Source of the DNA: Candidatus Aquidulcis sp.
GTDB lineage: Bacteria; Chloroflexota; Anaerolineae; UBA4142
Reading direction: 5' to 3'
Length of the DNA: 57,458 bases
Assembly: GCA_020723345.1 (NCBI GenBank)
Contig: DYJA01000039.1
Span: 1-57,458, forward strand
In this document: piece by piece, positions 1 to 57,458 of the stretch
Layout: the number at the start of each line of letters is the position of its first letter
Position numbering within the stretch: the stretch's first letter is position 1
Notes under the pieces: model-generated
Seen by the model: the letters and a program-made list of their open reading frames with translations, nothing else
The model's database searches: none
Told to the model about the DNA's origin: nothing
Program-made: the position numbers and the translations under genes

Positions 1-48
1 CTCCTTTGCATCACTCTTGGTATTCGATTTTTAAGGTGCGAAATTTAG

Positions 49-186
49 GCTAAGGCAAATTGGGGCAAGGCGACGCGTTTTTCGACGGACGCGATTGAGC
101 GGGATGTTCAGGATTGCGCGCATCAGGTCGATCGGTTGGTGCGTGAATTGGGTGGGATAAAATACACAGCGGAGCAAATTCTATGA
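49..186 (+). pseudogene. Open C-terminal reading-frame tail overlapping sucD
   Basis: After a TAG at 46-48 the frame stays open to a TGA at 184-186, which overlaps the sucD start as ATGA. The 45-residue product ends [16 protein letters not shown] and uses codons like the neighbouring genes. It has no ATG, GTG or TTG start before its last third. I do not recognise it, and it does not look like the C-terminus of SucC, the expected neighbour. It may be the end of a gene cut by a frameshift or truncation near position 46, or chance. Low confidence. Confidence 0.25.
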
Positions 187-1085
187 GCATTCTCATCGAC
201 AAGAAAACCAGATTGGTCGTACAAGGTATCACCGGACGTGAAGGCGAATTCCACACCAAGCAAATGATCGCGTACGGCACGAATGTCGTCGCGGGGATGA
301 CGCCGGGGCGCGGCGGCGAAAAATTCTTGGGCGTGCCGGTGTTCGACACGGTCGCGCAGGCGGTTGAGACAACCGGCGCGAATACGTCGGTGATCTACGT
401 TCCGGCGCGCGGCGCGGCGGATTCGATTCTGGAAGCGGCGGATGTCGAAATCAAATTGGTCGTGTGCGTCACCGAAGGCGTACCGGTGGTCGATATGACG
501 CGCGTCGCGCGGCGATTGCAAGAGACCGGCACGCTGTTAGTCGGACCGAATTGTCCCGGTTTGATTTCGCCGGGCAAATCCAAAGTCGGCATCATCCCCG
601 GAAACATTTGCGCGCCGGGACCCGTCGGCATCGTCGCGCGCAGCGGCACGTTGACGTACGAAGTGATCCACGCGCTCACTCAGCGCAAACTCGGTCAATC
701 GACATGCGTTGGGATGGGCGGCGATCCAGTCCACGGGGTGGGCTTTATCGAAGTGCTTGAAATGTTCGAACACGATCCGCAGACGCAAGCGATCGTACTC
801 ATCGGCGAAATCGGCGGAACGGACGAAGAAAAAGCCGCGGCGTTCATCAAGAAAAACGTGAGCAAGCCGGTCGTCGCCTTTGTCGCGGGGCAGACCGCGC
901 CGCCCGGCAAACGCATGGGTCACGCGGGCGCGATCATCGAAGGCGGTACGGGCACGGCGGCGGAAAAAATCGCGGCGTTCAAAGCCGCGGGCGTCCCCGT
1001 CGCGCGTTTTCCCGGCGAAGTCGCGGAACTCGTCGCGCAAAAACTCGCCGCGACTAAAAAGCCGACGAAAAAATCGCGCCGATAA
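183..1085 (+). CDS. sucD: Succinyl-CoA ligase (ADP-forming) alpha subunit
   Basis: SucD is the alpha subunit of succinyl-CoA synthetase, the TCA-cycle enzyme that interconverts succinyl-CoA and succinate while making ATP or GTP. The 300-residue length is normal for the family. The N-terminal CoA-binding Rossmann domain begins [20 protein letters not shown], and the ligase domain follows. The phospho-histidine lies in [10 protein letters not shown] near residue 245, after the MGGDPVHG loop. The tail is Lys-rich (KKPTKKSRR). The start overlaps an upstream stop (ATGA), suggesting translational coupling. The beta subunit gene sucC is not visible and would have to lie left of the window or elsewhere. 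Confidence 0.96.
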
Positions 1086-1112
1086 TTTAAAATTTGGCTC
1101 GTTGGGTTTCCG

Positions 1113-1319
1113 ATGGCAGACCGTCGATCACAAAAAAGTTTGCCGCACGATCTTGATCTCACGCCGTACGCCGGTCGCTGGGTCGCGCTGGTGCGCGGCT
1201 GCGTCAGCGGCGTCGGCGTGAGCGAACAAGCCGCGCGGCTTGCTTCAAAACATCAGCGTCCCAAGGAAGAACCAATCGTAATATTTGTGCCGAAAGAACT
1301 GACGCCGGACAAAACATGA
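1113..1319 (+). CDS. Small DUF5678-like protein
   Basis: A 68-residue protein with the pattern YAGRWVALVRG...GVSEQAARLAS....EEPIVIFVP. The lone 'YxGxWVAL' strand, the 'A..lA' helix and the final 'ifVP' strand resemble DUF5678-type small domains, but I name the family only by pattern. No catalytic residues are evident. It sits 27 bp after sucD and its stop overlaps the first possible ATG of the CCA enzyme, so it is probably cotranscribed. The gene at 3504 carries a similar C-terminal module. Confidence 0.6.
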   Translation: MADRRSQKSLPHDLDLTPYAGRWVALVRGCVSGVGVSEQAARLASKHQRPKEEPIVIFVPKELTPDKT

Positions 1320-1345
1320 TGTTCGTCCTGCCTCAGGAGGGTCGT

Positions 1346-2758
1346 ATGAACGTGCTGGAACGAGTGATTTCATTCATCGCGGATCAAAACGTCGAAGCGT
1401 ACTTTGTCGGCGGGTTGGTGCGCGATGAACTTTTGGGGCGCGTCGTCAAACGCGATCTCGATCTCGCCATCGACGGCGACGCCGCGGAACTCGCGCGTGC
1501 GTTTGCCGATCAAAATGGCGGCGCGTTCTATTTGATGGACGAAGAGCACAACGTCGCGCGCGTGATTCTCGACGACACGTACGTTGATTTCGCGCAACTG
1601 CGCGGCACGCTGCGCGAAGATTTGGCGACGCGCGATTTTACGATCAACGCGATGGCGCGCCAACTCGGCAGCCATGAACTGACCGATCCATTTCACGGGC
1701 AAAAACATCTCGCCCAGAAACAGATTTGCGCGGTGACCGACGAGGCGTTTCAGAACGATCCCGTGCGCTTGCTGCGCGCGATTCGCTTCGCAGGCGAGCT
1801 CGGTTTCACGATTGGCGCGCACACGGAAAAGTTGGTGCGCCGCGACGCGCATTTGCTCGCGTTTGCTTCGATGGAACGCGCGCGCGACGAATTCTTCAAG
1901 ATTCTCGCAGCGCCCAATTTCTCCACGCTTCTGCGCCAAATGGACAACCTGGGTCTACTTTCCACGTTCCTGCCCGAAGTGACCGCGCTAAAAGGCATCA
2001 CGCAATCGCCGCCGCACGCGTTCGACGTGTTTGAACACACCTTGCGCGTCCTGGACGAACTCGAAACGATTCAGGCGGACGCGTATGCCGACGTCGCGAA
2101 CGGCGAATTCGTTTCCGAATTGCAAGCGCATTTCGCGCGCGCGGTTTCGGCGGAGCGGACGCGTGGAATACTGTTGCGTCTCGCCGCACTCTTGCACGAC
2201 ATCGGCAAAGCGCAGACGCGCTCCGTGGACGACGCGGGCGCGATTCATTTCTACGATCACGAGCCGCGCGGCGCGGCAATGAGCGACGCGGTGATGCGTC
2301 GCCTGCGGTTCAGCAACGACGAAAGCGCCATCGTCACGCGCGTCGTCGTCGATCACCTGCGACCCGCGCACCTCGCGCGCGAGCCGCGCGTCAGCAACCG
2401 CGCGGTCTATCGTTTTTTCCGCGACGCGGGCGACGCGGGAATCGACGCGTGCGTGCTGATGCTTGCCGATCAACGCGCGCGCCGCGCGCCGCCGATCGAC
2501 GCGGCGGAAGACGCGCGTCAGCGCGCGGTGAACGCGCTCTTGCTCGATCGCTATTTTCGCGCGCGCGCCACCGTGATCGCGCCGCCGCCGTTGATCGACG
2601 GTCACACGCTGATCAAAGAACTCAAGATCGAGCCAGGCAAACGCGTCGGCGAATTGCTGGAAGCGATCCGCGAAGCGCAGGCGGAGGGCTTGGTGAACAC
2701 GCGCGAGGAGGCGCTTGCGTTTGTGCGTGGAGTTTCTGCCACAGAGAAAAAATCATAA
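1346..2758 (+). CDS. cca: CCA tRNA nucleotidyltransferase with HD domain
   Basis: This enzyme adds or repairs the 3'-CCA of tRNAs. The N-terminal class II nucleotidyltransferase head has the GGLVRDELLG motif and the metal-binding DLDLAIDGD, near residues 20-45. It is followed by the RDFTINAMA and RLLRAIRFAGELGF motifs of the polyA-polymerase/CCA family. An HD phosphohydrolase domain follows (AALLHDIGK near residue 290). I place the start at 1346 because AGGAGG at 1335-1340 is ideally spaced. The frame is open back to 1316, where an ATG overlaps the upstream stop. The C-terminal residues EKKS fall in a short AT-rich repeat (ATCATAAATCGTAAATC). Confidence 0.93.
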   Translation: MNVLERVISFIADQNVEAYFVGGLVRDELLGRVVKRDLDLAIDGDAAELARAFADQNGGAFYLMDEEHNVARVILDDTYVDFAQLRGTLREDLATRDFTINAMARQLGSHELTDPFHGQKHLAQKQICAVTDEAFQNDPVRLLRAIRFAGELGFTIGAHTEKLVRRDAHLLAFASMERARDEFFKILAAPNFSTLLRQMDNLGLLSTFLPEVTALKGITQSPPHAFDVFEHTLRVLDELETIQADAYADVANGEFVSELQAHFARAVSAERTRGILLRLAALLHDIGKAQTRSVDDAGAIHFYDHEPRGAAMSDAVMRRLRFSNDESAIVTRVVVDHLRPAHLAREPRVSNRAVYRFFRDAGDAGIDACVLMLADQRARRAPPIDAAEDARQRAVNALLLDRYFRARATVIAPPPLIDGHTLIKELKIEPGKRVGELLEAIREAQAEGLVNTREEALAFVRGVSATEKKS

Positions 2759-2787
2759 ATCGTAAATCGGAAATTTGAAATCGAACC

Positions 2788-3495
2788 ATGGAACTCCAAG
2801 TTGCGCTTGCCAAAGTTTCCAAATACGCGATCCGCGAATCAGGCGATACGTGCGAGATGATCGAGCGACCGCACGGCGGTTTGTCGTTTGTGCTGGTGGA
2901 TGGACAGCACACGGGACGCGGCGCGAAGCAAGTCTCGAATCTCGTCGCGCGCAAAGCGATTTCGCTGTTGGCGGAAGGCGTGCGCGATGGCGCGGCGGCG
3001 CGCGCGGCGCACGATTATTTGTACACCCAACACGACGGCAAAGTGTCGGCGGAATTGCACATCGTCTCGATTGACCTCGTCAGCGAGACGATTGTGATTT
3101 CGCGCAACAGCCATTGCCCCGCGCTCGTCGGCGATGCGAACGGTTTGCGCGTCCTCGACGAGCCGTCGTCCGCGATTGGCGTGCATCGGCGGATGAAGCC
3201 GCTCATCGCCGAGTTACCGCTCGAATTGCATACGAGCGTCATCGTCTTCACCGATGGCGTTTTCGACGCGGGCGCGCGCGATGGACAGAAATTCGACGTT
3301 GCCGCGTTCGTCGCCGCGCAATTACGCGACGCGAATATCGGCGCGCAGTCGCTCGCGGACGCGATCCTCGCGCGCGCGGTCGAATTGGATCGCGGCAGAC
3401 CGCGCGACGACATGAGCGTGCTCGTCGTGCGCGTGGTGCCGCGCGTAGACGGCGACGCGGCGCGGCGGTTGAGCGTGCGGTTTCCAATCGAGTGA
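2788..3495 (+). CDS. SpoIIE/PP2C-family serine phosphatase
   Basis: A 235-residue single-domain protein of the SpoIIE/RsbU (PPM) phosphatase class. These metal-dependent phosphatases usually act on anti-sigma-factor antagonists in partner-switching signalling. Visible PPM motifs are CEMIERPHGGLSFVLVDGQH (first Asp pair region, VDG), SAELHIVSIDL, the SRNSHCPALV turn that replaces 'NaGH', TDGVFDA, and the final RPRDDMSVLVVRV with the metal-binding Asp residues. There is no sensor domain and no membrane segment. No anti-sigma kinase is seen nearby, so the partner is unknown. Confidence 0.8.
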   Translation: MELQVALAKVSKYAIRESGDTCEMIERPHGGLSFVLVDGQHTGRGAKQVSNLVARKAISLLAEGVRDGAAARAAHDYLYTQHDGKVSAELHIVSIDLVSETIVISRNSHCPALVGDANGLRVLDEPSSAIGVHRRMKPLIAELPLELHTSVIVFTDGVFDAGARDGQKFDVAAFVAAQLRDANIGAQSLADAILARAVELDRGRPRDDMSVLVVRVVPRVDGDAARRLSVRFPIE

Positions 3496-3503
3496 GGTGC
3501 GAG

Positions 3504-3917
3504 ATGAAAAAAACGCGTGAGACGAAAACTCATTACAAGACGAGCACCGCGACAATCACTTTGAACAGGGAATTGGTCGAGCGATTGCGCTATGCGGCAG
3601 AATGGAAAGGGATTCCGTTTGAAGAGGCGGCGGGCAAAGCGGTCACCGAATACCTGGGTCGTTTTGGAATTGAGAAGGTTAGAGCGGAGCAGGCGATTTT
3701 TGAAAAGATGCGTCCCGCGTTGCTTGAAAAATATCGCGGGCAGTACGTCGCGGTGCATAATGGTCAGGTCGTGGAGAGCGCGCCCGATTTGCGCTCGTTG
3801 CATCACAAGGTCTTTGTGCGCTTTGGGTTCACGCCGATTTTGCACATTCAAGTTACGGATGAGCCAGAGCGCGATATTCAGACGCGCGGCTTGCGTTTGG
3901 AGAGGAGCGCACAATGA
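3504..3917 (+). CDS. Hypothetical protein, partner of the retropepsin-like protease
   Basis: A 137-residue protein. The N-terminal half (SATITLNRELVERLRYAAE... AAGKAVTEYLGRFG) looks like a ribbon-helix-helix or helical segment. The C-terminal half (KYRGQYVAVHNGQVVESAPD) resembles the small DUF5678-like module also seen at 1113. I chose ATG 3504, preceded by GAGGTGCGAG. The same frame is open upstream only as a shadow of the phosphatase gene. The stop overlaps the start of the next gene by 4 bp (ATGA), so the two are translationally coupled. The function is unknown. An antitoxin-like or substrate-presenting role is only a guess. Confidence 0.65.
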   Translation: MKKTRETKTHYKTSTATITLNRELVERLRYAAEWKGIPFEEAAGKAVTEYLGRFGIEKVRAEQAIFEKMRPALLEKYRGQYVAVHNGQVVESAPDLRSLHHKVFVRFGFTPILHIQVTDEPERDIQTRGLRLERSAQ

Positions 3918-4312
3918 AATTTCCGTACAGCCGCGATTATTCTCCGAATGCGCCGTCACTTCAAGTCACATTTGTTTCGGCAGAGAAACAATTGTCGGTT
4001 GGACCTTTTATCGCGCTGGTGGACACTGGCACCGATGTCACGGCTGCGCCAATCGCGTATCTTGAAAGGATCGAGTCGCCGATAGCGCGTGAATCCATGG
4101 TTGTTCCGCATTGGGGGGCGCGTTATGCGGTGTCGTTGTTTTCGGTGGATGTGAAAATCGGCGAATGGACGTTCCCTGGCGTCGAGGTCATTGGCGATAC
4201 CAAAGGCAATGAGGTAATTCTTGGTCGGAATGTTCTCAACAAACTACGCGTGCTGCTCGACGGTCCCGCGCAAGTGACGGAAATCCTGGAACCAAAATCG
4301 AAACGGAAATAA
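3914..4312 (+). CDS. Retropepsin-like aspartic protease
   Basis: A 132-residue protein with the hallmarks of a single-domain clan AA (retropepsin/DUF1758-like) aspartyl protease. The catalytic DTG sits in ALVDTGTDVT near residue 38, and the hydrophobic GNEVILGRNVLNKLRVLLDG motif of this clan lies near the C-terminus. Such proteins act as homodimers, each chain giving one Asp. No signal peptide is present, so it should be cytoplasmic. It is coupled to the preceding gene through an ATGA overlap. The substrate is unknown. Confidence 0.75.
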   Translation: MKFPYSRDYSPNAPSLQVTFVSAEKQLSVGPFIALVDTGTDVTAAPIAYLERIESPIARESMVVPHWGARYAVSLFSVDVKIGEWTFPGVEVIGDTKGNEVILGRNVLNKLRVLLDGPAQVTEILEPKSKRK

Positions 4313-4322
4313 CAGCGCCTCG

Positions 4323-4710
4323 GTCATTTCGAGAGTACATACCACCGCGCGGTATGTTCGCAACCAGAAACTCGGCGCGGCTCGCGGGAACGCCCCGAAT
4401 TTATTCGGGGGCTACGCGAGGTGAAAATCGGTTGAAACCGATTTGCCTCGCGCAACTCGATTTATCGAGTTTTCACCTCACTGAGCCGCGGATTTTCAAT
4501 CGGCGGCGGTTCAAGTTTCTGGGCAGCGGAGCGAGAAATCTCGTTGCAATGACGAGATTTCTCGTCGCAGAAATCGCGCCTACCCAGAAACTTGACGTTC
4601 GTAGTATGCGCTTTAGCGCAAAGGGCGGCGATGAATCGCCCACTACGAACCCACGCGCGCGTTTCTGCCGTCACGCGTACCGCGGCGCGATATGGAATTC
4701 TCGAAATGAC
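4323..4710 (+). repeat. TIR-bounded mosaic repeat element, copy 1 (MITE-like)
   Basis: The segment is bounded by GTCATTTCGAGA (4323-4334) and its exact reverse complement TCTCGAAATGAC (4699-4710). Inside are nested palindromes: CCCCGAATTTATTCGGGG, the AGGTGAAAA/TTTTCACCT module (4418-4479), a GATTTCTCGTCG core and a GTTCGTAGT palindrome. It has no credible coding content. The same termini bound shorter copies at 35889 and 56076. It fills the gap between the protease and the CHAT gene, and its right end overlaps an in-frame upstream ATG of the CHAT gene. Confidence 0.7.
4597..4650 (+). repeat. GTTCGTAGT-bounded palindromic repeat, copy 1
   Basis: GTTCGTAGT at one end and ACTACGAAC at the other enclose two small hairpins (GCGCTTTAGCGC and GGGCGGCGATGAATCGCCC). 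Its reverse complement closely matches 56301-56356. It is nested in the larger repeat element. Confidence 0.7.
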
Positions 4711-4726
4711 AAACCAGGAAATGAAA

Positions 4727-7540
4727 ATGCCAACCGAAAATCCTCTGCGTCTTCTCGTCATCACGAGCCGACCACTGACTGACGGCGCGGGCAATTCCAT
4801 CGTCTTGCTCGACATCGAAGAAGAGCGGCGGCGGATGCGCGCGGCATTGCAGTCCGCGCGCGTCGCGGCGCGCGTGGAGTACGTTCCGCACGCGACGACG
4901 GGCGCGGTCAAAACCGCGCTGCGCGACGCGTGGGACGTGGCGCATTTCACGGGGCACGGCACGGCGGACGGACGCTTGCTGCTGGAAAACGATTTTGGCG
5001 AAGCGCACGCGCTCGCGCCAAGCGAGACGGCGCAATTGTTTGGCGAATCTACCGCGCGCCTCATCGTGCTGTCCGCGTGTCATTCCGAGATCATCGCGCG
5101 CGCGTTGCACGCGGCGGGCGCGCCCGCGCTGATTGCGATTGACGCGCGCGTGCCGATTGAAGATCGCGCCGCGACGATTTTCGCGGAACACTTTTACGGC
5201 GCGCTCGCGCAGGGCTGGAAAATCCGCGACGCGTTTCGCGACGCGCAGCAATCGGTTGCGCTGGATGATGTGGTTGGCGACGCGCATCCGCCGCTCGACG
5301 ACGACGGCAAGCCCGAAGCGCCGTGGTCGCAACGATTTATGCTGATCGGCGATGGCGACATTGCGTTTGCGGTGGGGATGGCGGGCGAGCCGCCCGCGCG
5401 ACCCGAACCGCGCGTCGTCGGCAATCTGCGCGCGCGGAACGCGAATTTCGTCGGGCGCGCGAAAGAGATCGTCGAGATCGTAGGGGCGTTTGATAAAACG
5501 CCCTCACGAACGCCGCGCGTCGCGATCATCGGCGCGGGCGGGCTCGGCAAGACGGAATTGTCGAAAGCGGTCGCGTGGTGGTACGTCGAGCGCGGCAAGG
5601 CGGACGCGGTGTTGTGGGCAAGCGCGAGTCGCGACGAGGGCGAATTCGTCTTGCGCGATCTCGCGTCGCTGTTGAGCATCGCCGCGCGCGCGTTTGGCTT
5701 GCCGATCACCGAGCAATCGTCCTTCGACGAGCAAAAGCGCGTCGTGCGCGAATTTTTCGAACAGCATCGCGTCATCGTTCTGCTCGACAATTGGGAGACG
5801 CTGGAGGGACGCGCACGCAAAGAGTTGTGGGATTTCGTTTTGGGTCTGCCAGGTTCCACGCGCGTCATCGTCACGTCGCGCGATACGCTGCCGCCGAAGG
5901 ACGCGCGCAATTACGAACTCGATACGCTGACGATTGCCGATGGCGCGCAGTTGTTCCTCAACATCGCGTGCAACGCGGGCTATTTCGACCGCAACCCCAA
6001 GTTGAGCAAGGAGGACGCGGCGATTCTGAGCGCGATCGTCGAACGGCTGGGCGGCTATCCGCTCGCAATCGAGGTGGTGGCGGGGCAGACCGAAAGCCGC
6101 GCGCTCGGCGATATTTGGAGCGACCTCGTCCAGATTCCGAAGAATGTGCTGGAGGGGAAGGACGAATTGACAGGCGAGCCGCGCGGCGTGTGGACCTCGC
6201 TTGGATTTTCGTACGATGTTCTGCCCGCGCCCGCGCAATCGCTCTTCCGTCAGATGAGCGTGTTCCTCGCGCCTGCGGTGGTGGAGGATGTGGCGGCGGT
6301 GACGACCGCCGACGGACGACGGACGACCGCCGCGGGGGAGGGCGAGGGAGGAATTACGCTGACGCGCGAGACGCTTGATACGCTTGTGCGGCGGTCGCTG
6401 GTGCGGATGCGTGAAGGCGCGTACGCGCTGCTGCCGATTGTGCGCGAGTATGCGTTGAGCAAACTGGCGGGGGCGGGACAAGATGTGCGCGAATTGCACA
6501 CGCGCGTTATATACTACTATGGGCAGAAAAACACACCTGAAGGCGCGGTAATAGCGAGTGATCATTTATTTAGACTCGCACAAATGGGATCCCGCCCAGC
6601 AGCAGAAGAATTTGTCAAATACGTTTACCGTTTCTATCAGGATTTGGTGATGCGTGGGTACTGGGTGGAAGCGCGTCAAAAGGGATTACAGTTGATTGCT
6701 GTGGCTCATGCGCTGAATGACAGGAAGGTTGGGGCACAAGCGTCCTTAGAAGTCGCGAGTATTTTCCAACGCACTGGAGAGTATGAACGAGCGTCAGAGC
6801 TATACCAAGATGCGGCAGATTTATTCAAAGAACTAGGTGACAGAGATGGAATGGCTTCTGTTTATCACAATCTGGCGGGCATAAGATTGGCCCAAGGTGC
6901 ATTTGATGAGTTTTGGCGTTTATCACACGAGAGTTTGAAACTAAGACAGGAACTGGGAGACCAGATCGGGATCGCAACCTCGTTGTTGGCAATGGGTACT
7001 TCTGAGTACCATCGAGGCAATTATGATAAGGCGGAACAACTTTGTCAGGAAAGTCTGAAGATATTTCAAGGGCAGAAATCAAAGTCCGAACAGGTTACTG
7101 TCTTACTTCAGCTTGGGATGATAGAGAAAAAGCGAGGCAATTATTACGAGTCTGAGAATCTCTATCAACAGAGCCTTGTGCTTGCCAAAGAATTCAGGAA
7201 CAAGTCGGGAATTGCACAGGTACTGCATGAGTTAGGAGAAGTGGAATATTTGCGGGGCAAACCCGATAAGGCGATGCCGTTATTGCATGAGAGCTTGAAA
7301 CTCGAAAGGGAACTTGGCGAAAAGCATGGAATGGCTACTACAATGGGACAATTAGGAGAAGTTTATCACGCGCAAGGACAGTTGAAAGACGCGCTCGGCT
7401 ATTTCATCCGCGCGTTTGCCATCTTTGAAGAGTTGCACTCGCCGTATCGGGAGTTGACGGGGAAGTTGATTGCGGAGGTTCGGCAGGAGGTGGGGGAGGA
7501 GCGGTTTGGGGAGTGGTGTCAACGAATAGCGAACGAATAA
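4727..7540 (+). CDS. CHAT protease-STAND NTPase-TPR protein
   Basis: A 937-residue multidomain protein. Residues about 1-190 form a CHAT (caspase-like) protease domain, with the catalytic His in HFTGHG (near 75) and Cys in LSACHSE (near 118). Residues about 235-560 are an NB-ARC/STAND NTPase: VGRAKEIVEIVG, Walker A IIGAGGLGKTE (near 268), Walker B VIVLLDNWE, TSRD sensor and GGYPLAIEV. A winged-helix-like segment and about six TPRs follow to the C-terminus. This is the layout of signal-sensing STAND switches in which ligand binding by the repeats releases the effector. I chose ATG 4727 because AGGAA lies 6 bp upstream, though ATG 4706 or 4721 are possible. Two inserts are odd: a palindrome at 5480, and a Gly/Thr-rich stretch near 6300 (TTADGRRTTAAGEGEGG). 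The TPR half is less GC-rich than the rest. Confidence 0.88.
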   Translation: MPTENPLRLLVITSRPLTDGAGNSIVLLDIEEERRRMRAALQSARVAARVEYVPHATTGAVKTALRDAWDVAHFTGHGTADGRLLLENDFGEAHALAPSETAQLFGESTARLIVLSACHSEIIARALHAAGAPALIAIDARVPIEDRAATIFAEHFYGALAQGWKIRDAFRDAQQSVALDDVVGDAHPPLDDDGKPEAPWSQRFMLIGDGDIAFAVGMAGEPPARPEPRVVGNLRARNANFVGRAKEIVEIVGAFDKTPSRTPRVAIIGAGGLGKTELSKAVAWWYVERGKADAVLWASASRDEGEFVLRDLASLLSIAARAFGLPITEQSSFDEQKRVVREFFEQHRVIVLLDNWETLEGRARKELWDFVLGLPGSTRVIVTSRDTLPPKDARNYELDTLTIADGAQLFLNIACNAGYFDRNPKLSKEDAAILSAIVERLGGYPLAIEVVAGQTESRALGDIWSDLVQIPKNVLEGKDELTGEPRGVWTSLGFSYDVLPAPAQSLFRQMSVFLAPAVVEDVAAVTTADGRRTTAAGEGEGGITLTRETLDTLVRRSLVRMREGAYALLPIVREYALSKLAGAGQDVRELHTRVIYYYGQKNTPEGAVIASDHLFRLAQMGSRPAAEEFVKYVYRFYQDLVMRGYWVEARQKGLQLIAVAHALNDRKVGAQASLEVASIFQRTGEYERASELYQDAADLFKELGDRDGMASVYHNLAGIRLAQGAFDEFWRLSHESLKLRQELGDQIGIATSLLAMGTSEYHRGNYDKAEQLCQESLKIFQGQKSKSEQVTVLLQLGMIEKKRGNYYESENLYQQSLVLAKEFRNKSGIAQVLHELGEVEYLRGKPDKAMPLLHESLKLERELGEKHGMATTMGQLGEVYHAQGQLKDALGYFIRAFAIFEELHSPYRELTGKLIAEVRQEVGEERFGEWCQRIANE
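5480..5508 (+). repeat. GTAGGGGCGTT palindrome inside the CHAT-STAND gene
   Basis: GTAGGGGCGTTT and AAAACGCCCTCAC form a near-perfect hairpin within the coding frame, adding about ten residues (GAFDKTPSRT) just before the Walker A strand. It matches the intergenic palindrome at 21466-21493. Confidence 0.75.
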
Positions 7541-7608
7541 ACGAATGAGTGATCGCAGTTGTCCGTTCAATCCGATCCAGTCCGTTGTCATATTTCGAGG
7601 AGACGCCA

Positions 7609-7821
7609 ATGGTCATCATCAAATGTATCAACCCCAATTGCACTGCGCCCAATCGCAAGTTCGAGTGGGACGAGACGCCGCACGGCGGGCTGGCGGAGCC
7701 GCACGCGGAAGGCGCAAAACGCGTGATTGCGTACTGTAAATCTTGCGGCGCGGAAAATCCCGTGTGGGTCAAAAAGCCCAAGCCGATTCCGTTGGTTCGG
7801 CACATTGGCAGGGGATGGTGA
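7609..7821 (+). CDS. Small zinc-ribbon protein
   Basis: A 70-residue protein with two Cys knuckles, KCINPNCTAPN and AYCKSCGAENPVW, consistent with a zinc ribbon. The C-terminus is basic (KKPKPIPLVRHIGRGW). ATG 7609 is preceded by CGAGGAGA. The frame is open upstream, but that part reads a tract of TCCGATCCAGTCCG-type low-complexity sequence. It lies 68 bp after the CHAT-STAND gene and 9 bp before the next gene, so an operon is likely. The function is unknown. It could bind nucleic acid or act as an adaptor. Confidence 0.65.
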   Translation: MVIIKCINPNCTAPNRKFEWDETPHGGLAEPHAEGAKRVIAYCKSCGAENPVWVKKPKPIPLVRHIGRGW

Positions 7822-7830
7822 GGTGGCGCG

Positions 7831-8304
7831 ATGGGAAATGATTCACCGAATCAGCCAATTGAAATACAACCCGAGCCACTCACCGCGCTCGACCGCTTTT
7901 GGCTCGACACCGCGCGTAACGCCGCGAAAGAATCGGTCGGCGCGCTGGAGGAGGCGGCAAAGCAATTGATCGCGATCACCAGTTTGTCGCAAGGCATTTA
8001 CTTTGCCGCGATCTCGTTCGGCGACGTGAAAAAAGCGTTGCCGCAATTCGCGCCCGCGTGGCAGTGGACGATCACAGGCGCGCTGGTTTTGCCGCTGGTG
8101 TGCTGGCTCGTCGCGCTCTTCTTTGCGATTCGCGTTTTCACGCCGCAAGTCTACGCCACGAATCTCGATTCGCCTGATCTCGCGCGCGAGACGTACGAGC
8201 AAGTCGTCGCGTACAAACACGCGCAGTTGCGCCGCGCGCACATCGCGCTGGTGATCGGCTTTGTGCTGCTTATCGTCAACATCATCGCGTTCTGGCGGCT
8301 GTAG
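7831..8304 (+). CDS. Hypothetical protein with two transmembrane helices
   Basis: A 157-residue protein. The N-terminal ~60 residues are soluble and amphipathic (DRFWLDTARNAAKESVGALE). Two clear TM helices follow, near residues 72-100 (TGALVLPLVCWLVALFFAI) and 135-156 (IALVIGFVLLIVNIIAFWRL). GAGGTGG precedes the ATG. I do not recognise the family. The layout (cytosolic helix plus a 2-TM hairpin) resembles small effector or anchor proteins near STAND genes, but that is inference. Its TAG stop lies inside the following palindrome. Confidence 0.6.
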   Translation: MGNDSPNQPIEIQPEPLTALDRFWLDTARNAAKESVGALEEAAKQLIAITSLSQGIYFAAISFGDVKKALPQFAPAWQWTITGALVLPLVCWLVALFFAIRVFTPQVYATNLDSPDLARETYEQVVAYKHAQLRRAHIALVIGFVLLIVNIIAFWRL

Positions 8305-8328
8305 GACAATTTTGCAAAATTGTCCTAC
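8301..8328 (+). repeat. GGACAA palindrome, copy 1, supplying a stop codon
   Basis: Perfect inverted repeat with arms GTAGGACAATTTTG and CAAAATTGTCCTAC. The TAG stop of the 2-TM gene is bases 2-4 of the palindrome, and the next gene's GAGGAG ribosome-binding site follows at once. Relatives lie at 22671, 29462, 31183, 47515 and 55558. Confidence 0.85.
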
Positions 8329-8337
8329 GAGGAGCGT

Positions 8338-8700
8338 ATGCGTATCGCCATCGTCGGTCCCTGCGGCGCAGGCAAGACTACGCTGCAAAACAATCTCGTG
8401 CGCTTGGGGTACGAGGCGCGCGCGATCGCGCAAGAACATTCGGGCGCGCAAGCGATGTGGCAGCGCGTCACGCGCCCCGACGTGGCGATCTATCTTGACG
8501 CGGCGCTGGCGACGATCAACGCGCGGCGCGGCGTCCATTGGGAACAAAGTTATCTCGACGAGATGAATCGGCGGTTGGCGCATGCGCGCGCCCACGCGCA
8601 TTTTTATCTGGACACGAACGCGCTGACGCCCGCGCAAGTGTCTGCGCGCGTCGTCGCCTTCTTGGCGTCTAGCGAAATCTATCCCAATCCAAAGGAGTAG
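8338..8700 (+). CDS. Small P-loop NTPase/kinase-like protein
   Basis: A 120-residue protein opening with a textbook Walker A, RIAIVGPCGAGKTTLQNNL. A short strand PDVAIYLDAAL could serve as Walker B, and a C-terminal YLDTNALTPAQVSARVVAFL resembles the end of small nucleotide kinases. It is shorter than usual kinases (about 180 residues), so the lid and substrate domain are reduced. ATG 8338 is chosen because GAGGAG (8329-8334) precedes it; the TTG start at 8320 would read the palindrome. It lies between a 2-TM protein and a SpeD-like protein. The substrate is unknown. Confidence 0.7.
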   Translation: MRIAIVGPCGAGKTTLQNNLVRLGYEARAIAQEHSGAQAMWQRVTRPDVAIYLDAALATINARRGVHWEQSYLDEMNRRLAHARAHAHFYLDTNALTPAQVSARVVAFLASSEIYPNPKE

Positions 8701-8705
8701 GCACC

Positions 8706-9077
8706 ATGCAAACGACAGGCACCACGCTCTTGCTCGATTTGTACGATTGTAAATCGCCCGCGATCAACAGCGAGGCGGTGCTGGAACAACTCTTCGTGAA
8801 CGCGCTTCAGTTCGCTGGCTTTGAGATGGTGGACCAGAGCGTTCACCAACTTCCCAAACAGGGCATTACGCTCGTCTGCATCATGCGCCAATCGCACGCG
8901 GCGCTGCACGCGTTGTCCGAGGCGGGTTTTGTCGCGGTCGATGTGTACTCGGAAGGCAAGCCCGAAACGGCGCGCGCCGCGCTGGAAATCATTCGCGGTT
9001 TTCTGGCGCAGAAATTGATGGCGCGTTCGGTCAACGCGCGCTTTATCGAGCGCGGGAATGACAGTTCCAGTCGCTGA
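8706..9077 (+). CDS. SpeD-like (AdoMet decarboxylase-fold) protein, Cys lost
   Basis: A 123-residue protein that aligns along its length with class Ib S-adenosylmethionine decarboxylase SpeD (GTTLLLDLYDC..., HQLPKQGITLVCIM, AALEIIRGFL). The site that in SpeD is ESH-xx-IHTWPE reads QSHAALHALSE. The pyruvoyl-forming Ser and the following active-site His are therefore kept, but TWP is lost. The proton-donor Cys (in 'FTCG') is replaced in YSEGK by Glu. A canonical SAM decarboxylase is thus doubtful; a divergent decarboxylase or sensor is possible. The next gene is DUF350, a recurrent neighbour of SpeD-like genes as I recall it. The ribosome-binding site is AAAGGAG. Confidence 0.75.
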   Translation: MQTTGTTLLLDLYDCKSPAINSEAVLEQLFVNALQFAGFEMVDQSVHQLPKQGITLVCIMRQSHAALHALSEAGFVAVDVYSEGKPETARAALEIIRGFLAQKLMARSVNARFIERGNDSSSR

Positions 9078-9121
9078 GTCTGATCGGTGTTGCCCCATTT
9101 CATTTTCCAAAAGGAGGAGCC

Positions 9122-9346
9122 ATGTTTCCTGTTTTGCCAAACGAAGTCCGCGCGTTTATCTTCACCGTCGTGTACGCCTTGCTCGGAATGATCTTGCTGT
9201 ACGGCGGCTATCGCACGTTTGACTGGCTGACGCCGACCGATCTGCAAAAGAAAATTTTCGACGAAGGCAATGTCGCCGTGGGCGTGTTGGCGGGTTCGTT
9301 CGTCATTGGATTGGCGCTGGTCATTCTCGGCGCGATCCGCGTCTAG
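9122..9346 (+). CDS. DUF350 (YjfL-like) membrane protein
   Basis: A 74-residue protein with two TM helices (FIFTVVYALLGMILLYGGY and VGVLAGSFVIGLALVILGAI). Between them is the DUF350 signature TPTDLQKKIFDEGNVAVGVL. It has one DUF350 hairpin; many homologues carry two or more. AAGGAGGAGCC gives a strong ribosome-binding site. It ends the six-gene run that starts with the CHAT-STAND gene. Family members are linked to polyamine/ATP-grasp and membrane-stress loci such as yjfIJKLMC. A role in the membrane is certain by topology, but the activity is unknown. Confidence 0.82.
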   Translation: MFPVLPNEVRAFIFTVVYALLGMILLYGGYRTFDWLTPTDLQKKIFDEGNVAVGVLAGSFVIGLALVILGAIRV

Positions 9347-9394
9347 AGTGGGGCGAGGCAGATTACCTGTTCGATCCGCTCCCCAAAATCGAAT

Positions 9395-9423
9395 TTGCCT
9401 CTTTTGCCCACTTGGTTTATAAT
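9395..9423 (+). promoter_or_regulatory. Sigma70-type promoter of secD
   Basis: TTGCCT at 9395-9400 and a perfect TATAAT at 9418-9423 are separated by 17 bp. Transcription should start near 9430, giving a leader of about 40 nt before the secD ATG. Confidence 0.75.
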
Positions 9424-9470
9424 CTGCCCCGTTTGCATAGCACTATATTTTTCTGTTTGGAAAGGTAGCC

Positions 9471-10937
9471 ATGCGCGAACGTAATTACATGTTTCTCGTC
9501 GGCATCATTTTCCTCGCGCTCGTCGCGGGTTGGATTGCGATGCCCGATAATCCCGGCTTGCAGATCGGTCCCTTTAAGAAAGACATTAGAGTTCACGAAG
9601 GATTGGATTTGCAGGGCGGTTTGCAAGTCGTGTTGGAAGCGGATGTCCCTGCCGATCAGACTGTCAGTTCCGATTCGATTGATTCGGCGAAGCAGATCAT
9701 CGAGAACCGGATCAACGCGCTCGGCGTCGTCGAGCCGCAGATTCAGATTCTCGGCAATCGCCGCATCCTCGTTCAACTGCCGGGCTTGACTAATCCCGAC
9801 GACGCGATTCGTACCTTCGGCAGCACCGGGCAGTTGGAATTCATCGACGCGGGCGACACCGGGCTTGACGCGGGCGTCGTCGTGCAGACGACCGGCTTGT
9901 CCACGGTCATCGTGCCGGGCGCCGTCACGCCAACGCCCGCGCCCGCGACTCCGACGCGGCAGCCGACGGTCGCGCCCACCGCGGCGATCACGACGACGGG
10001 CGGCGTCACAACGACCGCGCCAATCACGCCGACCGCGCCTGTAACGCCGACGTATCGTACGGTGATGACGGGGCGCGAATTGAAAACCGCGTCAGTTGCG
10101 TTCCAACAAACGACGAATCAGCCGTACATCGCGTTTGAATTGACTCCAGACGGCGCCAAGATTTTTGGCGACTATACTTCCAAGAACGTCAACAAGTTCT
10201 TGGCGATCACGCTCGACAAGCGCGTGATTTCATCGCCGGTCATCAAAAGCGCGATTACCGAAGGCAAGGGGATTATCGAGGGGCGATTCACGCTGGAAGA
10301 AGCGAAGAGTTTGGTGCTGCAACTCAAGTACGGCGCGCTGCCGGTTCCGCTCAAGGTGATTGACTCGCGCGCGATCGGTCCCACGTTGGGACGCGATTCG
10401 GTGAATCGCAGCATCACCGCGGGTGCGATTGGCTTGGTCATCGTCATTTTGTTTATGCTGTTGTACTATCGCCTGCCCGGCTTGCTCGCAGACCTCGCGC
10501 TGACGATTTACGCGTTGCTCATTCTGGCGATTTACAAATTCGGCGTCCCCGGCGTTTTCGATTACGTGACGCTGACGCTTCCAGGTATTGCCGGGTTTAT
10601 TCTGTCGGTCGGTATGGCGGTCGATGCGAACATTCTGATCTTTGAGCGCATGAAAGAAGAGCTGCGGAGCCAGCGCCCCCTCTACATGGCAGTCGAATTC
10701 GGTTTCCAGCGCGCGTGGCCCTCGATCCGCGATTCGAACATTTCGACGCTGATCACGTGCGCGATCTTGCTCTGGTTCGGTTTGAGTTTTGGCGCGAGCG
10801 TGGTCGCGGGCTTTGCTTTGACGCTGGCGATTGGCGTGTTGGTCAGTTTGTTCACCGCCATCGTCGTGACGCGGACGTTCTTGCGCCTGGTCCTCGACAT
10901 GAACGTCACCGAAAACTTGTGGTGGTTTGGCGTCTGA
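9471..10937 (+). CDS. secD: Protein translocase subunit SecD
   Basis: SecD works with SecF on the periplasmic side of SecYEG to pull proteins out, using the proton-motive force. The 488-residue protein has an N-terminal TM (LVGIIFLALVAGWIAM), the D1 motif GLDLQGGLQVVLEA, the large extracytoplasmic domain and then five TM helices. These include the conserved IGPTLGRDSVNRS and SVGMAVDANILIFERMKEEL motifs. A Thr/Pro/Ala-rich spacer of about 45 residues (residues ~150-195, PTPAPATPTRQPT) interrupts the periplasmic region. Such linkers recur in the exported proteins of this window. The gene has its own promoter and terminator. Confidence 0.96.
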   Translation: MRERNYMFLVGIIFLALVAGWIAMPDNPGLQIGPFKKDIRVHEGLDLQGGLQVVLEADVPADQTVSSDSIDSAKQIIENRINALGVVEPQIQILGNRRILVQLPGLTNPDDAIRTFGSTGQLEFIDAGDTGLDAGVVVQTTGLSTVIVPGAVTPTPAPATPTRQPTVAPTAAITTTGGVTTTAPITPTAPVTPTYRTVMTGRELKTASVAFQQTTNQPYIAFELTPDGAKIFGDYTSKNVNKFLAITLDKRVISSPVIKSAITEGKGIIEGRFTLEEAKSLVLQLKYGALPVPLKVIDSRAIGPTLGRDSVNRSITAGAIGLVIVILFMLLYYRLPGLLADLALTIYALLILAIYKFGVPGVFDYVTLTLPGIAGFILSVGMAVDANILIFERMKEELRSQRPLYMAVEFGFQRAWPSIRDSNISTLITCAILLWFGLSFGASVVAGFALTLAIGVLVSLFTAIVVTRTFLRLVLDMNVTENLWWFGV

Positions 10938-10942
10938 ATAAA

Positions 10943-10982
10943 GAAACCCGTTTTCCGCTGAAGGCGAGAAAACGGGTTTCTT
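10943..10982 (+). terminator. Rho-independent terminator after secD
   Basis: GAAACCCGTTTT (10943-10954) pairs with AAAACGGGTTTC (10969-10980), followed by TTGCTTT. It separates secD from secF. The rest of the gap to 11170 holds T-rich and purine-rich tracts with no ORF that I can support. Confidence 0.75.
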
Positions 10983-11170
10983 GCTTTGGGCATAAAAAAA
11001 CGTCCCCATCGTTTTTTTTGACAGAGACGTTTAAGGAAGGAGGGAGGAGCACAATTAGGGCCGCACCGCCCACTTGACTCCAAAAACAATTTAAGCGGTT
11101 AAAGTCTTGATTTGGTCAAAGGAAAGTTCAAACTTTGTGTTGGATTTCCAAAAAACAATTGAGGTGTGCT

Positions 11171-11199
11171 TTGCCATTTTTATCGAGTTGTGCTAGAAT
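11171..11199 (+). promoter_or_regulatory. Sigma70-type promoter of secF
   Basis: TTGCCA at 11171-11176 and TAGAAT at 11194-11199 with a 17-bp spacer, ending 43 bp before the GTG start. secF is therefore transcribed apart from secD despite adjacency. Confidence 0.7.
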
Positions 11200-11242
11200 G
11201 CCGACCGTTCGTGCAACTCGATATTATGATTCTGGAGGACGT

Positions 11243-12193
11243 GTGATCAACATTGTCGGAAAACGTTATTGGTACTTTGCATTTTCATTGCTCATCATCA
11301 TTCCGGGTTTGATCGCGATCGGTATGACGTGGGCGCAAACCGGTCAGCCCTTTCGCTTGGCGATTGATTTCACCGGCGGAACGCTCCTGGAGCTAAAGTT
11401 CGCCAAACCGCAGCAATTTCAAACGGACGAAGTTACTAAAATCTTTGAGCAGTTCGGTCTGAGCGCGAACGATGTGCACGTTCAGCCGTCGGGCAACGAT
11501 ACGCTCGTCATTCGCACCAAGACGCTCGATAACGAAACCAAGGTTAAAGCGCAAGACTCGATTCGCGCGCGCTTTGGCAATTTTACGGAACAACGCGCGG
11601 AGACGGTGGGTCCCGCGGTTGGCGCCGAAGTGGCGCAGCGCGCCGCGATAGCAGTGGCATTGGCGACGATCGCGATCCTGCTATACATCACCTGGGCGTT
11701 CCGGCGCGTGCCGCAATCATTCCGCTATGGCGTGTGCGCGATCATCGCGTTGCTTCACGATGCGTTCGTGGTGATGGGCGTCGCCGCGCTCTTCGGACTA
11801 GTCTTTGGCTGGGAAGTAGATGCGCTCTTCCTCACTGCCTTGTTGACCGTCATCGGCTTCTCCGTCCACGATACGATCGTCGTGTTCGACCGCATTCGCG
11901 AAAACATCTCCCGCTTTCGCGGCGTCTCGTTCGAAGAAGTTGTCAATCACAGTATCCTGCAAACGCTTGACCGCTCGATCAACACCGTCTTGACGACCTT
12001 GTTCGTGTTGTCCGCGCTGATTCTCTTCGGCGGGATCACGATTCGTCAGTTTGCCCTGACCTTGTTCATCGGAATTTTCAGCGGAATGTATTCTTCGATC
12101 TTCAATGCCGCGCCGCTGCTCGTCGTGTGGGAGAATAACGAAATCGGGAAGTTTTTCCAACGCGGCTCGGACAAAAAGCCCGCGACCGCGTAG
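11243..12193 (+). CDS. secF: Protein translocase subunit SecF
   Basis: Partner of SecD in the SecDF export motor. I use the GTG at 11243: GGAGG at 11234-11238 fits it, and the 316-residue product starts INIVGKRYWYFAFSLLIIIP at the first TM as usual. The longer frame from 11135 reads leader and promoter DNA. Conserved features are AIDFTGGTLLELKF, VGPAVGAEVAQRA, the TM block ALLHDAFVVMGVAALFG, TVIGFSVHDTIVVFDRIREN and RSINTVLTTLFV. Six TM helices are expected. The C-terminus is short and charged. Confidence 0.95.
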   Translation: MINIVGKRYWYFAFSLLIIIPGLIAIGMTWAQTGQPFRLAIDFTGGTLLELKFAKPQQFQTDEVTKIFEQFGLSANDVHVQPSGNDTLVIRTKTLDNETKVKAQDSIRARFGNFTEQRAETVGPAVGAEVAQRAAIAVALATIAILLYITWAFRRVPQSFRYGVCAIIALLHDAFVVMGVAALFGLVFGWEVDALFLTALLTVIGFSVHDTIVVFDRIRENISRFRGVSFEEVVNHSILQTLDRSINTVLTTLFVLSALILFGGITIRQFALTLFIGIFSGMYSSIFNAAPLLVVWENNEIGKFFQRGSDKKPATA

Positions 12194-12277
12194 ATCAATT
12201 TTCGATTTTCGATTTGCCAAAACCGTTCTCGATTTGAGGACGGTTTTGTTTTTCACGCAACACGCATCACGCAACAC

Positions 12278-12306
12278 TTGTCACCCTCTCTTGGTTGTGG
12301 TAAGAT
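12278..12306 (+). promoter_or_regulatory. Promoter of a probably leaderless GNAT mRNA
   Basis: TTGTCA (12278-12283), a 17-bp spacer and TAAGAT (12301-12306). The expected start point, about 7 nt downstream, coincides with the GTG at 12313, so the transcript would be leaderless. Just upstream is a CACGCAACACGCATCACGC-type repeat. Confidence 0.6.
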
Positions 12307-12312
12307 ACATTC

Positions 12313-13161
12313 GTGTCCGAGCGAATCCAAGCGCGCGCCGCGCGCGCCGCAGACAAAGCCGCGGTTCTTGCGTTCTGCCGAAATACTTTTAGTTGGGGCG
12401 ATTACATCGCCGATGTGTGGGCGCGCTGGCTCGCCGATGCGGACGGGCAATTGCTCATCGGTCTAGCCGACGAGCATCCCGTTGGCTTGATGCACGTCGC
12501 GCTCCACGGCGAAATGGCGTGGATGGAAGGAATGCGCGTGCATCCCGATTTTCGGCGGCGGGGGATCGCGAGCCAAGTCGAGGCGGCTGGTCGCGCGTTC
12601 GCGCGCGCGCGCGGGTGCCGCGGCGCGCGCTTGGCGACGAGCATCAAAAACGTCGCCGCGCAAGGAATGTCGGACGCGCTGGGCTATCGACGCGCCGCGC
12701 AGTTTAACGATTGGGAAATCGAACCTGCGCCCGGCGATTTTACTTTCGCGCGCGTCGCGACCGAAAACGATCTGCCGCGCGCGCTCGCGGTCTGGCGCGA
12801 TGCGTCAACGCGCGTCGCCAGTCATTCGATCATTCCGGATCGGCGCTGGAATTGGACGCCGCTGGATGAAACGCGTTTGCGCGAACACATCCGCGCCGGC
12901 GAACTGCGCGTCGCGTCGCACGGTTTTGCCTTGCTGCTTGCGTACGACGAACACGATTGGAGCGGTCTCTCGCTGATCGCGCTTGCGGGCGACGAAGAAA
13001 CGATGCGCAATCTCGCGCGCGCCGCGCGCGGCGAAGCCGCGTATCGCGGCTATTCGCACCTTGAAGCGCAGATCGCCGACGCTCCCGCCGCAAATCGCGC
13101 GCTCGAACGCGCGGGGTTTACGCGCGGCGGCGGCATGTTCATTTACGAAGTGGAATTGTGA
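12313..13161 (+). CDS. GNAT acetyltransferase (tandem GNAT-like domains)
   Basis: A 282-residue protein. The N-terminal ~150 residues form a GNAT domain with the acetyl-CoA motif MRVHPDFRRRGIASQVEAAG and the downstream NVAAQGMSDALGYRRAAQF. The C-terminal ~130 residues look like a second, degenerate GNAT (LIALAGDEETMRNLARAARG... NRALERAGFTRGGGMFIYE). The GTG start is directly at the predicted transcription start and has no Shine-Dalgarno. Its TGA overlaps the ATG of the next gene by one base. The acceptor substrate cannot be told from sequence. Confidence 0.82.
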   Translation: MSERIQARAARAADKAAVLAFCRNTFSWGDYIADVWARWLADADGQLLIGLADEHPVGLMHVALHGEMAWMEGMRVHPDFRRRGIASQVEAAGRAFARARGCRGARLATSIKNVAAQGMSDALGYRRAAQFNDWEIEPAPGDFTFARVATENDLPRALAVWRDASTRVASHSIIPDRRWNWTPLDETRLREHIRAGELRVASHGFALLLAYDEHDWSGLSLIALAGDEETMRNLARAARGEAAYRGYSHLEAQIADAPAANRALERAGFTRGGGMFIYEVEL

Positions 13162-14750
13162 TGAGAAATCATTACGCAATACGCAACACGCAATACGCCG
13201 TTGGCTATCTGCTATTCGCGCTCGCGCTCTCTGCCTGCGCCCCGCGTCCGATTCCGACCACGACGTTGGAAACTCCGACGCTCGCGCGGACCGCGACGCC
13301 GTCGCCGACGATTACGCCGCGCCCAACACTGACGCCGACCGCCGCGCCAATTTTGCCCACGCCGCTTGCGTCGCCAACATTCGCGGGCACGCCGTTTCCG
13401 TACGAACGCAACCCGCGCGCGATTTTGATCGAGGCGGATGTCTGGGGCGATACGTCGGCGAGTTTGCGCGACGCGCACGTTCCCTTGTTTCGACTGTACG
13501 GCGACGGCTTGGTCGTCTTCGCCGGAGCGAATGCGCCGCTGACGACGGGACTCGACGCGGTCGTTCGTACGGGCAGATTGTCGGAAGGCGAGATCAATGG
13601 ACTACTCGCGTACCTGAATCAAATCGCGTTTCTGAACCTGCGAGATTATTACGAGCCGCGCCCGAAACCCGCCGACGCGCCGACCGGTTACATCAGCGTT
13701 TATCTCACCAAAGCGAAAACTGTGCGCGTCTACGCGCCGAGTCACGACAGCACTCCGCAAGCATTTTCCGACGCGATCAAGCGAATCCTTCAGACGATTC
13801 CTGCCGATTCGCAGACCTTCACACCCAGCGAGGGTTATCTGCAAGCGACGGACGCCGGCGCGATTACGAACTTTGCCGCGAAAGACAACATGACCGATTG
13901 GCAGATCGCCGGAGTCAAACTCGCCGACGCGACAGAGGGCATCACCCTTTCAGGAAGCGCGTACGCGCAAATGATCGCGCTGCGCGCCGACAAGCCGACT
14001 GCGACTTTATTCCGCGAAGGCGATCGCGCGTACCGCGTGCGCTTTGAACCCAAGTTGCCGCGCGCCGTTCATCTCAGCGATTCGCTCGGTATGATCTTGA
14101 ACGCGCCGCGCGAATTCGACGGGCGCGTCTTTGAGATCGTCGGCTATTATCGCGGCTGGAATTTGTACGGCGAAGCGCGCGGCACTCCGGTCACGCGCAA
14201 TGATTGGACGATTGCGGACGACGGCGGCGCGATGTACGTCACCGGCGCGAGCGTGCGCGGACTCGATCCAGGATCGCGCGCGGACGCGTGGACGATTGTG
14301 CGGCTCACCGCGCGCGTCGTCTACGTTCGTTTGGGCACGAGTTATTTGGAGGCGCGACGCGTGGAAAATCTAACACCTGAAACACCGACTCTGCCCGCGC
14401 AAGCCAGTCCGGCTGCGACGCCGACATCGGCGGGCATCACGAGCGCGGACGCGGCAATCGCGGCGGTCCAAGCGCGTTTCCCCGAAATGGCGAAAATCAA
14501 AAAAGCCGCGCCGATGAGCATCGGCGCGACGACCGACATCAAAGTTTTCGATCGCGGCGAAGGATGGGAAATCGCGTTTGTCGAGGGCTGGGGCGATTGT
14601 CCGTCGGGTTGCATCAACAATCGGTACTATTATTTCTCGGTGCGCAAAGACGGGCGCATCACCAAAGTTGGCGAGTACGCGCGCATTTACAACGAGAGCG
14701 CGAATTCGTTCACGACGAGCGGCATTCCGATGTGGGGCGTGCCACGATAA
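13161..14750 (+). CDS. Lipoprotein with Thr/Pro-rich linker, unknown function
   Basis: A 529-residue predicted lipoprotein. A hydrophobic segment ends in the lipobox LALSAC (Cys near residue 26). A Thr/Pro-rich linker (PTTTLETPTLARTATPSPT) and a globular region follow, and a second Pro/Thr linker lies near residue 415. The final ~110 residues contain a Cys pair (GWGDCPSGCINNRYYY) in a segment about calculating with the protein's own repeats. I do not recognise the family. The first ~14 residues (MRNHYAIRNTQYAV) are encoded by an ACGCAATACGCAACACGC-type repeat. It is coupled to the GNAT gene (stop/start overlap). Confidence 0.7.
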   Translation: MRNHYAIRNTQYAVGYLLFALALSACAPRPIPTTTLETPTLARTATPSPTITPRPTLTPTAAPILPTPLASPTFAGTPFPYERNPRAILIEADVWGDTSASLRDAHVPLFRLYGDGLVVFAGANAPLTTGLDAVVRTGRLSEGEINGLLAYLNQIAFLNLRDYYEPRPKPADAPTGYISVYLTKAKTVRVYAPSHDSTPQAFSDAIKRILQTIPADSQTFTPSEGYLQATDAGAITNFAAKDNMTDWQIAGVKLADATEGITLSGSAYAQMIALRADKPTATLFREGDRAYRVRFEPKLPRAVHLSDSLGMILNAPREFDGRVFEIVGYYRGWNLYGEARGTPVTRNDWTIADDGGAMYVTGASVRGLDPGSRADAWTIVRLTARVVYVRLGTSYLEARRVENLTPETPTLPAQASPAATPTSAGITSADAAIAAVQARFPEMAKIKKAAPMSIGATTDIKVFDRGEGWEIAFVEGWGDCPSGCINNRYYYFSVRKDGRITKVGEYARIYNESANSFTTSGIPMWGVPR

Positions 14751-14763
14751 GAGTTAGGTCGCA

Positions 14764-14791
14764 TTGCCTTTTTCCCAGTTTAGCGTAAAAT
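14764..14791 (+). promoter_or_regulatory. Promoter of the CAP-protein gene, probably leaderless
   Basis: TTGCCT (14764-14769), a 16-bp spacer and TAAAAT (14786-14791). Only eight bases separate the -10 box from the ATG at 14800, so the mRNA probably has no 5' leader. Confidence 0.6.
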
Positions 14792-14799
14792 AACGGCGC

Positions 14800-15939
14800 A
14801 TGACGAATTCATCAATCCACCTGGGACGCGCGGCGGTTGTCTTCGTTGTAATGTTTTTCGCGATGAACGCACTGACCGCGCACGCGCAGTACTCGGACGC
14901 GGCGATTGATCTCGCCGCGCGCGTCAATCGCGAACGCGTCACGCGCGGGCTTGCGCCGCTCGCGCTCAACGCGAAATTGACGGCTGCCGCGCAGGCGCAC
15001 GCGGAAGATGTCGCGCGCAATAGCCGCACCGGCAGCGCGCAAGAAGGTCACGGCGGCTCCGACGGATCGACGGTGTTCGACCGCGTGGCGCGCGCGGGAT
15101 ACGGCGCGTACAGTTGGGGCAGGCGGCTCGGCGAAAATTGGGCGTGGTATCGCAGCGCGGCAGAAGCGCTGGCGATGTGGATGGAAAGCGCGCCGCATCG
15201 CGCCAACATTTTGCACCAACTCTATCGCGAAATGGGGATCGGCATCGCGCCGAATTCGGCGGGCGGCTTTGTCTACATCATCGATTTTGGATCGCAGCCG
15301 AACGTGCTGCCGATTTTCATCAACGATGGCGCGAGCGAAACGAAATCGCTCGATGTGAAAATCACATTGACGAGCGAACAAGTCGCGCCAAACGGCGACG
15401 GCGACAACATCGGTCAGCCCGTTCAAGTGATGATTTCGAACGCGGCGGATTTTGCGGGCGCGTCCTGGCAACCTTTCGCGTCGACGATCCATTGGACGCT
15501 CGCGCCGAACGGCGGAACGAAAACCGTGTACGTGAAATATCGCGACGCGAAGGGACGCGCTGCCGCCGCGAGCGACGCAATTATTTTCGGCGCGGCAGCC
15601 ATCGCGACGAGTACCGCGACGCGCGCAACCCCAACGCGCACCGCGACGCGCGTCACGCCGCGCCCATCCGTGATCGTTACGCTTGCGCCGACCGAAACGC
15701 CGACAGAAATTTTGCCGGTGACGGCAACGGTCGCGGCGGCGGAGATGACGCCGACTGAAACGCCCGGAGTCGCGCTTGCTATGGTGAACGCAATCGAAAC
15801 GCAAACGCCGACGCGCGTTGTGTCGTCGTCCAATTTGGCACAAGCGGACGCCGAATCGAATTTCGATGGGCTGGGGTTGGCAGTCGTCGTGGTGATGTCG
15901 ATTGTGTTGCTTCGCGTGTGGGCGTTGGCAAATCATTGA
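14800..15939 (+). CDS. Exported CAP/SCP-domain protein with C-terminal anchor
   Basis: A 379-residue protein. It has a signal peptide (AAVVFVVMFFAMNALTAHAQ) and then a CAP (cysteine-rich secretory protein-like) domain: AARVNRERVTRGLAPLALN, AQAHAEDVARN, LGENWAW and WMESAPHRANILHQLYREMGI with the typical His/Glu residues. A beta-rich domain follows, then a Thr/Pro linker (near residues 268-320) and a final TM helix (LAVVVVMSIVLLRVWAL). It is probably attached to the outside of the cell membrane. The neighbouring gene has a second CAP domain. Confidence 0.85.
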   Translation: MTNSSIHLGRAAVVFVVMFFAMNALTAHAQYSDAAIDLAARVNRERVTRGLAPLALNAKLTAAAQAHAEDVARNSRTGSAQEGHGGSDGSTVFDRVARAGYGAYSWGRRLGENWAWYRSAAEALAMWMESAPHRANILHQLYREMGIGIAPNSAGGFVYIIDFGSQPNVLPIFINDGASETKSLDVKITLTSEQVAPNGDGDNIGQPVQVMISNAADFAGASWQPFASTIHWTLAPNGGTKTVYVKYRDAKGRAAAASDAIIFGAAAIATSTATRATPTRTATRVTPRPSVIVTLAPTETPTEILPVTATVAAAEMTPTETPGVALAMVNAIETQTPTRVVSSSNLAQADAESNFDGLGLAVVVVMSIVLLRVWALANH

Positions 15940-15947
15940 GGTTGTTT

Positions 15948-16727
15948 GTGCTTCGTAGACTTGGTTTATCGTCGATCATTCTTTTAACGGTACTGGGGCT
16001 GGCTTCGTGCAGCGTCGTGCAATCGGTTTTGCCGTCTCGAACGAGCGCGCAGCCGGAGCCGTACGTCACGTACGTCGTTCAGTCCGGCGACACGGCGAGT
16101 CAAATCGCGCTTCGTTACCATATTACGATTGAGCAATTGATCGCGCTCAACGCGGAACACTATCCGACGCTCGCGCGCGATCCGTCGTCGTTGAAACCGG
16201 GGTGGCGTTTGCGCGTGCCGAGTTTGTGGTCGAGTGAGGCGGCGCGCGCGCCTACGTCCGCCGAACCGCAAGCCGATCTGAACGCCGCGTCGAAATTGGT
16301 GATCGAAGAGATCAACAACGCGCGCGCGCAGCGCGGTTTGCCGTTGCTCAAGAGCGATCTCGCGTTGACGCGCATCGCGAATGATCGCAGTACCGATATG
16401 ATCGCGCGCAATTATTTCAGCCATTATGATCCCGGTACCGGTCAAGAACCTTTGTTGCGTTATCTCCAAGCCGCCAAATTCGCGTATCGTTACGCGGGCG
16501 AAAACATCGCGGAGATCAAGAACGACGCGGGCTGGGTACCCGCGTGGTTGACGATTGCGGCGCGCTATACCACGAGCGATCTCGCGAGTGAATTTGTCAA
16601 GGGGTGGTTGAACAGTCCCGAACACCGCGCCAACATCTATGGCGCGAATTATCGACGGACGGGCGTAGCGTTAGCCGTCAGCGGCGATGGACGCCGAATC
16701 GTCGCGACGCAAACATTCGCGGATTAG
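15948..16727 (+). CDS. LysM-CAP lipoprotein
   Basis: A 259-residue lipoprotein with lipobox LGLASC. One LysM domain follows (YVVQSGDTASQIALRYHIT... LKPGWRLRVP), which binds glycan, and then a CAP domain (NNARAQRGLPLLKSD, YFSHYDPGTG, AGENIAEIKND, WLNSPEHRANIYG). I favour the GTG at 15948, with TGAGGT just upstream; the frame is open to 15918 inside the previous gene. The domain order suggests a wall-bound CAP protein. Its function in bacteria is not established. Confidence 0.85.
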   Translation: MLRRLGLSSIILLTVLGLASCSVVQSVLPSRTSAQPEPYVTYVVQSGDTASQIALRYHITIEQLIALNAEHYPTLARDPSSLKPGWRLRVPSLWSSEAARAPTSAEPQADLNAASKLVIEEINNARAQRGLPLLKSDLALTRIANDRSTDMIARNYFSHYDPGTGQEPLLRYLQAAKFAYRYAGENIAEIKNDAGWVPAWLTIAARYTTSDLASEFVKGWLNSPEHRANIYGANYRRTGVALAVSGDGRRIVATQTFAD

Positions 16728-16738
16728 GAGGTGCGAGA

Positions 16739-18277
16739 TTGATTGATCGCGTACTCACCCAAGTGACGGAACAAACGCGCGACCAGCAGCAAGCCCTTGC
16801 CGACCTGGCGGCGCGCTGCGAACCCTTTGCGAGTGAATTGTTCGACGCGTGGAATCAGGCGGGACGCGAAGCGCTGGCATCGCCGGTGGCGCTCGACGAA
16901 ACGTTTCGTGCGTTCTTCAGCGCGTTGAAGCAGGCGAATTTGCGCGACGCGTACGCCGCGTTCGGCGCGTGGGGCACGAATGCCGCGCGCGCTTCAGTCC
17001 CCTTCGACGCGGCGCTGCAAGTGGTACGGTCGAGTCAGCGCGCGCTGCTGCCGTTCGTTTTGCGCGCGTACGCGAATGAACCGCAACTGCCGCTCGCGCT
17101 GGATGCCGTCGGCGATGCGTTCGACGCGTTGGTCGCGGTGCTCGGCGCGGCGTACGGCGAAGTGATGCCGGCGCGATTGGCAGAGGGCATTCCGCTGCAC
17201 ACGGTCGGTCAGTTGACGGGCGGCGCGGCGCACGCCTTGAACGACATCCTCGCCGCGATTATGGGACGCACGCAATTGCTGATCGAGCGCGTGAGCGACA
17301 ACGCGCTGCGCGAAGAATTGGAAACGATTCAGTCGACCGCGTCCGTGGGCGCGCGCGTCGTGCGGCGCGTGCAAGATTATCTCCAGGTGAATGGCGCGGC
17401 AGACGCGCAGAGCGCCGACGTCAACTTGGCGCTGCGCGACGCGGCGGAACTGACGCGTTTTGTCTGGCGCGACTACGCCGAAGTGAATGGCGTCGTGATC
17501 GATGTCGTCAAAGATTTCGCGGATGTGCCGCCCGCGCAAATCAGCGCGACGGCGCTCCGGCGGGCATGTGTCGCGCTGATCTTGAACGCGGCAGAGGCGA
17601 TGCCAAGCGGCGGGCGAATTACCTTGCGGACGGAACGCAAGAGCGATGCCATCTTGATTTCGATCCTGGATAACGGCGTCGGAATGGCGGACGATGTGCG
17701 GACGCGCCTGGGCGAATTATTTTTCACGACCAAGCCCGCGCCGCATCTCGGACTGGGCGTGAACGGGGTGGCGCAAATCGTTGCGCGCAACAAAGGAACG
17801 TGGTCTGTCGAGAGCCGAGCCGGTCAAGGCACGGCGGTCACTTTGTCTTTGCCGATTGCCCGACGCTCGACAGAGGGGAGAATGCGGCCTATGGCGGCGA
17901 CGCGCGGCGCGAATATCTTGATCATCGACAATGAACCTTCCGTGCGCGATTTGCTCGCGCGCTTGCTCAAATTGCACAATCACACGGTCGCCACGGCGGA
18001 AAGCGGCGTGGAAGGGATTGCCGCGTTCAAAGCAGGCAAGTTCGATCTCGTGTTTACCGATCTGGGGATGCCGGAGATGTCGGGCTGGGAAGTGGCGCGC
18101 GCGATCAAAAAGATCGACGCGCAGTCGCTCGTCGGCTTGATCACCGGTTGGCCCATCGATTTGACGTCCGAAGAGTTGCGCGCACGCGGGGTTGATCGCG
18201 TCATCGGCAAACCCTTCGACATACCGTCCCTGCTCAGTTTGATCGACGACGCGATGACGTTGCGTGGCAAGAAATAA
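16739..18277 (+). CDS. Hybrid sensor histidine kinase with C-terminal receiver
   Basis: A 512-residue soluble protein. Residues ~1-150 are a helical domain of unknown role. A degenerate HisKA box follows (GGAAHALNDILAAIMGRTQLL, phospho-His in AAHALND), then the HATPase catalytic domain (NAAEAMPSGG, DNGVGM, GLGVNGVAQIV) and a CheY-like receiver (ILIIDNEPSVRD, phospho-Asp in LVFTDLGMPEMSG, KPF). I start at TTG 16739 because AGGAGG at 16726-16731 sits 7 bp upstream; no ATG gives a sensible start. No TM helices are present, so the input is cytoplasmic. Confidence 0.88.
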   Translation: MIDRVLTQVTEQTRDQQQALADLAARCEPFASELFDAWNQAGREALASPVALDETFRAFFSALKQANLRDAYAAFGAWGTNAARASVPFDAALQVVRSSQRALLPFVLRAYANEPQLPLALDAVGDAFDALVAVLGAAYGEVMPARLAEGIPLHTVGQLTGGAAHALNDILAAIMGRTQLLIERVSDNALREELETIQSTASVGARVVRRVQDYLQVNGAADAQSADVNLALRDAAELTRFVWRDYAEVNGVVIDVVKDFADVPPAQISATALRRACVALILNAAEAMPSGGRITLRTERKSDAILISILDNGVGMADDVRTRLGELFFTTKPAPHLGLGVNGVAQIVARNKGTWSVESRAGQGTAVTLSLPIARRSTEGRMRPMAATRGANILIIDNEPSVRDLLARLLKLHNHTVATAESGVEGIAAFKAGKFDLVFTDLGMPEMSGWEVARAIKKIDAQSLVGLITGWPIDLTSEELRARGVDRVIGKPFDIPSLLSLIDDAMTLRGKK

Positions 18278-18301
18278 GATCGCGACAAGAAAACAGGTCT
18301 C

Positions 18302-19270
18302 TCATAGCATTTCATTTGCCGCGCGGAGATAGTGCGCGTACTTCGCTTCAAAATCTGTTTGCTTTTCGGCAAGGTGATCGACTAAACGTCGATCTCTGCC
18401 GCGCGGAATGTCGTACAAATAACGCGCGCACCGCGCGACCCACCAGACGAGCATAATTCGGTGGTACGTGCGGATGCGCGTTTCCATTTGCGGATCGTTC
18501 ATCAAACGACAGTACTGTTCGATCACCCAGTCCCAGCGCGCCGGCGCGACGCTGATGTACGACGGGTGCGCGATCAAGTCCGCGATCTCGAACGCGGCGT
18601 CGCCCCAGCCCGCGTTCTCCCAATCGACCGACAGCCAGTTGTGATCGCGGCGAACAAAGTTGAGAATATTTGGATCGACGCGACAGAGAGTTGTGGGCGG
18701 CGCATCCCATTTCGGGAAACGCGTCGTTTCCATTTGGTGGAGCAAGCGCGCGATGGATTCGTTGTGCGCTTCGTTTGCCAAAAGCGCGAGTTGATGCCAA
18801 ACTCGCGCTTTTGCGTCTTCCGCGCTTTTCATGGTGAGGACGGCATCAGGCAGCGCGAGCGACGTACGCGCGGGCGTCAATTGCGCGAGTGTGGCGTAGT
18901 GTTCCAGCAGGCGCATCCACTCGCCGTCGTCGGCGGGCGGCGCGTCGCGCACCTCACCGGCGATCCAGGTTTGTACGACGACGGGCAAGCGATAGCGTTC
19001 GCGTTCGAGCAGAATCGGCGCGGGCGCGATGTCTAGTCCCGCCTGTTGCAGCGCGAGCAGCGCGGTGTACTCGCGCCCCGCGCGGTCGCGTGGGTCGCGC
19101 ACGGTGAACTTGATCGCGAGATCGCGCGTGTCGTTCGTCGCGCGATAGAGGAGATTGTTCCAGCCGCCGGTGACGCGTGTGATGCGCCAACCACGCCACG
19201 TCGCCTCAGGAGTCTCGGTGGCGGAGAGGTAAGCAAGGAGAAAGCGAACTTGATCGAGTGATTCCATCAA
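18302..19270 (-). CDS. Aminoglycoside phosphotransferase-family kinase
   Basis: A 322-residue APH/choline-kinase-fold protein. Features are an N-lobe nucleotide site (GGWNNLLYRATND, LAIKFTVRD), a catalytic loop in CRVDPNILNF, where the usual H.D..P.N reads R.DPNILN, and the metal-binding SVDWENAGWGD. The catalytic Asp is retained while the preceding His is Arg. Substrates in this family range from aminoglycosides to choline, thiamine or sugars, and nothing here fixes which. The gene is convergent with the histidine kinase. Confidence 0.8.
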   Translation of the reverse strand: MMESLDQVRFLLAYLSATETPEATWRGWRITRVTGGWNNLLYRATNDTRDLAIKFTVRDPRDRAGREYTALLALQQAGLDIAPAPILLERERYRLPVVVQTWIAGEVRDAPPADDGEWMRLLEHYATLAQLTPARTSLALPDAVLTMKSAEDAKARVWHQLALLANEAHNESIARLLHQMETTRFPKWDAPPTTLCRVDPNILNFVRRDHNWLSVDWENAGWGDAAFEIADLIAHPSYISVAPARWDWVIEQYCRLMNDPQMETRIRTYHRIMLVWWVARCARYLYDIPRGRDRRLVDHLAEKQTDFEAKYAHYLRAANEML

Positions 19271-19291
19271 GTTTTCGGAGATAATAGACGT

Positions 19292-19528
19292 TTATCGTTT
19301 GGACGCCTCGAACACTGTAACGCCCACCAATTTTTTGTTGCGATAGCGCAGCAAAATGCCATCCTCTCGCATTCTGCTCGTCGTTGCTTTTTGAGGACGC
19401 TCCAGACTGATGTACAACACATCGGCTTCGTGATCATAGTCCAACCAGAGCCGATGGGTTGGCAATTTGGTCAGATAGGGGACTGTTTTTAGAGCGCCCT
19501 CAAGCAGATTTGGGGCTATGGTTGCCAT
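19292..19528 (-). CDS. DUF2283-family small protein
   Basis: A 78-residue protein with the DUF2283 pattern WLDYDHEADVLYISLERP followed by GILLRYRNKKLVGVTVF. DUF2283 genes very often pair with a small toxin-like or DUF4258-like gene. Here the start overlaps the 3' end of the preceding 98-residue gene by 13 bp, which suggests a two-gene unit. Tentative role: antitoxin-like partner. Confidence 0.72.
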   Translation of the reverse strand: MATIAPNLLEGALKTVPYLTKLPTHRLWLDYDHEADVLYISLERPQKATTSRMREDGILLRYRNKKLVGVTVFEASKR

Positions 19529-19812
19529 ACGATATTCCTCTTGTTGATCCCGTCAGTGAAGAATGCCGAAATCACGAATCCATCATCTTTTCCTGTCTCG
19601 CGATAGACCACGCAGAAATATTCCCCGCGTCCTGCGCCGCGGACAGCAATCAACGCGCCTTTGTAGCCGCGCAAAACCAAATCGGGATTTTCGATTGTGT
19701 CAAGCACATCATCGTAGTGTCCCGCGACATCGTCGTGGTTCTCAACAATGTGGTACCATCTTTCAGCCGTTAGACGAATCGGGACATCGTTGACCGAGTA
19801 GGCAATGTCCAT
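19516..19812 (-). CDS. Small BECR/RelE-like toxin-like protein
   Basis: A 98-residue protein with the pattern IRLTAERWYHIVENHDD...YDDVLDTIENPDLVLRG, EYFCVVYRETGKDDGFVISAFFTD and INKRNIVWQ. This pattern is common in small proteins of the PBECR/ColE5-like RNase superfamily paired with DUF2283. A candidate catalytic His lies in WYHIVENH. I assign the family from pattern memory only. It is the first gene of an overlapping pair with DUF2283, so a toxin-antitoxin module is a reasonable inference. Confidence 0.65.
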   Translation of the reverse strand: MDIAYSVNDVPIRLTAERWYHIVENHDDVAGHYDDVLDTIENPDLVLRGYKGALIAVRGAGRGEYFCVVYRETGKDDGFVISAFFTDGINKRNIVWQP

Positions 19813-19891
19813 GCGCTGCTCCTATGCTTTTCACAGCCACGATTCTACCACAATCGCGATATGATGCCAAGTGGGAATCAATCTCCAATTC

Positions 19892-21454
19892 CTAATCTCC
19901 AATTCCCAACAACTCTCCGTCCTCGATCAACCTCACTGCGCGCTCGATGTCGTTCGATAACACGCGATCGCGATCCAAAAATGGAATCGCGCGACGGATG
20001 CGCGCGTGCGCGACGCGCGTGCCGCACCCCAGTACATCGACGCCGCGCCCCAAGTTTTTCAGACGCAGATCGATTCCTTGCGCGGCGGCGATCAGTTCGA
20101 TGGCGAGGATGCGCGTCGTGTTCCAGACGATTTCGCGCGCGTGTCGCGCCGCGTTCGTCGACATCGAAACGTGATCTTCTTGATCCGCGCTCGTCGGAAT
20201 CGAATCTACGCTGTCGGGATGCGCGAGCGTTTTGTTGTCCGAGACGAGCGACGCGGCGGTGACTTGCGCCATCATCAAGCCGCTGTTCGTCCCGCCGCCT
20301 TCGACGAGCATCATCGGCAAGCCGTCGCTCAAGTGCGCGCTCGTCAAGCGAAAGACGCGGCGTTCCGAAATGCTGCCGATTTCCGCGACGGCGTGCTTGA
20401 GCAAATCCATCGCCAGCGCGACTGACTCGCCGTGAAAATTGCCGCCCGAGCGCGATTTGTTCTCGCCTTCGAGATCGAGGAAGATGAGCGGGTTGTCCGT
20501 CGCCGCGTTGATCTCTTCCGTGACGATTTTGCGCGCGTAGCCGATCGCGTCGCGCGCCGCGCCGATGACTTGCGGCGCGCAGCGGAGCGAGTACGCGTCC
20601 TGCACCTTGTTCGTCGAATCAACCAACTGGCTGCCTTCGATCAGCGCGCGGATGTTGCGCGCGGTTTCGATTTGCCCCGCGTGTCCCGCCGCGCGATGAA
20701 TGTGTTCGTCGAACGGCGACGCGCGACCGACAATTGCTTCGAGCGAGAGCGCGACCGCGAGGTCGGCGTGGCGCGCGAGGTTTTCCGCGTCGGCGAGCGC
20801 GAGCGCGGCGAGCGCGGCGGAAACCGTCGCGCCATTGTTGAGCGCGAGCCCTTCTTTCGCCTGCAATTCGAGGCGCGGAATGCTGGCAAGTTCCATCGCG
20901 CGTTTGCCGGACATTCGTTCGCCGCGATAGATCGCCTCGCCGCTTTCGTCGTCGCGGTCTGCCGCGTCGCGTGTCAGCCCGAGCGCGAGATGCGACAACG
21001 GCGCGAGATCGCCGCTCGCGCCAACCGAACCTTTCGCGGGAATGATCGGATGGACGCCGCGATTGAGCATTTCGATCAGCGTTTCGATCACTACAGCGCG
21101 TACGCCCGAAAATCCCTTGGCGAGTGTGTTCGCGCGAATCGCCATCGTCGCGCGCACAACTTCTTCGGGCAACGGATCGCCGACGGCGGCGCTGTGGCTG
21201 AGAATCAAGTTTCGCATCAAACGCGCGGATTGATCGGCGTGAATCGGCACGTTCGCGAAAACGCCAAAGCCGGTGTTGATACCGTAGACCGTCGGCGTAC
21301 CGCGCGCGATCAACTCGTCGACCCACGCGCGGCTCGCGGCGATGCGCGGGCGCGCGTTGTCGGCAAGCGCGACGCGCGCGTCGCGCCGCGCAATCGCAAC
21401 GACATCGTCAATTGTGAGATGTTCGCCGTCAAGAAGAATGGGATCTGTGATCAT
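19892..21454 (-). CDS. hutH: Histidine ammonia-lyase
   Basis: A 520-residue enzyme that deaminates L-histidine to urocanate, the first step of histidine breakdown. The MIO-forming triad Ala-Ser-Gly lies in GSVGASGDLAPLSH. Other family motifs are YGINTGFGVFANV, NLILSHSAAVGDPLPEE, QDAYSLRCAPQVIGA, and SADQEDHVSMSTNAARH. The length is normal. No other hut gene is in the window. The last codons and stop (LGIGD) are encoded by an AATTGGAGATT-type dispersed repeat that runs on to 19873. The long plus-strand frames here are antisense shadows. Confidence 0.95.
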   Translation of the reverse strand: MITDPILLDGEHLTIDDVVAIARRDARVALADNARPRIAASRAWVDELIARGTPTVYGINTGFGVFANVPIHADQSARLMRNLILSHSAAVGDPLPEEVVRATMAIRANTLAKGFSGVRAVVIETLIEMLNRGVHPIIPAKGSVGASGDLAPLSHLALGLTRDAADRDDESGEAIYRGERMSGKRAMELASIPRLELQAKEGLALNNGATVSAALAALALADAENLARHADLAVALSLEAIVGRASPFDEHIHRAAGHAGQIETARNIRALIEGSQLVDSTNKVQDAYSLRCAPQVIGAARDAIGYARKIVTEEINAATDNPLIFLDLEGENKSRSGGNFHGESVALAMDLLKHAVAEIGSISERRVFRLTSAHLSDGLPMMLVEGGGTNSGLMMAQVTAASLVSDNKTLAHPDSVDSIPTSADQEDHVSMSTNAARHAREIVWNTTRILAIELIAAAQGIDLRLKNLGRGVDVLGCGTRVAHARIRRAIPFLDRDRVLSNDIERAVRLIEDGELLGIGD

Positions 21455-21465
21455 GGTTGAAATGC

Positions 21466-21493
21466 GTAGGGGCGTTCATTTGAACGCCCCTAC
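21466..21493 (+). repeat. GTAGGGGCGTT palindrome, intergenic copy
   Basis: Perfect palindrome with arms GTAGGGGCGTTCA and TGAACGCCCCTAC around TT, between hutH and tRNA-Arg. The same sequence type is found inside the CHAT-STAND gene at 5480. Confidence 0.85.
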
Positions 21494-21499
21494 GATGTG

Positions 21500-21573
21500 C
21501 GCCCCCGGCGGGACTCGAACCCACAACCGCAGCGTTAGGAGTGCTTCGCTCTATCCATTTGAGCTACAGGGGC
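21500..21573 (-). tRNA. tRNA-Arg (anticodon CCU)
   Basis: A 74-nt cloverleaf on the minus strand. The acceptor is GCCCCTG/CGGGGGC (one T-G pair), the D-arm GCTC/GAGC, and the anticodon loop CTCCTAA gives CCU. The T-arm is GTGGG-TTCGAGT-CCCGC and the discriminator is G. The anticodon stem has weak end pairs (A-G and A-C) by my hand folding. The 3' CCA is not encoded, which fits the need for the CCA enzyme in this window. Confidence 0.93.
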
Positions 21574-21629
21574 ATCGGGGAAAAGTATAACACAATTGCC
21601 GCAGGCGCGCAAGAACGGCAAAAAGTCAT

Positions 21630-21658
21630 TTGACGCCGCGCGTAACTTGTGTTAATAT
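21630..21658 (+). promoter_or_regulatory. Promoter of the triple-LysM lipoprotein
   Basis: TTGACG (21630-21635), a 17-bp spacer and TAATAT (21653-21658), 45 bp ahead of the ATG at 21703. Confidence 0.65.
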
Positions 21659-21702
21659 ACTTGCGCAACCCGGCGACTCTCATTTTCACAAGGAGGGTGC
21701 CG

Positions 21703-22596
21703 ATGTCTGAGGTTACCTTGGTAAAGCGTTCGATCATTCTGGGCGTCATCGCGTTGGTGGTGATGGGCGCGTCTGCTTGCACGCGCGAAAAACCATTCGA
21801 GTTCTCCACGCCTGTAGTCGCCCAGGGGGTCACTCCCATCCCCGGCGCGACCACTCCCGCTCCCAGCGGCGCCATCGTTACACCTGGCGCGCTCACACCG
21901 GGTCCGACGGACATCCCAGGTCCCTCTGTGACACTGGTGGTTCCGCCACCGACGCTCGTCGTGCCGATAGTCACTCCGGCAACGCCGACCCCCAGCGCCC
22001 CGTCGGCGGGCGCCGCGCCCGGCACGTACGTCGTGCAATGGGGCGATTGGATGCGGAAAATTGCCGAGAAGAATGGCGTGAGTGTCGAAGCGTTGATCGC
22101 GGCGAATCCTGGGATCAATCCGAACATGATCTATCCGGGGCAGGTGCTAAAAATCCCAGGGCCGGGCGGATCGGTTCCGACTCCTTCGACCGGCGGCGCG
22201 ACGCCGAGTGCGCCCTCCGGCGGACCCACGACGTACACCGTTCAACAAGGCGAGTGGTTTTATCAAGTCGCGCGCAAATTCGGCGTCAGCGTCGCGCAAC
22301 TCCAAGCCGCCAATCCCGGCGTCAATCCGAATTTTCTCTATCCCGGTCAGGTGCTAAATATTCCCGGCGGCGCGACTGTTCCAACGCCATCCGGCGCGAC
22401 GCCGACACCCGCCAGCGCGATCACGCCGACACCGGGCGCGGGCGGCGCGCAAACGTACACCGTGCAACCGGGTGATACGCTCTACGCGATTGCCGTGCGC
22501 TTTCACACGACAATCTACGCGCTGCAAATCGCAAACCATTTGCCGAACGCGAACGCGATTTATCCGGGCATGATACTGATCATTCCGCAACCATAA
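21703..22596 (+). CDS. Lipoprotein with three LysM domains
   Basis: A 297-residue lipoprotein with lipobox VMGASAC. A Thr/Pro-rich linker leads to three LysM domains: YVVQWGDWMRKIAEKNGVS, YTVQQGEWFYQVARKFGVS and YTVQPGDTLYAIAVRFHTT. Each ends in IYPGQVLKIP-type motifs, and Pro/Thr linkers separate them. The first two have W in place of the usual T after GD/GE (GDWMRKI, GEWFYQV). ATG 21703 is set by AGGAGG at 21691-21696. It should sit outside the membrane and bind peptidoglycan-like glycans. Confidence 0.88.
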   Translation: MSEVTLVKRSIILGVIALVVMGASACTREKPFEFSTPVVAQGVTPIPGATTPAPSGAIVTPGALTPGPTDIPGPSVTLVVPPPTLVVPIVTPATPTPSAPSAGAAPGTYVVQWGDWMRKIAEKNGVSVEALIAANPGINPNMIYPGQVLKIPGPGGSVPTPSTGGATPSAPSGGPTTYTVQQGEWFYQVARKFGVSVAQLQAANPGVNPNFLYPGQVLNIPGGATVPTPSGATPTPASAITPTPGAGGAQTYTVQPGDTLYAIAVRFHTTIYALQIANHLPNANAIYPGMILIIPQP

Positions 22597-22670
22597 ACCG
22601 GCAGTCGAATTTTATACAGAGAGGCGCGGCGTCTTGGGCAAAACACCGGCGCGCGCTTCTTTGTTTTTTC

Positions 22671-22698
22671 GTAGGACAAATTTTCAGAATTTGTCCCG
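22671..22698 (+). repeat. GGACAA palindrome, copy 2
   Basis: Arms GTAGGACAAATT and AATTTGTCC around TTCAG, just upstream of the NUDIX gene. It is imperfect at the outer end (CCG instead of CCTAC). Confidence 0.75.
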
Positions 22699-22705
22699 CG
22701 TAACG

Positions 22706-23245
22706 ATGAGAAAAATGACAGAAGAAATTCTCCAGAGCGAATATCTCTATCGCGGACACGTACTCGCGCTGCGGCTCGATCAGGTGCGCTTGCCGACGCA
22801 ACGCGTCGTCGCGCGCGAAATCGTCGAACATCGCGGCGCGGTGGCGATTGTCGCGCTCGACGCGCGCAAACGCGTGCTGCTCGTGCGCCAGTATCGCTCC
22901 GGGGCGCAGCGCGAACTGCTCGAAATCCCGGCGGGCACGTTGGAAGAGAACGAAGACCCGTCGCTCTGCGCGCCGCGCGAATTGCAAGAGGAAACGGGTT
23001 ATCACGCCGCGCAATGGCAAGCCCTGGGACATTTCTATTCCAGCCCCGGCATTTGCACCGAAAAAATGTACCTTTTTCTCGCGCGCCGTCTCACGCGTGG
23101 CACGGCATCGCCGGAAGAAGACGAATTGATCCGCGCCGAGTTTGTGCCCTTGAGCCGCGCGCTCAAAATGATCGAACGCGGCGAGATTGCGGACGCGAAG
23201 ACGATTGTTGGATTGCTGCGCGTTTGGAAACTGCTTATGAAGTAA
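22706..23245 (+). CDS. NUDIX hydrolase, ADP-ribose pyrophosphatase-like
   Basis: A 179-residue NUDIX enzyme. The Nudix box is complete: GTLEENEDPSLCAPRELQEE followed by TGY. The preceding VRQYRSGAQRELLEIPAG and following FYSSPGICTEKMYLFLA are typical of the ADP-ribose pyrophosphatase (NudF-like) group, which cleaves ADP-ribose to AMP and ribose-5-phosphate. I take ATG 22706 (or 22715). The frame upstream of this reads the palindrome and is not coding. No clear Shine-Dalgarno is visible. Confidence 0.87.
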   Translation: MRKMTEEILQSEYLYRGHVLALRLDQVRLPTQRVVAREIVEHRGAVAIVALDARKRVLLVRQYRSGAQRELLEIPAGTLEENEDPSLCAPRELQEETGYHAAQWQALGHFYSSPGICTEKMYLFLARRLTRGTASPEEDELIRAEFVPLSRALKMIERGEIADAKTIVGLLRVWKLLMK

Positions 23246-23313
23246 TCAGGCAATTCGGCAATCAGTCAACGGGTCGGCTGATTGCCTGATCGCCCGATTG
23301 CCCGATTCCCGTT

Positions 23314-23943
23314 ATGCCAATCATCTGGGGAGACCCAATCGGTCTCCGTCCCTTTGAAGAACCGATTAGCGACGCGGAAAGCGCGCGATTGTATCGCTGG
23401 TGCCGCGACGAAGAGTTGTTGCGTTGGAGCGGCGGTGAGCCGACTGAATTGACGCTGCCGGAATTCCGCGAGCAATTGCGCGGCGATCATCAAGACCTCT
23501 TCGATCATCGCCGCGTCTTTTTCATTCTGTCGCGCCCCTTCGACAGAGTTTATCCTGAGCACAGTCGAAGGACTCAGGGCGAATTCATTGGGCGCATCGG
23601 TTGTTTCGCGATTGATTGGACCCGGCGCGAAGGTGAACTGGGGATCGTGATCGGCGAAAAGGCGTTGTGGGGCAAGGGCTATGGGCGCGCGGCGGTCACT
23701 TTGTTGTTGCAGCACCTGTTCGAAACGACGTTGCTCGAACGGATTTTCCTTTTCACCTATCCCGAAAATATTCGCGCGCAGCGGTGCTTTGCCGCGTGCG
23801 GTTTTCGTTGGCGCGGCGCGACGCGACGATTTTCCATCGCGCGCGGCGAACATGACGGCGTCGAAATGGAAATTACGCGGCGCGAATTTCTGGAGCGTTG
23901 GAATGTGCGCGCTCCGGAAATGTCATCCAGCATGGCAAAATGA
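23314..23943 (+). CDS. GNAT acetyltransferase carrying a repeat-encoded insert
   Basis: A 209-residue RimJ/RimL-type N-acetyltransferase: LRPFEEPISDAESARLYRWC, VIGEKALWGKGYGRAAVTLL for acetyl-CoA binding, and YPENIRAQRCFAACGFRWRG. Between ILSRPF and GEFIGRIGCF lies an insert DRVYPEHSRRTQ, encoded by a dispersed TTCGAC/GCTCAGG repeat. The core fold falls on both sides of it, and the frame is kept. The stop overlaps the next start (ATGA). The gap before this gene (23246-23313) is a GATTGCCTGAT-type repeat. Confidence 0.83.
   Translation: MPIIWGDPIGLRPFEEPISDAESARLYRWCRDEELLRWSGGEPTELTLPEFREQLRGDHQDLFDHRRVFFILSRPFDRVYPEHSRRTQGEFIGRIGCFAIDWTRREGELGIVIGEKALWGKGYGRAAVTLLLQHLFETTLLERIFLFTYPENIRAQRCFAACGFRWRGATRRFSIARGEHDGVEMEITRREFLERWNVRAPEMSSSMAK
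23536..23579 (+). repeat. TTCGAC/GCTCAGG dispersed repeat, copy inside a GNAT gene
   Basis: CCCTTCGACAGAG, then CCTGAGCACAGTCGAAGG and ACTCAGGG: an inverted-repeat unit lying wholly inside the acetyltransferase frame. Relatives are at 26631, 35980 and 57383. Confidence 0.8.
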
Positions 23944-24863
23944 CAAAGCGCGTTCTTCTCACGATTGTTGGATTCCTCGTGGCGATTGTGCTTGTCGCCA
24001 ACGCGCGGGCGCTGTACGAAGGCGTCTTTTTTTATTTGCGCGATGTCGTCACGTACGATCCGCGCGCCGTCCAACCGATCAGCCGCGCGGGGCGTTACGC
24101 GTCGGTGTACGATCTCGTCGCGGCGCGCAACGCGGAACGTCGCGCGTACATCCTCCAGCGCGCAAGTCGTTTGCCGATGGTTGAAATTCCAATCTCCAAT
24201 TCTCTAACCTCCAATCTCTTTATTCGTTTCGCCGACGCGCCGGGACCGTACACGATTTTCTCCGCGCACTACGACAAACTGTACGACGACGCGAACTATC
24301 AAGGCGCGTCGGATAACACGGCGGCGGTCAGCGTGCTGCTCGCGGCGATGGACGAATTGGCGCGGCGCGGCGACGGCGGCAACCGCGCCTTTCTGTTCAC
24401 CGGCGAAGAAGAGACCGGCTTGCGCGGCGCGCAGGCATTCGTCGAGTACGCGCGCGCCAACAATATTCAGATTCGCGCGATCATAAACTTTGACAACATC
24501 GGACGCGGCAGTCTAGCGATTCGTCCACTAGCGGAGATTCCGGGCTTCGTCTTCACACTGCCGTTGATCGGCGATTTCGCGTACGATGGTCGCGCGCTGC
24601 GCGCCAGTCCTGCTTATCCGCTGGCAAACCCGCGCTTGACCCAGGAACTCGTTCGCGCGCAACCAGGCATCGTCGTGTCCGAGCGGTTTACGGCGCGTGG
24701 CGATTCGAACGTTTTTCAAGCGGATGGAATTGACACAGTTCTTATTAGCAGCGATAATATGTACTACCTCGAAACGACGTGGCACACCTACGCCGACCGC
24801 GTGGAGTTGTTGGACGAAAGCAATTTGGATCTCGCATTCGAGTTGATTATGAAAGTCAAATAA
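23940..24863 (+). CDS. M28-family zinc aminopeptidase, membrane-anchored
   Basis: A 307-residue protein with an N-terminal signal anchor (VLLTIVGFLVAIVLVANA) and an extracytoplasmic M28 peptidase domain. Expected di-zinc ligands and catalytic residues are all visible: His in FSAHYDKLY, Asp in GASDNTAAVSVL, the Glu pair in FTGEEETGLRG, Asp in IINFDNIGRG, and a C-terminal His in TTWHTYADRVE. The segment IPISNSLTSNL near residue 85 comes from an AATCTCCAATTC-type repeat inserted in frame (about 24187-24222). The start overlaps the previous stop (ATGA). Confidence 0.87.
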   Translation: MTKRVLLTIVGFLVAIVLVANARALYEGVFFYLRDVVTYDPRAVQPISRAGRYASVYDLVAARNAERRAYILQRASRLPMVEIPISNSLTSNLFIRFADAPGPYTIFSAHYDKLYDDANYQGASDNTAAVSVLLAAMDELARRGDGGNRAFLFTGEEETGLRGAQAFVEYARANNIQIRAIINFDNIGRGSLAIRPLAEIPGFVFTLPLIGDFAYDGRALRASPAYPLANPRLTQELVRAQPGIVVSERFTARGDSNVFQADGIDTVLISSDNMYYLETTWHTYADRVELLDESNLDLAFELIMKVK

Positions 24864-24864
24864 A

Positions 24865-24907
24865 AGTTCCTCCGAGTTCCCCAAAATTCCTGGGTCTCGG
24901 AGGAACT
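24865..24907 (+). repeat. Long hairpin between M28 peptidase and DegV genes
   Basis: AGTTCCTCCGAG pairs with CTCGGAGGAACT across a 19-nt loop; a partial second GGAGGAATTCGGAGG follows. It may act as a terminator or processing site. The final GGAGG also serves as ribosome-binding site for degV-like. Confidence 0.6.
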
Positions 24908-24929
24908 CAGAGGAATTCGGAGGTTTGGC

Positions 24930-25772
24930 GTGACAATTCGCATTGTTACGGACAGCACGTGCGATTTGCCGAAAGAGCTGGCGGACGCGCACGGCATCAC
25001 CGTCATTCCTTGTTACATCAATATCGGCGCGCGCAGTTTTCTCGATGGCGTGGACTTGACGCGCCAAGCATTTTACGCGCGTCTGTCGACGTATGAACAA
25101 TTTCCGAAAACAGCCGCGCCGGGCAGCGAGATGTTTCACGCGACGTACGAGCGCTTGGCTGACGAAGGCGCGACCGAAATCCTTTCGATTCATCTCTCGT
25201 CGACCCTGAGCGCGCTGTTCAACGTCGCAACGCTGGGCGCGCAAGAAGTGCGCGGCGCGACGGTCACGCTATTCGACTCGCGGCAATTGTCGTTGGGTTT
25301 GGGATGGCAGGCGACGACTGCCGCGCAAATGGTCGCGGCGGGCAAATCAGTTTCTGAGATCGTGGCGGCGCTGCGCGAGCAAATCGGGCGGACGTACACC
25401 TGTGCGGCGTTGGACACGCTGGAAAATTTACGGCGCGGGGGCAGGGTGTCGCGCCTGGTCGAGACTTTGGGCACCGCGCTTCAGATCAAGCCGCTGGTCA
25501 GGGTCCATGACGGCGAAGTGGGCATCGAAAGAACGCGCACGCGCAAAGGCGCGCTAGAACATCTGGGAAATTGGATCCGCGAGTTAGGCGCACTGGAGCA
25601 CGCGGCAATCGTCTATACGGATCGACCGGAACGCGGAGAGGAGTTGCGTCAACTGCTTCGACCATTTTGCCCGTGGGCGGAGCGCGCGCTGTCGATTCAA
25701 CTGACGCCGATCATCGGCGCGCACTTGGGACCCGGCGCGGCCGGCGTCGCGTGCGTTGTGAAAGAGCAATAA
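24930..25772 (+). CDS. DegV-family fatty-acid-binding protein
   Basis: A 280-residue DegV (FakB-like) protein. The N-terminal IVTDSTCDLPKELADAHGITV is diagnostic. The ligand-binding Ser/Thr positions are in TAAPGSEMFHATY and SIHLSSTLSALFNVA, and DTLENLRRGGRVSR and LQIKPLV are also typical. FakB proteins hold a fatty acid for phosphorylation by FakA (DAK kinase). No fakA is in the window, so FakB function is inference. The start is GTG with GGAGG upstream, and a good terminator follows. Confidence 0.9.
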   Translation: MTIRIVTDSTCDLPKELADAHGITVIPCYINIGARSFLDGVDLTRQAFYARLSTYEQFPKTAAPGSEMFHATYERLADEGATEILSIHLSSTLSALFNVATLGAQEVRGATVTLFDSRQLSLGLGWQATTAAQMVAAGKSVSEIVAALREQIGRTYTCAALDTLENLRRGGRVSRLVETLGTALQIKPLVRVHDGEVGIERTRTRKGALEHLGNWIRELGALEHAAIVYTDRPERGEELRQLLRPFCPWAERALSIQLTPIIGAHLGPGAAGVACVVKEQ

Positions 25773-25774
25773 AT

Positions 25775-25812
25775 CAAAGGGCTGGATACCTCGTGGCATC
25801 CAGCCCTTTGAT
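25775..25812 (+). terminator. Strong bidirectional hairpin terminator after degV-like
   Basis: TCAAAGGGCTGGAT (25775-25788) and ATCCAGCCCTTTGA (25799-25812) are perfectly complementary, with a 10-nt loop. It lies between convergent genes and may serve both. Confidence 0.75.
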
Positions 25813-25821
25813 GAAGAGTGC

Positions 25822-26148
25822 TTACGCGGCTCGCTGTGTTCGATCTTTGAGATAGTCATCCACTTCAGATCGCGCTTTTTGGAAGGCACGTACCAATCCT
25901 TCGTCGGGTCCTTTGTAGCCGCCCACCGTTCGCTTGGCGCAGGCGGAACAGCCCATCAACGCTTTGTACCGATCAGGATTGCAATCCAAACAGCCGCATT
26001 GTTTGATCATCAACATTGAAAACGCGAGACTGTCGGGGTGGTCTTCCGGCAAACCGGCGACGCGTTTTACGAGTTCGCGCCATTTGCCGTTTCGAACACT
26101 CACCAGCGCAGGCACACTTTTGTGCGGAAACAAAATCTCTGCGCGCAT
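25822..26148 (-). CDS. Hypothetical Cys-rich protein
   Basis: A 108-residue protein with a central Cys cluster, KQCGCLDCNPDRYKALMGCSAC, spaced like a small metal site. Around it are a basic N-terminal part (SVRNGKWRELVKRVAG) and a C-terminal helix (LVRAFQKARSEVDDYLKD). I do not recognise the family. A GTG at 26160 could extend it by four residues. It lies downstream of rnpB on the same strand and could be reached by read-through. Confidence 0.6.
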   Translation of the reverse strand: MRAEILFPHKSVPALVSVRNGKWRELVKRVAGLPEDHPDSLAFSMLMIKQCGCLDCNPDRYKALMGCSACAKRTVGGYKGPDEGLVRAFQKARSEVDDYLKDRTQRAA

Positions 26149-26227
26149 TCCTTCTTTCACTCCCTTTCGTATTTGCGCGGCTCACGCTGCGCTGCGTGTC
26201 CGCACAGTGATAAAGAACATTCAGACC

Positions 26228-26256
26228 ACCCTTGCGAAGGTCTCCTTCGCAAGGGT
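26228..26256 (-). terminator. Hairpin terminator after RNase P RNA
   Basis: ACCCTTGCGAAGG and CCTTCGCAAGGGT form a perfect 13-bp stem around TCT, 8-10 bp beyond the rnpB 3' end. Read on the minus strand it is followed by a T-rich but broken tract (GGTCTGAATGTTCTTT). Confidence 0.6.
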
Positions 26257-26263
26257 GAGCAGA

Positions 26264-26717
26264 ACGGCAAGCAAACCGTACCCCCGATTCTGTTCTATCC
26301 GTCATCTGTCTCGCGATCCTTGCGGATCGCGGTTGCGATTGCTCGATTGGCGAGAAGACTCGCCGTACGCGCATCGCCACTGCGACGGGAATCCGCGCGC
26401 TCGCGCGCGTGGATCCCACCCGCCTTGCTCCCAGTTGGACATTCACCCAGCCGCCGCAGTCGCCTGCGACGCTGGCGGGCTTTTACCCCGCCGGTTCGCT
26501 CCGGTCCCACTTGCGTGGGTGGACTTGTTTTCTGTTGCAGTTGTCGTCAACCCCCGCTTACGCCTCCCCTGTTGATAACGGGGGAGGTTGGGTGGGGGTG
26601 CCCTCACTTGCTGTTTCGTGAGGCAACCGCGTCCTTCGACTATGCTCAGGACAGGGAGTCGGGAAGTTCCTCTCGCGCTTGGCAACAAGCGCGAGCGACG
26701 GATCGTTTGCTTGCCTG
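26264..26717 (-). ncRNA. rnpB: RNase P RNA (type A)
   Basis: The catalytic RNA that trims tRNA 5' ends. On the minus strand the order of conserved segments is: P1 strand GGCAAGCAAAC, CR-I GAGGAACTTCCCGACTCC, CTGCAACAGAAAACAAGTCC, GGGGTAAAAGCCCGCCAGCG, CTGGGAGCAAGGCGGGTGGG, CAGATGACGG, then ACAGAATCGGGGGTACGG and the closing P1 strand GTTTGCTTGCC. The two P1 strands pair perfectly over 11 bp and fix the ends near 26717 and 26264. A TTCGAC/GCTCAGG dispersed repeat is inserted just after CR-I. The length, about 450 nt, is at the long end for type A. It starts 11 bp after tRNA-Lys. Protein frames called here are not real. Confidence 0.92.
26631..26652 (-). repeat. TTCGAC/GCTCAGG repeat inside RNase P RNA
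   Basis: GTCCTTCGACTATGCTCAGG AC reads as a hairpin in the RNA, directly after the CR-I segment GAGGAACTTCCCGACTCC. It is of the same family as the repeats at 23536, 35980 and 57383. Confidence 0.8.
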
Positions 26718-26727
26718 TTGATTTCAG

Positions 26728-26800
26728 TGAGGCGGCAGGGAATCGAACCCTGAACCCACAGCTTAAAAGGCTGTTGCTCTGCCAATTGAGCTACCGCCCC
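26728..26800 (-). tRNA. tRNA-Lys (anticodon UUU)
   Basis: A 73-nt cloverleaf on the minus strand. The acceptor is GGGGCGG/CCGCCTC (one G-T pair), the D-arm GCTC-AATTGGCA-GAGC, the anticodon arm ACAGC-CTTTTAA-GCTGT, and the T-arm CAGGG-TTCGATT-CCCTG. The discriminator is A and no CCA is encoded. The RNase P RNA begins about 11 bp downstream on the same strand. Confidence 0.95.
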
Positions 26801-26828
26801 AGAATGACTTGCTAAAGCCGACGCTCTT

Positions 26829-27293
26829 TCACGGACGAAAGAGTTCGGGATGTTGTTTAGTATGCGAGTTAAGACTGATCGCAGACAAGATCATCACTGT
26901 CCAATTGATCGGCAAGACACAGCAGATTCCGAAACCTGCGGTCAAGACGGTCACGGGACACATGATCAAGGTATCCCACGCGACCAAACCAAGTAACAAG
27001 ATGAGCCCGGTCGTCGTGCGTCCTGCGTAGATCCATCCAAAACCCGGCAATCCAAAGAAACCGAGCAGAATCTCGAGCAACATCGCGGTGCTGCGTTCCT
27101 TGAGTGGCTGCGGATACGGCTGCGCGGCGTATGGTAATGGTTGATATCCGGGCGTTTGCGGATTCCCTACCAACTGAGTACCTGGCAACGCTTGAAACTG
27201 GGTCCGAAATTGGTGCCCGCACTGAGGACACACCTCCGCTTGCAGCGGTTGCGCCGCGCCGCACCGTGGACATGCCTTCAACGATTGTGCCAT
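26829..27293 (-). CDS. Zinc-ribbon plus TM2-like membrane protein
   Basis: A 154-residue protein. It has an N-terminal double-Cys zinc ribbon (CPRCGAAQPLQAEVCPQCG), a Gln/Pro-rich linker, and then a TM2-like domain of two to three membrane helices: MLLEILLGFFGLPGFGWIYAG with the conserved Gly/Tyr motif, GLILLLGLVAWDTLIM and CCVLPINWTVMILSAIS. TM2 proteins are small membrane proteins of unclear role. It is located 29 bp upstream of tRNA-Lys on the same strand. Confidence 0.78.
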   Translation of the reverse strand: MAQSLKACPRCGAAQPLQAEVCPQCGHQFRTQFQALPGTQLVGNPQTPGYQPLPYAAQPYPQPLKERSTAMLLEILLGFFGLPGFGWIYAGRTTTGLILLLGLVAWDTLIMCPVTVLTAGFGICCVLPINWTVMILSAISLNSHTKQHPELFRP

Positions 27294-27358
27294 GGATTCC
27301 TCATTGCACTGACCAGAGTGACACGCAAGGACTCTCGAATTTTTAATGTGGAGTAGGC

Positions 27359-27391
27359 AAAAAAATCGGCGTGAAATAATGCTTCACGCCG
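27359..27391 (-). terminator. Terminator of a short minus-strand transcript
   Basis: CGGCGTGAA (27367-27375) pairs with TTCACGCCG (27383-27391); on the minus strand a run of seven T follows. It sits upstream of the zinc-ribbon/TM2 gene and 67 bp downstream of a minus-strand promoter, so it would end a ~100-nt RNA or act as an attenuator. Confidence 0.65.
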
Positions 27392-27463
27392 CGATGGGTG
27401 AAGTCGCACCAGCTTGAGTTACTTGCGCTCCTGTTTCATCTGCTCTGCTCCGTTCGCAATACT

Positions 27464-27493
27464 AGTTTACCACAACTAGGCGCGTATTGTCAA
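27464..27493 (-). promoter_or_regulatory. Minus-strand promoter of a short leader or sRNA
   Basis: TTGACA (27493-27488) and TAAACT (27469-27464) on the minus strand, spacer 18 bp. The predicted RNA of roughly 100 nt contains a tiny ORF with a weak GGAGCAG ribosome-binding site (MKQERK) before the terminator. Confidence 0.55.
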
Positions 27494-27522
27494 GCCGAAT
27501 TGTGCGCGTTGCGAAATTCGAT

Positions 27523-27551
27523 TTGATTTATTTAGGGCGCGTGTGTATAAT
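27523..27551 (+). promoter_or_regulatory. Promoter of the TRAP transporter operon
   Basis: TTGATT (27523-27528), a 17-bp spacer and TATAAT (27546-27551), 44 bp ahead of the TRAP permease ATG. It is divergent from the minus-strand promoter at 27464. Confidence 0.7.
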
Positions 27552-27594
27552 GGAAACAAATTTGCCAGCCATCAGACGACTCTAGGAGGAGGGA

Positions 27595-29478
27595 ATGAGG
27601 GAATTCCGCGGCAAGGTTGCCATCTTCATCGGTGTTGTTTACGTCGCGTTCGTTCTGTGGTCGCTTTACGGTGCGGTGATGCCCGTCGAAACGTACATGT
27701 TTCGGATGGTGCATCTGGGTTTCATCTACGCGCTCGCATTTTTAGTTTATCCTCTTTCGAAAAAACAAGACCGTTGGACGCGCTGGCTCGACCTCGCGTT
27801 TGCGATCCTGGGTGTCCTCGCGATTGCGTACGCGCTGATCGATCTCGACGCGTTCATTCGCCGCTCCACGCTCCCCGATCCGCCCGATCTGTTCTTCGGG
27901 CTTGCCGCGATTTTGCTGCTGATCGAACTTTCGCGCCGCGTGGTCGGCAACACGTTTACGATTGTTCTGATCGGATTTCTCCTCTATATTTTCTTCGGTC
28001 CACTTTTTCCCACTGAAATCGCGCACAAAGGATACGACATTGATCGCCTCGTCGGTCACATGTTCATGACGCTCGAAGGCATCTTCGGCGTGCCGTTGTC
28101 CGTGAGTGTTTCGTTCGTAATGTTGTTCGTCGTCTACGGCGTGCTGATGGACGCGGCAGGCGCGGGCGCGTTCTGGCTCGAACTGTCGCTCGCGTTGATG
28201 GGACGCGGTCCGGCGAGCGCGGGACGCGGCGCGGTGATGACAACCGCGCTGCTTGGCGGTCCGCAAGCGAGCGGCGTCGCGACGACGATGTCCGTCACGC
28301 CGATTATGTGGCCCATCTTGAAAAAAGCCGGATACACCGCCGATATGGCGGCGGGCTTGGTCGCGGCGGGCGGCATCGGCGCGGTGATTTCTCCGCCGAT
28401 GATGGGCGCGGCGGCATTCTTGATTATGCAATTTCTGCGCGTCTCGTTTTGGGATGTCGTCGTGATGGTCACGATGCCGACTCTGTTGTACTACGTCGGC
28501 ACGTTCTTCATGGTCGAGATGGAAGCGCGCAAGCACAAGTTTACGCCGCCCGATTCGACCGGCAAAACGTTTGCCGATGTGATGCGGACGCGCGGCTATC
28601 ACCTCATTTCGATTGCGGTGCTCGTCGCGCTGTTGGTGCTGGGACGTTCGCCGGAAGATGCCGCGCTCTGGGCGATTGCCGCGGTGATCGCGACGAGTTT
28701 CTTGAGCAAGGATCGCGGCGAGTGGCTCACACCCAAGCGCATCTGGGACGCGACAATCGAAGGCGCGAAGAATATGTTGCCGGTCGCGATTTTGCTCGCG
28801 GCTGCCGGATTGATCGTCGGCGTCTTTTCGCTGACCGGACTCGGACTGAAAATTTCAAACATCATCATGTCGCTCAGCGGCGGCTCGACGATTCTCGCGC
28901 TGCTCCTCGCGCTCCTCGCGTCGTTCATCATCGGGCTGTCGCTGCCGATCACCGCGACGTACATTATGACAGTCGTGATGGTCGCGCCCGCGCTCGTCAA
29001 AGTCGGCGTGCCGGAACATGTCGCGCATCTGCTCGCGTTCTATTTCGCGGTTCTGTCGGAGGTCTCGCCGCCGGTCGGCTTGTCGCCGTCGGCAGCCGCG
29101 GCGGTCACCGGCGGCAATCCGTTCGGCGCGATGATGCAGGCGTGGAAATATTCGTTGCCCGCGTTTCTTGTTCCCTTCTTTTTCGCCGCGACGACTGTTG
29201 GCGCGAATTTGCTGATCGTCGGCGCGAACTGGGGCGGGTTTATCGAAGCAACCGTCACGGCGACGCTCGCGCTCTTTTTCCTCGCGCTCGGCATCATCGG
29301 ATTTTTCCGCAGCGCGCTGAACTGGGTCGAACGCGCGATCCTGATCGTGATCGCGTGTATGATGGTTTTGGATCCGATTGACTTGTCGTTGATGGGTTTA
29401 CTGCCGGTTGCCATCGCGCTGATTGTAGTCGCGCGCAATTATTTTGTGAATCAACCACAGCGTAGGACAAATTTGTAA
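27595..29478 (+). CDS. TRAP transporter fused permease (DctQM type, TAXI system)
   Basis: A 627-residue polytopic membrane protein combining the small (4-TM) and large (12-TM) TRAP subunits, as is usual for TAXI-type systems. Visible DctM features are FVMLFVVYGVLMDAAGAGAF, GGPQASGVATTMSVTPIMWP, AGGIGAVISPPMMGAAAFL, SLPITATYIMTVVMVAP and EVSPPVGLSPSAAAAVTGGN. TRAP systems import organic acids or amino acids using ion gradients and a binding protein. AGGAGGAGGG precedes the ATG. The last residues (QRRTNL) and the TAA lie in the following palindrome. Confidence 0.93.
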   Translation: MREFRGKVAIFIGVVYVAFVLWSLYGAVMPVETYMFRMVHLGFIYALAFLVYPLSKKQDRWTRWLDLAFAILGVLAIAYALIDLDAFIRRSTLPDPPDLFFGLAAILLLIELSRRVVGNTFTIVLIGFLLYIFFGPLFPTEIAHKGYDIDRLVGHMFMTLEGIFGVPLSVSVSFVMLFVVYGVLMDAAGAGAFWLELSLALMGRGPASAGRGAVMTTALLGGPQASGVATTMSVTPIMWPILKKAGYTADMAAGLVAAGGIGAVISPPMMGAAAFLIMQFLRVSFWDVVVMVTMPTLLYYVGTFFMVEMEARKHKFTPPDSTGKTFADVMRTRGYHLISIAVLVALLVLGRSPEDAALWAIAAVIATSFLSKDRGEWLTPKRIWDATIEGAKNMLPVAILLAAAGLIVGVFSLTGLGLKISNIIMSLSGGSTILALLLALLASFIIGLSLPITATYIMTVVMVAPALVKVGVPEHVAHLLAFYFAVLSEVSPPVGLSPSAAAAVTGGNPFGAMMQAWKYSLPAFLVPFFFAATTVGANLLIVGANWGGFIEATVTATLALFFLALGIIGFFRSALNWVERAILIVIACMMVLDPIDLSLMGLLPVAIALIVVARNYFVNQPQRRTNL

Positions 29479-29489
29479 ATTTGTCCAAC
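29462..29489 (+). repeat. GGACAA palindrome, copy 3, ending the TRAP permease frame
   Basis: Arms GTAGGACAAATTT and AAATTTGTCCAAC around GT. The permease frame enters the palindrome and stops at the TAA 29476-29478 in its centre. The ribosome-binding site of the next gene follows. Confidence 0.85.
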
Positions 29490-29513
29490 AAAATTTTTTC
29501 AGGAGGAGAAAAA

Positions 29514-30623
29514 ATGAAAGTCAGAACGATTATTTTCGCGATCGCGCTGATCGCGATGGTGGCGGCGTGCGCGCCCGCGCCGACGCCCGCGCCCACTGCC
29601 GCGCCGCCGACCAAAGCGCCAGTCGTCGAGCCGACGAAAGCGCCGGTCGCGACGACCGCGCCCGCGCAACCGACGGCGGTGCCGCCAACCGCCGCGCCCA
29701 AGCCGACTGATCCGCCCAAACCGATGGCGTTCAGTCTGGTGACCGGCGGCACCGGCGGTGTGTGGTATCCGCTCGGCGGCGCGATTTCCGGCGTCGTCGG
29801 CAAGAACGTGCCCGGCGTGTCGATCACCGTCGAAGCAACAACGGCGGCGACGGACAATTTGAAATTGCTCACCGCCAACAAAGCCGGGATGGCGTTCGCG
29901 TACGATTATCACGCGGGCTGGGTGAACGATGGCAAGATGCCTGGTCTCACCGGCAAGTTCAACGCGCGCATCGTGATGGCGTTCTACGAACAGCCGTTGC
30001 ACGTCGTCACGAAGGATGGCACCGGGATCAAGACGCTGGAAGATCTCAAGGGCAAACGCGTTTCCACCGGCGCGCCGAACAGCGGCACGGAAGAGCAAGC
30101 CGGTTACGTGCTCAAAGGTCTCGGCATTGACATTGACAAGGACATCAAGCGCGAGAAACTAGGCGCGGCGGAATGTGTCGCCGGGCTCAAGGATGGCAAA
30201 CTCGACGCGTTCTTCTGGAGCGGCGCGGTGCCCACCGCCTCGATCATCGATTTGGCGAACACGCCCGGCTTGAAGATGGTCTTGCTCCCGATCAGCGGCG
30301 AACTCGGCGACAAGATCATGAAGGCGAATCCCGGCGTCTTCCACGCAACCGCATTCAAGAAAGATTCGTACAAAGGCGTGGATGCGGACGTGCCGACAAT
30401 CGGCATTACCGCGGTGATCCACGTGTTGGACACGTTCTCCGAAGAACGGGTCTATCAAATCGTGAGTGCGCTCTTTGCGAATATGAACGATCTCGCAGTC
30501 GTCGCGAAAGAAGTCAAGGACTTGACCCCAGCGAAATCAATGGCGCAGTTGGGTCCCGACGCGCAAAAGTTGTTGCATCCCGGCGCAGTCAAGTTCTTCA
30601 AGGAAAAAGGCGCGTTGAAGTAG
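29514..30623 (+). CDS. TAXI-family TRAP substrate-binding lipoprotein
   Basis: A 369-residue binding protein of the TAXI TRAP family. The signal peptide ends in a lipobox (LIAMVAAC), followed by a long Pro/Thr/Ala linker (PTPAPTAAPPTKAPV). The TAXI core begins SLVTGGTGGVWYPLGGAISG and continues TTAATDNLKLLTANKAGMAF and RVSTGAPNSGTEEQAG. It delivers substrate to the fused permease encoded upstream. Known TAXI substrates include glutamate and 2-oxoglutarate, but the ligand here cannot be read. ATG 29514 is set by AGGAGG. Confidence 0.92.
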   Translation: MKVRTIIFAIALIAMVAACAPAPTPAPTAAPPTKAPVVEPTKAPVATTAPAQPTAVPPTAAPKPTDPPKPMAFSLVTGGTGGVWYPLGGAISGVVGKNVPGVSITVEATTAATDNLKLLTANKAGMAFAYDYHAGWVNDGKMPGLTGKFNARIVMAFYEQPLHVVTKDGTGIKTLEDLKGKRVSTGAPNSGTEEQAGYVLKGLGIDIDKDIKREKLGAAECVAGLKDGKLDAFFWSGAVPTASIIDLANTPGLKMVLLPISGELGDKIMKANPGVFHATAFKKDSYKGVDADVPTIGITAVIHVLDTFSEERVYQIVSALFANMNDLAVVAKEVKDLTPAKSMAQLGPDAQKLLHPGAVKFFKEKGALK

Positions 30624-30639
30624 AAATGACGGGCGACCG

Positions 30640-31230
30640 ATGACCGAAGACGGGAATCTGTCAGTACGTTCGACCTTGCGCGGGTTTGCAGACCCGCGCA
30701 AGGTTTTGTTTGGCGCGCTTTGTCTCGCGCTCGCGCTGTGTCTCGCGTCGCAACTCCCCGCGTCGGGATTCACGCGTTTGGAGTTGACCGATGCCGCGAC
30801 CGGGCGCAACATCGTTTCCGCGATTTTGCGCGACGGCGCGCCGATCACGTTGACGTGGCGCAATTCGCTCTTCAATCTCGACGTGACCGAAGCGTTCGTC
30901 GCGGAAAACGGCGCGCTGATCCAAACCGAAGTTACTTTTGCCGATCCGCGCGGTCTGCCGCCACCGATTGTCGCGCCAAGCGACGTAGACGATCTGTACC
31001 ACACCGGCGGCGCGTTCTCCGCCAAGGGAATGCGGCGACCGTTCACGCGGATCGCGTACCGCGTCGGCGAAATCGGCAATCCGAAAATGACGATTGGCGC
31101 GCGCGTGATCGAGTTCAAACGCAAAGTCGGATTCGGCGGCAGCATCATCTTGACGACGCGCGCGGTTAGTAGGGGCGAAGCCGTTGGACAAATTTGCAAA
31201 TTTGTCCTACCCAATGAGGAGGAAAAATGA
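30640..31230 (+). CDS. DUF1850 protein of the TRAP operon
   Basis: A 196-residue protein with one N-terminal membrane segment (VLFGALCLALALCLASQLP) and the DUF1850 core: ITLTWRNSLFNLDVTEAFVAENG and a later RVGEIGNPKMTIG. DUF1850 genes sit beside TAXI TRAP genes in many genomes; the function is unknown. Both ends of the frame are repeat DNA. The N-terminal STLRGFADPRKV comes from a CCTTGCGCGGGT palindrome (30673-30704), and the C-terminal VGQICKFVLP from a GGACAA palindrome. No clear ribosome-binding site is seen for ATG 30640, and a later start is possible. Confidence 0.75.
   Translation: MTEDGNLSVRSTLRGFADPRKVLFGALCLALALCLASQLPASGFTRLELTDAATGRNIVSAILRDGAPITLTWRNSLFNLDVTEAFVAENGALIQTEVTFADPRGLPPPIVAPSDVDDLYHTGGAFSAKGMRRPFTRIAYRVGEIGNPKMTIGARVIEFKRKVGFGGSIILTTRAVSRGEAVGQICKFVLPNEEEK
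31183..31210 (+). repeat. GGACAA palindrome, copy 4, coding for the DUF1850 C-terminus
   Basis: Arms GTTGGACAAATTTG and CAAATTTGTCCTAC, perfect except at the outer A/T positions. The DUF1850 frame reads through it as GQICKFVL before ending in the ribosome-binding site of the next gene. Confidence 0.85.
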
Positions 31231-31661
31231 GTAACGTAGATTACGCGGTCGATCTTTTCAGGCAGGGCTTTGCCTGATCGCAATCCATTCTTGCCGCGTG
31301 CGGCAAGCAGTTCGGAATGGACGAGCAGACGGCGTTTCGCGTCGCGTGCGGATTGGGCGGCGGATGCGGTCGTTTGGGTCTGACCTGCGGCGCGGTGACC
31401 GGGGCGTTCTTGGTCATCGGGCTAAAGTACGGGAAAATGAAAGCGGACGACAACGACGCGAAAGAAAAAACGTACGCGTTCGTCCAAGAATTTTCGGAAC
31501 AATTCCTCGAACGCAACAAATCGCTGAATTGCACCGAGTTGTTGGGGTGCGATCTGGGAACGCCGGAAGGACGCGTCAAAGTGAAGGAGCAGAATCTCCT
31601 GACCACCGTTTGCGAAAAAGTCGTCAGAGACGCGGCGGAGATTTTGGAAGAGGTGTTGTAA
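31227..31661 (+). CDS. C_GCAxxG_C_C redox protein, probable selenoprotein (UGA at codon 17)
   Basis: Translated through an in-frame TGA at 31275-31277, this gives a 144-residue protein of the C_GCAxxG_C_C family of small putative redox proteins, often found beside transporters. It starts MSNVDYAVDLFRQGFA-TGA-SQSILAACGKQFGMDEQTAF. The TGA stands where the family has its first conserved Cys (GFxC[AS]Q). The remaining conserved elements are LTCGAVTGAF, LNCTELLGCDL and TTVCEKVV. The true ATG has a strong GAGGAGG site and overlaps the DUF1850 stop. A conventional call would start at 31317 and lose the first 30 residues. Selenocysteine is the best reading; a Cys-to-stop mutation is the alternative. 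Confidence 0.82.
31285..31320 (+). promoter_or_regulatory. Candidate bacterial SECIS element
   Basis: A stem-loop just after the TGA. The outer stem is CCATTC (31285-31290)/GAATGG (31315-31320), and the inner stem TTGCCG/CGGCAA has apical loop CGTG (31297-31300). An 8-nt bulge lies on the 3' side. Nineteen bases separate the TGA from the loop, and G is the second loop base, as described for bacterial SECIS. Confidence 0.65.
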
Positions 31662-31691
31662 TGTAATGTGCTGGAGGTTCACTTGGGCGTA

Positions 31692-32083
31692 CTATTTGGA
31701 CAGGACATCCACTAGTTCAATTTCCGTAATGAACGTATAGTGCTTGCGGTTGCGTGTGACCAGAGGTATATGTTTGACCCACGCGGTCGCGGCAATCAAC
31801 GCATCGTCCACGCGCAAGGGATGCCTTGTGTACTTTTGCAGTAACTCGGAAGCGGCGGCGGCAATCGTCGAATCTACATGAATGATCCGCACGAGCCGCA
31901 ATAGGCGCAGTATCTTGCGGCGCTCCCCGCCCGTTAACCGCGCTTGGATAGCAATTCTTTACGCGATACGTTTGAGCAATACAATCGCCGATTCGATTCC
32001 CAGATCAGCGTTTTTGCCCATGCTTGTCCTTCGAGCCAATCAATCAGAATGTCTGTATCTAACAGAAAATTCAATCGGTCCAC
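31692..32083 (-). pseudogene. VapC-type PIN-domain toxin with a frameshift
   Basis: Reading from GTG 32083 gives DRLNFLLDTDILIDWLEGQ (first PIN Asp pair) to RLYCSNVSRKELLSKRG, then a TAA. After a one-base shift near 31936-31941 the frame resumes LTGGERRKILRLLRLVRIIHVD and runs to the second acidic site, RVDDALIAATAWVKHIPLVTRN, and a stop at 31692. Both halves are well conserved, so this is one PIN RNase gene broken by a single-base indel, or a sequencing error. It overlaps the preceding HTH gene by 13 bp, typical of a toxin-antitoxin pair. Confidence 0.78.
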
Positions 32084-32403
32084 GCGCCCAACTCCGCAAC
32101 GGTTTCTTTGAGCGTTTTCCTGTTACGCTTTCGGATTCGATTGACGCGGGTTACGCTGTCGAGCGCATTGCGATGTGATTTCCATAAACCGAACCCCAAG
32201 TCTTCCGGAGCGAAATGGGTCTTGAGTGGCTGGGTGAAAAATGCGTCAACCACGGACTTGGGCACACGGTAATGTTGCCCCAGGCGGATCGCCGGCAAGT
32301 TGCCCTCGCGGATTAAGGCGCGCACGGCGCGCGGCGTCAATTTGAAAATACGTGCGACTTCGTTGATGCTGTAAACCGAATCATAGACTGACTGAGTAGC
32401 CAT
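32071..32403 (-). CDS. Excisionase-type helix-turn-helix protein (antitoxin of VapC)
   Basis: A 110-residue protein with a MerR/excisionase-like HTH: YSINEVARIFKLTPRAVRAL, IREGNLPAIRLGQHYRVPKS. The C-terminal extension is basic (RVNRIRKRNRKTLKETVAEL). ATG 32403 has a GGAG site, and a TTG six bases upstream is less likely. The stop overlaps the start of the vapC-like gene. HTH-excisionase/PIN pairs are a known toxin-antitoxin arrangement; here the antitoxin is intact while the toxin carries a frameshift. Confidence 0.75.
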   Translation of the reverse strand: MATQSVYDSVYSINEVARIFKLTPRAVRALIREGNLPAIRLGQHYRVPKSVVDAFFTQPLKTHFAPEDLGFGLWKSHRNALDSVTRVNRIRKRNRKTLKETVAELGAWTD

Positions 32404-32423
32404 GAGCAAACTCCTCTGTGTAC

Positions 32424-32432
32424 ATTATAGCA
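32424..32432 (-). promoter_or_regulatory. Extended -10 promoter of the HTH-vapC pair
   Basis: On the minus strand TGCTATAAT forms an extended -10 element about 20 bp before the HTH ATG. No good -35 box is seen. The surrounding GTGCTATAATGTACAC is partly palindromic and could be an autoregulatory operator. Confidence 0.5.
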
Positions 32433-32478
32433 CATTTCATCAAGCCAGGCGATTTGTGATCCAGCGATTGCGACTAGA

Positions 32479-33636
32479 TCAATTTGCCACCGGCAAAGTA
32501 AAGTAAAAAATCGAACCTTTGCCTTCGATGCTTTCCGCCCAGATTTTGCCGCCGTGCGCCTCGACGATGTGTTTTGCAATCGCCAGCCCCAGCCCGGTGC
32601 CCCGCGTTTCGCGTTGGACGCGCGCGTGATCCACTTTGTAAAATCGCTCAAAGATGCGCGGCAGCGCGCTGGACGGAATTCCAATGCCGGTGTCTTGCAC
32701 TTGAATTTCGATCACATCGCCGGTTTGGCGCGCGCGAATCGCGATGCGACCGTGCGCCGGGGTGAATTTGATCGCGTTGTGCAAAAGATTACCGAGGACG
32801 CGTCGCGCGCCCGCCGGATCAGCGAGAACGTGCTGATCGGCGGGCGTTGCGATTTCTAGCGCGAGGGCTTGGCGTTCGATCTGCGGTCGGAAAAGTTCTA
32901 CGACTTGGGTCACCAACTCGGCGACCGGCATTTCGACGAGTTTGATCGGCATCTGTCCCGATTCGATCAGCGCGAGGTCCATCAGTTCGTCGGTGAGTTG
33001 ATGCAGCACGTCGACCTGGCTCCGCAGTTTGCCAAGCCACACTTGCGCGGGCGACGCGTCGCCTAATTCGTTCGCCAGTGTGTCGGTGAGGATTTGGAGC
33101 GAGGTCACCGGCGTGCGTAACTCGTGCGAAATGTTCGCGACAAAATCGCGGCGGACGCGTCCGAGGCGTTGCAGTTCGGTGATTTCGGTCAGGACGATGA
33201 GCGCGCCCGTGGTTTCACCGAGCGGACACGCGCGCGCCAGAACTTGAAACGCGCGCGCGTCTTTGACGATCGTTTGCGATAGCGATTCCGCGCGGCGCGT
33301 CAGGATTTCGTTGATCAGCGGTTGCAGTTGCGCGCTCCATGCGCGCTGATCGAAAATACGTCCGCTGGCGTCGCGCAGATTGAAGAGCGATTCGGCGGCG
33401 GCGTTCAGGACGACGATTTGTCTTTGCGCGTCGAGGATGAGAATGCCTTCGGTGATGCTCTGGCTGATCGCGTTCCACTGTTCGCTCGCGCGGCTTTGTT
33501 CTGTGCGCGCTTGATCGCGCTCGCGCCGCGCTTGGCGCAAATGTTCGAGCGCGATGTCGCCGCGCCGTTTGAAGATCCACGCGCTAACGCTCAGACCCAG
33601 GATGACGCCCGCGGCGATACCCAGCAGCGTTTCCAT
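32479..33636 (-). CDS. phoR: PhoR-like sensor histidine kinase
   Basis: A 385-residue kinase with one N-terminal TM helix (LLGIAAGVILGLSVSAWIF), a coiled stretch, a PAS domain (QSITEGILILDAQRQIVVLN), and then HisKA with the phospho-His in VANISHELRTPVTSL. The HATPase follows: NLLHNAIKFTP, VQDTGIGIP, RGTGLGLAIAKHI. The single TM and PAS match PhoR of Gram-positive and related phosphate-sensing systems. It lies directly after the OmpR-type regulator with a 1-bp overlap. The Pst genes are 5 kb away on the same strand, which supports but does not prove the phosphate role. Confidence 0.85.
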   Translation of the reverse strand: METLLGIAAGVILGLSVSAWIFKRRGDIALEHLRQARRERDQARTEQSRASEQWNAISQSITEGILILDAQRQIVVLNAAAESLFNLRDASGRIFDQRAWSAQLQPLINEILTRRAESLSQTIVKDARAFQVLARACPLGETTGALIVLTEITELQRLGRVRRDFVANISHELRTPVTSLQILTDTLANELGDASPAQVWLGKLRSQVDVLHQLTDELMDLALIESGQMPIKLVEMPVAELVTQVVELFRPQIERQALALEIATPADQHVLADPAGARRVLGNLLHNAIKFTPAHGRIAIRARQTGDVIEIQVQDTGIGIPSSALPRIFERFYKVDHARVQRETRGTGLGLAIAKHIVEAHGGKIWAESIEGKGSIFYFTLPVAN

Positions 33637-34307
33637 CAGCCCTCGAACCGATAACCCAGCCCGCGCACCGTTTCGATGCGTTGCGGATTCGCCGGGTCAT
33701 CTTCAATTTTTTCTCGTAGCCAACGGATATGCACGTCGACGGTGCGCGTATCGCCGCCAAAGTCAAAACCCCAGACGCGCTGCAAGAGCAAATCGCGCGT
33801 CAGCACCGCGCCTTTGTGCCGAATCAATTCCGCGAGCAGATCGAATTCTTTCGGCGAAAGGTTGAGCAGTTGCCCCGCGCGCAGCGCGCGATGCCCAACC
33901 AGATCGAGCGTGAGATCGCCCGCTTGCAATTTCGTTTCGGGTTCGCGGCGACCGCGCCGCAACACCGCGCGCAAACGCGCGAGCAGTTCGCCGAGCGAAA
34001 ACGGCTTGACGATATAATCGTCCGCGCCGGTGTCCAGCCCGATGATGCGATCCACTTCGCCGCTGCGCGCGGTCAGCAGAACGATTGGCACGTCCATTTC
34101 GTGGCGCAGTGTGCGGCAGACGGTCAGTCCGTCGAGTCCCGGCAGCATCACGTCGAGGACGATCAGATCGGGCTTTTTTTCGCGCGCGAGATCGAGCGCG
34201 GTGACGCCGTTGTCTGTTTCGATCACCTCGTACTCTTCGCGCGCCAAATTATACGCGAGCGTCTCGCGCAAAGTTTGATCGTCTTCGACGAGCAAGAGTT
34301 TGGTCAT
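33636..34307 (-). CDS. phoB: PhoB/OmpR-family response regulator
   Basis: A 223-residue regulator. The receiver domain has the acidic pocket LLVEDDQTL, phospho-Asp in IVLDVMLPGLDG, and KPF; the winged-helix domain has LSPKEFDLLAELIRHKG, DTRTVDVHIRWLREKI and TVRGLGYRFEG. It is coupled to the ArsC-like gene upstream (ATGA overlap at 34304-34307) and to the PhoR-like kinase downstream. It probably controls pst genes through a PHO-type box. The assignment as PhoB rests on the partner kinase and context, since OmpR-family regulators look alike. Confidence 0.87.
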   Translation of the reverse strand: MTKLLLVEDDQTLRETLAYNLAREEYEVIETDNGVTALDLAREKKPDLIVLDVMLPGLDGLTVCRTLRHEMDVPIVLLTARSGEVDRIIGLDTGADDYIVKPFSLGELLARLRAVLRRGRREPETKLQAGDLTLDLVGHRALRAGQLLNLSPKEFDLLAELIRHKGAVLTRDLLLQRVWGFDFGGDTRTVDVHIRWLREKIEDDPANPQRIETVRGLGYRFEG

Positions 34308-34711
34308 TTGAAAAAATCACGCAGTCGTTTTTCCAATTCATCGGCAGTTTGACGAAAGGCGTCCAACTGTTCGGCTTCGCTGCCCACGACCGCCGACGGA
34401 TCGGGCAATGCCCAGTGCAATTTCTGGGTCGCGCCGAGAAAGATCGGGCACACCTCTTCCGCGCACAGCGTAATCACGTAATCGAATCGCGCGTTCGCGA
34501 ATTCGTCAACACTTTTGGAGCGCTGCTGCGACGCGTCGATGCCGCGTTCCTGCAGAACGCGCCGCGCGAGCGGATGCACGCGCGACGGCGCGCTGCCCGC
34601 GCTGAACACTTGCACGCGATCACCGGCGAGCGCGCGCAATAACCCTTCGGCAAGTTGCGAGCGCGCCGAATTGTGAACGCAGAGAAAAAGGACGCGGAGT
34701 TGATCGGACAT
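34304..34711 (-). CDS. ArsC-like low-molecular-weight phosphatase/arsenate reductase
   Basis: A 135-residue LMW-PTP-fold protein with an intact P-loop, FLCVHNSARSQLAEGLLR (Cys-x5-Arg), and a later ALPDPSAV with the general-acid Asp. It has the DYVITLCAEEVCPIF segment with the second Cys pair typical of thioredoxin-linked arsenate reductase. ATG 34711 is used; TTG 34720 is less likely. Arsenate mimics phosphate, so a place ahead of phoB/phoR fits arsenate leaking in through the Pst system. It is first of a coupled three-gene unit. Confidence 0.82.
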   Translation of the reverse strand: MSDQLRVLFLCVHNSARSQLAEGLLRALAGDRVQVFSAGSAPSRVHPLARRVLQERGIDASQQRSKSVDEFANARFDYVITLCAEEVCPIFLGATQKLHWALPDPSAVVGSEAEQLDAFRQTADELEKRLRDFFK

Positions 34712-34722
34712 TTTGTTCAACC

Positions 34723-34757
34723 AAGACCTGTCAGGTTTTCAAAACCTGACAGGTCTT
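34723..34757 (-). repeat. Perfect 17-bp-arm palindrome between ino1 and arsC-like
   Basis: AAGACCTGTCAGGTTTT and its exact complement flank a single central C. It lies between ino1 and the ArsC-like gene and may act as a terminator or processing hairpin. It looks like another dispersed palindrome. Confidence 0.75.
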
Positions 34758-34764
34758 TGAACTT

Positions 34765-35850
34765 CTATTTCCCCTGAATAAATTCTTCCACCATTTCGCG
34801 TGCCTTGTCGTCCGGGAATTGCTTGGGCGGCGATTTCATAAAGTACGAACTCGGCGCGACGAGCGCGCCCTTCATCCCGCGCTCCAGCGCGATCTTGGCG
34901 CAGCGCACCGCGTCGATCACGACGCCCGCGCTGTTCGGCGAGTCCCACACCTCCAATTTCAATTCGAGATTTAACGGCACATCGCCAAAGGTCGTTCCTT
35001 CCATCCGAATGTAACACCACTTGCGATCCGTCAGCCACGGCACGTAATCGCTGGGACCGACGTGGACATCATCCGGATCGAGATTGTGACCGAGCATCGA
35101 AGTGACGGCGTTCGTCTTGGAAATCTTTTTCGATTCGAGTCGTTCGCGTTCGAGCATATTCATAAAATCGGTGTTGCCGCCGAAATTCAATTGATAGGTG
35201 CGATCCAATCGCACGCCGCGATCTTCGAACAAGCGCGTGAGGACGCGATGCGTGATCGTCGCGCCGACTTGCGATTTGATGTCGTCGCCGACAATCGGCA
35301 AGCCGCGTTCTTCAAATCGTCGCTGCCAATATTTTTCGCGCGCGATGAAAACGGGAATGCAGTTGACCATCGCGCAGCCCGCATCCAGCACCTGCTCGAC
35401 GTACCACTTGGTCGCCTCTTCCGAGCCGACCGGCAAATAGTTGATGACGACGTCGGCTTTGGTCGCTTTCAAAATGCCGACGACATCGTCCGTCGGTCCC
35501 GGCGCTTTTTCGATCACCTGCGACAAATATTTGCCCAGTCCGTCGTGCGTCATGCCGCGATGCACCTTGACACCGGATTTCGGTACGTTTGTGAATTTGT
35601 ACGTGTTGTTGGGCTTGGTATAAATCGCCTCCGCCAAATCTTTGCCCACTTTGTTTTTGTCGATGTCGAACGCGGCGACGATCTCAATGTCGCCGACGTG
35701 ATACCCACCCAGGTTGACGTGCATCAATCCCGGCACCTGGGTATCCACGGGCGCGTCTTGATAGTAATGAACTCCCTGCACGAAACTGCTCGCGCAATTG
35801 CCCACGCCGATGATCGCGACGCGAACCTTGCGACTTTTTTGTTTTGCCAC
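34765..35850 (-). CDS. ino1: Inositol-3-phosphate synthase
   Basis: A 361-residue NAD-dependent synthase that cyclises glucose-6-phosphate to inositol-3-phosphate, the first step to inositol lipids and thiols. The Rossmann motif is [18 protein letters not shown]. Other family blocks are [67 protein letters not shown] and [20 protein letters not shown]. The length and motifs match the short bacterial/archaeal type rather than the yeast type. It stands alone, flanked by a palindrome and a TIR element. Confidence 0.95.
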
Positions 35851-35888
35851 ACAAACCTCCCAGAATGAATGTTGGAATTCTGCAGCTT

Positions 35889-36026
35889 GTCATTTCGAGC
35901 GGAGCGACCCTGGCACTTGCGTTCCCGCCAGGGCAAGTGGAAATCTCCACCTGTGATCAAAAGATTTCTCGTCGGCGATCCTTCGACTCCGCTAACGCTC
36001 CGCTCAGGACGCCTCCTCGAAATGAC
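35889..36026 (+). repeat. TIR-bounded repeat element, copy 2 (138 bp)
   Basis: GTCATTTCGAG (35889-35899) and CTCGAAATGAC (36016-36026) are exact inverted repeats. Inside are a GATTTCTCGTCGGCG core shared with the copies at 4323 and 56076 and a TTCGAC...GCTCAGGAC repeat at about 35980-36010. It fills most of the gap between ino1 and mgsA. Confidence 0.72.
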
Positions 36027-36094
36027 AGGATGAACTGCAAAAGAGAAAACACCAAACCTTGTCCAAAGTATCGCGGCTTGTCCGCGTTATGGTG

Positions 36095-36571
36095 TCACGC
36101 TGCTTGATCGTCTCGCTGGACTGCGCGTTCGAGATGCCGGGAGTAATCCGGCAGAATGCGTTCGTACGGTTCGTTCATCAGCGGCGACGAAATGATATAG
36201 TCGGCGGAGGTGCGATTGCACGCGACCGGAATGTTCCACACGACCGCGATCCGGAGCAATGCTTTGACATCGGGATCGTGCGGCAGCGGCTCCAGCGGAT
36301 CCCAGAAGAAAATCAGGAAATCGATTTCCCCTTCGGCGATTTTCGCGCCGATTTGTTGATCGCCGCCGAGCGGACCGCTCTGCAACTTTATCACAGTGAG
36401 TCCCAAATCGTCTTCCAGCAAATTGCCGGTCGTGCCGGTGGCGTAGAGTTCGTGCTGCGCCAAGAGGTCTTGATTGAATTTTGCCCAGGCGACCAAGTCG
36501 CGCTTTTTGTTGTCGTGCGCGACAAGCGCGATCTTCTTTTTCCACGGTGTTGTGTTTTCATTCGCCGTCAT
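36095..36571 (-). CDS. mgsA: Methylglyoxal synthase
   Basis: A 158-residue enzyme that turns dihydroxyacetone phosphate into methylglyoxal and phosphate, a bypass of lower glycolysis. Key family residues are present: [46 protein letters not shown] with the phosphate-binding loop, [20 protein letters not shown] with the catalytic Asp, and [12 protein letters not shown]. The gap to the next gene contains two short GC-rich hairpins (GCGAGCCGCTGGCTCGC and GCGGGCGAACCGCCCGC). Confidence 0.95.
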
Positions 36572-36646
36572 TTCTGTTCTCCCGAAAATAGATCTGTTGC
36601 GCGAGCCGCTGGCTCGCCGTGCGGCGGGCGAACCGCCCGCACCACA

Positions 36647-37633
36647 TCACGCACGGCTCCACAATTTCAAGCGTGGGTTTTCGATGATGCCCGGAATCCG
36701 CCCACGCTTGGCAATCGGCTTGCCGTCGATTTCCTTGAGATCGCCGGTGAAATCAATCGGCGGCGCGGCGCTGATCGCGCTGCCGACGCCATAGCCATCG
36801 ACCGGCGCGCCTTCGCGCTTGAACAATTCGATTCGTTCCGCGTCGACGCCGCCGCTGACGAAAATCTTGACGCGCGCAAACCCGGCTTGATCGAGCCGCG
36901 CGCGGATTTCTTTGACGAGATCCGGCGTCACGCGTCCGCGCTCGGACGGCGTATCGAGCCGCACGCCCCACAAACGATCGCCGAGCGCGCGCGCGACGCG
37001 CAGCGCTTCTTCGGCTTCGTCGCGAAACGTATCCACCAGCGCGATGCGATTGACTTGCGGCGGCATCCACTGGTCGAATGCCTGAACGGCGCGCACGGTA
37101 TCGCCCAGAATCAAAATCAAGGCGTGGGGCATCGTGCCGCTGGGTTGTTTGCCGGCGAGGCGCGCGCCTGCCGGAGTCGCGCAGGTCGCGCAGCCGCCGA
37201 TGATCGCCGCGTACTCCATTTGCGCGGAGACGTTCGGGTGGACGTGGCGCGCGCCAAATGAAATGACCGGCACGGGCGCGGCGATTTCGACGATGCGGCG
37301 CGCGGCGGTCGCCCAGCCGCTCTGTGACGCGAGGATGCCGAGCAGCGCGGTTTCGTACAGACCGAACGCGGAGTACGGCGCGCGAATACGCAGGATGATT
37401 TCTTTCGCGCTCATCGGCGCGCCTTCGTCCAATGCCCAGACCATCGCGTTTTCTGGCAGAACTTGTTTCAACAATGCCAACGTTTCGGTCAAGCCGCACA
37501 AAATTCCGCTGCGACTAGGAAAGATTTCCATCGTGACAACTGGGTCGATTCCTTCGTGTCGCAAAATCTCGCGCGTGCGTTGGAAATAAATGTCGGCAGT
37601 GTCGCCGGACAGAATCGCATCTGAAATTGTCAT
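36647..37633 (-). CDS. pncB: Nicotinate phosphoribosyltransferase
   Basis: A 328-residue NAPRTase-fold enzyme of NAD salvage, which joins nicotinate to PRPP. Visible motifs are TADIYFQRTREIL, the SFGARHVHP loop, AGKQPSGTMPHALIL (the TMPH loop of NAPRTases), ALVDTFRDEAEEAL, GVRLDTPSERGR and FVSGGVDAERIELF, ending in YGVGSAIS. It is shorter than E. coli PncB (400) and matches the short NAPRTase-like group. An isochorismatase/nicotinamidase-like gene lies about 0.7 kb upstream on the same strand, which could supply nicotinate. Confidence 0.88.
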   Translation of the reverse strand: MTISDAILSGDTADIYFQRTREILRHEGIDPVVTMEIFPSRSGILCGLTETLALLKQVLPENAMVWALDEGAPMSAKEIILRIRAPYSAFGLYETALLGILASQSGWATAARRIVEIAAPVPVISFGARHVHPNVSAQMEYAAIIGGCATCATPAGARLAGKQPSGTMPHALILILGDTVRAVQAFDQWMPPQVNRIALVDTFRDEAEEALRVARALGDRLWGVRLDTPSERGRVTPDLVKEIRARLDQAGFARVKIFVSGGVDAERIELFKREGAPVDGYGVGSAISAAPPIDFTGDLKEIDGKPIAKRGRIPGIIENPRLKLWSRA

Positions 37634-37768
37634 CCGATCATCTCACGGCAAAACCTGCCGCCGCCCGTACCCGTTCTCGAAAAGCGCGAGCGGTCGGCAG
37701 GTCAATGTTAGGCGCAATTCACAGTTATCAATTTGCAGGGAACCGAGAAAAACTTTTGGGCGGTTCGA

Positions 37769-38350
37769 CTACAATTGAATCTTGGTTCCCAGGATGGCGA
37801 GGAATTGGGACAACCATTCCGGATGCGCGGGCCACGCGGGCGCGGTGACCAGGGTTCCGTCCACGTGCGCCTTGTCCACGGGAACGCTCGTCCACTTGCC
37901 GCGCGCGCTCACCACATCCGGTCCGACTGCCGGGTACGCTGTGCATGCCTTGCCTTCCAGAACACCGGCGGCTGCCAACACTTGGGGACCATGACAGATC
38001 GCGGCGATGGGTTTGTTGGCTTTGGCAAAGTGTTGCACCATTTCGATCACGGTTCCGTCCAGACGGATGTACTCGGGCGCGCGTCCGCCGGGAATGACCA
38101 GCGCGTCGTAATCCTGCGCCTTGATTTCTGCAAAGGTGGCGTTCAGGGCGAAATTGTGTCCCGGTTTTTCGCTGTACGTCTGATCGCCTTCAAAGTCGTG
38201 GACGGCAGTGCGAACTTTTTCGCCCGCCTTTTTGCCCGGGCAAACGGCGTGAACAGTGTGCCCTACCATTTGCAGCGCCTGGAAAGGCACCATCACTTCG
38301 TAATCTTCGACGAAATCACCGACGAGCATCAGAATTTTCTTCGCGCTCAT
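37769..38350 (-). CDS. DJ-1/PfpI-family protein
   Basis: A 193-residue DJ-1/PfpI superfamily protein with the nucleophile elbow [14 protein letters not shown] (Cys near 118). A conserved Glu lies near the start (GDFVEDYEV), and [16 protein letters not shown] follows. Such proteins include general stress protein 18-type proteases, deglycases and glyoxalase III-like enzymes. Since methylglyoxal synthase is nearby on the same strand, detoxification of methylglyoxal is an attractive but unproven role. A second paralogue is at 47000. Confidence 0.87.
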
Positions 38351-38381
38351 GTTGACCTCCTTTGGTCTTGCGTGTTGAACC

Positions 38382-39428
38382 TTACGAACTGCGCCTATTC
38401 AACCGAATCCCATCCCAGCTTGAGAAGGGATCTGTCGAACGAACGAGATGCATTCCGGCATCGGCGAAACGTTGGAACGCGGCGTCGGCTGGCTCGGTGT
38501 AATCGATGACGCCCGGAATGACGACGGACGAAGTGCAGTCTTCGAGCAAGTAAACTTTTTCCGCCAGCGTGCGATCGTGGACGCGAATATCGTCCAGCAG
38601 ATCCGCAATCGTCCACGCGACGCAGTGACTCTTGGCTTCGCCTGCGATGATCACCGCGTCGAACGTTTCGAGTTTCTTGAAAATTTTGTCGTTCTTGGGC
38701 GCGAGCGGCGCGCCGTCGAATCCTGTTTGCACTTCGGGCCCCAGCACCGAGTAATGTTCGGTGAGTGGCTGATCGCCCTTGACGTGAAAATCGGGTTGAC
38801 TGGAACGCGCGATGCTGTGAAAGAAAATCGTCTCTTCGAACGCGGAGACGAGCGCGTGACCGATCCCGCCGAGCAACGCGTGGTAGGGCCAAATCGTCAG
38901 ATCGTACTTGCCGCTTGTTTTGAGTTGGCGCGCGTAATATTCGAGGTGGCGTTGTCCGTACTCGACGCTGATGCCGAGCGACGCGGCGAGCGCGGGATTG
39001 AAACGCCACTCGCCGCGCGCGATCTGCTCCGCCGAGACAAGCGTAAACGGCGCGGGATGTTCGCCGCGCGCGTCGAGCAAAAAGAGACTGTGGAAGATTT
39101 GCGCGGCTTGGTGCGTGTCCATCGTCGGTACGATTTGCGTGATGTTTTCCAAATTGCGATAGACGAATTCGCACAGCCGCCGCGTATCGTCCACCGCGCC
39201 GGTCCCGGAACGACCGCCGACGTACAATTCGAACCCAGGAACGCAAAAAGTGTTTTGCATATCCACGGCGATCAGGCAAATTCGAAATTGATCGTTTGCC
39301 GCAGGTCGGATATTCTGTTGTTTTGCCCACGCTAGAGCTTGCGCGGCGCGTTCTTGATATGGCACGCGCCAAACCGCTCCAACGCGCGCGGAATCAAAAT
39401 GAGTTGGCAAGGGTAATTCTCGAAACAT
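38382..39428 (-). CDS. Isochorismatase-family cysteine hydrolase
   Basis: A 348-residue member of the isochorismatase/nicotinamidase superfamily, much longer than the usual ~200. The catalytic Asp region is [20 protein letters not shown], and the Cys lies in [21 protein letters not shown] middle insert (about residues 110-220, [19 protein letters not shown]...) accounts for the extra length. ATG 39428 begins [13 protein letters not shown]. The longer frame from 39488 reads intergenic repeat. The substrate is not certain; nicotinamide or another amide is possible given the NAPRTase gene downstream. Confidence 0.8.
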
Positions 39429-39570
39429 AGTTCGTCCTCTCCAACGGCGCAAAATGCCCGTCGTAAACGCCTGGGCGGAACGGCTCAAGGACGCTGAAGC
39501 ATCCTGGGTTGATCAGTCGAGTACTTGAAAAAACAGTTTTTTGAGAACGCTTGAGCGTCCTTCCGTTGTT

Positions 39571-39603
39571 TTGCCCGAAGGTTTACTTTCGGGTTTCGGG
39601 CAA
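39571..39603 (-). terminator. Hairpin after phoU
   Basis: TTGCCCGAA (39571-39579) pairs with TTCGGGCAA (39595-39603) just past the phoU stop; on the minus strand an AACAACGG tract rather than a T-run follows. Another hairpin (GGACGCTCAAGCG type) lies at about 39547-39562. Confidence 0.55.
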
Positions 39604-39608
39604 TTTCC

Positions 39609-40277
39609 CTACGGCGCCGTCTGAACATTAATTTCTTCCAGGCGTCCGGTCGCCGCGTAAATCACGCGCTCGCCGATGTTCGTGATGCGGTCGCCGATGC
39701 GTTCGAGATTGTGCGCCGCGAAAAGCAGATTGAGCGCGCGCGTGACGGTGCGCGGGTCTTCCATCACGAACGTCATCAGTTCGCGGAAAATCTGCTTGTA
39801 CAATTCGTCCAGTTCGTCGTCGCGCTGCGCGACGGCGCGTCCGAGCGCGGGATCGTTTCGCACGAACGCGTCGAGCGACTGACTCAACATGCTCTCGCAG
39901 ATTTGCGCCATGCGCGGAATATCGATCAGCGGCTTGAGCAACGGTTCGTCGCCCATGTGCAGCACGATTTCGCCGAGATTCTTGGAATGATCGGCAATGC
40001 GTTCGAGTTCGATCGCGACGAGCAAGACCGCGATGATTTCGCGCAAGTCGCTCGCGAGCGGTTGCTGCGTCGCGATCAGTTCGTACGAGCGTTCTTCGAT
40101 GTCGTAGCGCAGGCGATTGATTTCAGCGTCGCGCTCGATGAGCGATTGCGCCATGACGCGGTCGCGCGTCTTGAGCGCATCTACGCCGTCGGCAATCGTC
40201 TGCGTGGCGAGCGCGCCCAAGTCGAGCAAACTCTTTTTCAAATCGTTGACCTGTTTCTCAAAAGTATCGCGGGGCAT
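39609..40277 (-). CDS. phoU: PhoU phosphate regulator
   Basis: A 222-residue all-helical PhoU, which links the Pst transporter to PhoR and restrains uptake. It has the two repeats of three helices: DLKKSLLDLGALATQTIADG, IVLHMGDEPLLKP and a second half VRNDPALGRAVAQRDDELDE. Each half bears the E/D-rich motif, seen in RDAEINRLRYDIEE and QRDDELDELYKQIF. The start at ATG 40277 begins MPRDTFEKQVND; the much longer open frame upstream is a shadow of pstB. It is last in the pst cluster. Confidence 0.93.
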   Translation of the reverse strand: MPRDTFEKQVNDLKKSLLDLGALATQTIADGVDALKTRDRVMAQSLIERDAEINRLRYDIEERSYELIATQQPLASDLREIIAVLLVAIELERIADHSKNLGEIVLHMGDEPLLKPLIDIPRMAQICESMLSQSLDAFVRNDPALGRAVAQRDDELDELYKQIFRELMTFVMEDPRTVTRALNLLFAAHNLERIGDRITNIGERVIYAATGRLEEINVQTAP

Positions 40278-40288
40278 AGTTCCTCTTT

Positions 40289-41161
40289 TTAGCCGAAGCG
40301 TCCGGTGATGTAATCCTCGGTTTCTTTCTGGCGCGGGTTGGTGAACAGTTCGCGCGTGACGCCAAATTCCACGATGCGACCGGCGCGCTCCGGCGTCATA
40401 TTCATAAACGCGGTGAAATCGGACGCGCGCGCGGCTTGCTGCATGTTGTGCGTGACGATGACGATGGTGTACTGCCCGCGCAATTGCTGCATCAACTCTT
40501 CGATTTTGTACGTCGAGATTGGATCGAGCGCGGACGCCGGTTCGTCCATCAAGATCACCTCGGGTTCGATGGCGGCGGCGCGGGCGATGCACAGGCGCTG
40601 TTGTTGTCCGCCGGACAACGCCAAGCCCGATTCGTTCAACTTGTCTTTCACTTCGTCCCACAACGCCGCCGCGCGCAGCGAACGTTCGACGATTTCGTCG
40701 AGGTCTTGGCGGTTGGTCACGCCGAGCAAGCGCGGTCCGTACGCGACGTTGTCGAAAATGGATTTGGGAAACGGGTTGGGACGTTGAAAGACCATGCCGA
40801 CGCGCCGTCGAATATTCACCACGTCCACGTTCGCGGCGAGAATGTTTTCGCCATCCAGAAGGATCTCGCCGGAGACGCGCGTACGCGGGACCAGATCGTT
40901 CATCCGATTGAGCGAGCGCAACAGCGTGGACTTGCCGCATCCAGACGGTCCAATCAGCGCAGTGATGCGATGCTCGAAAATATCGAGATTGATGCCGGCG
41001 AGCGCGCGAAACGCGCCGTAATAGAAATCCAACGCGCGCACTCGCATTTTGAGCGCGGACGCCGTCGTCTCGTCGAGATGGGCGTTGTCGTCGAGCGCGC
41101 GCACAAACGCTTTGACGCGTTGGGGCGCATCGCGAGCAGCCGTCGCTTGTATGTTTAGCAT
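40289..41161 (-). CDS. pstB: Phosphate ABC transporter ATPase PstB
   Basis: A 290-residue ATPase of the high-affinity phosphate importer. It has Walker [21 protein letters not shown] (the RSLNRMND is diagnostic of PstB), Q-loop [20 protein letters not shown], signature [14 protein letters not shown], Walker [15 protein letters not shown] and H-loop [19 protein letters not shown] 41161 has GGAG upstream. The first ~35 residues before [11 protein letters not shown] are not conserved, so ATG 41048 region is an alternative start. It follows pstA and precedes phoU by 11 bp. Confidence 0.95.
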
Positions 41162-41187
41162 TGATTCTACTCCAAAGGGCAAGGGTG

Positions 41188-42054
41188 TCAACGCCAGCCC
41201 ATCTTTTTCAACCGCCACGCCGTAAACACGCGCGCGGCGATGTTCAATCCCAAGACGAGCGCGATCAACACGAACGCAGTCGTCCATGCTTTGTCGTGCC
41301 AATCTTTGTACGGCGAGATCGCATAGACGTAAATCGTGTGCGGCAGCGTCGCGATGGGTTGATCCAACTCCGCGCTGAGAAACGGATTGCCGAACGCGGT
41401 AAAGATCATCGGCGCGGCTTCACCCGCGACGCGCGCGACGCCAAGCATAATGCCGGTGACGACGCCGTTGATCGCGGCGGGCAAGGTCACTTGCAGAGTG
41501 GTTTTCCATTCCGACGCGCCGAGCGCGAGCGATCCTTCACGCAGATTGCGCGGCACGAGTTTCAACATTTCTTCGGTCGTCCGCAAAATGATCGGCGTCA
41601 TAATGATCGCCAGCGCGAATCCGCCCGACCACGCGGAGAAATGTTTTTGCGGCAGAACGATCACCGTGTACGCAAAAATCCCCATCACAATCGAAGGGAC
41701 GCCGGAGAGTACGTCAGTGCCAAAACGCACGGCAATGCCGAGCGGCGTGTTCGGATGTTCCGCCGCGTACATCGCCGCGATGATGCCAATCGGAATCGCG
41801 ATGAGGCACGCGATCCCAATGACGATGCCGGAGCCGACGATCGCGTTCAGCACGCCGCCGCCCGCGACGCCGACGGGCGTCGGCAGGTCGGTAAAAAATT
41901 GGACGCTCAAAAAGCGACCGCCTTCTTGCGTCACGTAAACGAGAATCCACACGAGCGGGATGATGGCGAGGAGCGTGGCGACGCCGCAGAGCGCGAGCAT
42001 TACCGCGTTGACGATTTTGCGTCGCCGAAAATGCGCTTGATTCAGCGTGATCAT
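41188..42054 (-). CDS. pstA: Phosphate ABC transporter permease PstA
   Basis: A 288-residue inner-membrane permease with six expected TM helices. The N-terminal [20 protein letters not shown] is followed by the motif [16 protein letters not shown]. The EAA-type loop reads [24 protein letters not shown], typical of PstA. The start at ATG 42054 overlaps the pstC stop (ATGA), so translation is coupled. The 544-residue open frame that includes it is a shadow of pstC upstream of this ATG. Confidence 0.94.
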
Positions 42055-43031
42055 GCGCGCGCCTCCGCCGGTGTGCGGCGCGCGACGCGCCACACCAAGA
42101 ATCGCGCGATGAGATTCAACGCGAGCGTCAGCGCGAATAACACCAAACCGATTTGAATGAGCGATTGAATGTACAATTCGTACGTCGCTTCGCTGAACTC
42201 GTTCGCGATGATGCTCGCCATCGTGTAACCGGGATGCAAAATCGAAGCGGAGAGATCGAGGTTGTTGCCGATCACCATCGTCACGGCAATCGTCTCGCCG
42301 AGCGCGCGCCCCAGTCCCAGAATCACCGCGCCGAGAATGCCGGACATGCCGTAGGGAATCAGCACCTGCCCGATCATTTCCCACCGCGTCGCGCCAAGCG
42401 CGAGCGCGGCTTCGCGTTGCGAACTTGGAATCGCGAGGAACACGTCGCGGCTGACCGCGCTGATCGTCGGCAAAATCATAATCGTTAGGACGAGCGACGC
42501 CGCGAGACGGCTGGGTCCAAAGACGGGACCTTCGAACAAGGGAAGAAAACCCAGCGTCGAATTCAAAAACTGCGCGGTCGGCTTGACGAAGTTGGGAACG
42601 TAGACGTACAGTCCCCACAAGCCGTACACCACGCTCGGCACTGCGGCGAGCAATTCGACGACAAAGCCGAGCGGCTGCCGCAGCCACGCCGGCGCGAGTT
42701 CCGCGAGAAAAATCGCGATGCCCAAACTGATCGGCACGGCGAAGCAGAGCGCCATCAACGAAGTTTGCAACGTGCCGAAGACGAACGGGAGCGCGCCAAA
42801 TTCGCGCGTCACGGGATTCCATTCGCTGCTGGTCAGGAAACTCAAGCCGAATTGTGCGCGCGGCAACGGCGAATTATCCCACAGCGCGTAACCGATCGCG
42901 ACGCAGACCGCGAGAATCGTCAACGCGCCGAGAATCGTCAGCGCGCGAAAAGCAACGTCGCCGTGTTGCAGACGGCGATTCAATTCCTTGAATCGAGATT
43001 GCGACGCGCGTTGTTTGGTCAGAGAAAGCAT
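42051..43031 (-). CDS. pstC: Phosphate ABC transporter permease PstC
   Basis: A 326-residue permease, partner of PstA. Visible features are an N-terminal TM (TILGALTILAVCVAIGYAL), AVPISLGIAIFLAELAPAWL, the periplasmic-facing VELLAAVPSVVYGLWGLYV and the EAA loop SQREAALALGATRWEMIGQV. GRALGETIAVTMVIGN is typical of PstC. A perfect GTAGTGCGCGC palindrome separates it from pstS. It overlaps pstA by 4 bp. Confidence 0.95.
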   Translation of the reverse strand: MLSLTKQRASQSRFKELNRRLQHGDVAFRALTILGALTILAVCVAIGYALWDNSPLPRAQFGLSFLTSSEWNPVTREFGALPFVFGTLQTSLMALCFAVPISLGIAIFLAELAPAWLRQPLGFVVELLAAVPSVVYGLWGLYVYVPNFVKPTAQFLNSTLGFLPLFEGPVFGPSRLAASLVLTIMILPTISAVSRDVFLAIPSSQREAALALGATRWEMIGQVLIPYGMSGILGAVILGLGRALGETIAVTMVIGNNLDLSASILHPGYTMASIIANEFSEATYELYIQSLIQIGLVLFALTLALNLIARFLVWRVARRTPAEARA

Positions 43032-43049
43032 AGACGAGTGTTGGCGTTC

Positions 43050-43085
43050 GTAGTGCGCGCTTGAGCGCGCTCAAGCGCGCACTAC
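43050..43085 (-). repeat. GTAGTGCGCGC palindrome between pstS and pstC
   Basis: A perfect 36-bp palindrome (arms GTAGTGCGCGCTTGAGCG). It is embedded in GTTCGTAGT...ACTACAAAC and so relates to the repeats at 4597 and 56301. Sitting between pstS and pstC, it could stabilise the pstS mRNA and help the usual PstS excess over PstCAB. Confidence 0.8.
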
Positions 43086-43096
43086 AAACTACACGT

Positions 43097-44245
43097 TCAG
43101 AGCGGTTTGCCGCCGCATGTCACTTTGTTGAGTTTGTCCAACACGGCTTGACGAACCGCCGCCGGGAGGGGAATGTAATCGAGTTCCTTGGCGAATTTCG
43201 CGCCGTCGTCGCTCAAACCCCACTTGATAAACTCGACGACTTTTTTGCCTTTGACGCAATCGGTCTGATCCATATAGACCAGCAAGTAGGTGTACGACGC
43301 GATGGGCCACGAGTTTTTGCCGGGCGCGTTCGCAATCGAGAGGGCAAGTTTGTCGCTCATGTTCGTGCCGAAATCTGCCATCGCGGTTTGCACGGCTTCG
43401 ACGGTCGGCAGCGCGTACTCGCCGGACTTGTTCTGCACCGAGCCATACGCGAGTTTGTTTTGCTTGGCGTACGCAAATTCGACGTATCCAATCGCGCCAT
43501 CGTTTTGCGCTACAGTTCCGGCAACGCCTTCATTGCCTTTGCCGCCGAGTCCGGTGAGCCACTTGACCGAAGTGCCTTGTCCGACTTTGTCTTTCCACTC
43601 CGCGCTCACTTGCGAGAGATAATCGGTGTACGCAAAGGTCGTGCCAGAACCGTCCGAGCGCGCGACGACGATGATGTCTTTCGCGGGCAGTTTGAAATTT
43701 GGATTCGCTTGCGCGAGCACCGGATCGTTCCACTTTTTGATCTTGCCGAGATAAATATCGGCGAGCGCGGTGAACGAGAATTTGATCGTGTCGGTGATGA
43801 CCTTGCCATCGTCGCCTTTCAGATTATATATCGGAACGATGGCTCCGGCAACTGTGGGCAGCATTTGAATGCCCGGCGCTTTCGAGTACTGATCGGCGGT
43901 GAGGATCGCGTCGCTCGCGCCAAAGTCAACGGTCTTTGCCGTGATCTGCGCGATGCCGCCGCCCGAACCGATGGATTGATAGTTGAAGCGAACGGCGGTG
44001 TCCACGAACGCGTACTCGTAGAACCAGCGCGAGTAGAGCGGGAATGGGAACGTCGCGCCCGCGCCGTTGATCAGCACGGCACCGGCTTTGGGCGCGGCGG
44101 CGGGCGTCGCGGTCACAACTTTTTCGACGACCTTGACCGGCGCGCTGGTCGTTTGCGGCGCGGGCGTCGCGCTCGCGCAAGCCGTCACGCTGACGGCGAC
44201 GAGTGACAGCATGATCACTGTCAACCCAATTTTGGACTTTAACAT
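43097..44245 (-). CDS. pstS: Phosphate-binding lipoprotein PstS
   Basis: A 382-residue periplasmic/cell-surface phosphate-binding lipoprotein with a signal peptide and lipobox (LVAVSVTAC). A short linker rich in Thr/Pro/Ala is followed by the PstS core LINGAGATFPFPLYSRWFYEY. Phosphate-binding loops are NYQSIGSGGGIAQI, DFGASDAILT and ARSDGSGTTFAYTDYLS. The length is normal. It heads the pstSCAB-phoU cluster, following an ArsC-like gene by 21 bp. Confidence 0.95.
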   Translation of the reverse strand: MLKSKIGLTVIMLSLVAVSVTACASATPAPQTTSAPVKVVEKVVTATPAAAPKAGAVLINGAGATFPFPLYSRWFYEYAFVDTAVRFNYQSIGSGGGIAQITAKTVDFGASDAILTADQYSKAPGIQMLPTVAGAIVPIYNLKGDDGKVITDTIKFSFTALADIYLGKIKKWNDPVLAQANPNFKLPAKDIIVVARSDGSGTTFAYTDYLSQVSAEWKDKVGQGTSVKWLTGLGGKGNEGVAGTVAQNDGAIGYVEFAYAKQNKLAYGSVQNKSGEYALPTVEAVQTAMADFGTNMSDKLALSIANAPGKNSWPIASYTYLLVYMDQTDCVKGKKVVEFIKWGLSDDGAKFAKELDYIPLPAAVRQAVLDKLNKVTCGGKPL

Positions 44246-44266
44246 TTTCTTCTTCTCCTTTTGGTA

Positions 44267-44719
44267 TTAGACCGATACCATATATTCGGTCAACATTTGT
44301 TGTTGGACTTGTGGCACAATTGTTTCGATACTTGTTCGATGGATTTCGTCGAGGAGCGCGAGAACGTGCTGACAGATTTGGTTGCGCAGTTCGCGGACTT
44401 CGTCGAGCGATTTTCCTGTGGCGTCTTCAAAATCCCAGATCACGGTCGGCGCAAACGCGCGCGGGTAAATTCCTTTGCCGATCAAAACGATGATGTCGGC
44501 TTGGACCAACATTAACTGCGTCACGGCTGTGGGAAATTTGCGCGAAATATCAATGTCGAGTTCTGCCATCACTTGAATCGCGCGGTGACTGACCCGGAGC
44601 GCGGGCATCGTGCCGCAGGAGCGGGCTTGAGCAGAGCCGTCGGCGAAGTAGTTGAATAATGCCTCGGCGATTTGACCCCGGAGCGCATTCCGAACGTCAA
44701 TGAACAAGACGTGTTTCAT
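44267..44719 (-). CDS. ArsC/LMW-phosphatase-like protein lacking the catalytic Cys
   Basis: A 150-residue protein with the fold pattern of arsenate reductase/LMW phosphatases: KHVLFIDVRNALRGQIAEAL, the SHRAIQVMAELDIDIS helix, ADIIVLIGKGI and VIWDFEDATGKSLDEVRELR. In active enzymes the first segment reads C-x5-R (as in the intact paralogue at 34304). Here the Cys position is Asp (IDVRNALR), so phosphatase or reductase activity should be absent. It begins at ATG 44719; the open frame upstream is a shadow. Placed directly ahead of pstS, it may be a phosphate/arsenate-binding regulator (inference). Confidence 0.7.
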   Translation of the reverse strand: MKHVLFIDVRNALRGQIAEALFNYFADGSAQARSCGTMPALRVSHRAIQVMAELDIDISRKFPTAVTQLMLVQADIIVLIGKGIYPRAFAPTVIWDFEDATGKSLDEVRELRNQICQHVLALLDEIHRTSIETIVPQVQQQMLTEYMVSV

Positions 44720-44951
44720 GTTTTGTGTCCTTGCGCGCGATGCGGAGATAGTCTTGGCGGAATAGGCATTGCGGGCAAATGTGATTGCGCCAACAAACTT
44801 GCCAATCGCGCCACTGGAACAGCGTGTGGGCGTTCTCGTGCGGCTGCAAGCGCGCGCCACAAATCGGACAGCGCGGCGCGAGCAAACTCGGAAACAAAAT
44901 TCCCAATCCGAGTATCGACAAAAGCAGAGCGACGAGTAGCAACCATTCCAT
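44697..44951 (-). CDS. Small membrane-anchored zinc-ribbon protein
   Basis: An 84-residue protein: one TM helix (WLLLVALLLSILGLGILFPSLL), then two Cys pairs (RCPICGARL and ICPQCLFRQ) forming a likely zinc ribbon. It overlaps the following ArsC-like gene by 23 bp, so both are probably cotranscribed at the head of the pst cluster. I do not recognise the family. Confidence 0.65.
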   Translation of the reverse strand: MEWLLLVALLLSILGLGILFPSLLAPRCPICGARLQPHENAHTLFQWRDWQVCWRNHICPQCLFRQDYLRIARKDTKHETRLVH

Positions 44952-45030
44952 TAACCCATATCCTCACGTTGATTCTCTGGTTGGATTGTAGTTCGTTTGT
45001 GTTAAATCTGATTCATTGGGAATGGAAGAG

Positions 45031-45060
45031 ATTGTTAGGGTTCGGTTAAGATTTCTTAAA
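45031..45060 (-). promoter_or_regulatory. Candidate PHO box ahead of the pst cluster
   Basis: On the minus strand CTTAACCGAACCCTAACA contains two related heptamers (CTTAACC and CCTAACA) 11 bp apart, with a TTTAAGAA just upstream. PhoB-type regulators bind direct repeats spaced 11 bp, and CTTAACC resembles the cyanobacterial PHO box half. It lies 80 bp before the first gene of the cluster. Confidence 0.4.
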
Positions 45061-45061
45061 C

Positions 45062-45099
45062 AAAAAATGACTGCCGGAACCTTTGCGATTCCGGCAGTC
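45062..45099 (-). terminator. Terminator downstream of the HEAT-repeat gene
   Basis: GACTGCCGGAA (45069-45079) pairs with TTCCGGCAGTC (45089-45099); on the minus strand ATTTTTTG follows directly. It closes the minus-strand unit 45151-46054 and separates it from the pst cluster. Confidence 0.8.
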
Positions 45100-45150
45100 C
45101 GATTGAAAATTTGCTTGGACACGGATGAACACAGAAAAAATCAGCGTACA

Positions 45151-45867
45151 TCAGTGTTTATCAGTGTCCTGTTTTCGTAAGTGTTCGATTGCCTCGCGCG
45201 CGAGCGCGCCGACCGTGCGCGTTCGCAATTCATCGTCCTCGAAAATGCGCACGCGCGCATCGTCATTTGCCAGTTGCGCGAGCGCGTCGCGCGATGCCGC
45301 GTCGCGCAAGCGTCCCAGACAAAATGCCGCCATCCCGCGCGTTTGCGGCGACGCGTTGTGCAGTAACGCGCGAATTTGCGACAGCGCGAATTGCACGCGC
45401 GCGGCGTGCTGTTCCGCGATCACGCCGATTGCCCACAAGACGCCGGGACAAAAATGCGTCTCGTCCAAATCGAGCATTGACGCGATGATGGGCGCGAATT
45501 CCGCGAACTTGCCCGGCGACGCGGCAAGAATCGCGCCCATCGCTTGCGGCGCGCGCCAGCCGATGCTGCCCGATTCGTCGTTGAGCGACCACTGCAAGCG
45601 GCGCAAAATGCCGCGCACAAATTCCGCGTCGCGCGCCGCGACGACCGCGCTGGCTTGCCCCAACGCCTTGACCGCGCGCCAGCCGAGCAAATCGTTTTCA
45701 CTCAACGTCAGCGCGATCAGTTCACTCAGGACGCGTTTGTCTTTTTCAGCGCGGCGCGTGATGGCGGTGTAGGTGGATTGGTGGAGCTCTGAAATTATGG
45801 AATCCCTTCTACTATCCGAATGATCTCCGCCAACCAATGAATACCACTGATCGCCAAGTACAGGCAT
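45151..45867 (-). CDS. HEAT-like repeat protein, start uncertain
   Basis: The conserved part (from ISELHQSTYTAITRRAEKDKR to the end, ~214 residues) is an alpha-solenoid of HEAT/PBS-lyase type repeats: LLGWRAVKALGQASAVVAAR, SIGWRAPQAMGAILAASPGK, PGVLWAIGVIAEQHA, TRGMAAFCLGRLRDA and TVGALAREAIEHLRK. It resembles DVU0298-type HEAT proteins. No ATG/GTG starts it cleanly. ATG 45867 overlaps the upstream 53-residue gene by 73 bp, while an ATT at 45795 has AAGGG upstream. The longer frame to 46035 reads other genes out of frame. A scaffold role is likely; partners are unknown. Confidence 0.6.
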   Translation of the reverse strand: MPVLGDQWYSLVGGDHSDSRRDSIISELHQSTYTAITRRAEKDKRVLSELIALTLSENDLLGWRAVKALGQASAVVAARDAEFVRGILRRLQWSLNDESGSIGWRAPQAMGAILAASPGKFAEFAPIIASMLDLDETHFCPGVLWAIGVIAEQHAARVQFALSQIRALLHNASPQTRGMAAFCLGRLRDAASRDALAQLANDDARVRIFEDDELRTRTVGALAREAIEHLRKQDTDKH

Positions 45868-45956
45868 ACGCAAAGAAAAAAAGGGAAGAGAATTATCCAA
45901 GGTGAAACTTTCCGCCCAAAGATGTAGACCGGCGAAGTGTGGGAAAATTTCGACAT
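45795..45956 (-). CDS. Small single-TM protein
   Basis: A 53-residue protein, MSKFSHTSPVYIFGRKVS then a long TM helix (PWIILFPFFLCVCLYLAIS) and a short tail (IHWLAEIIRIVEGIP). ATG 45956 has AGGAGC seven bases upstream, placed in the gap after a 28-residue ORF. The HEAT-repeat frame begins where this one ends. No family recognised. Confidence 0.55.
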   Translation of the reverse strand: MSKFSHTSPVYIFGRKVSPWIILFPFFLCVCLYLAISGIHWLAEIIRIVEGIP

Positions 45957-45967
45957 CTTGATTGCTC

Positions 45968-46054
45968 CTATTCCTCGAACCATTTCCGAAAACGCGCCAG
46001 GTCTCTTCGTGGTAACTGTGAGACTGCTTGTTCAAGTTCCAAAACTGCGCTCAT
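45968..46054 (-). CDS. 28-residue antitoxin-like ORF (probably truncated)
   Basis: MSAVLELEQAVSQLPRRDLA and RFRKWFEE then TAG. This matches the first ~28 residues of a common family of small addiction-module antitoxins (pattern 'vLelekai..Lp..el..fr.Wfeefd'), which normally continue for 40-50 more residues. AGGGAGAA lies eight bases before the ATG. It is either a truncated remnant or a genuine micro-ORF coupled to the TM gene that follows 11 bp later. Confidence 0.5.
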   Translation of the reverse strand: MSAVLELEQAVSQLPRRDLARFRKWFEE

Positions 46055-46199
46055 GATCGAGTTCTCCCTTTCGCAAATTGTCAGATGCGGCAATCCAGTG
46101 CGCTGCCATCTCGCGCCGCGTTTCAAGTATACGATGGATTCCGCCAAAAATCAATCGCGCGCGAACCAGCCCGCCATCGAATAAATTCGATGTCTCAAC

Positions 46200-46265
46200 G
46201 AGGTGAAAACACGTTGAAACGTGTTGGACGTGAGTAGCCAATCCGATTGATCGGATTTCCACCTG
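46200..46265 (+). repeat. AGGTGAAAA/TTTCCACCT multi-hairpin repeat, copy 2
   Basis: GAGGTGAAAAC, a CACGTTGAAACGTG hairpin, a TCCGATTGATCGGA hairpin and TTTCCACCTG form a three-way-junction-like unit. The same layout occurs at 4418-4479. Confidence 0.65.
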
Positions 46266-46267
46266 TG

Positions 46268-46425
46268 TTAGACGCCGAATTGATTCGGCGGTCGGGCTGT
46301 TGCAAAGTCTATTGCGATTGAAATCGCGGCAACGACGGCACGAAGCCCGCCTTCGCGGGCTAAATCAGCCGACGAAGGTCGGCTTTGCGCTTTTGTTGCT
46401 GCGACTTTTAGTCGCCCGATCCGAT
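46268..46425 (+). repeat. Cluster of small hairpins before mscL
   Basis: Successive inverted repeats: GCCGAATTGATTCGGC, TTGCGATTGAAATCGCGGCAA, GCCCGCCTTCGCGGGC, GCCGACGAAGGTCGGC and GCGACTTTTAGTCGC. No coding frame is credible. With the preceding repeat it fills the gap between the 28-residue ORF and mscL. Confidence 0.6.
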
Positions 46426-46439
46426 GCGACCCAGGGTTA

Positions 46440-46468
46440 TTGACGCTGCTTATCCAATGTGGTATATT
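46440..46468 (+). promoter_or_regulatory. Promoter of mscL
   Basis: TTGACG (46440-46445), a 17-bp spacer and TATATT (46463-46468). The leader to the ATG is about 80 nt. Confidence 0.65.
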
Positions 46469-46556
46469 CCCAGGTGAGACAGAACCTCGCGACTCGGTGG
46501 AACGCGGACGCGATCCTCGTTCGCGCCGGTCAAAAACATTTTCTCAAGGAGGAGTC

Positions 46557-46988
46557 ATGCTAGAGGAATTCAAAAAGTTCGCAATGCGCGGGAACGTCAT
46601 CGACCTTGCCGTCGGTTTCATTATGGGCGGCGCGTTCGGCGGGATCGTCACGTCGCTCGTCAACGACGTGATTATGCCGCCGATTGGTTTGGTGCTTGGC
46701 AAGGTTGATTTCAAGGGGTTGTTCGTCGATTTGTCGGGGCAGGGGTACAAGACGCTCGAAGCGGCGAAGGCGGCGAACGCGGCGACGATCAACTATGGCG
46801 CGTTCATCAATACCCTCATCAACTTTATCATCGTCGCGTTCGTTTTGTTCTTGCTGATTCGCGCGGTCAATCGGATGACGACGAAACCCGAAGCGCCCAA
46901 AGCGCCGACCGAAAAGGAATGTGCGTACTGCTTTTCCAAAATTCCGATCAAGGCGACGCGTTGTCCCAACTGCACGTCACAATTGTAG
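46557..46988 (+). CDS. mscL: Large-conductance mechanosensitive channel MscL
   Basis: A 143-residue MscL, a pressure-release channel opened by membrane tension. The N-terminal [20 protein letters not shown] and the pore helix [20 protein letters not shown] are canonical, followed by [20 protein letters not shown] and TM2 [19 protein letters not shown]. The C-terminus replaces the usual helix bundle by a zinc-ribbon-like module ([20 protein letters not shown]), a variant I have seen in other phyla. ATG 46557 has AAGGAGGAG upstream; the frame open from 46440 is leader. Confidence 0.95.
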
Positions 46989-46999
46989 GGGAGGGTGCG

Positions 47000-47518
47000 A
47001 TGGAACTGCAGGGCAAGCGCGTCGCGATTCTCGCGGAAAACAATTATCAAGAATTGGAACTGTGGTATCCGCTCTTGCGTTTGCGCGAAGCCGGAGCCAA
47101 AGTTACGGTCGTGGGGATGCCGGGCGCGCAAGAGTACCAGAGCAAGCACGGCTACCCGGTGAAACCGGATGTCGCCGCCGATGCCGTCGCGGCAAACGAT
47201 TTCGACGCGGTGATCGTGCCGGGCGGTTTTGCGCCGGACGCGATGCGTCGCCACAAACCGATGCTCGATCTGGTGCGCGGCGTGAACGAGCGCGGCGGCA
47301 TCGTTGCGGCGATTTGCCACGCGGCGTGGGTGCCGATCTCGGCGGGCATTATGAAAGGCAAGCGCGCGACGTGCGTTCCGGCGATCAAGGACGACTTGAT
47401 CAACGCGGGCGCAATGTACGTGGACGAAGAAGTGGTGCGCGACGGCAACCTGATCACATCACGCGTGCCGAGCGATCTACCGGCGTTCTGTCGCGCGATC
47501 ATCGCCGCGCTCGAGTAG
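47000..47518 (+). CDS. PfpI/DJ-1-family protein
   Basis: A 172-residue protein of the PfpI/YhbO group: VAILAENNYQELELWYPLLR with the conserved Glu, FDAVIVPGGFAPDAMRR, AAICHAAWVPISAG with the nucleophile Cys, and DDLINAGAMYVDEEVV. The family includes deglycase/stress proteins. ATG 47000 follows GGGGAGGG; the upstream frame is an mscL shadow. Its TAG stop is inside a GGACAA palindrome. It appears to share the mscL transcript (11-bp gap). Confidence 0.9.
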   Translation: MELQGKRVAILAENNYQELELWYPLLRLREAGAKVTVVGMPGAQEYQSKHGYPVKPDVAADAVAANDFDAVIVPGGFAPDAMRRHKPMLDLVRGVNERGGIVAAICHAAWVPISAGIMKGKRATCVPAIKDDLINAGAMYVDEEVVRDGNLITSRVPSDLPAFCRAIIAALE

Positions 47519-47542
47519 GACAAATTTGCAAATTTGTCCAAC
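47515..47542 (+). repeat. GGACAA palindrome, copy 5, supplying a stop codon
   Basis: Arms GTAGGACAAATTTG and CAAATTTGTCCAAC. The TAG of the PfpI gene (47516-47518) is part of the palindrome; GTGGAGA for the next gene follows directly. Confidence 0.85.
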
Positions 47543-47554
47543 GTGGAGACGATC

Positions 47555-48229
47555 ATGTACGACGTAATCAAAAACTTCCCGCGTCCCGACAAATCGCTCG
47601 TCCAAGCCCTCGGCAGAATTCAGACCGCGACGCTGCACGAAGCGATGGGCAAGCGCGGCGCGCTGCCGCATTACATTCGTCCGGTGTGGCACGAATCGAA
47701 ATTCTACGGCGTTGCGCTCACGGTTCAATCCAGACCCGGCGACAACTTGCTGCTGCACAAAGCAGTGTCGCTCGCGCAGCCCGGCGATGTGCTTGTCGTC
47801 GACAACGACGGCTTTCTCGAAGCCGGACTGTGGGGCGAAATCATCACTGTCGCGGCAATGCAAAAGGGAATCGTCGGACTCGTGACGAATGGCGCGGTGC
47901 GCGACACGCTGCAAATTCGCGAACTGGGCTTTCCTGTTTTCTGCGCGGGAATCTCGATCAAAGGAACGACGAAAGCGGTCCCGGGCAAAATCAACAATCC
48001 GATCACGTTTGAAGGCGTGATCGTAAACCCAGGCGACATCATCGTCGGCGATAATGATGGCGTGGTCGCGATTCCGCCGGGGGAAGCCGCGCAGTTGCTC
48101 CAAGCCGCGCGCGCGAAGGAAAAAGCGGAAGCCGAAGTCATCGCAATAATCAAAGCCGGCGGCTCGACGATGGACTTGCTTGGCTTTGACGAAGCGTACA
48201 AGCGATTGGGGCTATCGGAAGAAGCGTAA
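47555..48229 (+). CDS. RraA-like/HMG aldolase-family protein
   Basis: A 224-residue protein of the RraA/4-carboxy-4-hydroxy-2-oxoadipate aldolase family. Key pieces are QTATLHEAMGKRGALP, GDNLLLHKAVSLAQPGDVLV, AGLWGEIITVAAMQKGIVGLVTNGAVRDT (with the GAVRD motif that binds the metal and substrate), IVNPGDIIVGDNDGVVAIP and a C-terminal helical tail. Members are aldolases/decarboxylases or RNase E inhibitors. The GAVRD motif supports the aldolase form. A good terminator follows. Confidence 0.87.
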   Translation: MYDVIKNFPRPDKSLVQALGRIQTATLHEAMGKRGALPHYIRPVWHESKFYGVALTVQSRPGDNLLLHKAVSLAQPGDVLVVDNDGFLEAGLWGEIITVAAMQKGIVGLVTNGAVRDTLQIRELGFPVFCAGISIKGTTKAVPGKINNPITFEGVIVNPGDIIVGDNDGVVAIPPGEAAQLLQAARAKEKAEAEVIAIIKAGGSTMDLLGFDEAYKRLGLSEEA

Positions 48230-48232
48230 AGA

Positions 48233-48268
48233 GAAACCAGGTTTCTCCCTTTGAGGAAACCTGGTTTC
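48233..48268 (+). terminator. Terminator after the RraA-like gene
   Basis: GAAACCAGGTTTC (48233-48245) pairs with GAAACCTGGTTTC (48256-48268), then TTGTTTTG. Between it and 48283 there is nothing else. Confidence 0.8.
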
Positions 48269-48282
48269 TTGTTTTGTCCGTA

Positions 48283-48681
48283 TCACCTCAAATACTCGTA
48301 ATAGATTGCCCAATTGCCAACCATTTCTAAAATCGCCTTTTCCTCTTCTGGAAATTCCGAAACAAGTCTACCCATATATTTATCAGCATCGACGTCATTG
48401 GGGCTGGCCTATTCCCCAGTCGGAGGTAATAGGCAATCTTTCAAGATCGAAGCAGCGAAGGCATAGACACTTTGATAATGGCTGACCAACTTTGATACTG
48501 CATCAATCGCCAACTTGGTTTTGAACTTGCGCCGGATTCTTTTTACGATTTTCGGCGTATGGTCCGGCTCCGCTGCCCCATAGTGCCGCACAGTTTCATT
48601 GACTAGAGCATAGAGTACTTGTTTGTTCATCGGATCCAATCTCTCTGCCAAAATCGCCGCGTGTCGCCTCGTTTGCATCAT
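48283..48681 (-). pseudogene. Hypothetical protein interrupted by an in-frame amber codon
   Basis: The frame from ATG 48681 runs 90 residues (NKQVLYALVNETVRHYGAAE, KIVKRIRRKFKTKLAIDAVS) to a TAG at 48409-48411. The same frame then continues with coding character for 41 codons (DVDADKYMGRLVSEFPEEEK, ILEMVGNWAIYYEYLR) to a TGA at 48283. The simplest reading is a nonsense mutation in a ~132-residue gene, but two genes or read-through cannot be excluded. I do not recognise the family. It directly follows the epimerase gene. Confidence 0.5.
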
Positions 48682-49527
48682 CTATCGGCTTTTGTTTTCG
48701 ACGAACGCGCGCCACGTATATCGCGGCTCCCATTCCAATATTCTTCGCGCATTGTCCGTCGAAATTAGTGAACGATATGGCTCTTGCTCATATTCCGCGC
48801 CTCCTCGCCATTCTACATCGGGATGGAGCCAAGCGACAAGTTCTTTGCTGCTTTTGCCGGAAGTTGTAATATCCGCCGTGGCGACCAGGACACATACAAA
48901 ATCTTGAACACGCGCGGTCAAAGCGCGAATCGATGCCTCCGCCAAATCACGGACATCGATAAACGCGCCATATTCCCAATACGGATCCCACTCATAGGAA
49001 GGACGTTTTTGTCGAGCCGCTTGAATGCGATAATACGTGTCAGTCGTCCACACACCGGGGGGACGCAAGCAGATAACGGGAATCGCCGTCCGCTTTGACC
49101 ACAGCCGGCACATTTCCTCGGCAAGCCATTTCGAAATACCGTACGGAGTCCCAGGATGGCAAGGGTGCACATCGTCAAGCGGGAGATATGCCGGTTTCCG
49201 CTCTCCTTTGAAAACGCCTAACGCATCAACACTGCTCATGTAGATTACGCGTTTCACACCGGCATCGGCTGCCGCAGTGAGTACGTTCCAGGTGCCATGA
49301 AGATTGACGTGCATAATCTCATGCGGACTCTCGTTGCGCAGACCGAGTAACGCGGCTAGATGGATGACCGCCTCGCAACCCTGCATCGTTTTCTCAAGCG
49401 AAGACACATCGAGAATATCGTTCCCATCTTGGCGGTCGTACCCCACGACCTCGTGTCCGCAAGATCGTAGATCAGTCGCGAGAACGTTTCCGATTTTGCC
49501 TCGACTTCCGGTGAGCAAGATTTTCAC
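48682..49527 (-). CDS. NAD(P)-dependent epimerase/dehydratase
   Basis: A 281-residue extended short-chain dehydrogenase. It has the Rossmann motif ILLTGSRGKIGN, an acidic VVGYDRQDG, VIHLAALLG, the catalytic Ser in YMSSVDALG and Tyr-x3-Lys in PYGISKWLAEE. It resembles NAD-dependent nucleotide-sugar epimerases or uronate dehydrogenases. I start at GTG 49527 (GAGGT upstream). The ATG at 49563 would overlap the aldo/keto reductase remnant. The C-terminal part is about 30% AT-richer than the flanks by eye, and this gene with its neighbour may be acquired. Confidence 0.82.
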   Translation of the reverse strand: MKILLTGSRGKIGNVLATDLRSCGHEVVGYDRQDGNDILDVSSLEKTMQGCEAVIHLAALLGLRNESPHEIMHVNLHGTWNVLTAAADAGVKRVIYMSSVDALGVFKGERKPAYLPLDDVHPCHPGTPYGISKWLAEEMCRLWSKRTAIPVICLRPPGVWTTDTYYRIQAARQKRPSYEWDPYWEYGAFIDVRDLAEASIRALTARVQDFVCVLVATADITTSGKSSKELVAWLHPDVEWRGGAEYEQEPYRSLISTDNARRILEWEPRYTWRAFVENKSR

Positions 49528-49540
49528 GCGCGACTTTACC

Positions 49541-49717
49541 TCAACCGCCCAATCTCTCTTCAAGCCGATCCGTCGCAGGCGGCGGCTCGATGGACAACGC
49601 CGAAATCTCGGCGCGCCACTCCGGCGTCATCTTGACATCGAGCGCGGCAAGCGATTGCTGCAGCTGCTCCACGTTGCGCGCGCCGATGATTGGCGCGGTG
49701 ATCGCGGGATGTGCCAT
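49541..49717 (-). pseudogene. C-terminal remnant of an aldo/keto reductase
   Basis: ATG 49717 opens MAHPAITAPIIGARNVEQLQ, then SLAALDVKMTPEWRAEISAL and ends in a stop. This is the standard end of an aldo/keto reductase (the helix after the NADP-binding loop). The frame extends a little upstream into the end of the Gfo/Idh gene, but no barrel is present. It is a truncated gene, probably left by a deletion, lying between the epimerase and the oxidoreductase. Confidence 0.7.
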
Positions 49718-49731
49718 TCTACGAACGACGC

Positions 49732-51108
49732 TTATTTCCCCACGCGCGCGGCGGTCGAGCGTTTGAGCGGGAGCGGATCGATTGGCTCTCGCGCGCTCGG
49801 CATCGGCGGATAGTCCGGCGCTTCCAAACCGCGCACGAGCGAATCGATCCGGATCGGCTGCCCTTGCGCCATCGATTGATTGGCGGCAATGCCGGTCAAG
49901 ATCGACCAGGCACCGGCGCGCTGATCTGCCGCGCGTTTGAATTTGTCCTGCGGCGGATTCGCGCTGAACAAATCATTCAGGAGAATCGGATCAGCGCCGC
50001 CATGACCGCCGCTGCTCAATTGCAGCGGAACTTCGTAGCCGGATTGGAAATGTGGAAAGACTTTGATCTTGGTGCCTTCAAAAACCAATTCGCCGGGCAC
50101 CGATCCGTCGCCGCTGATGTAAATCGTCTCTTGACAAAAATGTTCCAACCGTCCCTTGGTACCGTTGAACGCGATCGTGTATCCTTCCCAGGGCATAAAC
50201 GCGTGCAGCGAATAACTCAACGTCGCGCCGCTGCGATAACGCACGGTCACATCCATCGTGTCTTCGATGTCAATGTCGGGACTGAACACGCATTGATCGC
50301 GAAAATAGCCGTCGTATTTTTCGTTTTCGAGGTACATATTTTTGAGCGCGGGATATTCCGCCAAATCCAAATAGAATGGACACTTGTCCGACTCGGGACA
50401 ACCGTGGCAGCGCTTGCCGCGATTGGTGAAACCGTACCGCTCGGCAGTTTCGGGACGATAAAAATTGCGCGCGCCAAAAGCATAGACGGTTTCCGGTACG
50501 CTGGAGAGCCACCAGTTCATCAAATCGAAATGATGCGTCGCCTTGTGTACCATCAAGCCGCCCGAATTGCGCTTGTTGCGATGCCACCGGCGAAAATAGT
50601 CCGCGCCGTGCCGCGTATCGAGCAGCCAGTGAAAATCAACCGAAACGACATTACCGATCACGCCCGACATCAAAAGGTCTTTGACTTGCGTGCGCGGCAT
50701 GGCGTAACGATAGTTGAACGTGACCGTCACCTTGCGTCCGGTCTTTTTCTGCGTATCCAAAATGCGCTGACATTTTTGCGCGTCCGTCGTCATCGGTTTT
50801 TCGGTGATGACATCGCAGCCCAGTTCCATCGCGCGGCAAATGTATTGATCGTGTGTCGCGTCCATCGTCGTCACGATCACGACATCGGGCTTGACCTCGG
50901 CGATCATTCGCTCGAATTGATCCGCGGGATAGGTCTTGACCTCGACGCCGCGTGCGCGCGCCCAATCCGCGCGCAGACGCAAGCGACCTTCGTTTGTATC
51001 GCACAGCGCGACGAGATCGCAGTTATCGCGAAATTGCTCGACCATCGCCTCCGAATACATCATCGAACGATGTCCCACTCCCAATTGCACGTACCGTTTC
51101 TTTGCCAT
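49732..51108 (-). CDS. Gfo/Idh/MocA-family oxidoreductase
   Basis: A 458-residue oxidoreductase with an N-terminal NAD-binding fold (YVQLGVGHRSMMYSEAM, DLVALCDTNE) and the family motif DVITEKPMTTDAQKCQ, where the EKP lysine is catalytic. The C-terminal half contains MVHKATHHFDLMNWWL and a Cys-rich segment CHGCPESDKCPFYLDL. This type is found in sugar-related dehydrogenases acting on glycans. ATG 51108 is preceded by AGGGAGA. Substrate: probably a sugar or glycoside, not certain. Confidence 0.86.
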   Translation of the reverse strand: MAKKRYVQLGVGHRSMMYSEAMVEQFRDNCDLVALCDTNEGRLRLRADWARARGVEVKTYPADQFERMIAEVKPDVVIVTTMDATHDQYICRAMELGCDVITEKPMTTDAQKCQRILDTQKKTGRKVTVTFNYRYAMPRTQVKDLLMSGVIGNVVSVDFHWLLDTRHGADYFRRWHRNKRNSGGLMVHKATHHFDLMNWWLSSVPETVYAFGARNFYRPETAERYGFTNRGKRCHGCPESDKCPFYLDLAEYPALKNMYLENEKYDGYFRDQCVFSPDIDIEDTMDVTVRYRSGATLSYSLHAFMPWEGYTIAFNGTKGRLEHFCQETIYISGDGSVPGELVFEGTKIKVFPHFQSGYEVPLQLSSGGHGGADPILLNDLFSANPPQDKFKRAADQRAGAWSILTGIAANQSMAQGQPIRIDSLVRGLEAPDYPPMPSAREPIDPLPLKRSTAARVGK

Positions 51109-51303
51109 GCCGGTCTCCCTTAAAATTCTTTTGCCCACGAAGAACACAAAGATCAAGATTCATCGAGTTTCATTATATCCAAAGTGAATGCCTATGCAAA
51201 AAGTGCTTGCGATTATTTGCCTTGTCCGCAAAACGGCGCGACAATTATGCCAGGATTTGACATGAACCGAACGTAGAATGTTGTCAGTCGAAGGGACGGC
51301 GAT

Positions 51304-52284
51304 ATGGCGAACACCGCCACACGACTCATCACCTTGCTGATGCTGTTGCAGCGTCAGCCGAATCAAAAAGCATCCGATCTCGCGGAGCAACTGGGAATCT
51401 CAGTCCGCTCGCTGCATCGCTACATCACGATGCTCGACGAGATGGGCATTCCGATTTATTCCGAGCGCGGACCGTACGGCGGCTTTTCGCTCGTGCGTGG
51501 TTACAAAATGCCGCCGCTCGTTTTCACGCCGGAAGAAGCGGTCGCGGTTTATCTCGGCACCGGACTCGTGCGCGAAATGTGGGGCAAATTGTATCAGGAC
51601 GCCGCGCAAGGCGCGCTCGCGAAACTCGATAACGTCTTGCCCGAAGAACAGCGGCACGAAATCGCGTGGGCGCGGCGCACGCTCGTGACGACGGGGATGC
51701 ATCGCGCGTCGCTCGACGCGGCGACGCCGCACCTCGAAAAAATCCGCCGCGCGATCCGCGAACAGCGGCGCGTCGTGATGGTACATCGCAAGCAAAACGA
51801 TCAGACGCCGCAAACGCGCGAGGTCGAACCGTACGCGGTTGTGCATCGCAGCGGCTGGTGGTACGTCGTCGGGCATTGTCGCTTGCGAAACGCGCTACGC
51901 TCATTCCGCGTCGACCGCATCGTCGAATTGACTTTGCTCGACAAGACGTTTCAAATCCCGGCGGATTTCGACATTCACGCGTTTCTCGCACAAGCATTTG
52001 AATCGGAGATGAAAATTAAAGTGCGATTGCGCTTTGCGCCGCAAGGCGCGCACATCGCGCGCGATCTCGCCGGGACCTGGGACACGCTCGAAGAGCAAGC
52101 CGACGGCGCGGTGATCGTCGCGCTGACGATGCCGGACTTGCAATGGGCGGCGTCGATGGCGCTCGGTTTTGGACCTATCGTCACAGTGCTGGAACCGGCG
52201 GAACTTTCGCAAACAGTGCACGCGTGGGCGAGCGCGGTGGTGGAACAGTACGCGTCAGATCAATCGGAGAATGTTGTCAAATGA
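51304..52284 (+). CDS. HTH-WYL transcriptional regulator
   Basis: A 326-residue regulator. The N-terminal DeoR/HTH_11-type winged helix is ATRLITLLMLLQRQPNQKAS and LAEQLGISVRSLHRYITMLD; a central region leads to a WYL domain (EVEPYAVVHRSGWWYVVGHC, RSFRVDRIVELTLLDKTF) and a C-terminal WCX-like domain. WYL proteins sense nucleic acids or ligands and often regulate defence or DNA-damage genes. Its stop overlaps the next start (ATGA), so it probably regulates its own operon. Confidence 0.88.
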   Translation: MANTATRLITLLMLLQRQPNQKASDLAEQLGISVRSLHRYITMLDEMGIPIYSERGPYGGFSLVRGYKMPPLVFTPEEAVAVYLGTGLVREMWGKLYQDAAQGALAKLDNVLPEEQRHEIAWARRTLVTTGMHRASLDAATPHLEKIRRAIREQRRVVMVHRKQNDQTPQTREVEPYAVVHRSGWWYVVGHCRLRNALRSFRVDRIVELTLLDKTFQIPADFDIHAFLAQAFESEMKIKVRLRFAPQGAHIARDLAGTWDTLEEQADGAVIVALTMPDLQWAASMALGFGPIVTVLEPAELSQTVHAWASAVVEQYASDQSENVVK

Positions 52285-53252
52285 TTCACGTCACACTATC
52301 CGGTTCGCCCTACGAGATTGGTTATCAGCATGGTCAGCAGTTGCGCGCTCTGGTTGATGCAATGATCAAGTACGAATCGCGTCGCCATGCCCATCGCGCG
52401 CTTTCTGAGTTGAATCACAACGCCGTGGTGGCGCGCGTGCGCCAAGTCGCGCCAGCGCTTTTGGAAGAATTACAAGGCATTGCCGATGGTTCTGGGTTTC
52501 CATTCGAATCGCTGCTGCGAGTCAACTTGCGGGTGCTGCACTATTGCACCGTCATCGCGTTCACCGACTCGGATGTTGGTCCAATCCTGGGAAAGAATTT
52601 GGATTTCACTTCCTACGCCTACCAAGTGCTTTTCACTGTTCAGCCCACGCAAGGTTACGCGATGACGTTTGTCGGTTGCGCCGGGTCAGTCGCTTTGTAT
52701 GGCGGGATCAACGCGGCGGGTCTCGCGATGGGACACGCGGTCGTTCCACTTCGTGCGCCCCCACAAGATAGTGGAATGCCGGTCGCTTTTTTGCGACGCT
52801 TGGCTTTGCAATACTGCGCCAGCGTACCCGAAGCCATCGCCTGGTTGCGCGCGCACAAGGTCTGGCGCGCGGGCGATAATGTGATGTTCTTGGATCGCAG
52901 TGGTCAAGCCGTCGTGATCGAATTGTCTCCCGACGGACAGCGAGTGATTCAACCGGCGGAGAATACGATCTGGTGCGCCAATTGCTTCGCGGATCCCACG
53001 TTGGCGTCCGGCACAGAAGAGGCGCGCCAGCGATACCGTTACGTTGAGACCATGTTGAGAACGGAACGACCTGCGCTCTCGCGTGATTTGATGCACCGGC
53101 TCTTGCGCAGTCACGATGCCCCGGCGTCGGTGTGCCGCGATACGACGCAACTTAGTTTTGTCGCATATCCGGCGACAGGTCGCATGGAAGTCGCCGATGG
53201 CTATCCTTGTCAAGTCGGCTACACGGAAATCTTGGAGGCGAAGAATGTTTGA
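52281..53252 (+). CDS. C45-family autoproteolytic acyltransferase/hydrolase-like
   Basis: A 323-residue protein of the NTN-hydrolase C45 (penicillin acyl-transferase-like) group. The order is MIHVTLSGSPYEIGYQHGQQ, a helical DGSGFPFESLLRVNLRV, then the likely N-terminal nucleophile in LHYCTVIAFTDSDVGPILG and KNLDF. Later come GINAAGLAMGHAVVPLR, SVPEAIAWLRAHK and AENTIWCANCFADP. The proenzyme would cleave itself before the Cys near residue 90. ATG 52281 overlaps the WYL stop. Substrates are unknown, probably amides. Confidence 0.82.
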   Translation: MIHVTLSGSPYEIGYQHGQQLRALVDAMIKYESRRHAHRALSELNHNAVVARVRQVAPALLEELQGIADGSGFPFESLLRVNLRVLHYCTVIAFTDSDVGPILGKNLDFTSYAYQVLFTVQPTQGYAMTFVGCAGSVALYGGINAAGLAMGHAVVPLRAPPQDSGMPVAFLRRLALQYCASVPEAIAWLRAHKVWRAGDNVMFLDRSGQAVVIELSPDGQRVIQPAENTIWCANCFADPTLASGTEEARQRYRYVETMLRTERPALSRDLMHRLLRSHDAPASVCRDTTQLSFVAYPATGRMEVADGYPCQVGYTEILEAKNV

Positions 53253-54075
53253 GTTACCCGAGTTTACAACGCTTGCCAAACAAATGAATGAAACGCTCAA
53301 AGGCAAGCGCATCGAAAGCGGCAAGTTGGGCAACAGTCCGCACAAATTCGTGTGGTACAACCGCAAGCCCGACGAGTTTGCGAAACTCACGAAAGGCAAA
53401 ACCATCGGCGCGGCGCGCGCCAAGGGCAAATGGTTGTTTGTTGGCGTGGAGCCGGGTTATCTTTTGGTGTTCGGCGAATGTGGCGGCAAGATTTTGTATC
53501 ATCCCGCTGGCATCGAGCCGCCGAGCAAGTATCACTTGCTGCTCCACTTTGACGACGGCTCGTCGCTTTCTGCGATGACGCAAATGTGGGGCGCGATGGA
53601 ACTGTACGAGAAAGGCAAAGAGCGCAATCGCCAATACATCAAAGACATGCGAACGACGCCGCTCGAACCTGGGTTCACATTTGCGTACTTCAACAAATTG
53701 ATTGACGCGGTCGCGCAAATCGAAAAAACGAGCGCGAAAGGATTGCTGACCCAGAATCAACTCATTCCCGGCTTGGGCAACGCGATCGCGCAAGACATTC
53801 TCTTTCGCGCGCGCTTGCATCCCAAACACTCGATTGACGATCTCACCAAGAATCAACGACGACAACTGTACAACGCCATCGTGAAAACGGTCAAGCAAGT
53901 GATCGCGAAAGGCGGTCGCTACGACGAATACGATCTGTACGACAAGCCCGGCAAGTACGTGCGCCTGATGGACAAGCACGCGGTCGAACGTCCTTGTCCC
54001 GAATGTGGCAGACGCATCGAAAAGATGGCGTACTTGGGTGGCGCGTGTTATTTCTGTCCCAGTTGCCAAAAATGA
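53245..54075 (+). CDS. Fpg/Nei-like zinc-finger protein lacking the catalytic Pro
   Basis: A 276-residue protein with the Fpg/MutM-Nei fold. It has an N-terminal beta-sandwich start FELPEFTTLAKQMNETLKGK, the helix-two-turn-helix block LLTQNQLIPGLGNAIAQDIL and a C-terminal zinc finger (RPCPECGRRIEKMA...CYFCPSC). Active enzymes use the N-terminal Pro after Met removal (MPELPE); here residue 2 is Phe (MFELPE), so the Schiff-base nucleophile is absent while the Glu at 3 is kept. It may bind lesions or DNA without cleaving. TTGGAGG precedes ATG 53245, which overlaps the previous stop. It is coupled to a DUF3795 gene. Confidence 0.82.
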   Translation: MFELPEFTTLAKQMNETLKGKRIESGKLGNSPHKFVWYNRKPDEFAKLTKGKTIGAARAKGKWLFVGVEPGYLLVFGECGGKILYHPAGIEPPSKYHLLLHFDDGSSLSAMTQMWGAMELYEKGKERNRQYIKDMRTTPLEPGFTFAYFNKLIDAVAQIEKTSAKGLLTQNQLIPGLGNAIAQDILFRARLHPKHSIDDLTKNQRRQLYNAIVKTVKQVIAKGGRYDEYDLYDKPGKYVRLMDKHAVERPCPECGRRIEKMAYLGGACYFCPSCQK

Positions 54076-54476
54076 AGATGACTGAAGAAATACCAGCCAG
54101 GATGTTGGCGCCCTGCGGCGTCAATTGCTGGGTCTGCTATAAACATCTAAAGAAGAGAAATCCTTGCCCGGGATGCATGGGACAGGACAATTCCAAACCT
54201 GAGCATTGCCGAAAGTGTAAAATCAAAGATTGCGCGACGAGGCAAGGCGTTGATTCTTGCTGGGAATGTCCCTCCTTCGCTTGTCCAATGATCAAGCGTC
54301 TTGACCAGAGCTATCGGCAAAGATATCAAGTCAGTTTGATCGACAATGGCTTGCGACAAAAAACCGTTGGCGCGAACCAGTTCTTGCGTGAAGAAAGAAC
54401 CAAGTGGAGATGCGTGGAATGTGGAGGCATCGTCTGTCTGCATGATCGCATTTGTTCGGACTGTGGAAAGGCATAA
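54072..54476 (+). CDS. DUF3795-like cysteine-rich protein
   Basis: A 134-residue protein with 16 or so Cys. They appear in CGVNCWVCYKHLKKRNPCPG, HCRKCKIKDCATRQGVDSCW and ECPSFACP, with a C-terminal ribbon WRCVECGGIVCLHDRICSDC. The first half fits DUF3795, a family of small Cys-rich proteins of unknown function, probably metal-binding. ATG 54072 overlaps the Fpg-like stop by 4 bp (ATGA). Confidence 0.75.
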   Translation: MKMTEEIPARMLAPCGVNCWVCYKHLKKRNPCPGCMGQDNSKPEHCRKCKIKDCATRQGVDSCWECPSFACPMIKRLDQSYRQRYQVSLIDNGLRQKTVGANQFLREERTKWRCVECGGIVCLHDRICSDCGKA

Positions 54477-54487
54477 TTGGAGGTCGA

Positions 54488-55561
54488 ATGAAAAAAACAA
54501 TTCTGATTGTGATTGTCGTCGTACTCGTCGCGCTCGTCGTCGGCGGCGTGTGGTTCTGGAACGCGATGCAGCAGCCGTTGTACGAGCCGGGCATGGTGCG
54601 CGCAGGAAAGAATTTGCGCGCGCCGCTTGTTCCGCCCGCGCAATCGGCGGACAAGAATTTTTGGACGGTCGAGAACGACATCAAGTTGTACCACTTTGCC
54701 GATGGCGCGGGGACGAACGTTCTCGTCGTTCACGGCGGACCGGGCTCTCCTTTCGCAGAACCGCTGGCAGGCTTGAAATCGTTGACGAACAACTATCGCT
54801 TTCACTATTACGATCAGCGCGGCAGCGGCAAATCGTCGCACCCGTTCGACCGCTTCGCGTCGTCGAATTTCTACGAGAACATGCAAACGCTCGACCGGAC
54901 GCTGGGCCTCGGCGCGCAGATCGCCGACATCGAGCGCGTTCGCCAAATTCTCGGCGACGACAAGATCATCATCGTCGGTCATTCGTTCGGCGGATTCATC
55001 GCGTCGCTGTACGCGGCAGAATTTCCCGAACACGTCAAGGCATTGATTCTGATCGCTCCGGCGGAAATGCTCATCATGCCACCGGAAAGCGGCGGGCTAT
55101 TCGAGCAGGTCAAGCCGCTCTTGCCGGAGAACATGAAATCGAAATACGACGACTATGTCAAACGCGTTCTCGATTTCGGCAATCTCTTTTCGCGAAACGA
55201 AGCCGAACTCGCCGCGCTGAATCGCGAGTTCGTCCCGTACTACGAAGCCGCGATGAAAGCAAAAGGGGTTGCGGTTCCGGCGTCGAACATGCCGAGCGAT
55301 AACGGCGGCTGGATGGTACAGGCGATGTACATGAGCATGGGCATGAAGCACGATTATCGCGCCGCGCTCAAACCGGTGAGCGCGCCCGTGCTCGTCATTC
55401 ACGGCGACAAGGACTTGCAGCCGGAAAAAGCGAGCCGCATGTACAGCGACCTTTTTCCGAACAGCAAGTTCCAAATCATCCCGAACGCCAGCCACTTTGC
55501 TTTCAGCGAACAACCCGACGCGTTCGCGCGCGTCGTGAGCGAATTCCTGGGGAAAAAGTAA
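54488..55561 (+). CDS. Membrane-anchored alpha/beta hydrolase, proline iminopeptidase-like
   Basis: A 357-residue hydrolase with an N-terminal anchor (TILIVIVVVLVALVVGGVWF) and an S33-type alpha/beta-hydrolase domain. The oxyanion motif is VVHGGPGSPF, the nucleophile GHSFGGFIASLYAAEF (Ser), the Asp in VIHGDKDLQPE and the His in NASHFAFSEQ. Proline iminopeptidases have the HGGPG and DQRGSGKS motifs, and both are seen (YDQRGSGKSSHP). It should act outside the membrane. GGAGGTCG precedes ATG 54488. Its TAA stop is in a palindrome. Confidence 0.87.
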   Translation: MKKTILIVIVVVLVALVVGGVWFWNAMQQPLYEPGMVRAGKNLRAPLVPPAQSADKNFWTVENDIKLYHFADGAGTNVLVVHGGPGSPFAEPLAGLKSLTNNYRFHYYDQRGSGKSSHPFDRFASSNFYENMQTLDRTLGLGAQIADIERVRQILGDDKIIIVGHSFGGFIASLYAAEFPEHVKALILIAPAEMLIMPPESGGLFEQVKPLLPENMKSKYDDYVKRVLDFGNLFSRNEAELAALNREFVPYYEAAMKAKGVAVPASNMPSDNGGWMVQAMYMSMGMKHDYRAALKPVSAPVLVIHGDKDLQPEKASRMYSDLFPNSKFQIIPNASHFAFSEQPDAFARVVSEFLGKK

Positions 55562-55586
55562 GGCAAGTTTTGAGAACTTGCCCAAC
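55558..55586 (+). repeat. GGACAA-related palindrome, copy 6, supplying a stop codon
   Basis: Arms GTAAGGCAAGTTTT and GAACTTGCCCAAC, a diverged form of the family (GGCAAG instead of GGACAA). The hydrolase TAA (55559-55561) lies in the first arm, and AAAGGAGAA of the next gene follows. Confidence 0.75.
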
Positions 55587-55601
55587 AAAGGAGAAAACGA
55601 A

Positions 55602-56063
55602 ATGTCGTACAACTGTGAACTGAAAGAACAACCGGCGCAGCCCGCGCTGACGGTGCGGACGCGCGCCGCCGTACAGGATTTGCCGCAACTATTCGGCAAT
55701 ACGTACGGCGCGCTCATGCAGTACCTGGGTGAGTTGGGCGAACAACCGGCAGGAATGCCCTTCGCCGCGTACTACAACATGGACATGCAAAACCTGGATG
55801 TCGAGATTGGCTTTCCGGTCGCGCGGAAAATTCCCGGCAAGGGCGAGATTCGCGCGGGCGAATTTCCGGGCGGCAAGTTGGCGAGCGTGCTGCACATCGG
55901 TCCGTACGATCAATGCGCGCCTGCGTACGACGCGCTGATGCAGTGGATCAAGGATCACGGCTACGAAGCGACCGGCGTCGCGTACGAGATTTACTTTAGC
56001 CCACCCGAAACGCCGCCGCAGGAAATCAAGACTGAGATCGTGTTCCCGCTCAAAGCGTCATGA
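55602..56063 (+). CDS. GyrI-like/AraC effector-binding-domain protein
   Basis: A 153-residue stand-alone GyrI-like (SOUL/BacR effector-binding) domain protein. The pattern fits: CELKEQPAQPALTVRTRAAV, LPQLFGNTYGALMQYLGELG, FAAYYNMDMQNLDVEIGFPV, GEFPGGKLASVLHIGPYDQC and a C-terminal EIYFSPPETPPQEIKTEIVF. These domains bind hydrophobic small molecules or antagonise gyrase inhibitors. The cognate ligand is unknown. ATG 55602 is preceded by AAAGGAGAA. Confidence 0.82.
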   Translation: MSYNCELKEQPAQPALTVRTRAAVQDLPQLFGNTYGALMQYLGELGEQPAGMPFAAYYNMDMQNLDVEIGFPVARKIPGKGEIRAGEFPGGKLASVLHIGPYDQCAPAYDALMQWIKDHGYEATGVAYEIYFSPPETPPQEIKTEIVFPLKAS

Positions 56064-56075
56064 CAAAACCAGAGT

Positions 56076-56153
56076 GTCATTTCGGGGAGGCGATTTGTGC
56101 CGACGAGAAATTTCGGTTCGCAAACGGAGATTTCTCGCTTCGCTCGAAATGAC
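56076..56153 (+). repeat. TIR-bounded repeat element, copy 3 (78 bp)
   Basis: GTCATTTCG (56076-56084) and CGAAATGAC (56145-56153) flank a GACGAGAAATTT...GAGATTTCTCG core like copies 1 and 2. It is the shortest copy. Between it and 56300 there are further palindromic stretches and no supported gene. Confidence 0.7.
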
Positions 56154-56300
56154 AACCAGCATCTGACTTTTGGCAAGCCGTGGACGCGCGTTCGATTTTT
56201 TGCGTCATCGGTAATTTGGTGCTATAAAGTATCGCGGTTGTCCGCGCTGGACGATTGTGGCTCGCGCTGGGCATATCACCCCGCTGAGCCATTTTTATTT

Positions 56301-56356
56301 GTTCGTAGTGAGCGATTCATCGCCAGGCGCTGCGCGCTAAAGCGCGTACTACGAAC
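56301..56356 (+). repeat. GTTCGTAGT-bounded palindromic repeat, copy 3
   Basis: GTTCGTAGTGAGCGATTCAT at one end and TAAAGCGCGTACTACGAAC at the other. It is the reverse complement of the repeat at 4597-4650 apart from a few changes. It lies directly ahead of the ribosome-binding site for the first TGA-containing small gene. Confidence 0.7.
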
Positions 56357-56380
56357 ATTTCTCAAAGGAGGTCGAATCAA

Positions 56381-56566
56381 ATGTGGTGGTGGATTGGCGC
56401 GATTGTCGCGTGGTTGATTTCGTTTGCCTGAATCGTCGCGGTGATGACGGACGTGTTCCGCAACAAGTACCGCGCGTTGAGTGGCAAGGCGTTCTTCGGG
56501 TATGCGTTTCACGGTGTCACGGCAATTCTGACGTTGTGGCTCGTCGCGCAAGCCCTGGGAGTTTGA
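56381..56566 (+). CDS. Small membrane protein with an in-frame TGA at codon 17
   Basis: The product is MWWWIGAIVAWLISFA-TGA-IVAVMTDVFRNKYRALSGKA then FFGYAFHGVTAILTLWLVAQ to TGA 56564. The reading frame after the TGA codes a typical second TM helix and shares base use with the first part. It has a strong site (AAAGGAGG). The TGA falls inside the first TM helix. It could be a Trp codon turned into a stop, a recoded UGA, or a sequencing error. A weak hairpin CGGA/TCCG with loop CGTGT begins 20 bases after it. I do not recognise a family. Confidence 0.5.
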
Positions 56567-56580
56567 TGGGGAGGAATGAA

Positions 56581-56787
56581 ATGAAAATCGCGTTACGCAT
56601 TGGCGGCGGCGTGTTTTTGCTGGTCGGTTTGATCTGAATCGCGTGGGTCACGGGAGGGGTCATCTCCCGCACACCCGGCGCGACCGCTCCGGGACTACTG
56701 GCGGGCGCGCTCGCCTTCCACGCGATCTGTATGGCACTGGGCGCGTTTCTGATTATGCAAGGCAAGGCCGCAAAACAAACCGCGTGA
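56581..56787 (+). CDS. Small membrane protein with an in-frame TGA at codon 19
   Basis: The product is MKIALRIGGGVFLLVGLI-TGA-IAWVTGGVISRTPGATAPG then LLAGALAFHAICMALGAFLI to TGA 56787. Such small two-helix proteins often read '.GG..LL.GLIW', so a Trp codon is likely at the TGA. GGGGAGGAA precedes the ATG, 14 bp after the previous gene. Downstream of the TGA a hairpin CGGGAG/CTCCCG with loop GGGTCAT starts 19 bases after it. Explanations are as for the gene before. Two successive small genes share the feature. Confidence 0.5.
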
Positions 56788-56813
56788 TCGAACCTTGCGA
56801 AAGTTGTTTGGAA

Positions 56814-57110
56814 ATGAAGATCCTCGCACTCGAACGCGAACTCCCCGGCGCGACCGCCGACGCGTTTCATCAGCACGCGCAAGCGGAAGCCGCGTGCGTC
56901 TGGGAATTGTACCAGAGCGGCGTGATTCGCGAGATGTACTTTCGCGCCGACCGCAACGAGGCAGTCCTCGTGCTTGAATGTGCCGATGCGGAACAGGCGC
57001 GCGCCGCGTTGGCAACCTTGCCATTCGTTCAGCACGGCTTGATCGCGTTCGATATGATCCCGCTCAAGCCGTATCCTGGGTTTGCGCGGTTGTTTGCCAA
57101 TAAGGGTTGA
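56814..57110 (+). CDS. Muconolactone isomerase-like small protein
   Basis: A 98-residue protein of the ferredoxin-like dimeric alpha/beta-barrel type (muconolactone isomerase/YciI-like). It reads MKILALERELPGATADAFHQ, AACVWELYQSGVIREMYFRA, EAVLVLECADAEQARAALAT and LIAFDMIPLKPYPGFARLF. ATG 56814 is used; a GTG at 56784, overlapping the previous stop, would add ten residues with two Cys (VIEPCESCLE). It has no catalytic signature I can name, and a binding or antibiotic biosynthesis-monooxygenase-like role is possible. Confidence 0.72.
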   Translation: MKILALERELPGATADAFHQHAQAEAACVWELYQSGVIREMYFRADRNEAVLVLECADAEQARAALATLPFVQHGLIAFDMIPLKPYPGFARLFANKG

Positions 57111-57127
57111 ACGCCGCTATCGAACGC

Positions 57128-57458
57128 TCACTGCGTATTACTTTCGGTCGGTTCGCTTGGATAATGCCCAGGCGTGCGCTCCAGCGCGTAGCGCGTCTGC
57201 GCGCCGTTCACTGTCTGCCGTAGTCTGTCACCGACACCGTTGTACGCGTACGTGTACGTGTTCGCGCCTTGCGCCGCGGTCTGCAATCTGTTCGCTTGGC
57301 TGTACGTGTACGCGCGCGCGCCGTCGTTCAGCAGGTTGCCGTTCGCATCCCAAGTGTACGCTACACCGTTCACGCTTGTCAACCCTTCGACTGCGCTCAG
57401 GGGTTCGCCGCGTCGTACGCGTAGTTCGTCAGCGCGCCGTTCGCGGTTTGCGTCAGGC
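57128..57458 (-). pseudogene. RHS/YD-repeat protein fragment, broken by a repeat
   Basis: At the edge of the window the minus strand codes LTQTANGALTNYAYDAAN, is interrupted, and continues TSVNGVAYTWDANGNLLNDG, RAYTYSQANRLQTAAQGANT and YAYNGVGDRLRQTVNGAQTR, ending in a short unrelated tail and a stop. The YD repeats (YTWDANGNLL) are typical of RHS proteins. A TTCGAC/GCTCAGG repeat at 57383-57404 sits exactly at the break and shifts the frame. The fragment is a relic of a longer surface or toxin protein. Confidence 0.72.

Follow-up and report, generated by a model that had tools for sequence, protein, structure and literature searches.

A C_GCAxxG_C_C family gene with an in-frame TGA at the first conserved cysteine very probably encodes a selenoprotein

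The window analysed here (the whole stretch of 57,458 nucleotides, contig C55 of a 6.34 Mb draft genome that is 95.5% complete in 132 contigs) contains a gene that, on comparative sequence evidence, very probably encodes a selenoprotein of the C_GCAxxG_C_C family, with an in-frame TGA decoded as selenocysteine (Sec) at the first conserved Cys. The features of the locus are:

31216..31222, plus strand: ribosome-binding site GAGGAGG, 4 nt 5' of ATG 31227 (sequence)
31227..31661, plus strand: predicted selenoprotein gene, C_GCAxxG_C_C family, 144 aa with Sec as residue 17 (PF09719, TIGR01909; TGA read through)
31275..31277, plus strand: in-frame TGA, codon 17, putative Sec residue 17 (aligned with an invariant Cys in 30 homologues; TGA in relatives)
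31290..31307, plus strand: candidate SECIS apical hairpin CUUGCCG-CGUG-CGGCAAG (bacterial SECIS model; paired in three Sec orthologues)
31386..31391, plus strand: codons of Cys54 and Gly55, opening the GCAxxG-type motif CGAVTG (invariant columns C54 and G55)
31530..31532, plus strand: codon of conserved Cys102 (invariant column)
31611..31613, plus strand: codon of conserved Cys129 (invariant column)

The initial annotation had described a frame opening at ATG 31227 behind a GAGGAGG site, interrupted by one TGA and then open for 127 codons, and this was confirmed on the sequence: the TGA is the sole internal stop between 31227 and 31661, there is no frameshift, and the frame ends at the TAA at 31661. 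Assignment to the C_GCAxxG_C_C family also held, as profile searches with the 144-residue product scored above both curated cut-offs (PF09719, 113.9 bits against 27, E 5.9e-33; TIGR01909, 85.4 bits against 47.4, E 2.9e-24). All four conserved Cys positions of the family are present, at residues 17 (via the TGA), 54, 102 and 129, the second of them within CGAVTG. The standard ORF call begins, as had been anticipated, at ATG 31317 and gives 114 aa, dropping 30 residues that include residue 17. Routine gene calling would thus misannotate the gene, shortening it at the cost of its key residue.

The TGA falls on the first of four columns (17, 54, 102 and 129) that are invariant Cys in 30 aligned homologues when Sec is counted as Cys, in agreement with the position originally proposed. 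Among loci from the genome collection the codon at position 17 is TGT or TGC in 71 scored loci and TGA in seven others, which were assembled independently of the window: L023, a Chloroflexi MAG of the same genus (81% protein identity); L024, of the same family (59%); and the Nitrospirota loci L047, L050, L056, L065 and L085. The L023 sequence is shared by the same-genus relative L114 and the L024 locus is identical to L137 from a same-family genome; TGA at position 17 also occurs in more distant members of the class. Comparison of the window with L023 gave dN 0.081 and dS 0.26 upstream of the TGA, a segment of just 16 codons and hence weak evidence alone, and dN 0.115 and dS 0.85 downstream of it, values that point to purifying selection on both sides. 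Runs of unchanged codons between the two sequences include 13-19 and 22-27; this was set aside as evidence because comparable runs are found elsewhere. A tree of 77 rows places the window in one group with L023 and L024 (support 100/96), each of them a Sec form, and the Sec/Cys state changes twice across the tree; the Sec lineages may share one origin.

Family searches of the genome located all four components of the Sec machinery whose presence had been put forward as a check: tRNA-Sec (selC; 76.3 bits, cut-off 47, with TCA in the anticodon region), SelA (594 bits), SelB (361 bits) and SelD (357 bits, with an in-frame TGA of its own). The same genome encodes two formate dehydrogenase alpha subunits above the family cut-off, with one in-frame TGA each, and two weaker formate dehydrogenase matches, also with one TGA each. 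TGA serves as an ordinary stop in 8 of the 18 window genes checked. The proposal that Sec replaces the redox Cys is thus supported by the machinery in the genome, the invariant Cys site and the recurrence of TGA in relatives. A second C_GCAxxG_C_C paralogue, L002, lies on another contig of the genome (G000:C95:27217-27519, minus strand) and has TGA at the same first Cys, in the context GT-U-SQT, followed at 21 nt by a SECIS-model hairpin (GGCGGUC-GUU-GACCGCU, -9.9 kcal/mol); by its sequence it is a probable second selenoprotein of the genome.

The hairpin 3' of the TGA was compared with the bacterial SECIS model, which specifies a loop of 3-9 nt with a G within its first two positions, a stem of 4-16 bp, a distance of 16-37 nt from the UGA and a minimum free energy of at most -7.5 kcal/mol (PMC13188914, a 2026 review). 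The window hairpin satisfies this model, with a 7 bp stem (31290-31296 paired with 31301-31307), the loop CGUG (31297-31300) 19 nt past the UGA, and -9.7 kcal/mol. The loop and its distance from the TGA were therefore as originally described; the upper stem proved one pair longer (CTTGCCG/CGGCAAG rather than TTGCCG/CGGCAA), and the lower stem CCATTC/GAATGG that had been drawn beneath it is not conserved in either of the nearest Sec orthologues. In the RNAfold analysis that had been suggested, the energy is not distinguished from dinucleotide shuffles (z -1.12), and that comparison was replaced by codon resampling and by comparison of Sec and Cys homologues. When synonymous codons were resampled with the protein kept, any match to the SECIS model arose in 1.0% of sequences and one as strong in 0.12%. 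SECIS-model matches occurred in 12/18 TGA homologues versus 8/99 Cys homologues (Fisher p 2e-7, a value inflated by relatedness, as the rows are not independent). All seven pairs of the apical stem are preserved across the window, L023 and L024, and a U-A to C-G substitution is the single compensatory change among them; three sequences are too few for a test of covariation. Although all seven of the nearest Sec relatives retain the TGA, five of them lack the register of the window hairpin, and L056, L065 and L085 have no match to the strict model. An Rfam search at the locus gave no match, which means little since bacterial SECIS elements are diverse.

Three other readings of the locus were weighed against decoding as Sec. 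The TGA is one base away from TGT and TGC and the sequence comes from a draft assembly, so that a genuine stop, in a pseudogene or through a sequencing or assembly error in a Cys codon, could be envisaged; however, the recurrence of the same TGA in the separate same-genus MAG, in L024 and in five Nitrospirota argues against both, as do a gene free of other stops and frameshifts with low dN/dS on either side of the TGA and a complete Sec machinery, and we regard this reading as very improbable. Initiation at ATG 31317, with the upstream segment a leader or unrelated, is what the standard ORF caller returns, but the segment ahead of it conforms to GFxU[SA]Q, the N-terminus of the family, and follows a strong ribosome-binding site, whereas ATG 31317 has no comparable Shine-Dalgarno before it and the shorter form would be without one invariant residue; this start is scarcely credible. 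The frame would equally be open under any sense reading of the TGA, including Trp or near-cognate suppression, yet residue 17 in relatives is Cys and never Trp, TGA is an ordinary stop elsewhere in the genome, and a SECIS-model hairpin follows the UGA, leaving insertion of another amino acid with a negligible likelihood. Decoding as Sec is by far the best explanation of these data.

In the mechanism that the genes and their conservation suggest, SelB-GTP with Sec-tRNA(Sec) would recognise the hairpin just 3' of the UGA and decode this codon as selenocysteine. The product would be a 144-residue, seemingly cytoplasmic helical domain, and the four invariant Cys/Sec positions suggest a redox role for a site formed by Sec17 with Cys54, Cys102 and Cys129. 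This site may be a redox centre of the selenol/thiol type; alternatively, like a homologous domain described below, it may bind an iron(-sulfur) centre.

As a well-supported addition to a family already known for selenoproteins, the gene is a new member but not new as a kind: NCBIfam names TIGR01909 a '(seleno)protein', one review recognises C-GCAxxG-C-C as a selenoprotein family with 'form 1' and 'form 2' (PMC13188914), and another lists it among selenoproteins (PMC9312934). With these (seleno)proteins it shares profile scores above the curated cut-offs, the four conserved Cys positions and Sec in place of Cys, but its Chloroflexota lineage is not named in the texts of PMC9312934 and PMC13188914, which have no match to 'Chloroflex'. 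There is also partial profile similarity to the HUGP/GUXX-star fusion selenoprotein (NF045501), although at 52 bits this is far under the cut-off of 325, and the 144-residue protein has no fusion domain. For a family without assigned function, the gene thereby supplies a clean pairing of Sec and Cys forms.

An AlphaFold2 model built from 30 sequences (mean pLDDT 96.6) is an almost wholly helical domain, and from this high-confidence model the fold is predicted to be that of split-Soret cytochrome c. The top Foldseek match was split-Soret cytochrome c (1h21) with a probability of 1.00, albeit at an E of only 0.058; VIA-align against 1h21 gave Z 13.3 with an rmsd of 3.6 over 130 residues (the next row scored 3.3), although helical bundles can reach a Z of about 13 by chance. 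Searches of PDB sequences did not reach significance with the single protein (1h21, E 0.35) or with the profile, and the proposed fold link therefore rests on structure comparison and the shared Pfam domain. Two split-Soret-like proteins encoded in the same genome lend independent support: both score above the PF09719 cut-off, and one of them matches 1h21 with an E of 4e-33. These are the split-Soret cytochrome c-like proteins L135 (G000:C6:10907), which has CXXCH motifs, and L136 (G000:C53:40510), which ends without them. The likeness to the Desulfovibrio desulfuricans protein (1h21, NF047622) thus comprises the predicted fold, the Pfam domain and four Cys that line up, in a multiple alignment, with the four Cys/Sec positions. 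By contrast, the present protein has no C-terminal extension and would have Sec at the first Cys, and the 144 residues contain no CXXCH haem motif, so that it is not a cytochrome. The 1h21 structure has been described as having 'a novel iron centre'.

The genes immediately upstream of the predicted selenoprotein gene are:

27595..31230, plus strand: TRAP-TAXI transporter genes and a DUF1850-like gene (TIGR02123, TIGR02122, DUF1850), comprising the following three
27595-29478, plus strand: fused TRAP permease (TIGR02123 and TIGR02122 cited for the TRAP-TAXI genes)
29481-30623, plus strand: TAXI solute-binding protein (same families cited)
30640-31230, plus strand: DUF1850, a weak match of 22.4 bits, below the cut-off of 27; its stop overlaps ATG 31227

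The same order of TRAP-TAXI, DUF1850-like and selenoprotein genes is found in the same-genus MAG L023. A habit of the family of sitting near transporters, which the initial annotation had invoked, received little backing: few transporters figure among the top 25 families listed from 53 upstream and 42 downstream neighbours of family genes, and the TRAP linkage was observed only within the genus, while other Sec relatives lie beside Mo/W genes. The L024 Sec gene is directly downstream of a formate dehydrogenase gene with its own in-frame TGA (L024:2205-4988), that of L047 follows an AFOR gene (L047:3223-4944), and MoaC follows the Sec gene in four loci (L050:5426-5938, L056:2387-2908, L065:5635-6114 and L085:4948-5493). 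By direct search of the flanks, formate dehydrogenase, AFOR or MoaC was present at 6/7 Sec loci versus 1/71 Cys loci, and in the lone Cys locus the AFOR gene lies at a distance of 3 kb on the opposite strand. As this count represents about three clades, a search restricted to these proteins and flanks of differing length, the apparent association of the Sec form with Mo/W genes is a lead and not a result.

The split-Soret fold and the Mo/W gene links provide two directly testable ideas on family function. Taken jointly, they allow the speculative and rather unlikely proposal that, within a split-Soret-type fold, an iron or iron-sulfur centre has the selenolate of Sec17 as a ligand and that the Sec form serves Mo/W enzymes, for example formate dehydrogenase and AFOR. 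If true, such a natural Sec-ligated iron centre would be unusual, and a selenoprotein family so far uncharacterised would acquire a function. Few iron-sulfur centres are known to have natural Sec ligands, and it is for this reason that the metal-ligand reading holds most of the remaining interest.

Two further observations were made in the window. The palindrome GGACAAATTTGCAAATTTGTCC occurs four times in perfect or near-perfect form (31186-31207, 47518-47539, 29465-29486 and 8304-8325) where none would be expected by chance; the copy at 31186-31207 is just 5' of the start of the predicted selenoprotein gene, and L023 has a similar palindrome at the corresponding position. On the minus strand, a gene for an HTH_17 protein (32071-32409) is followed by a frame at about 31680-32070 that appears PIN-toxin-like by eye, and the two are possibly a toxin-antitoxin pair.
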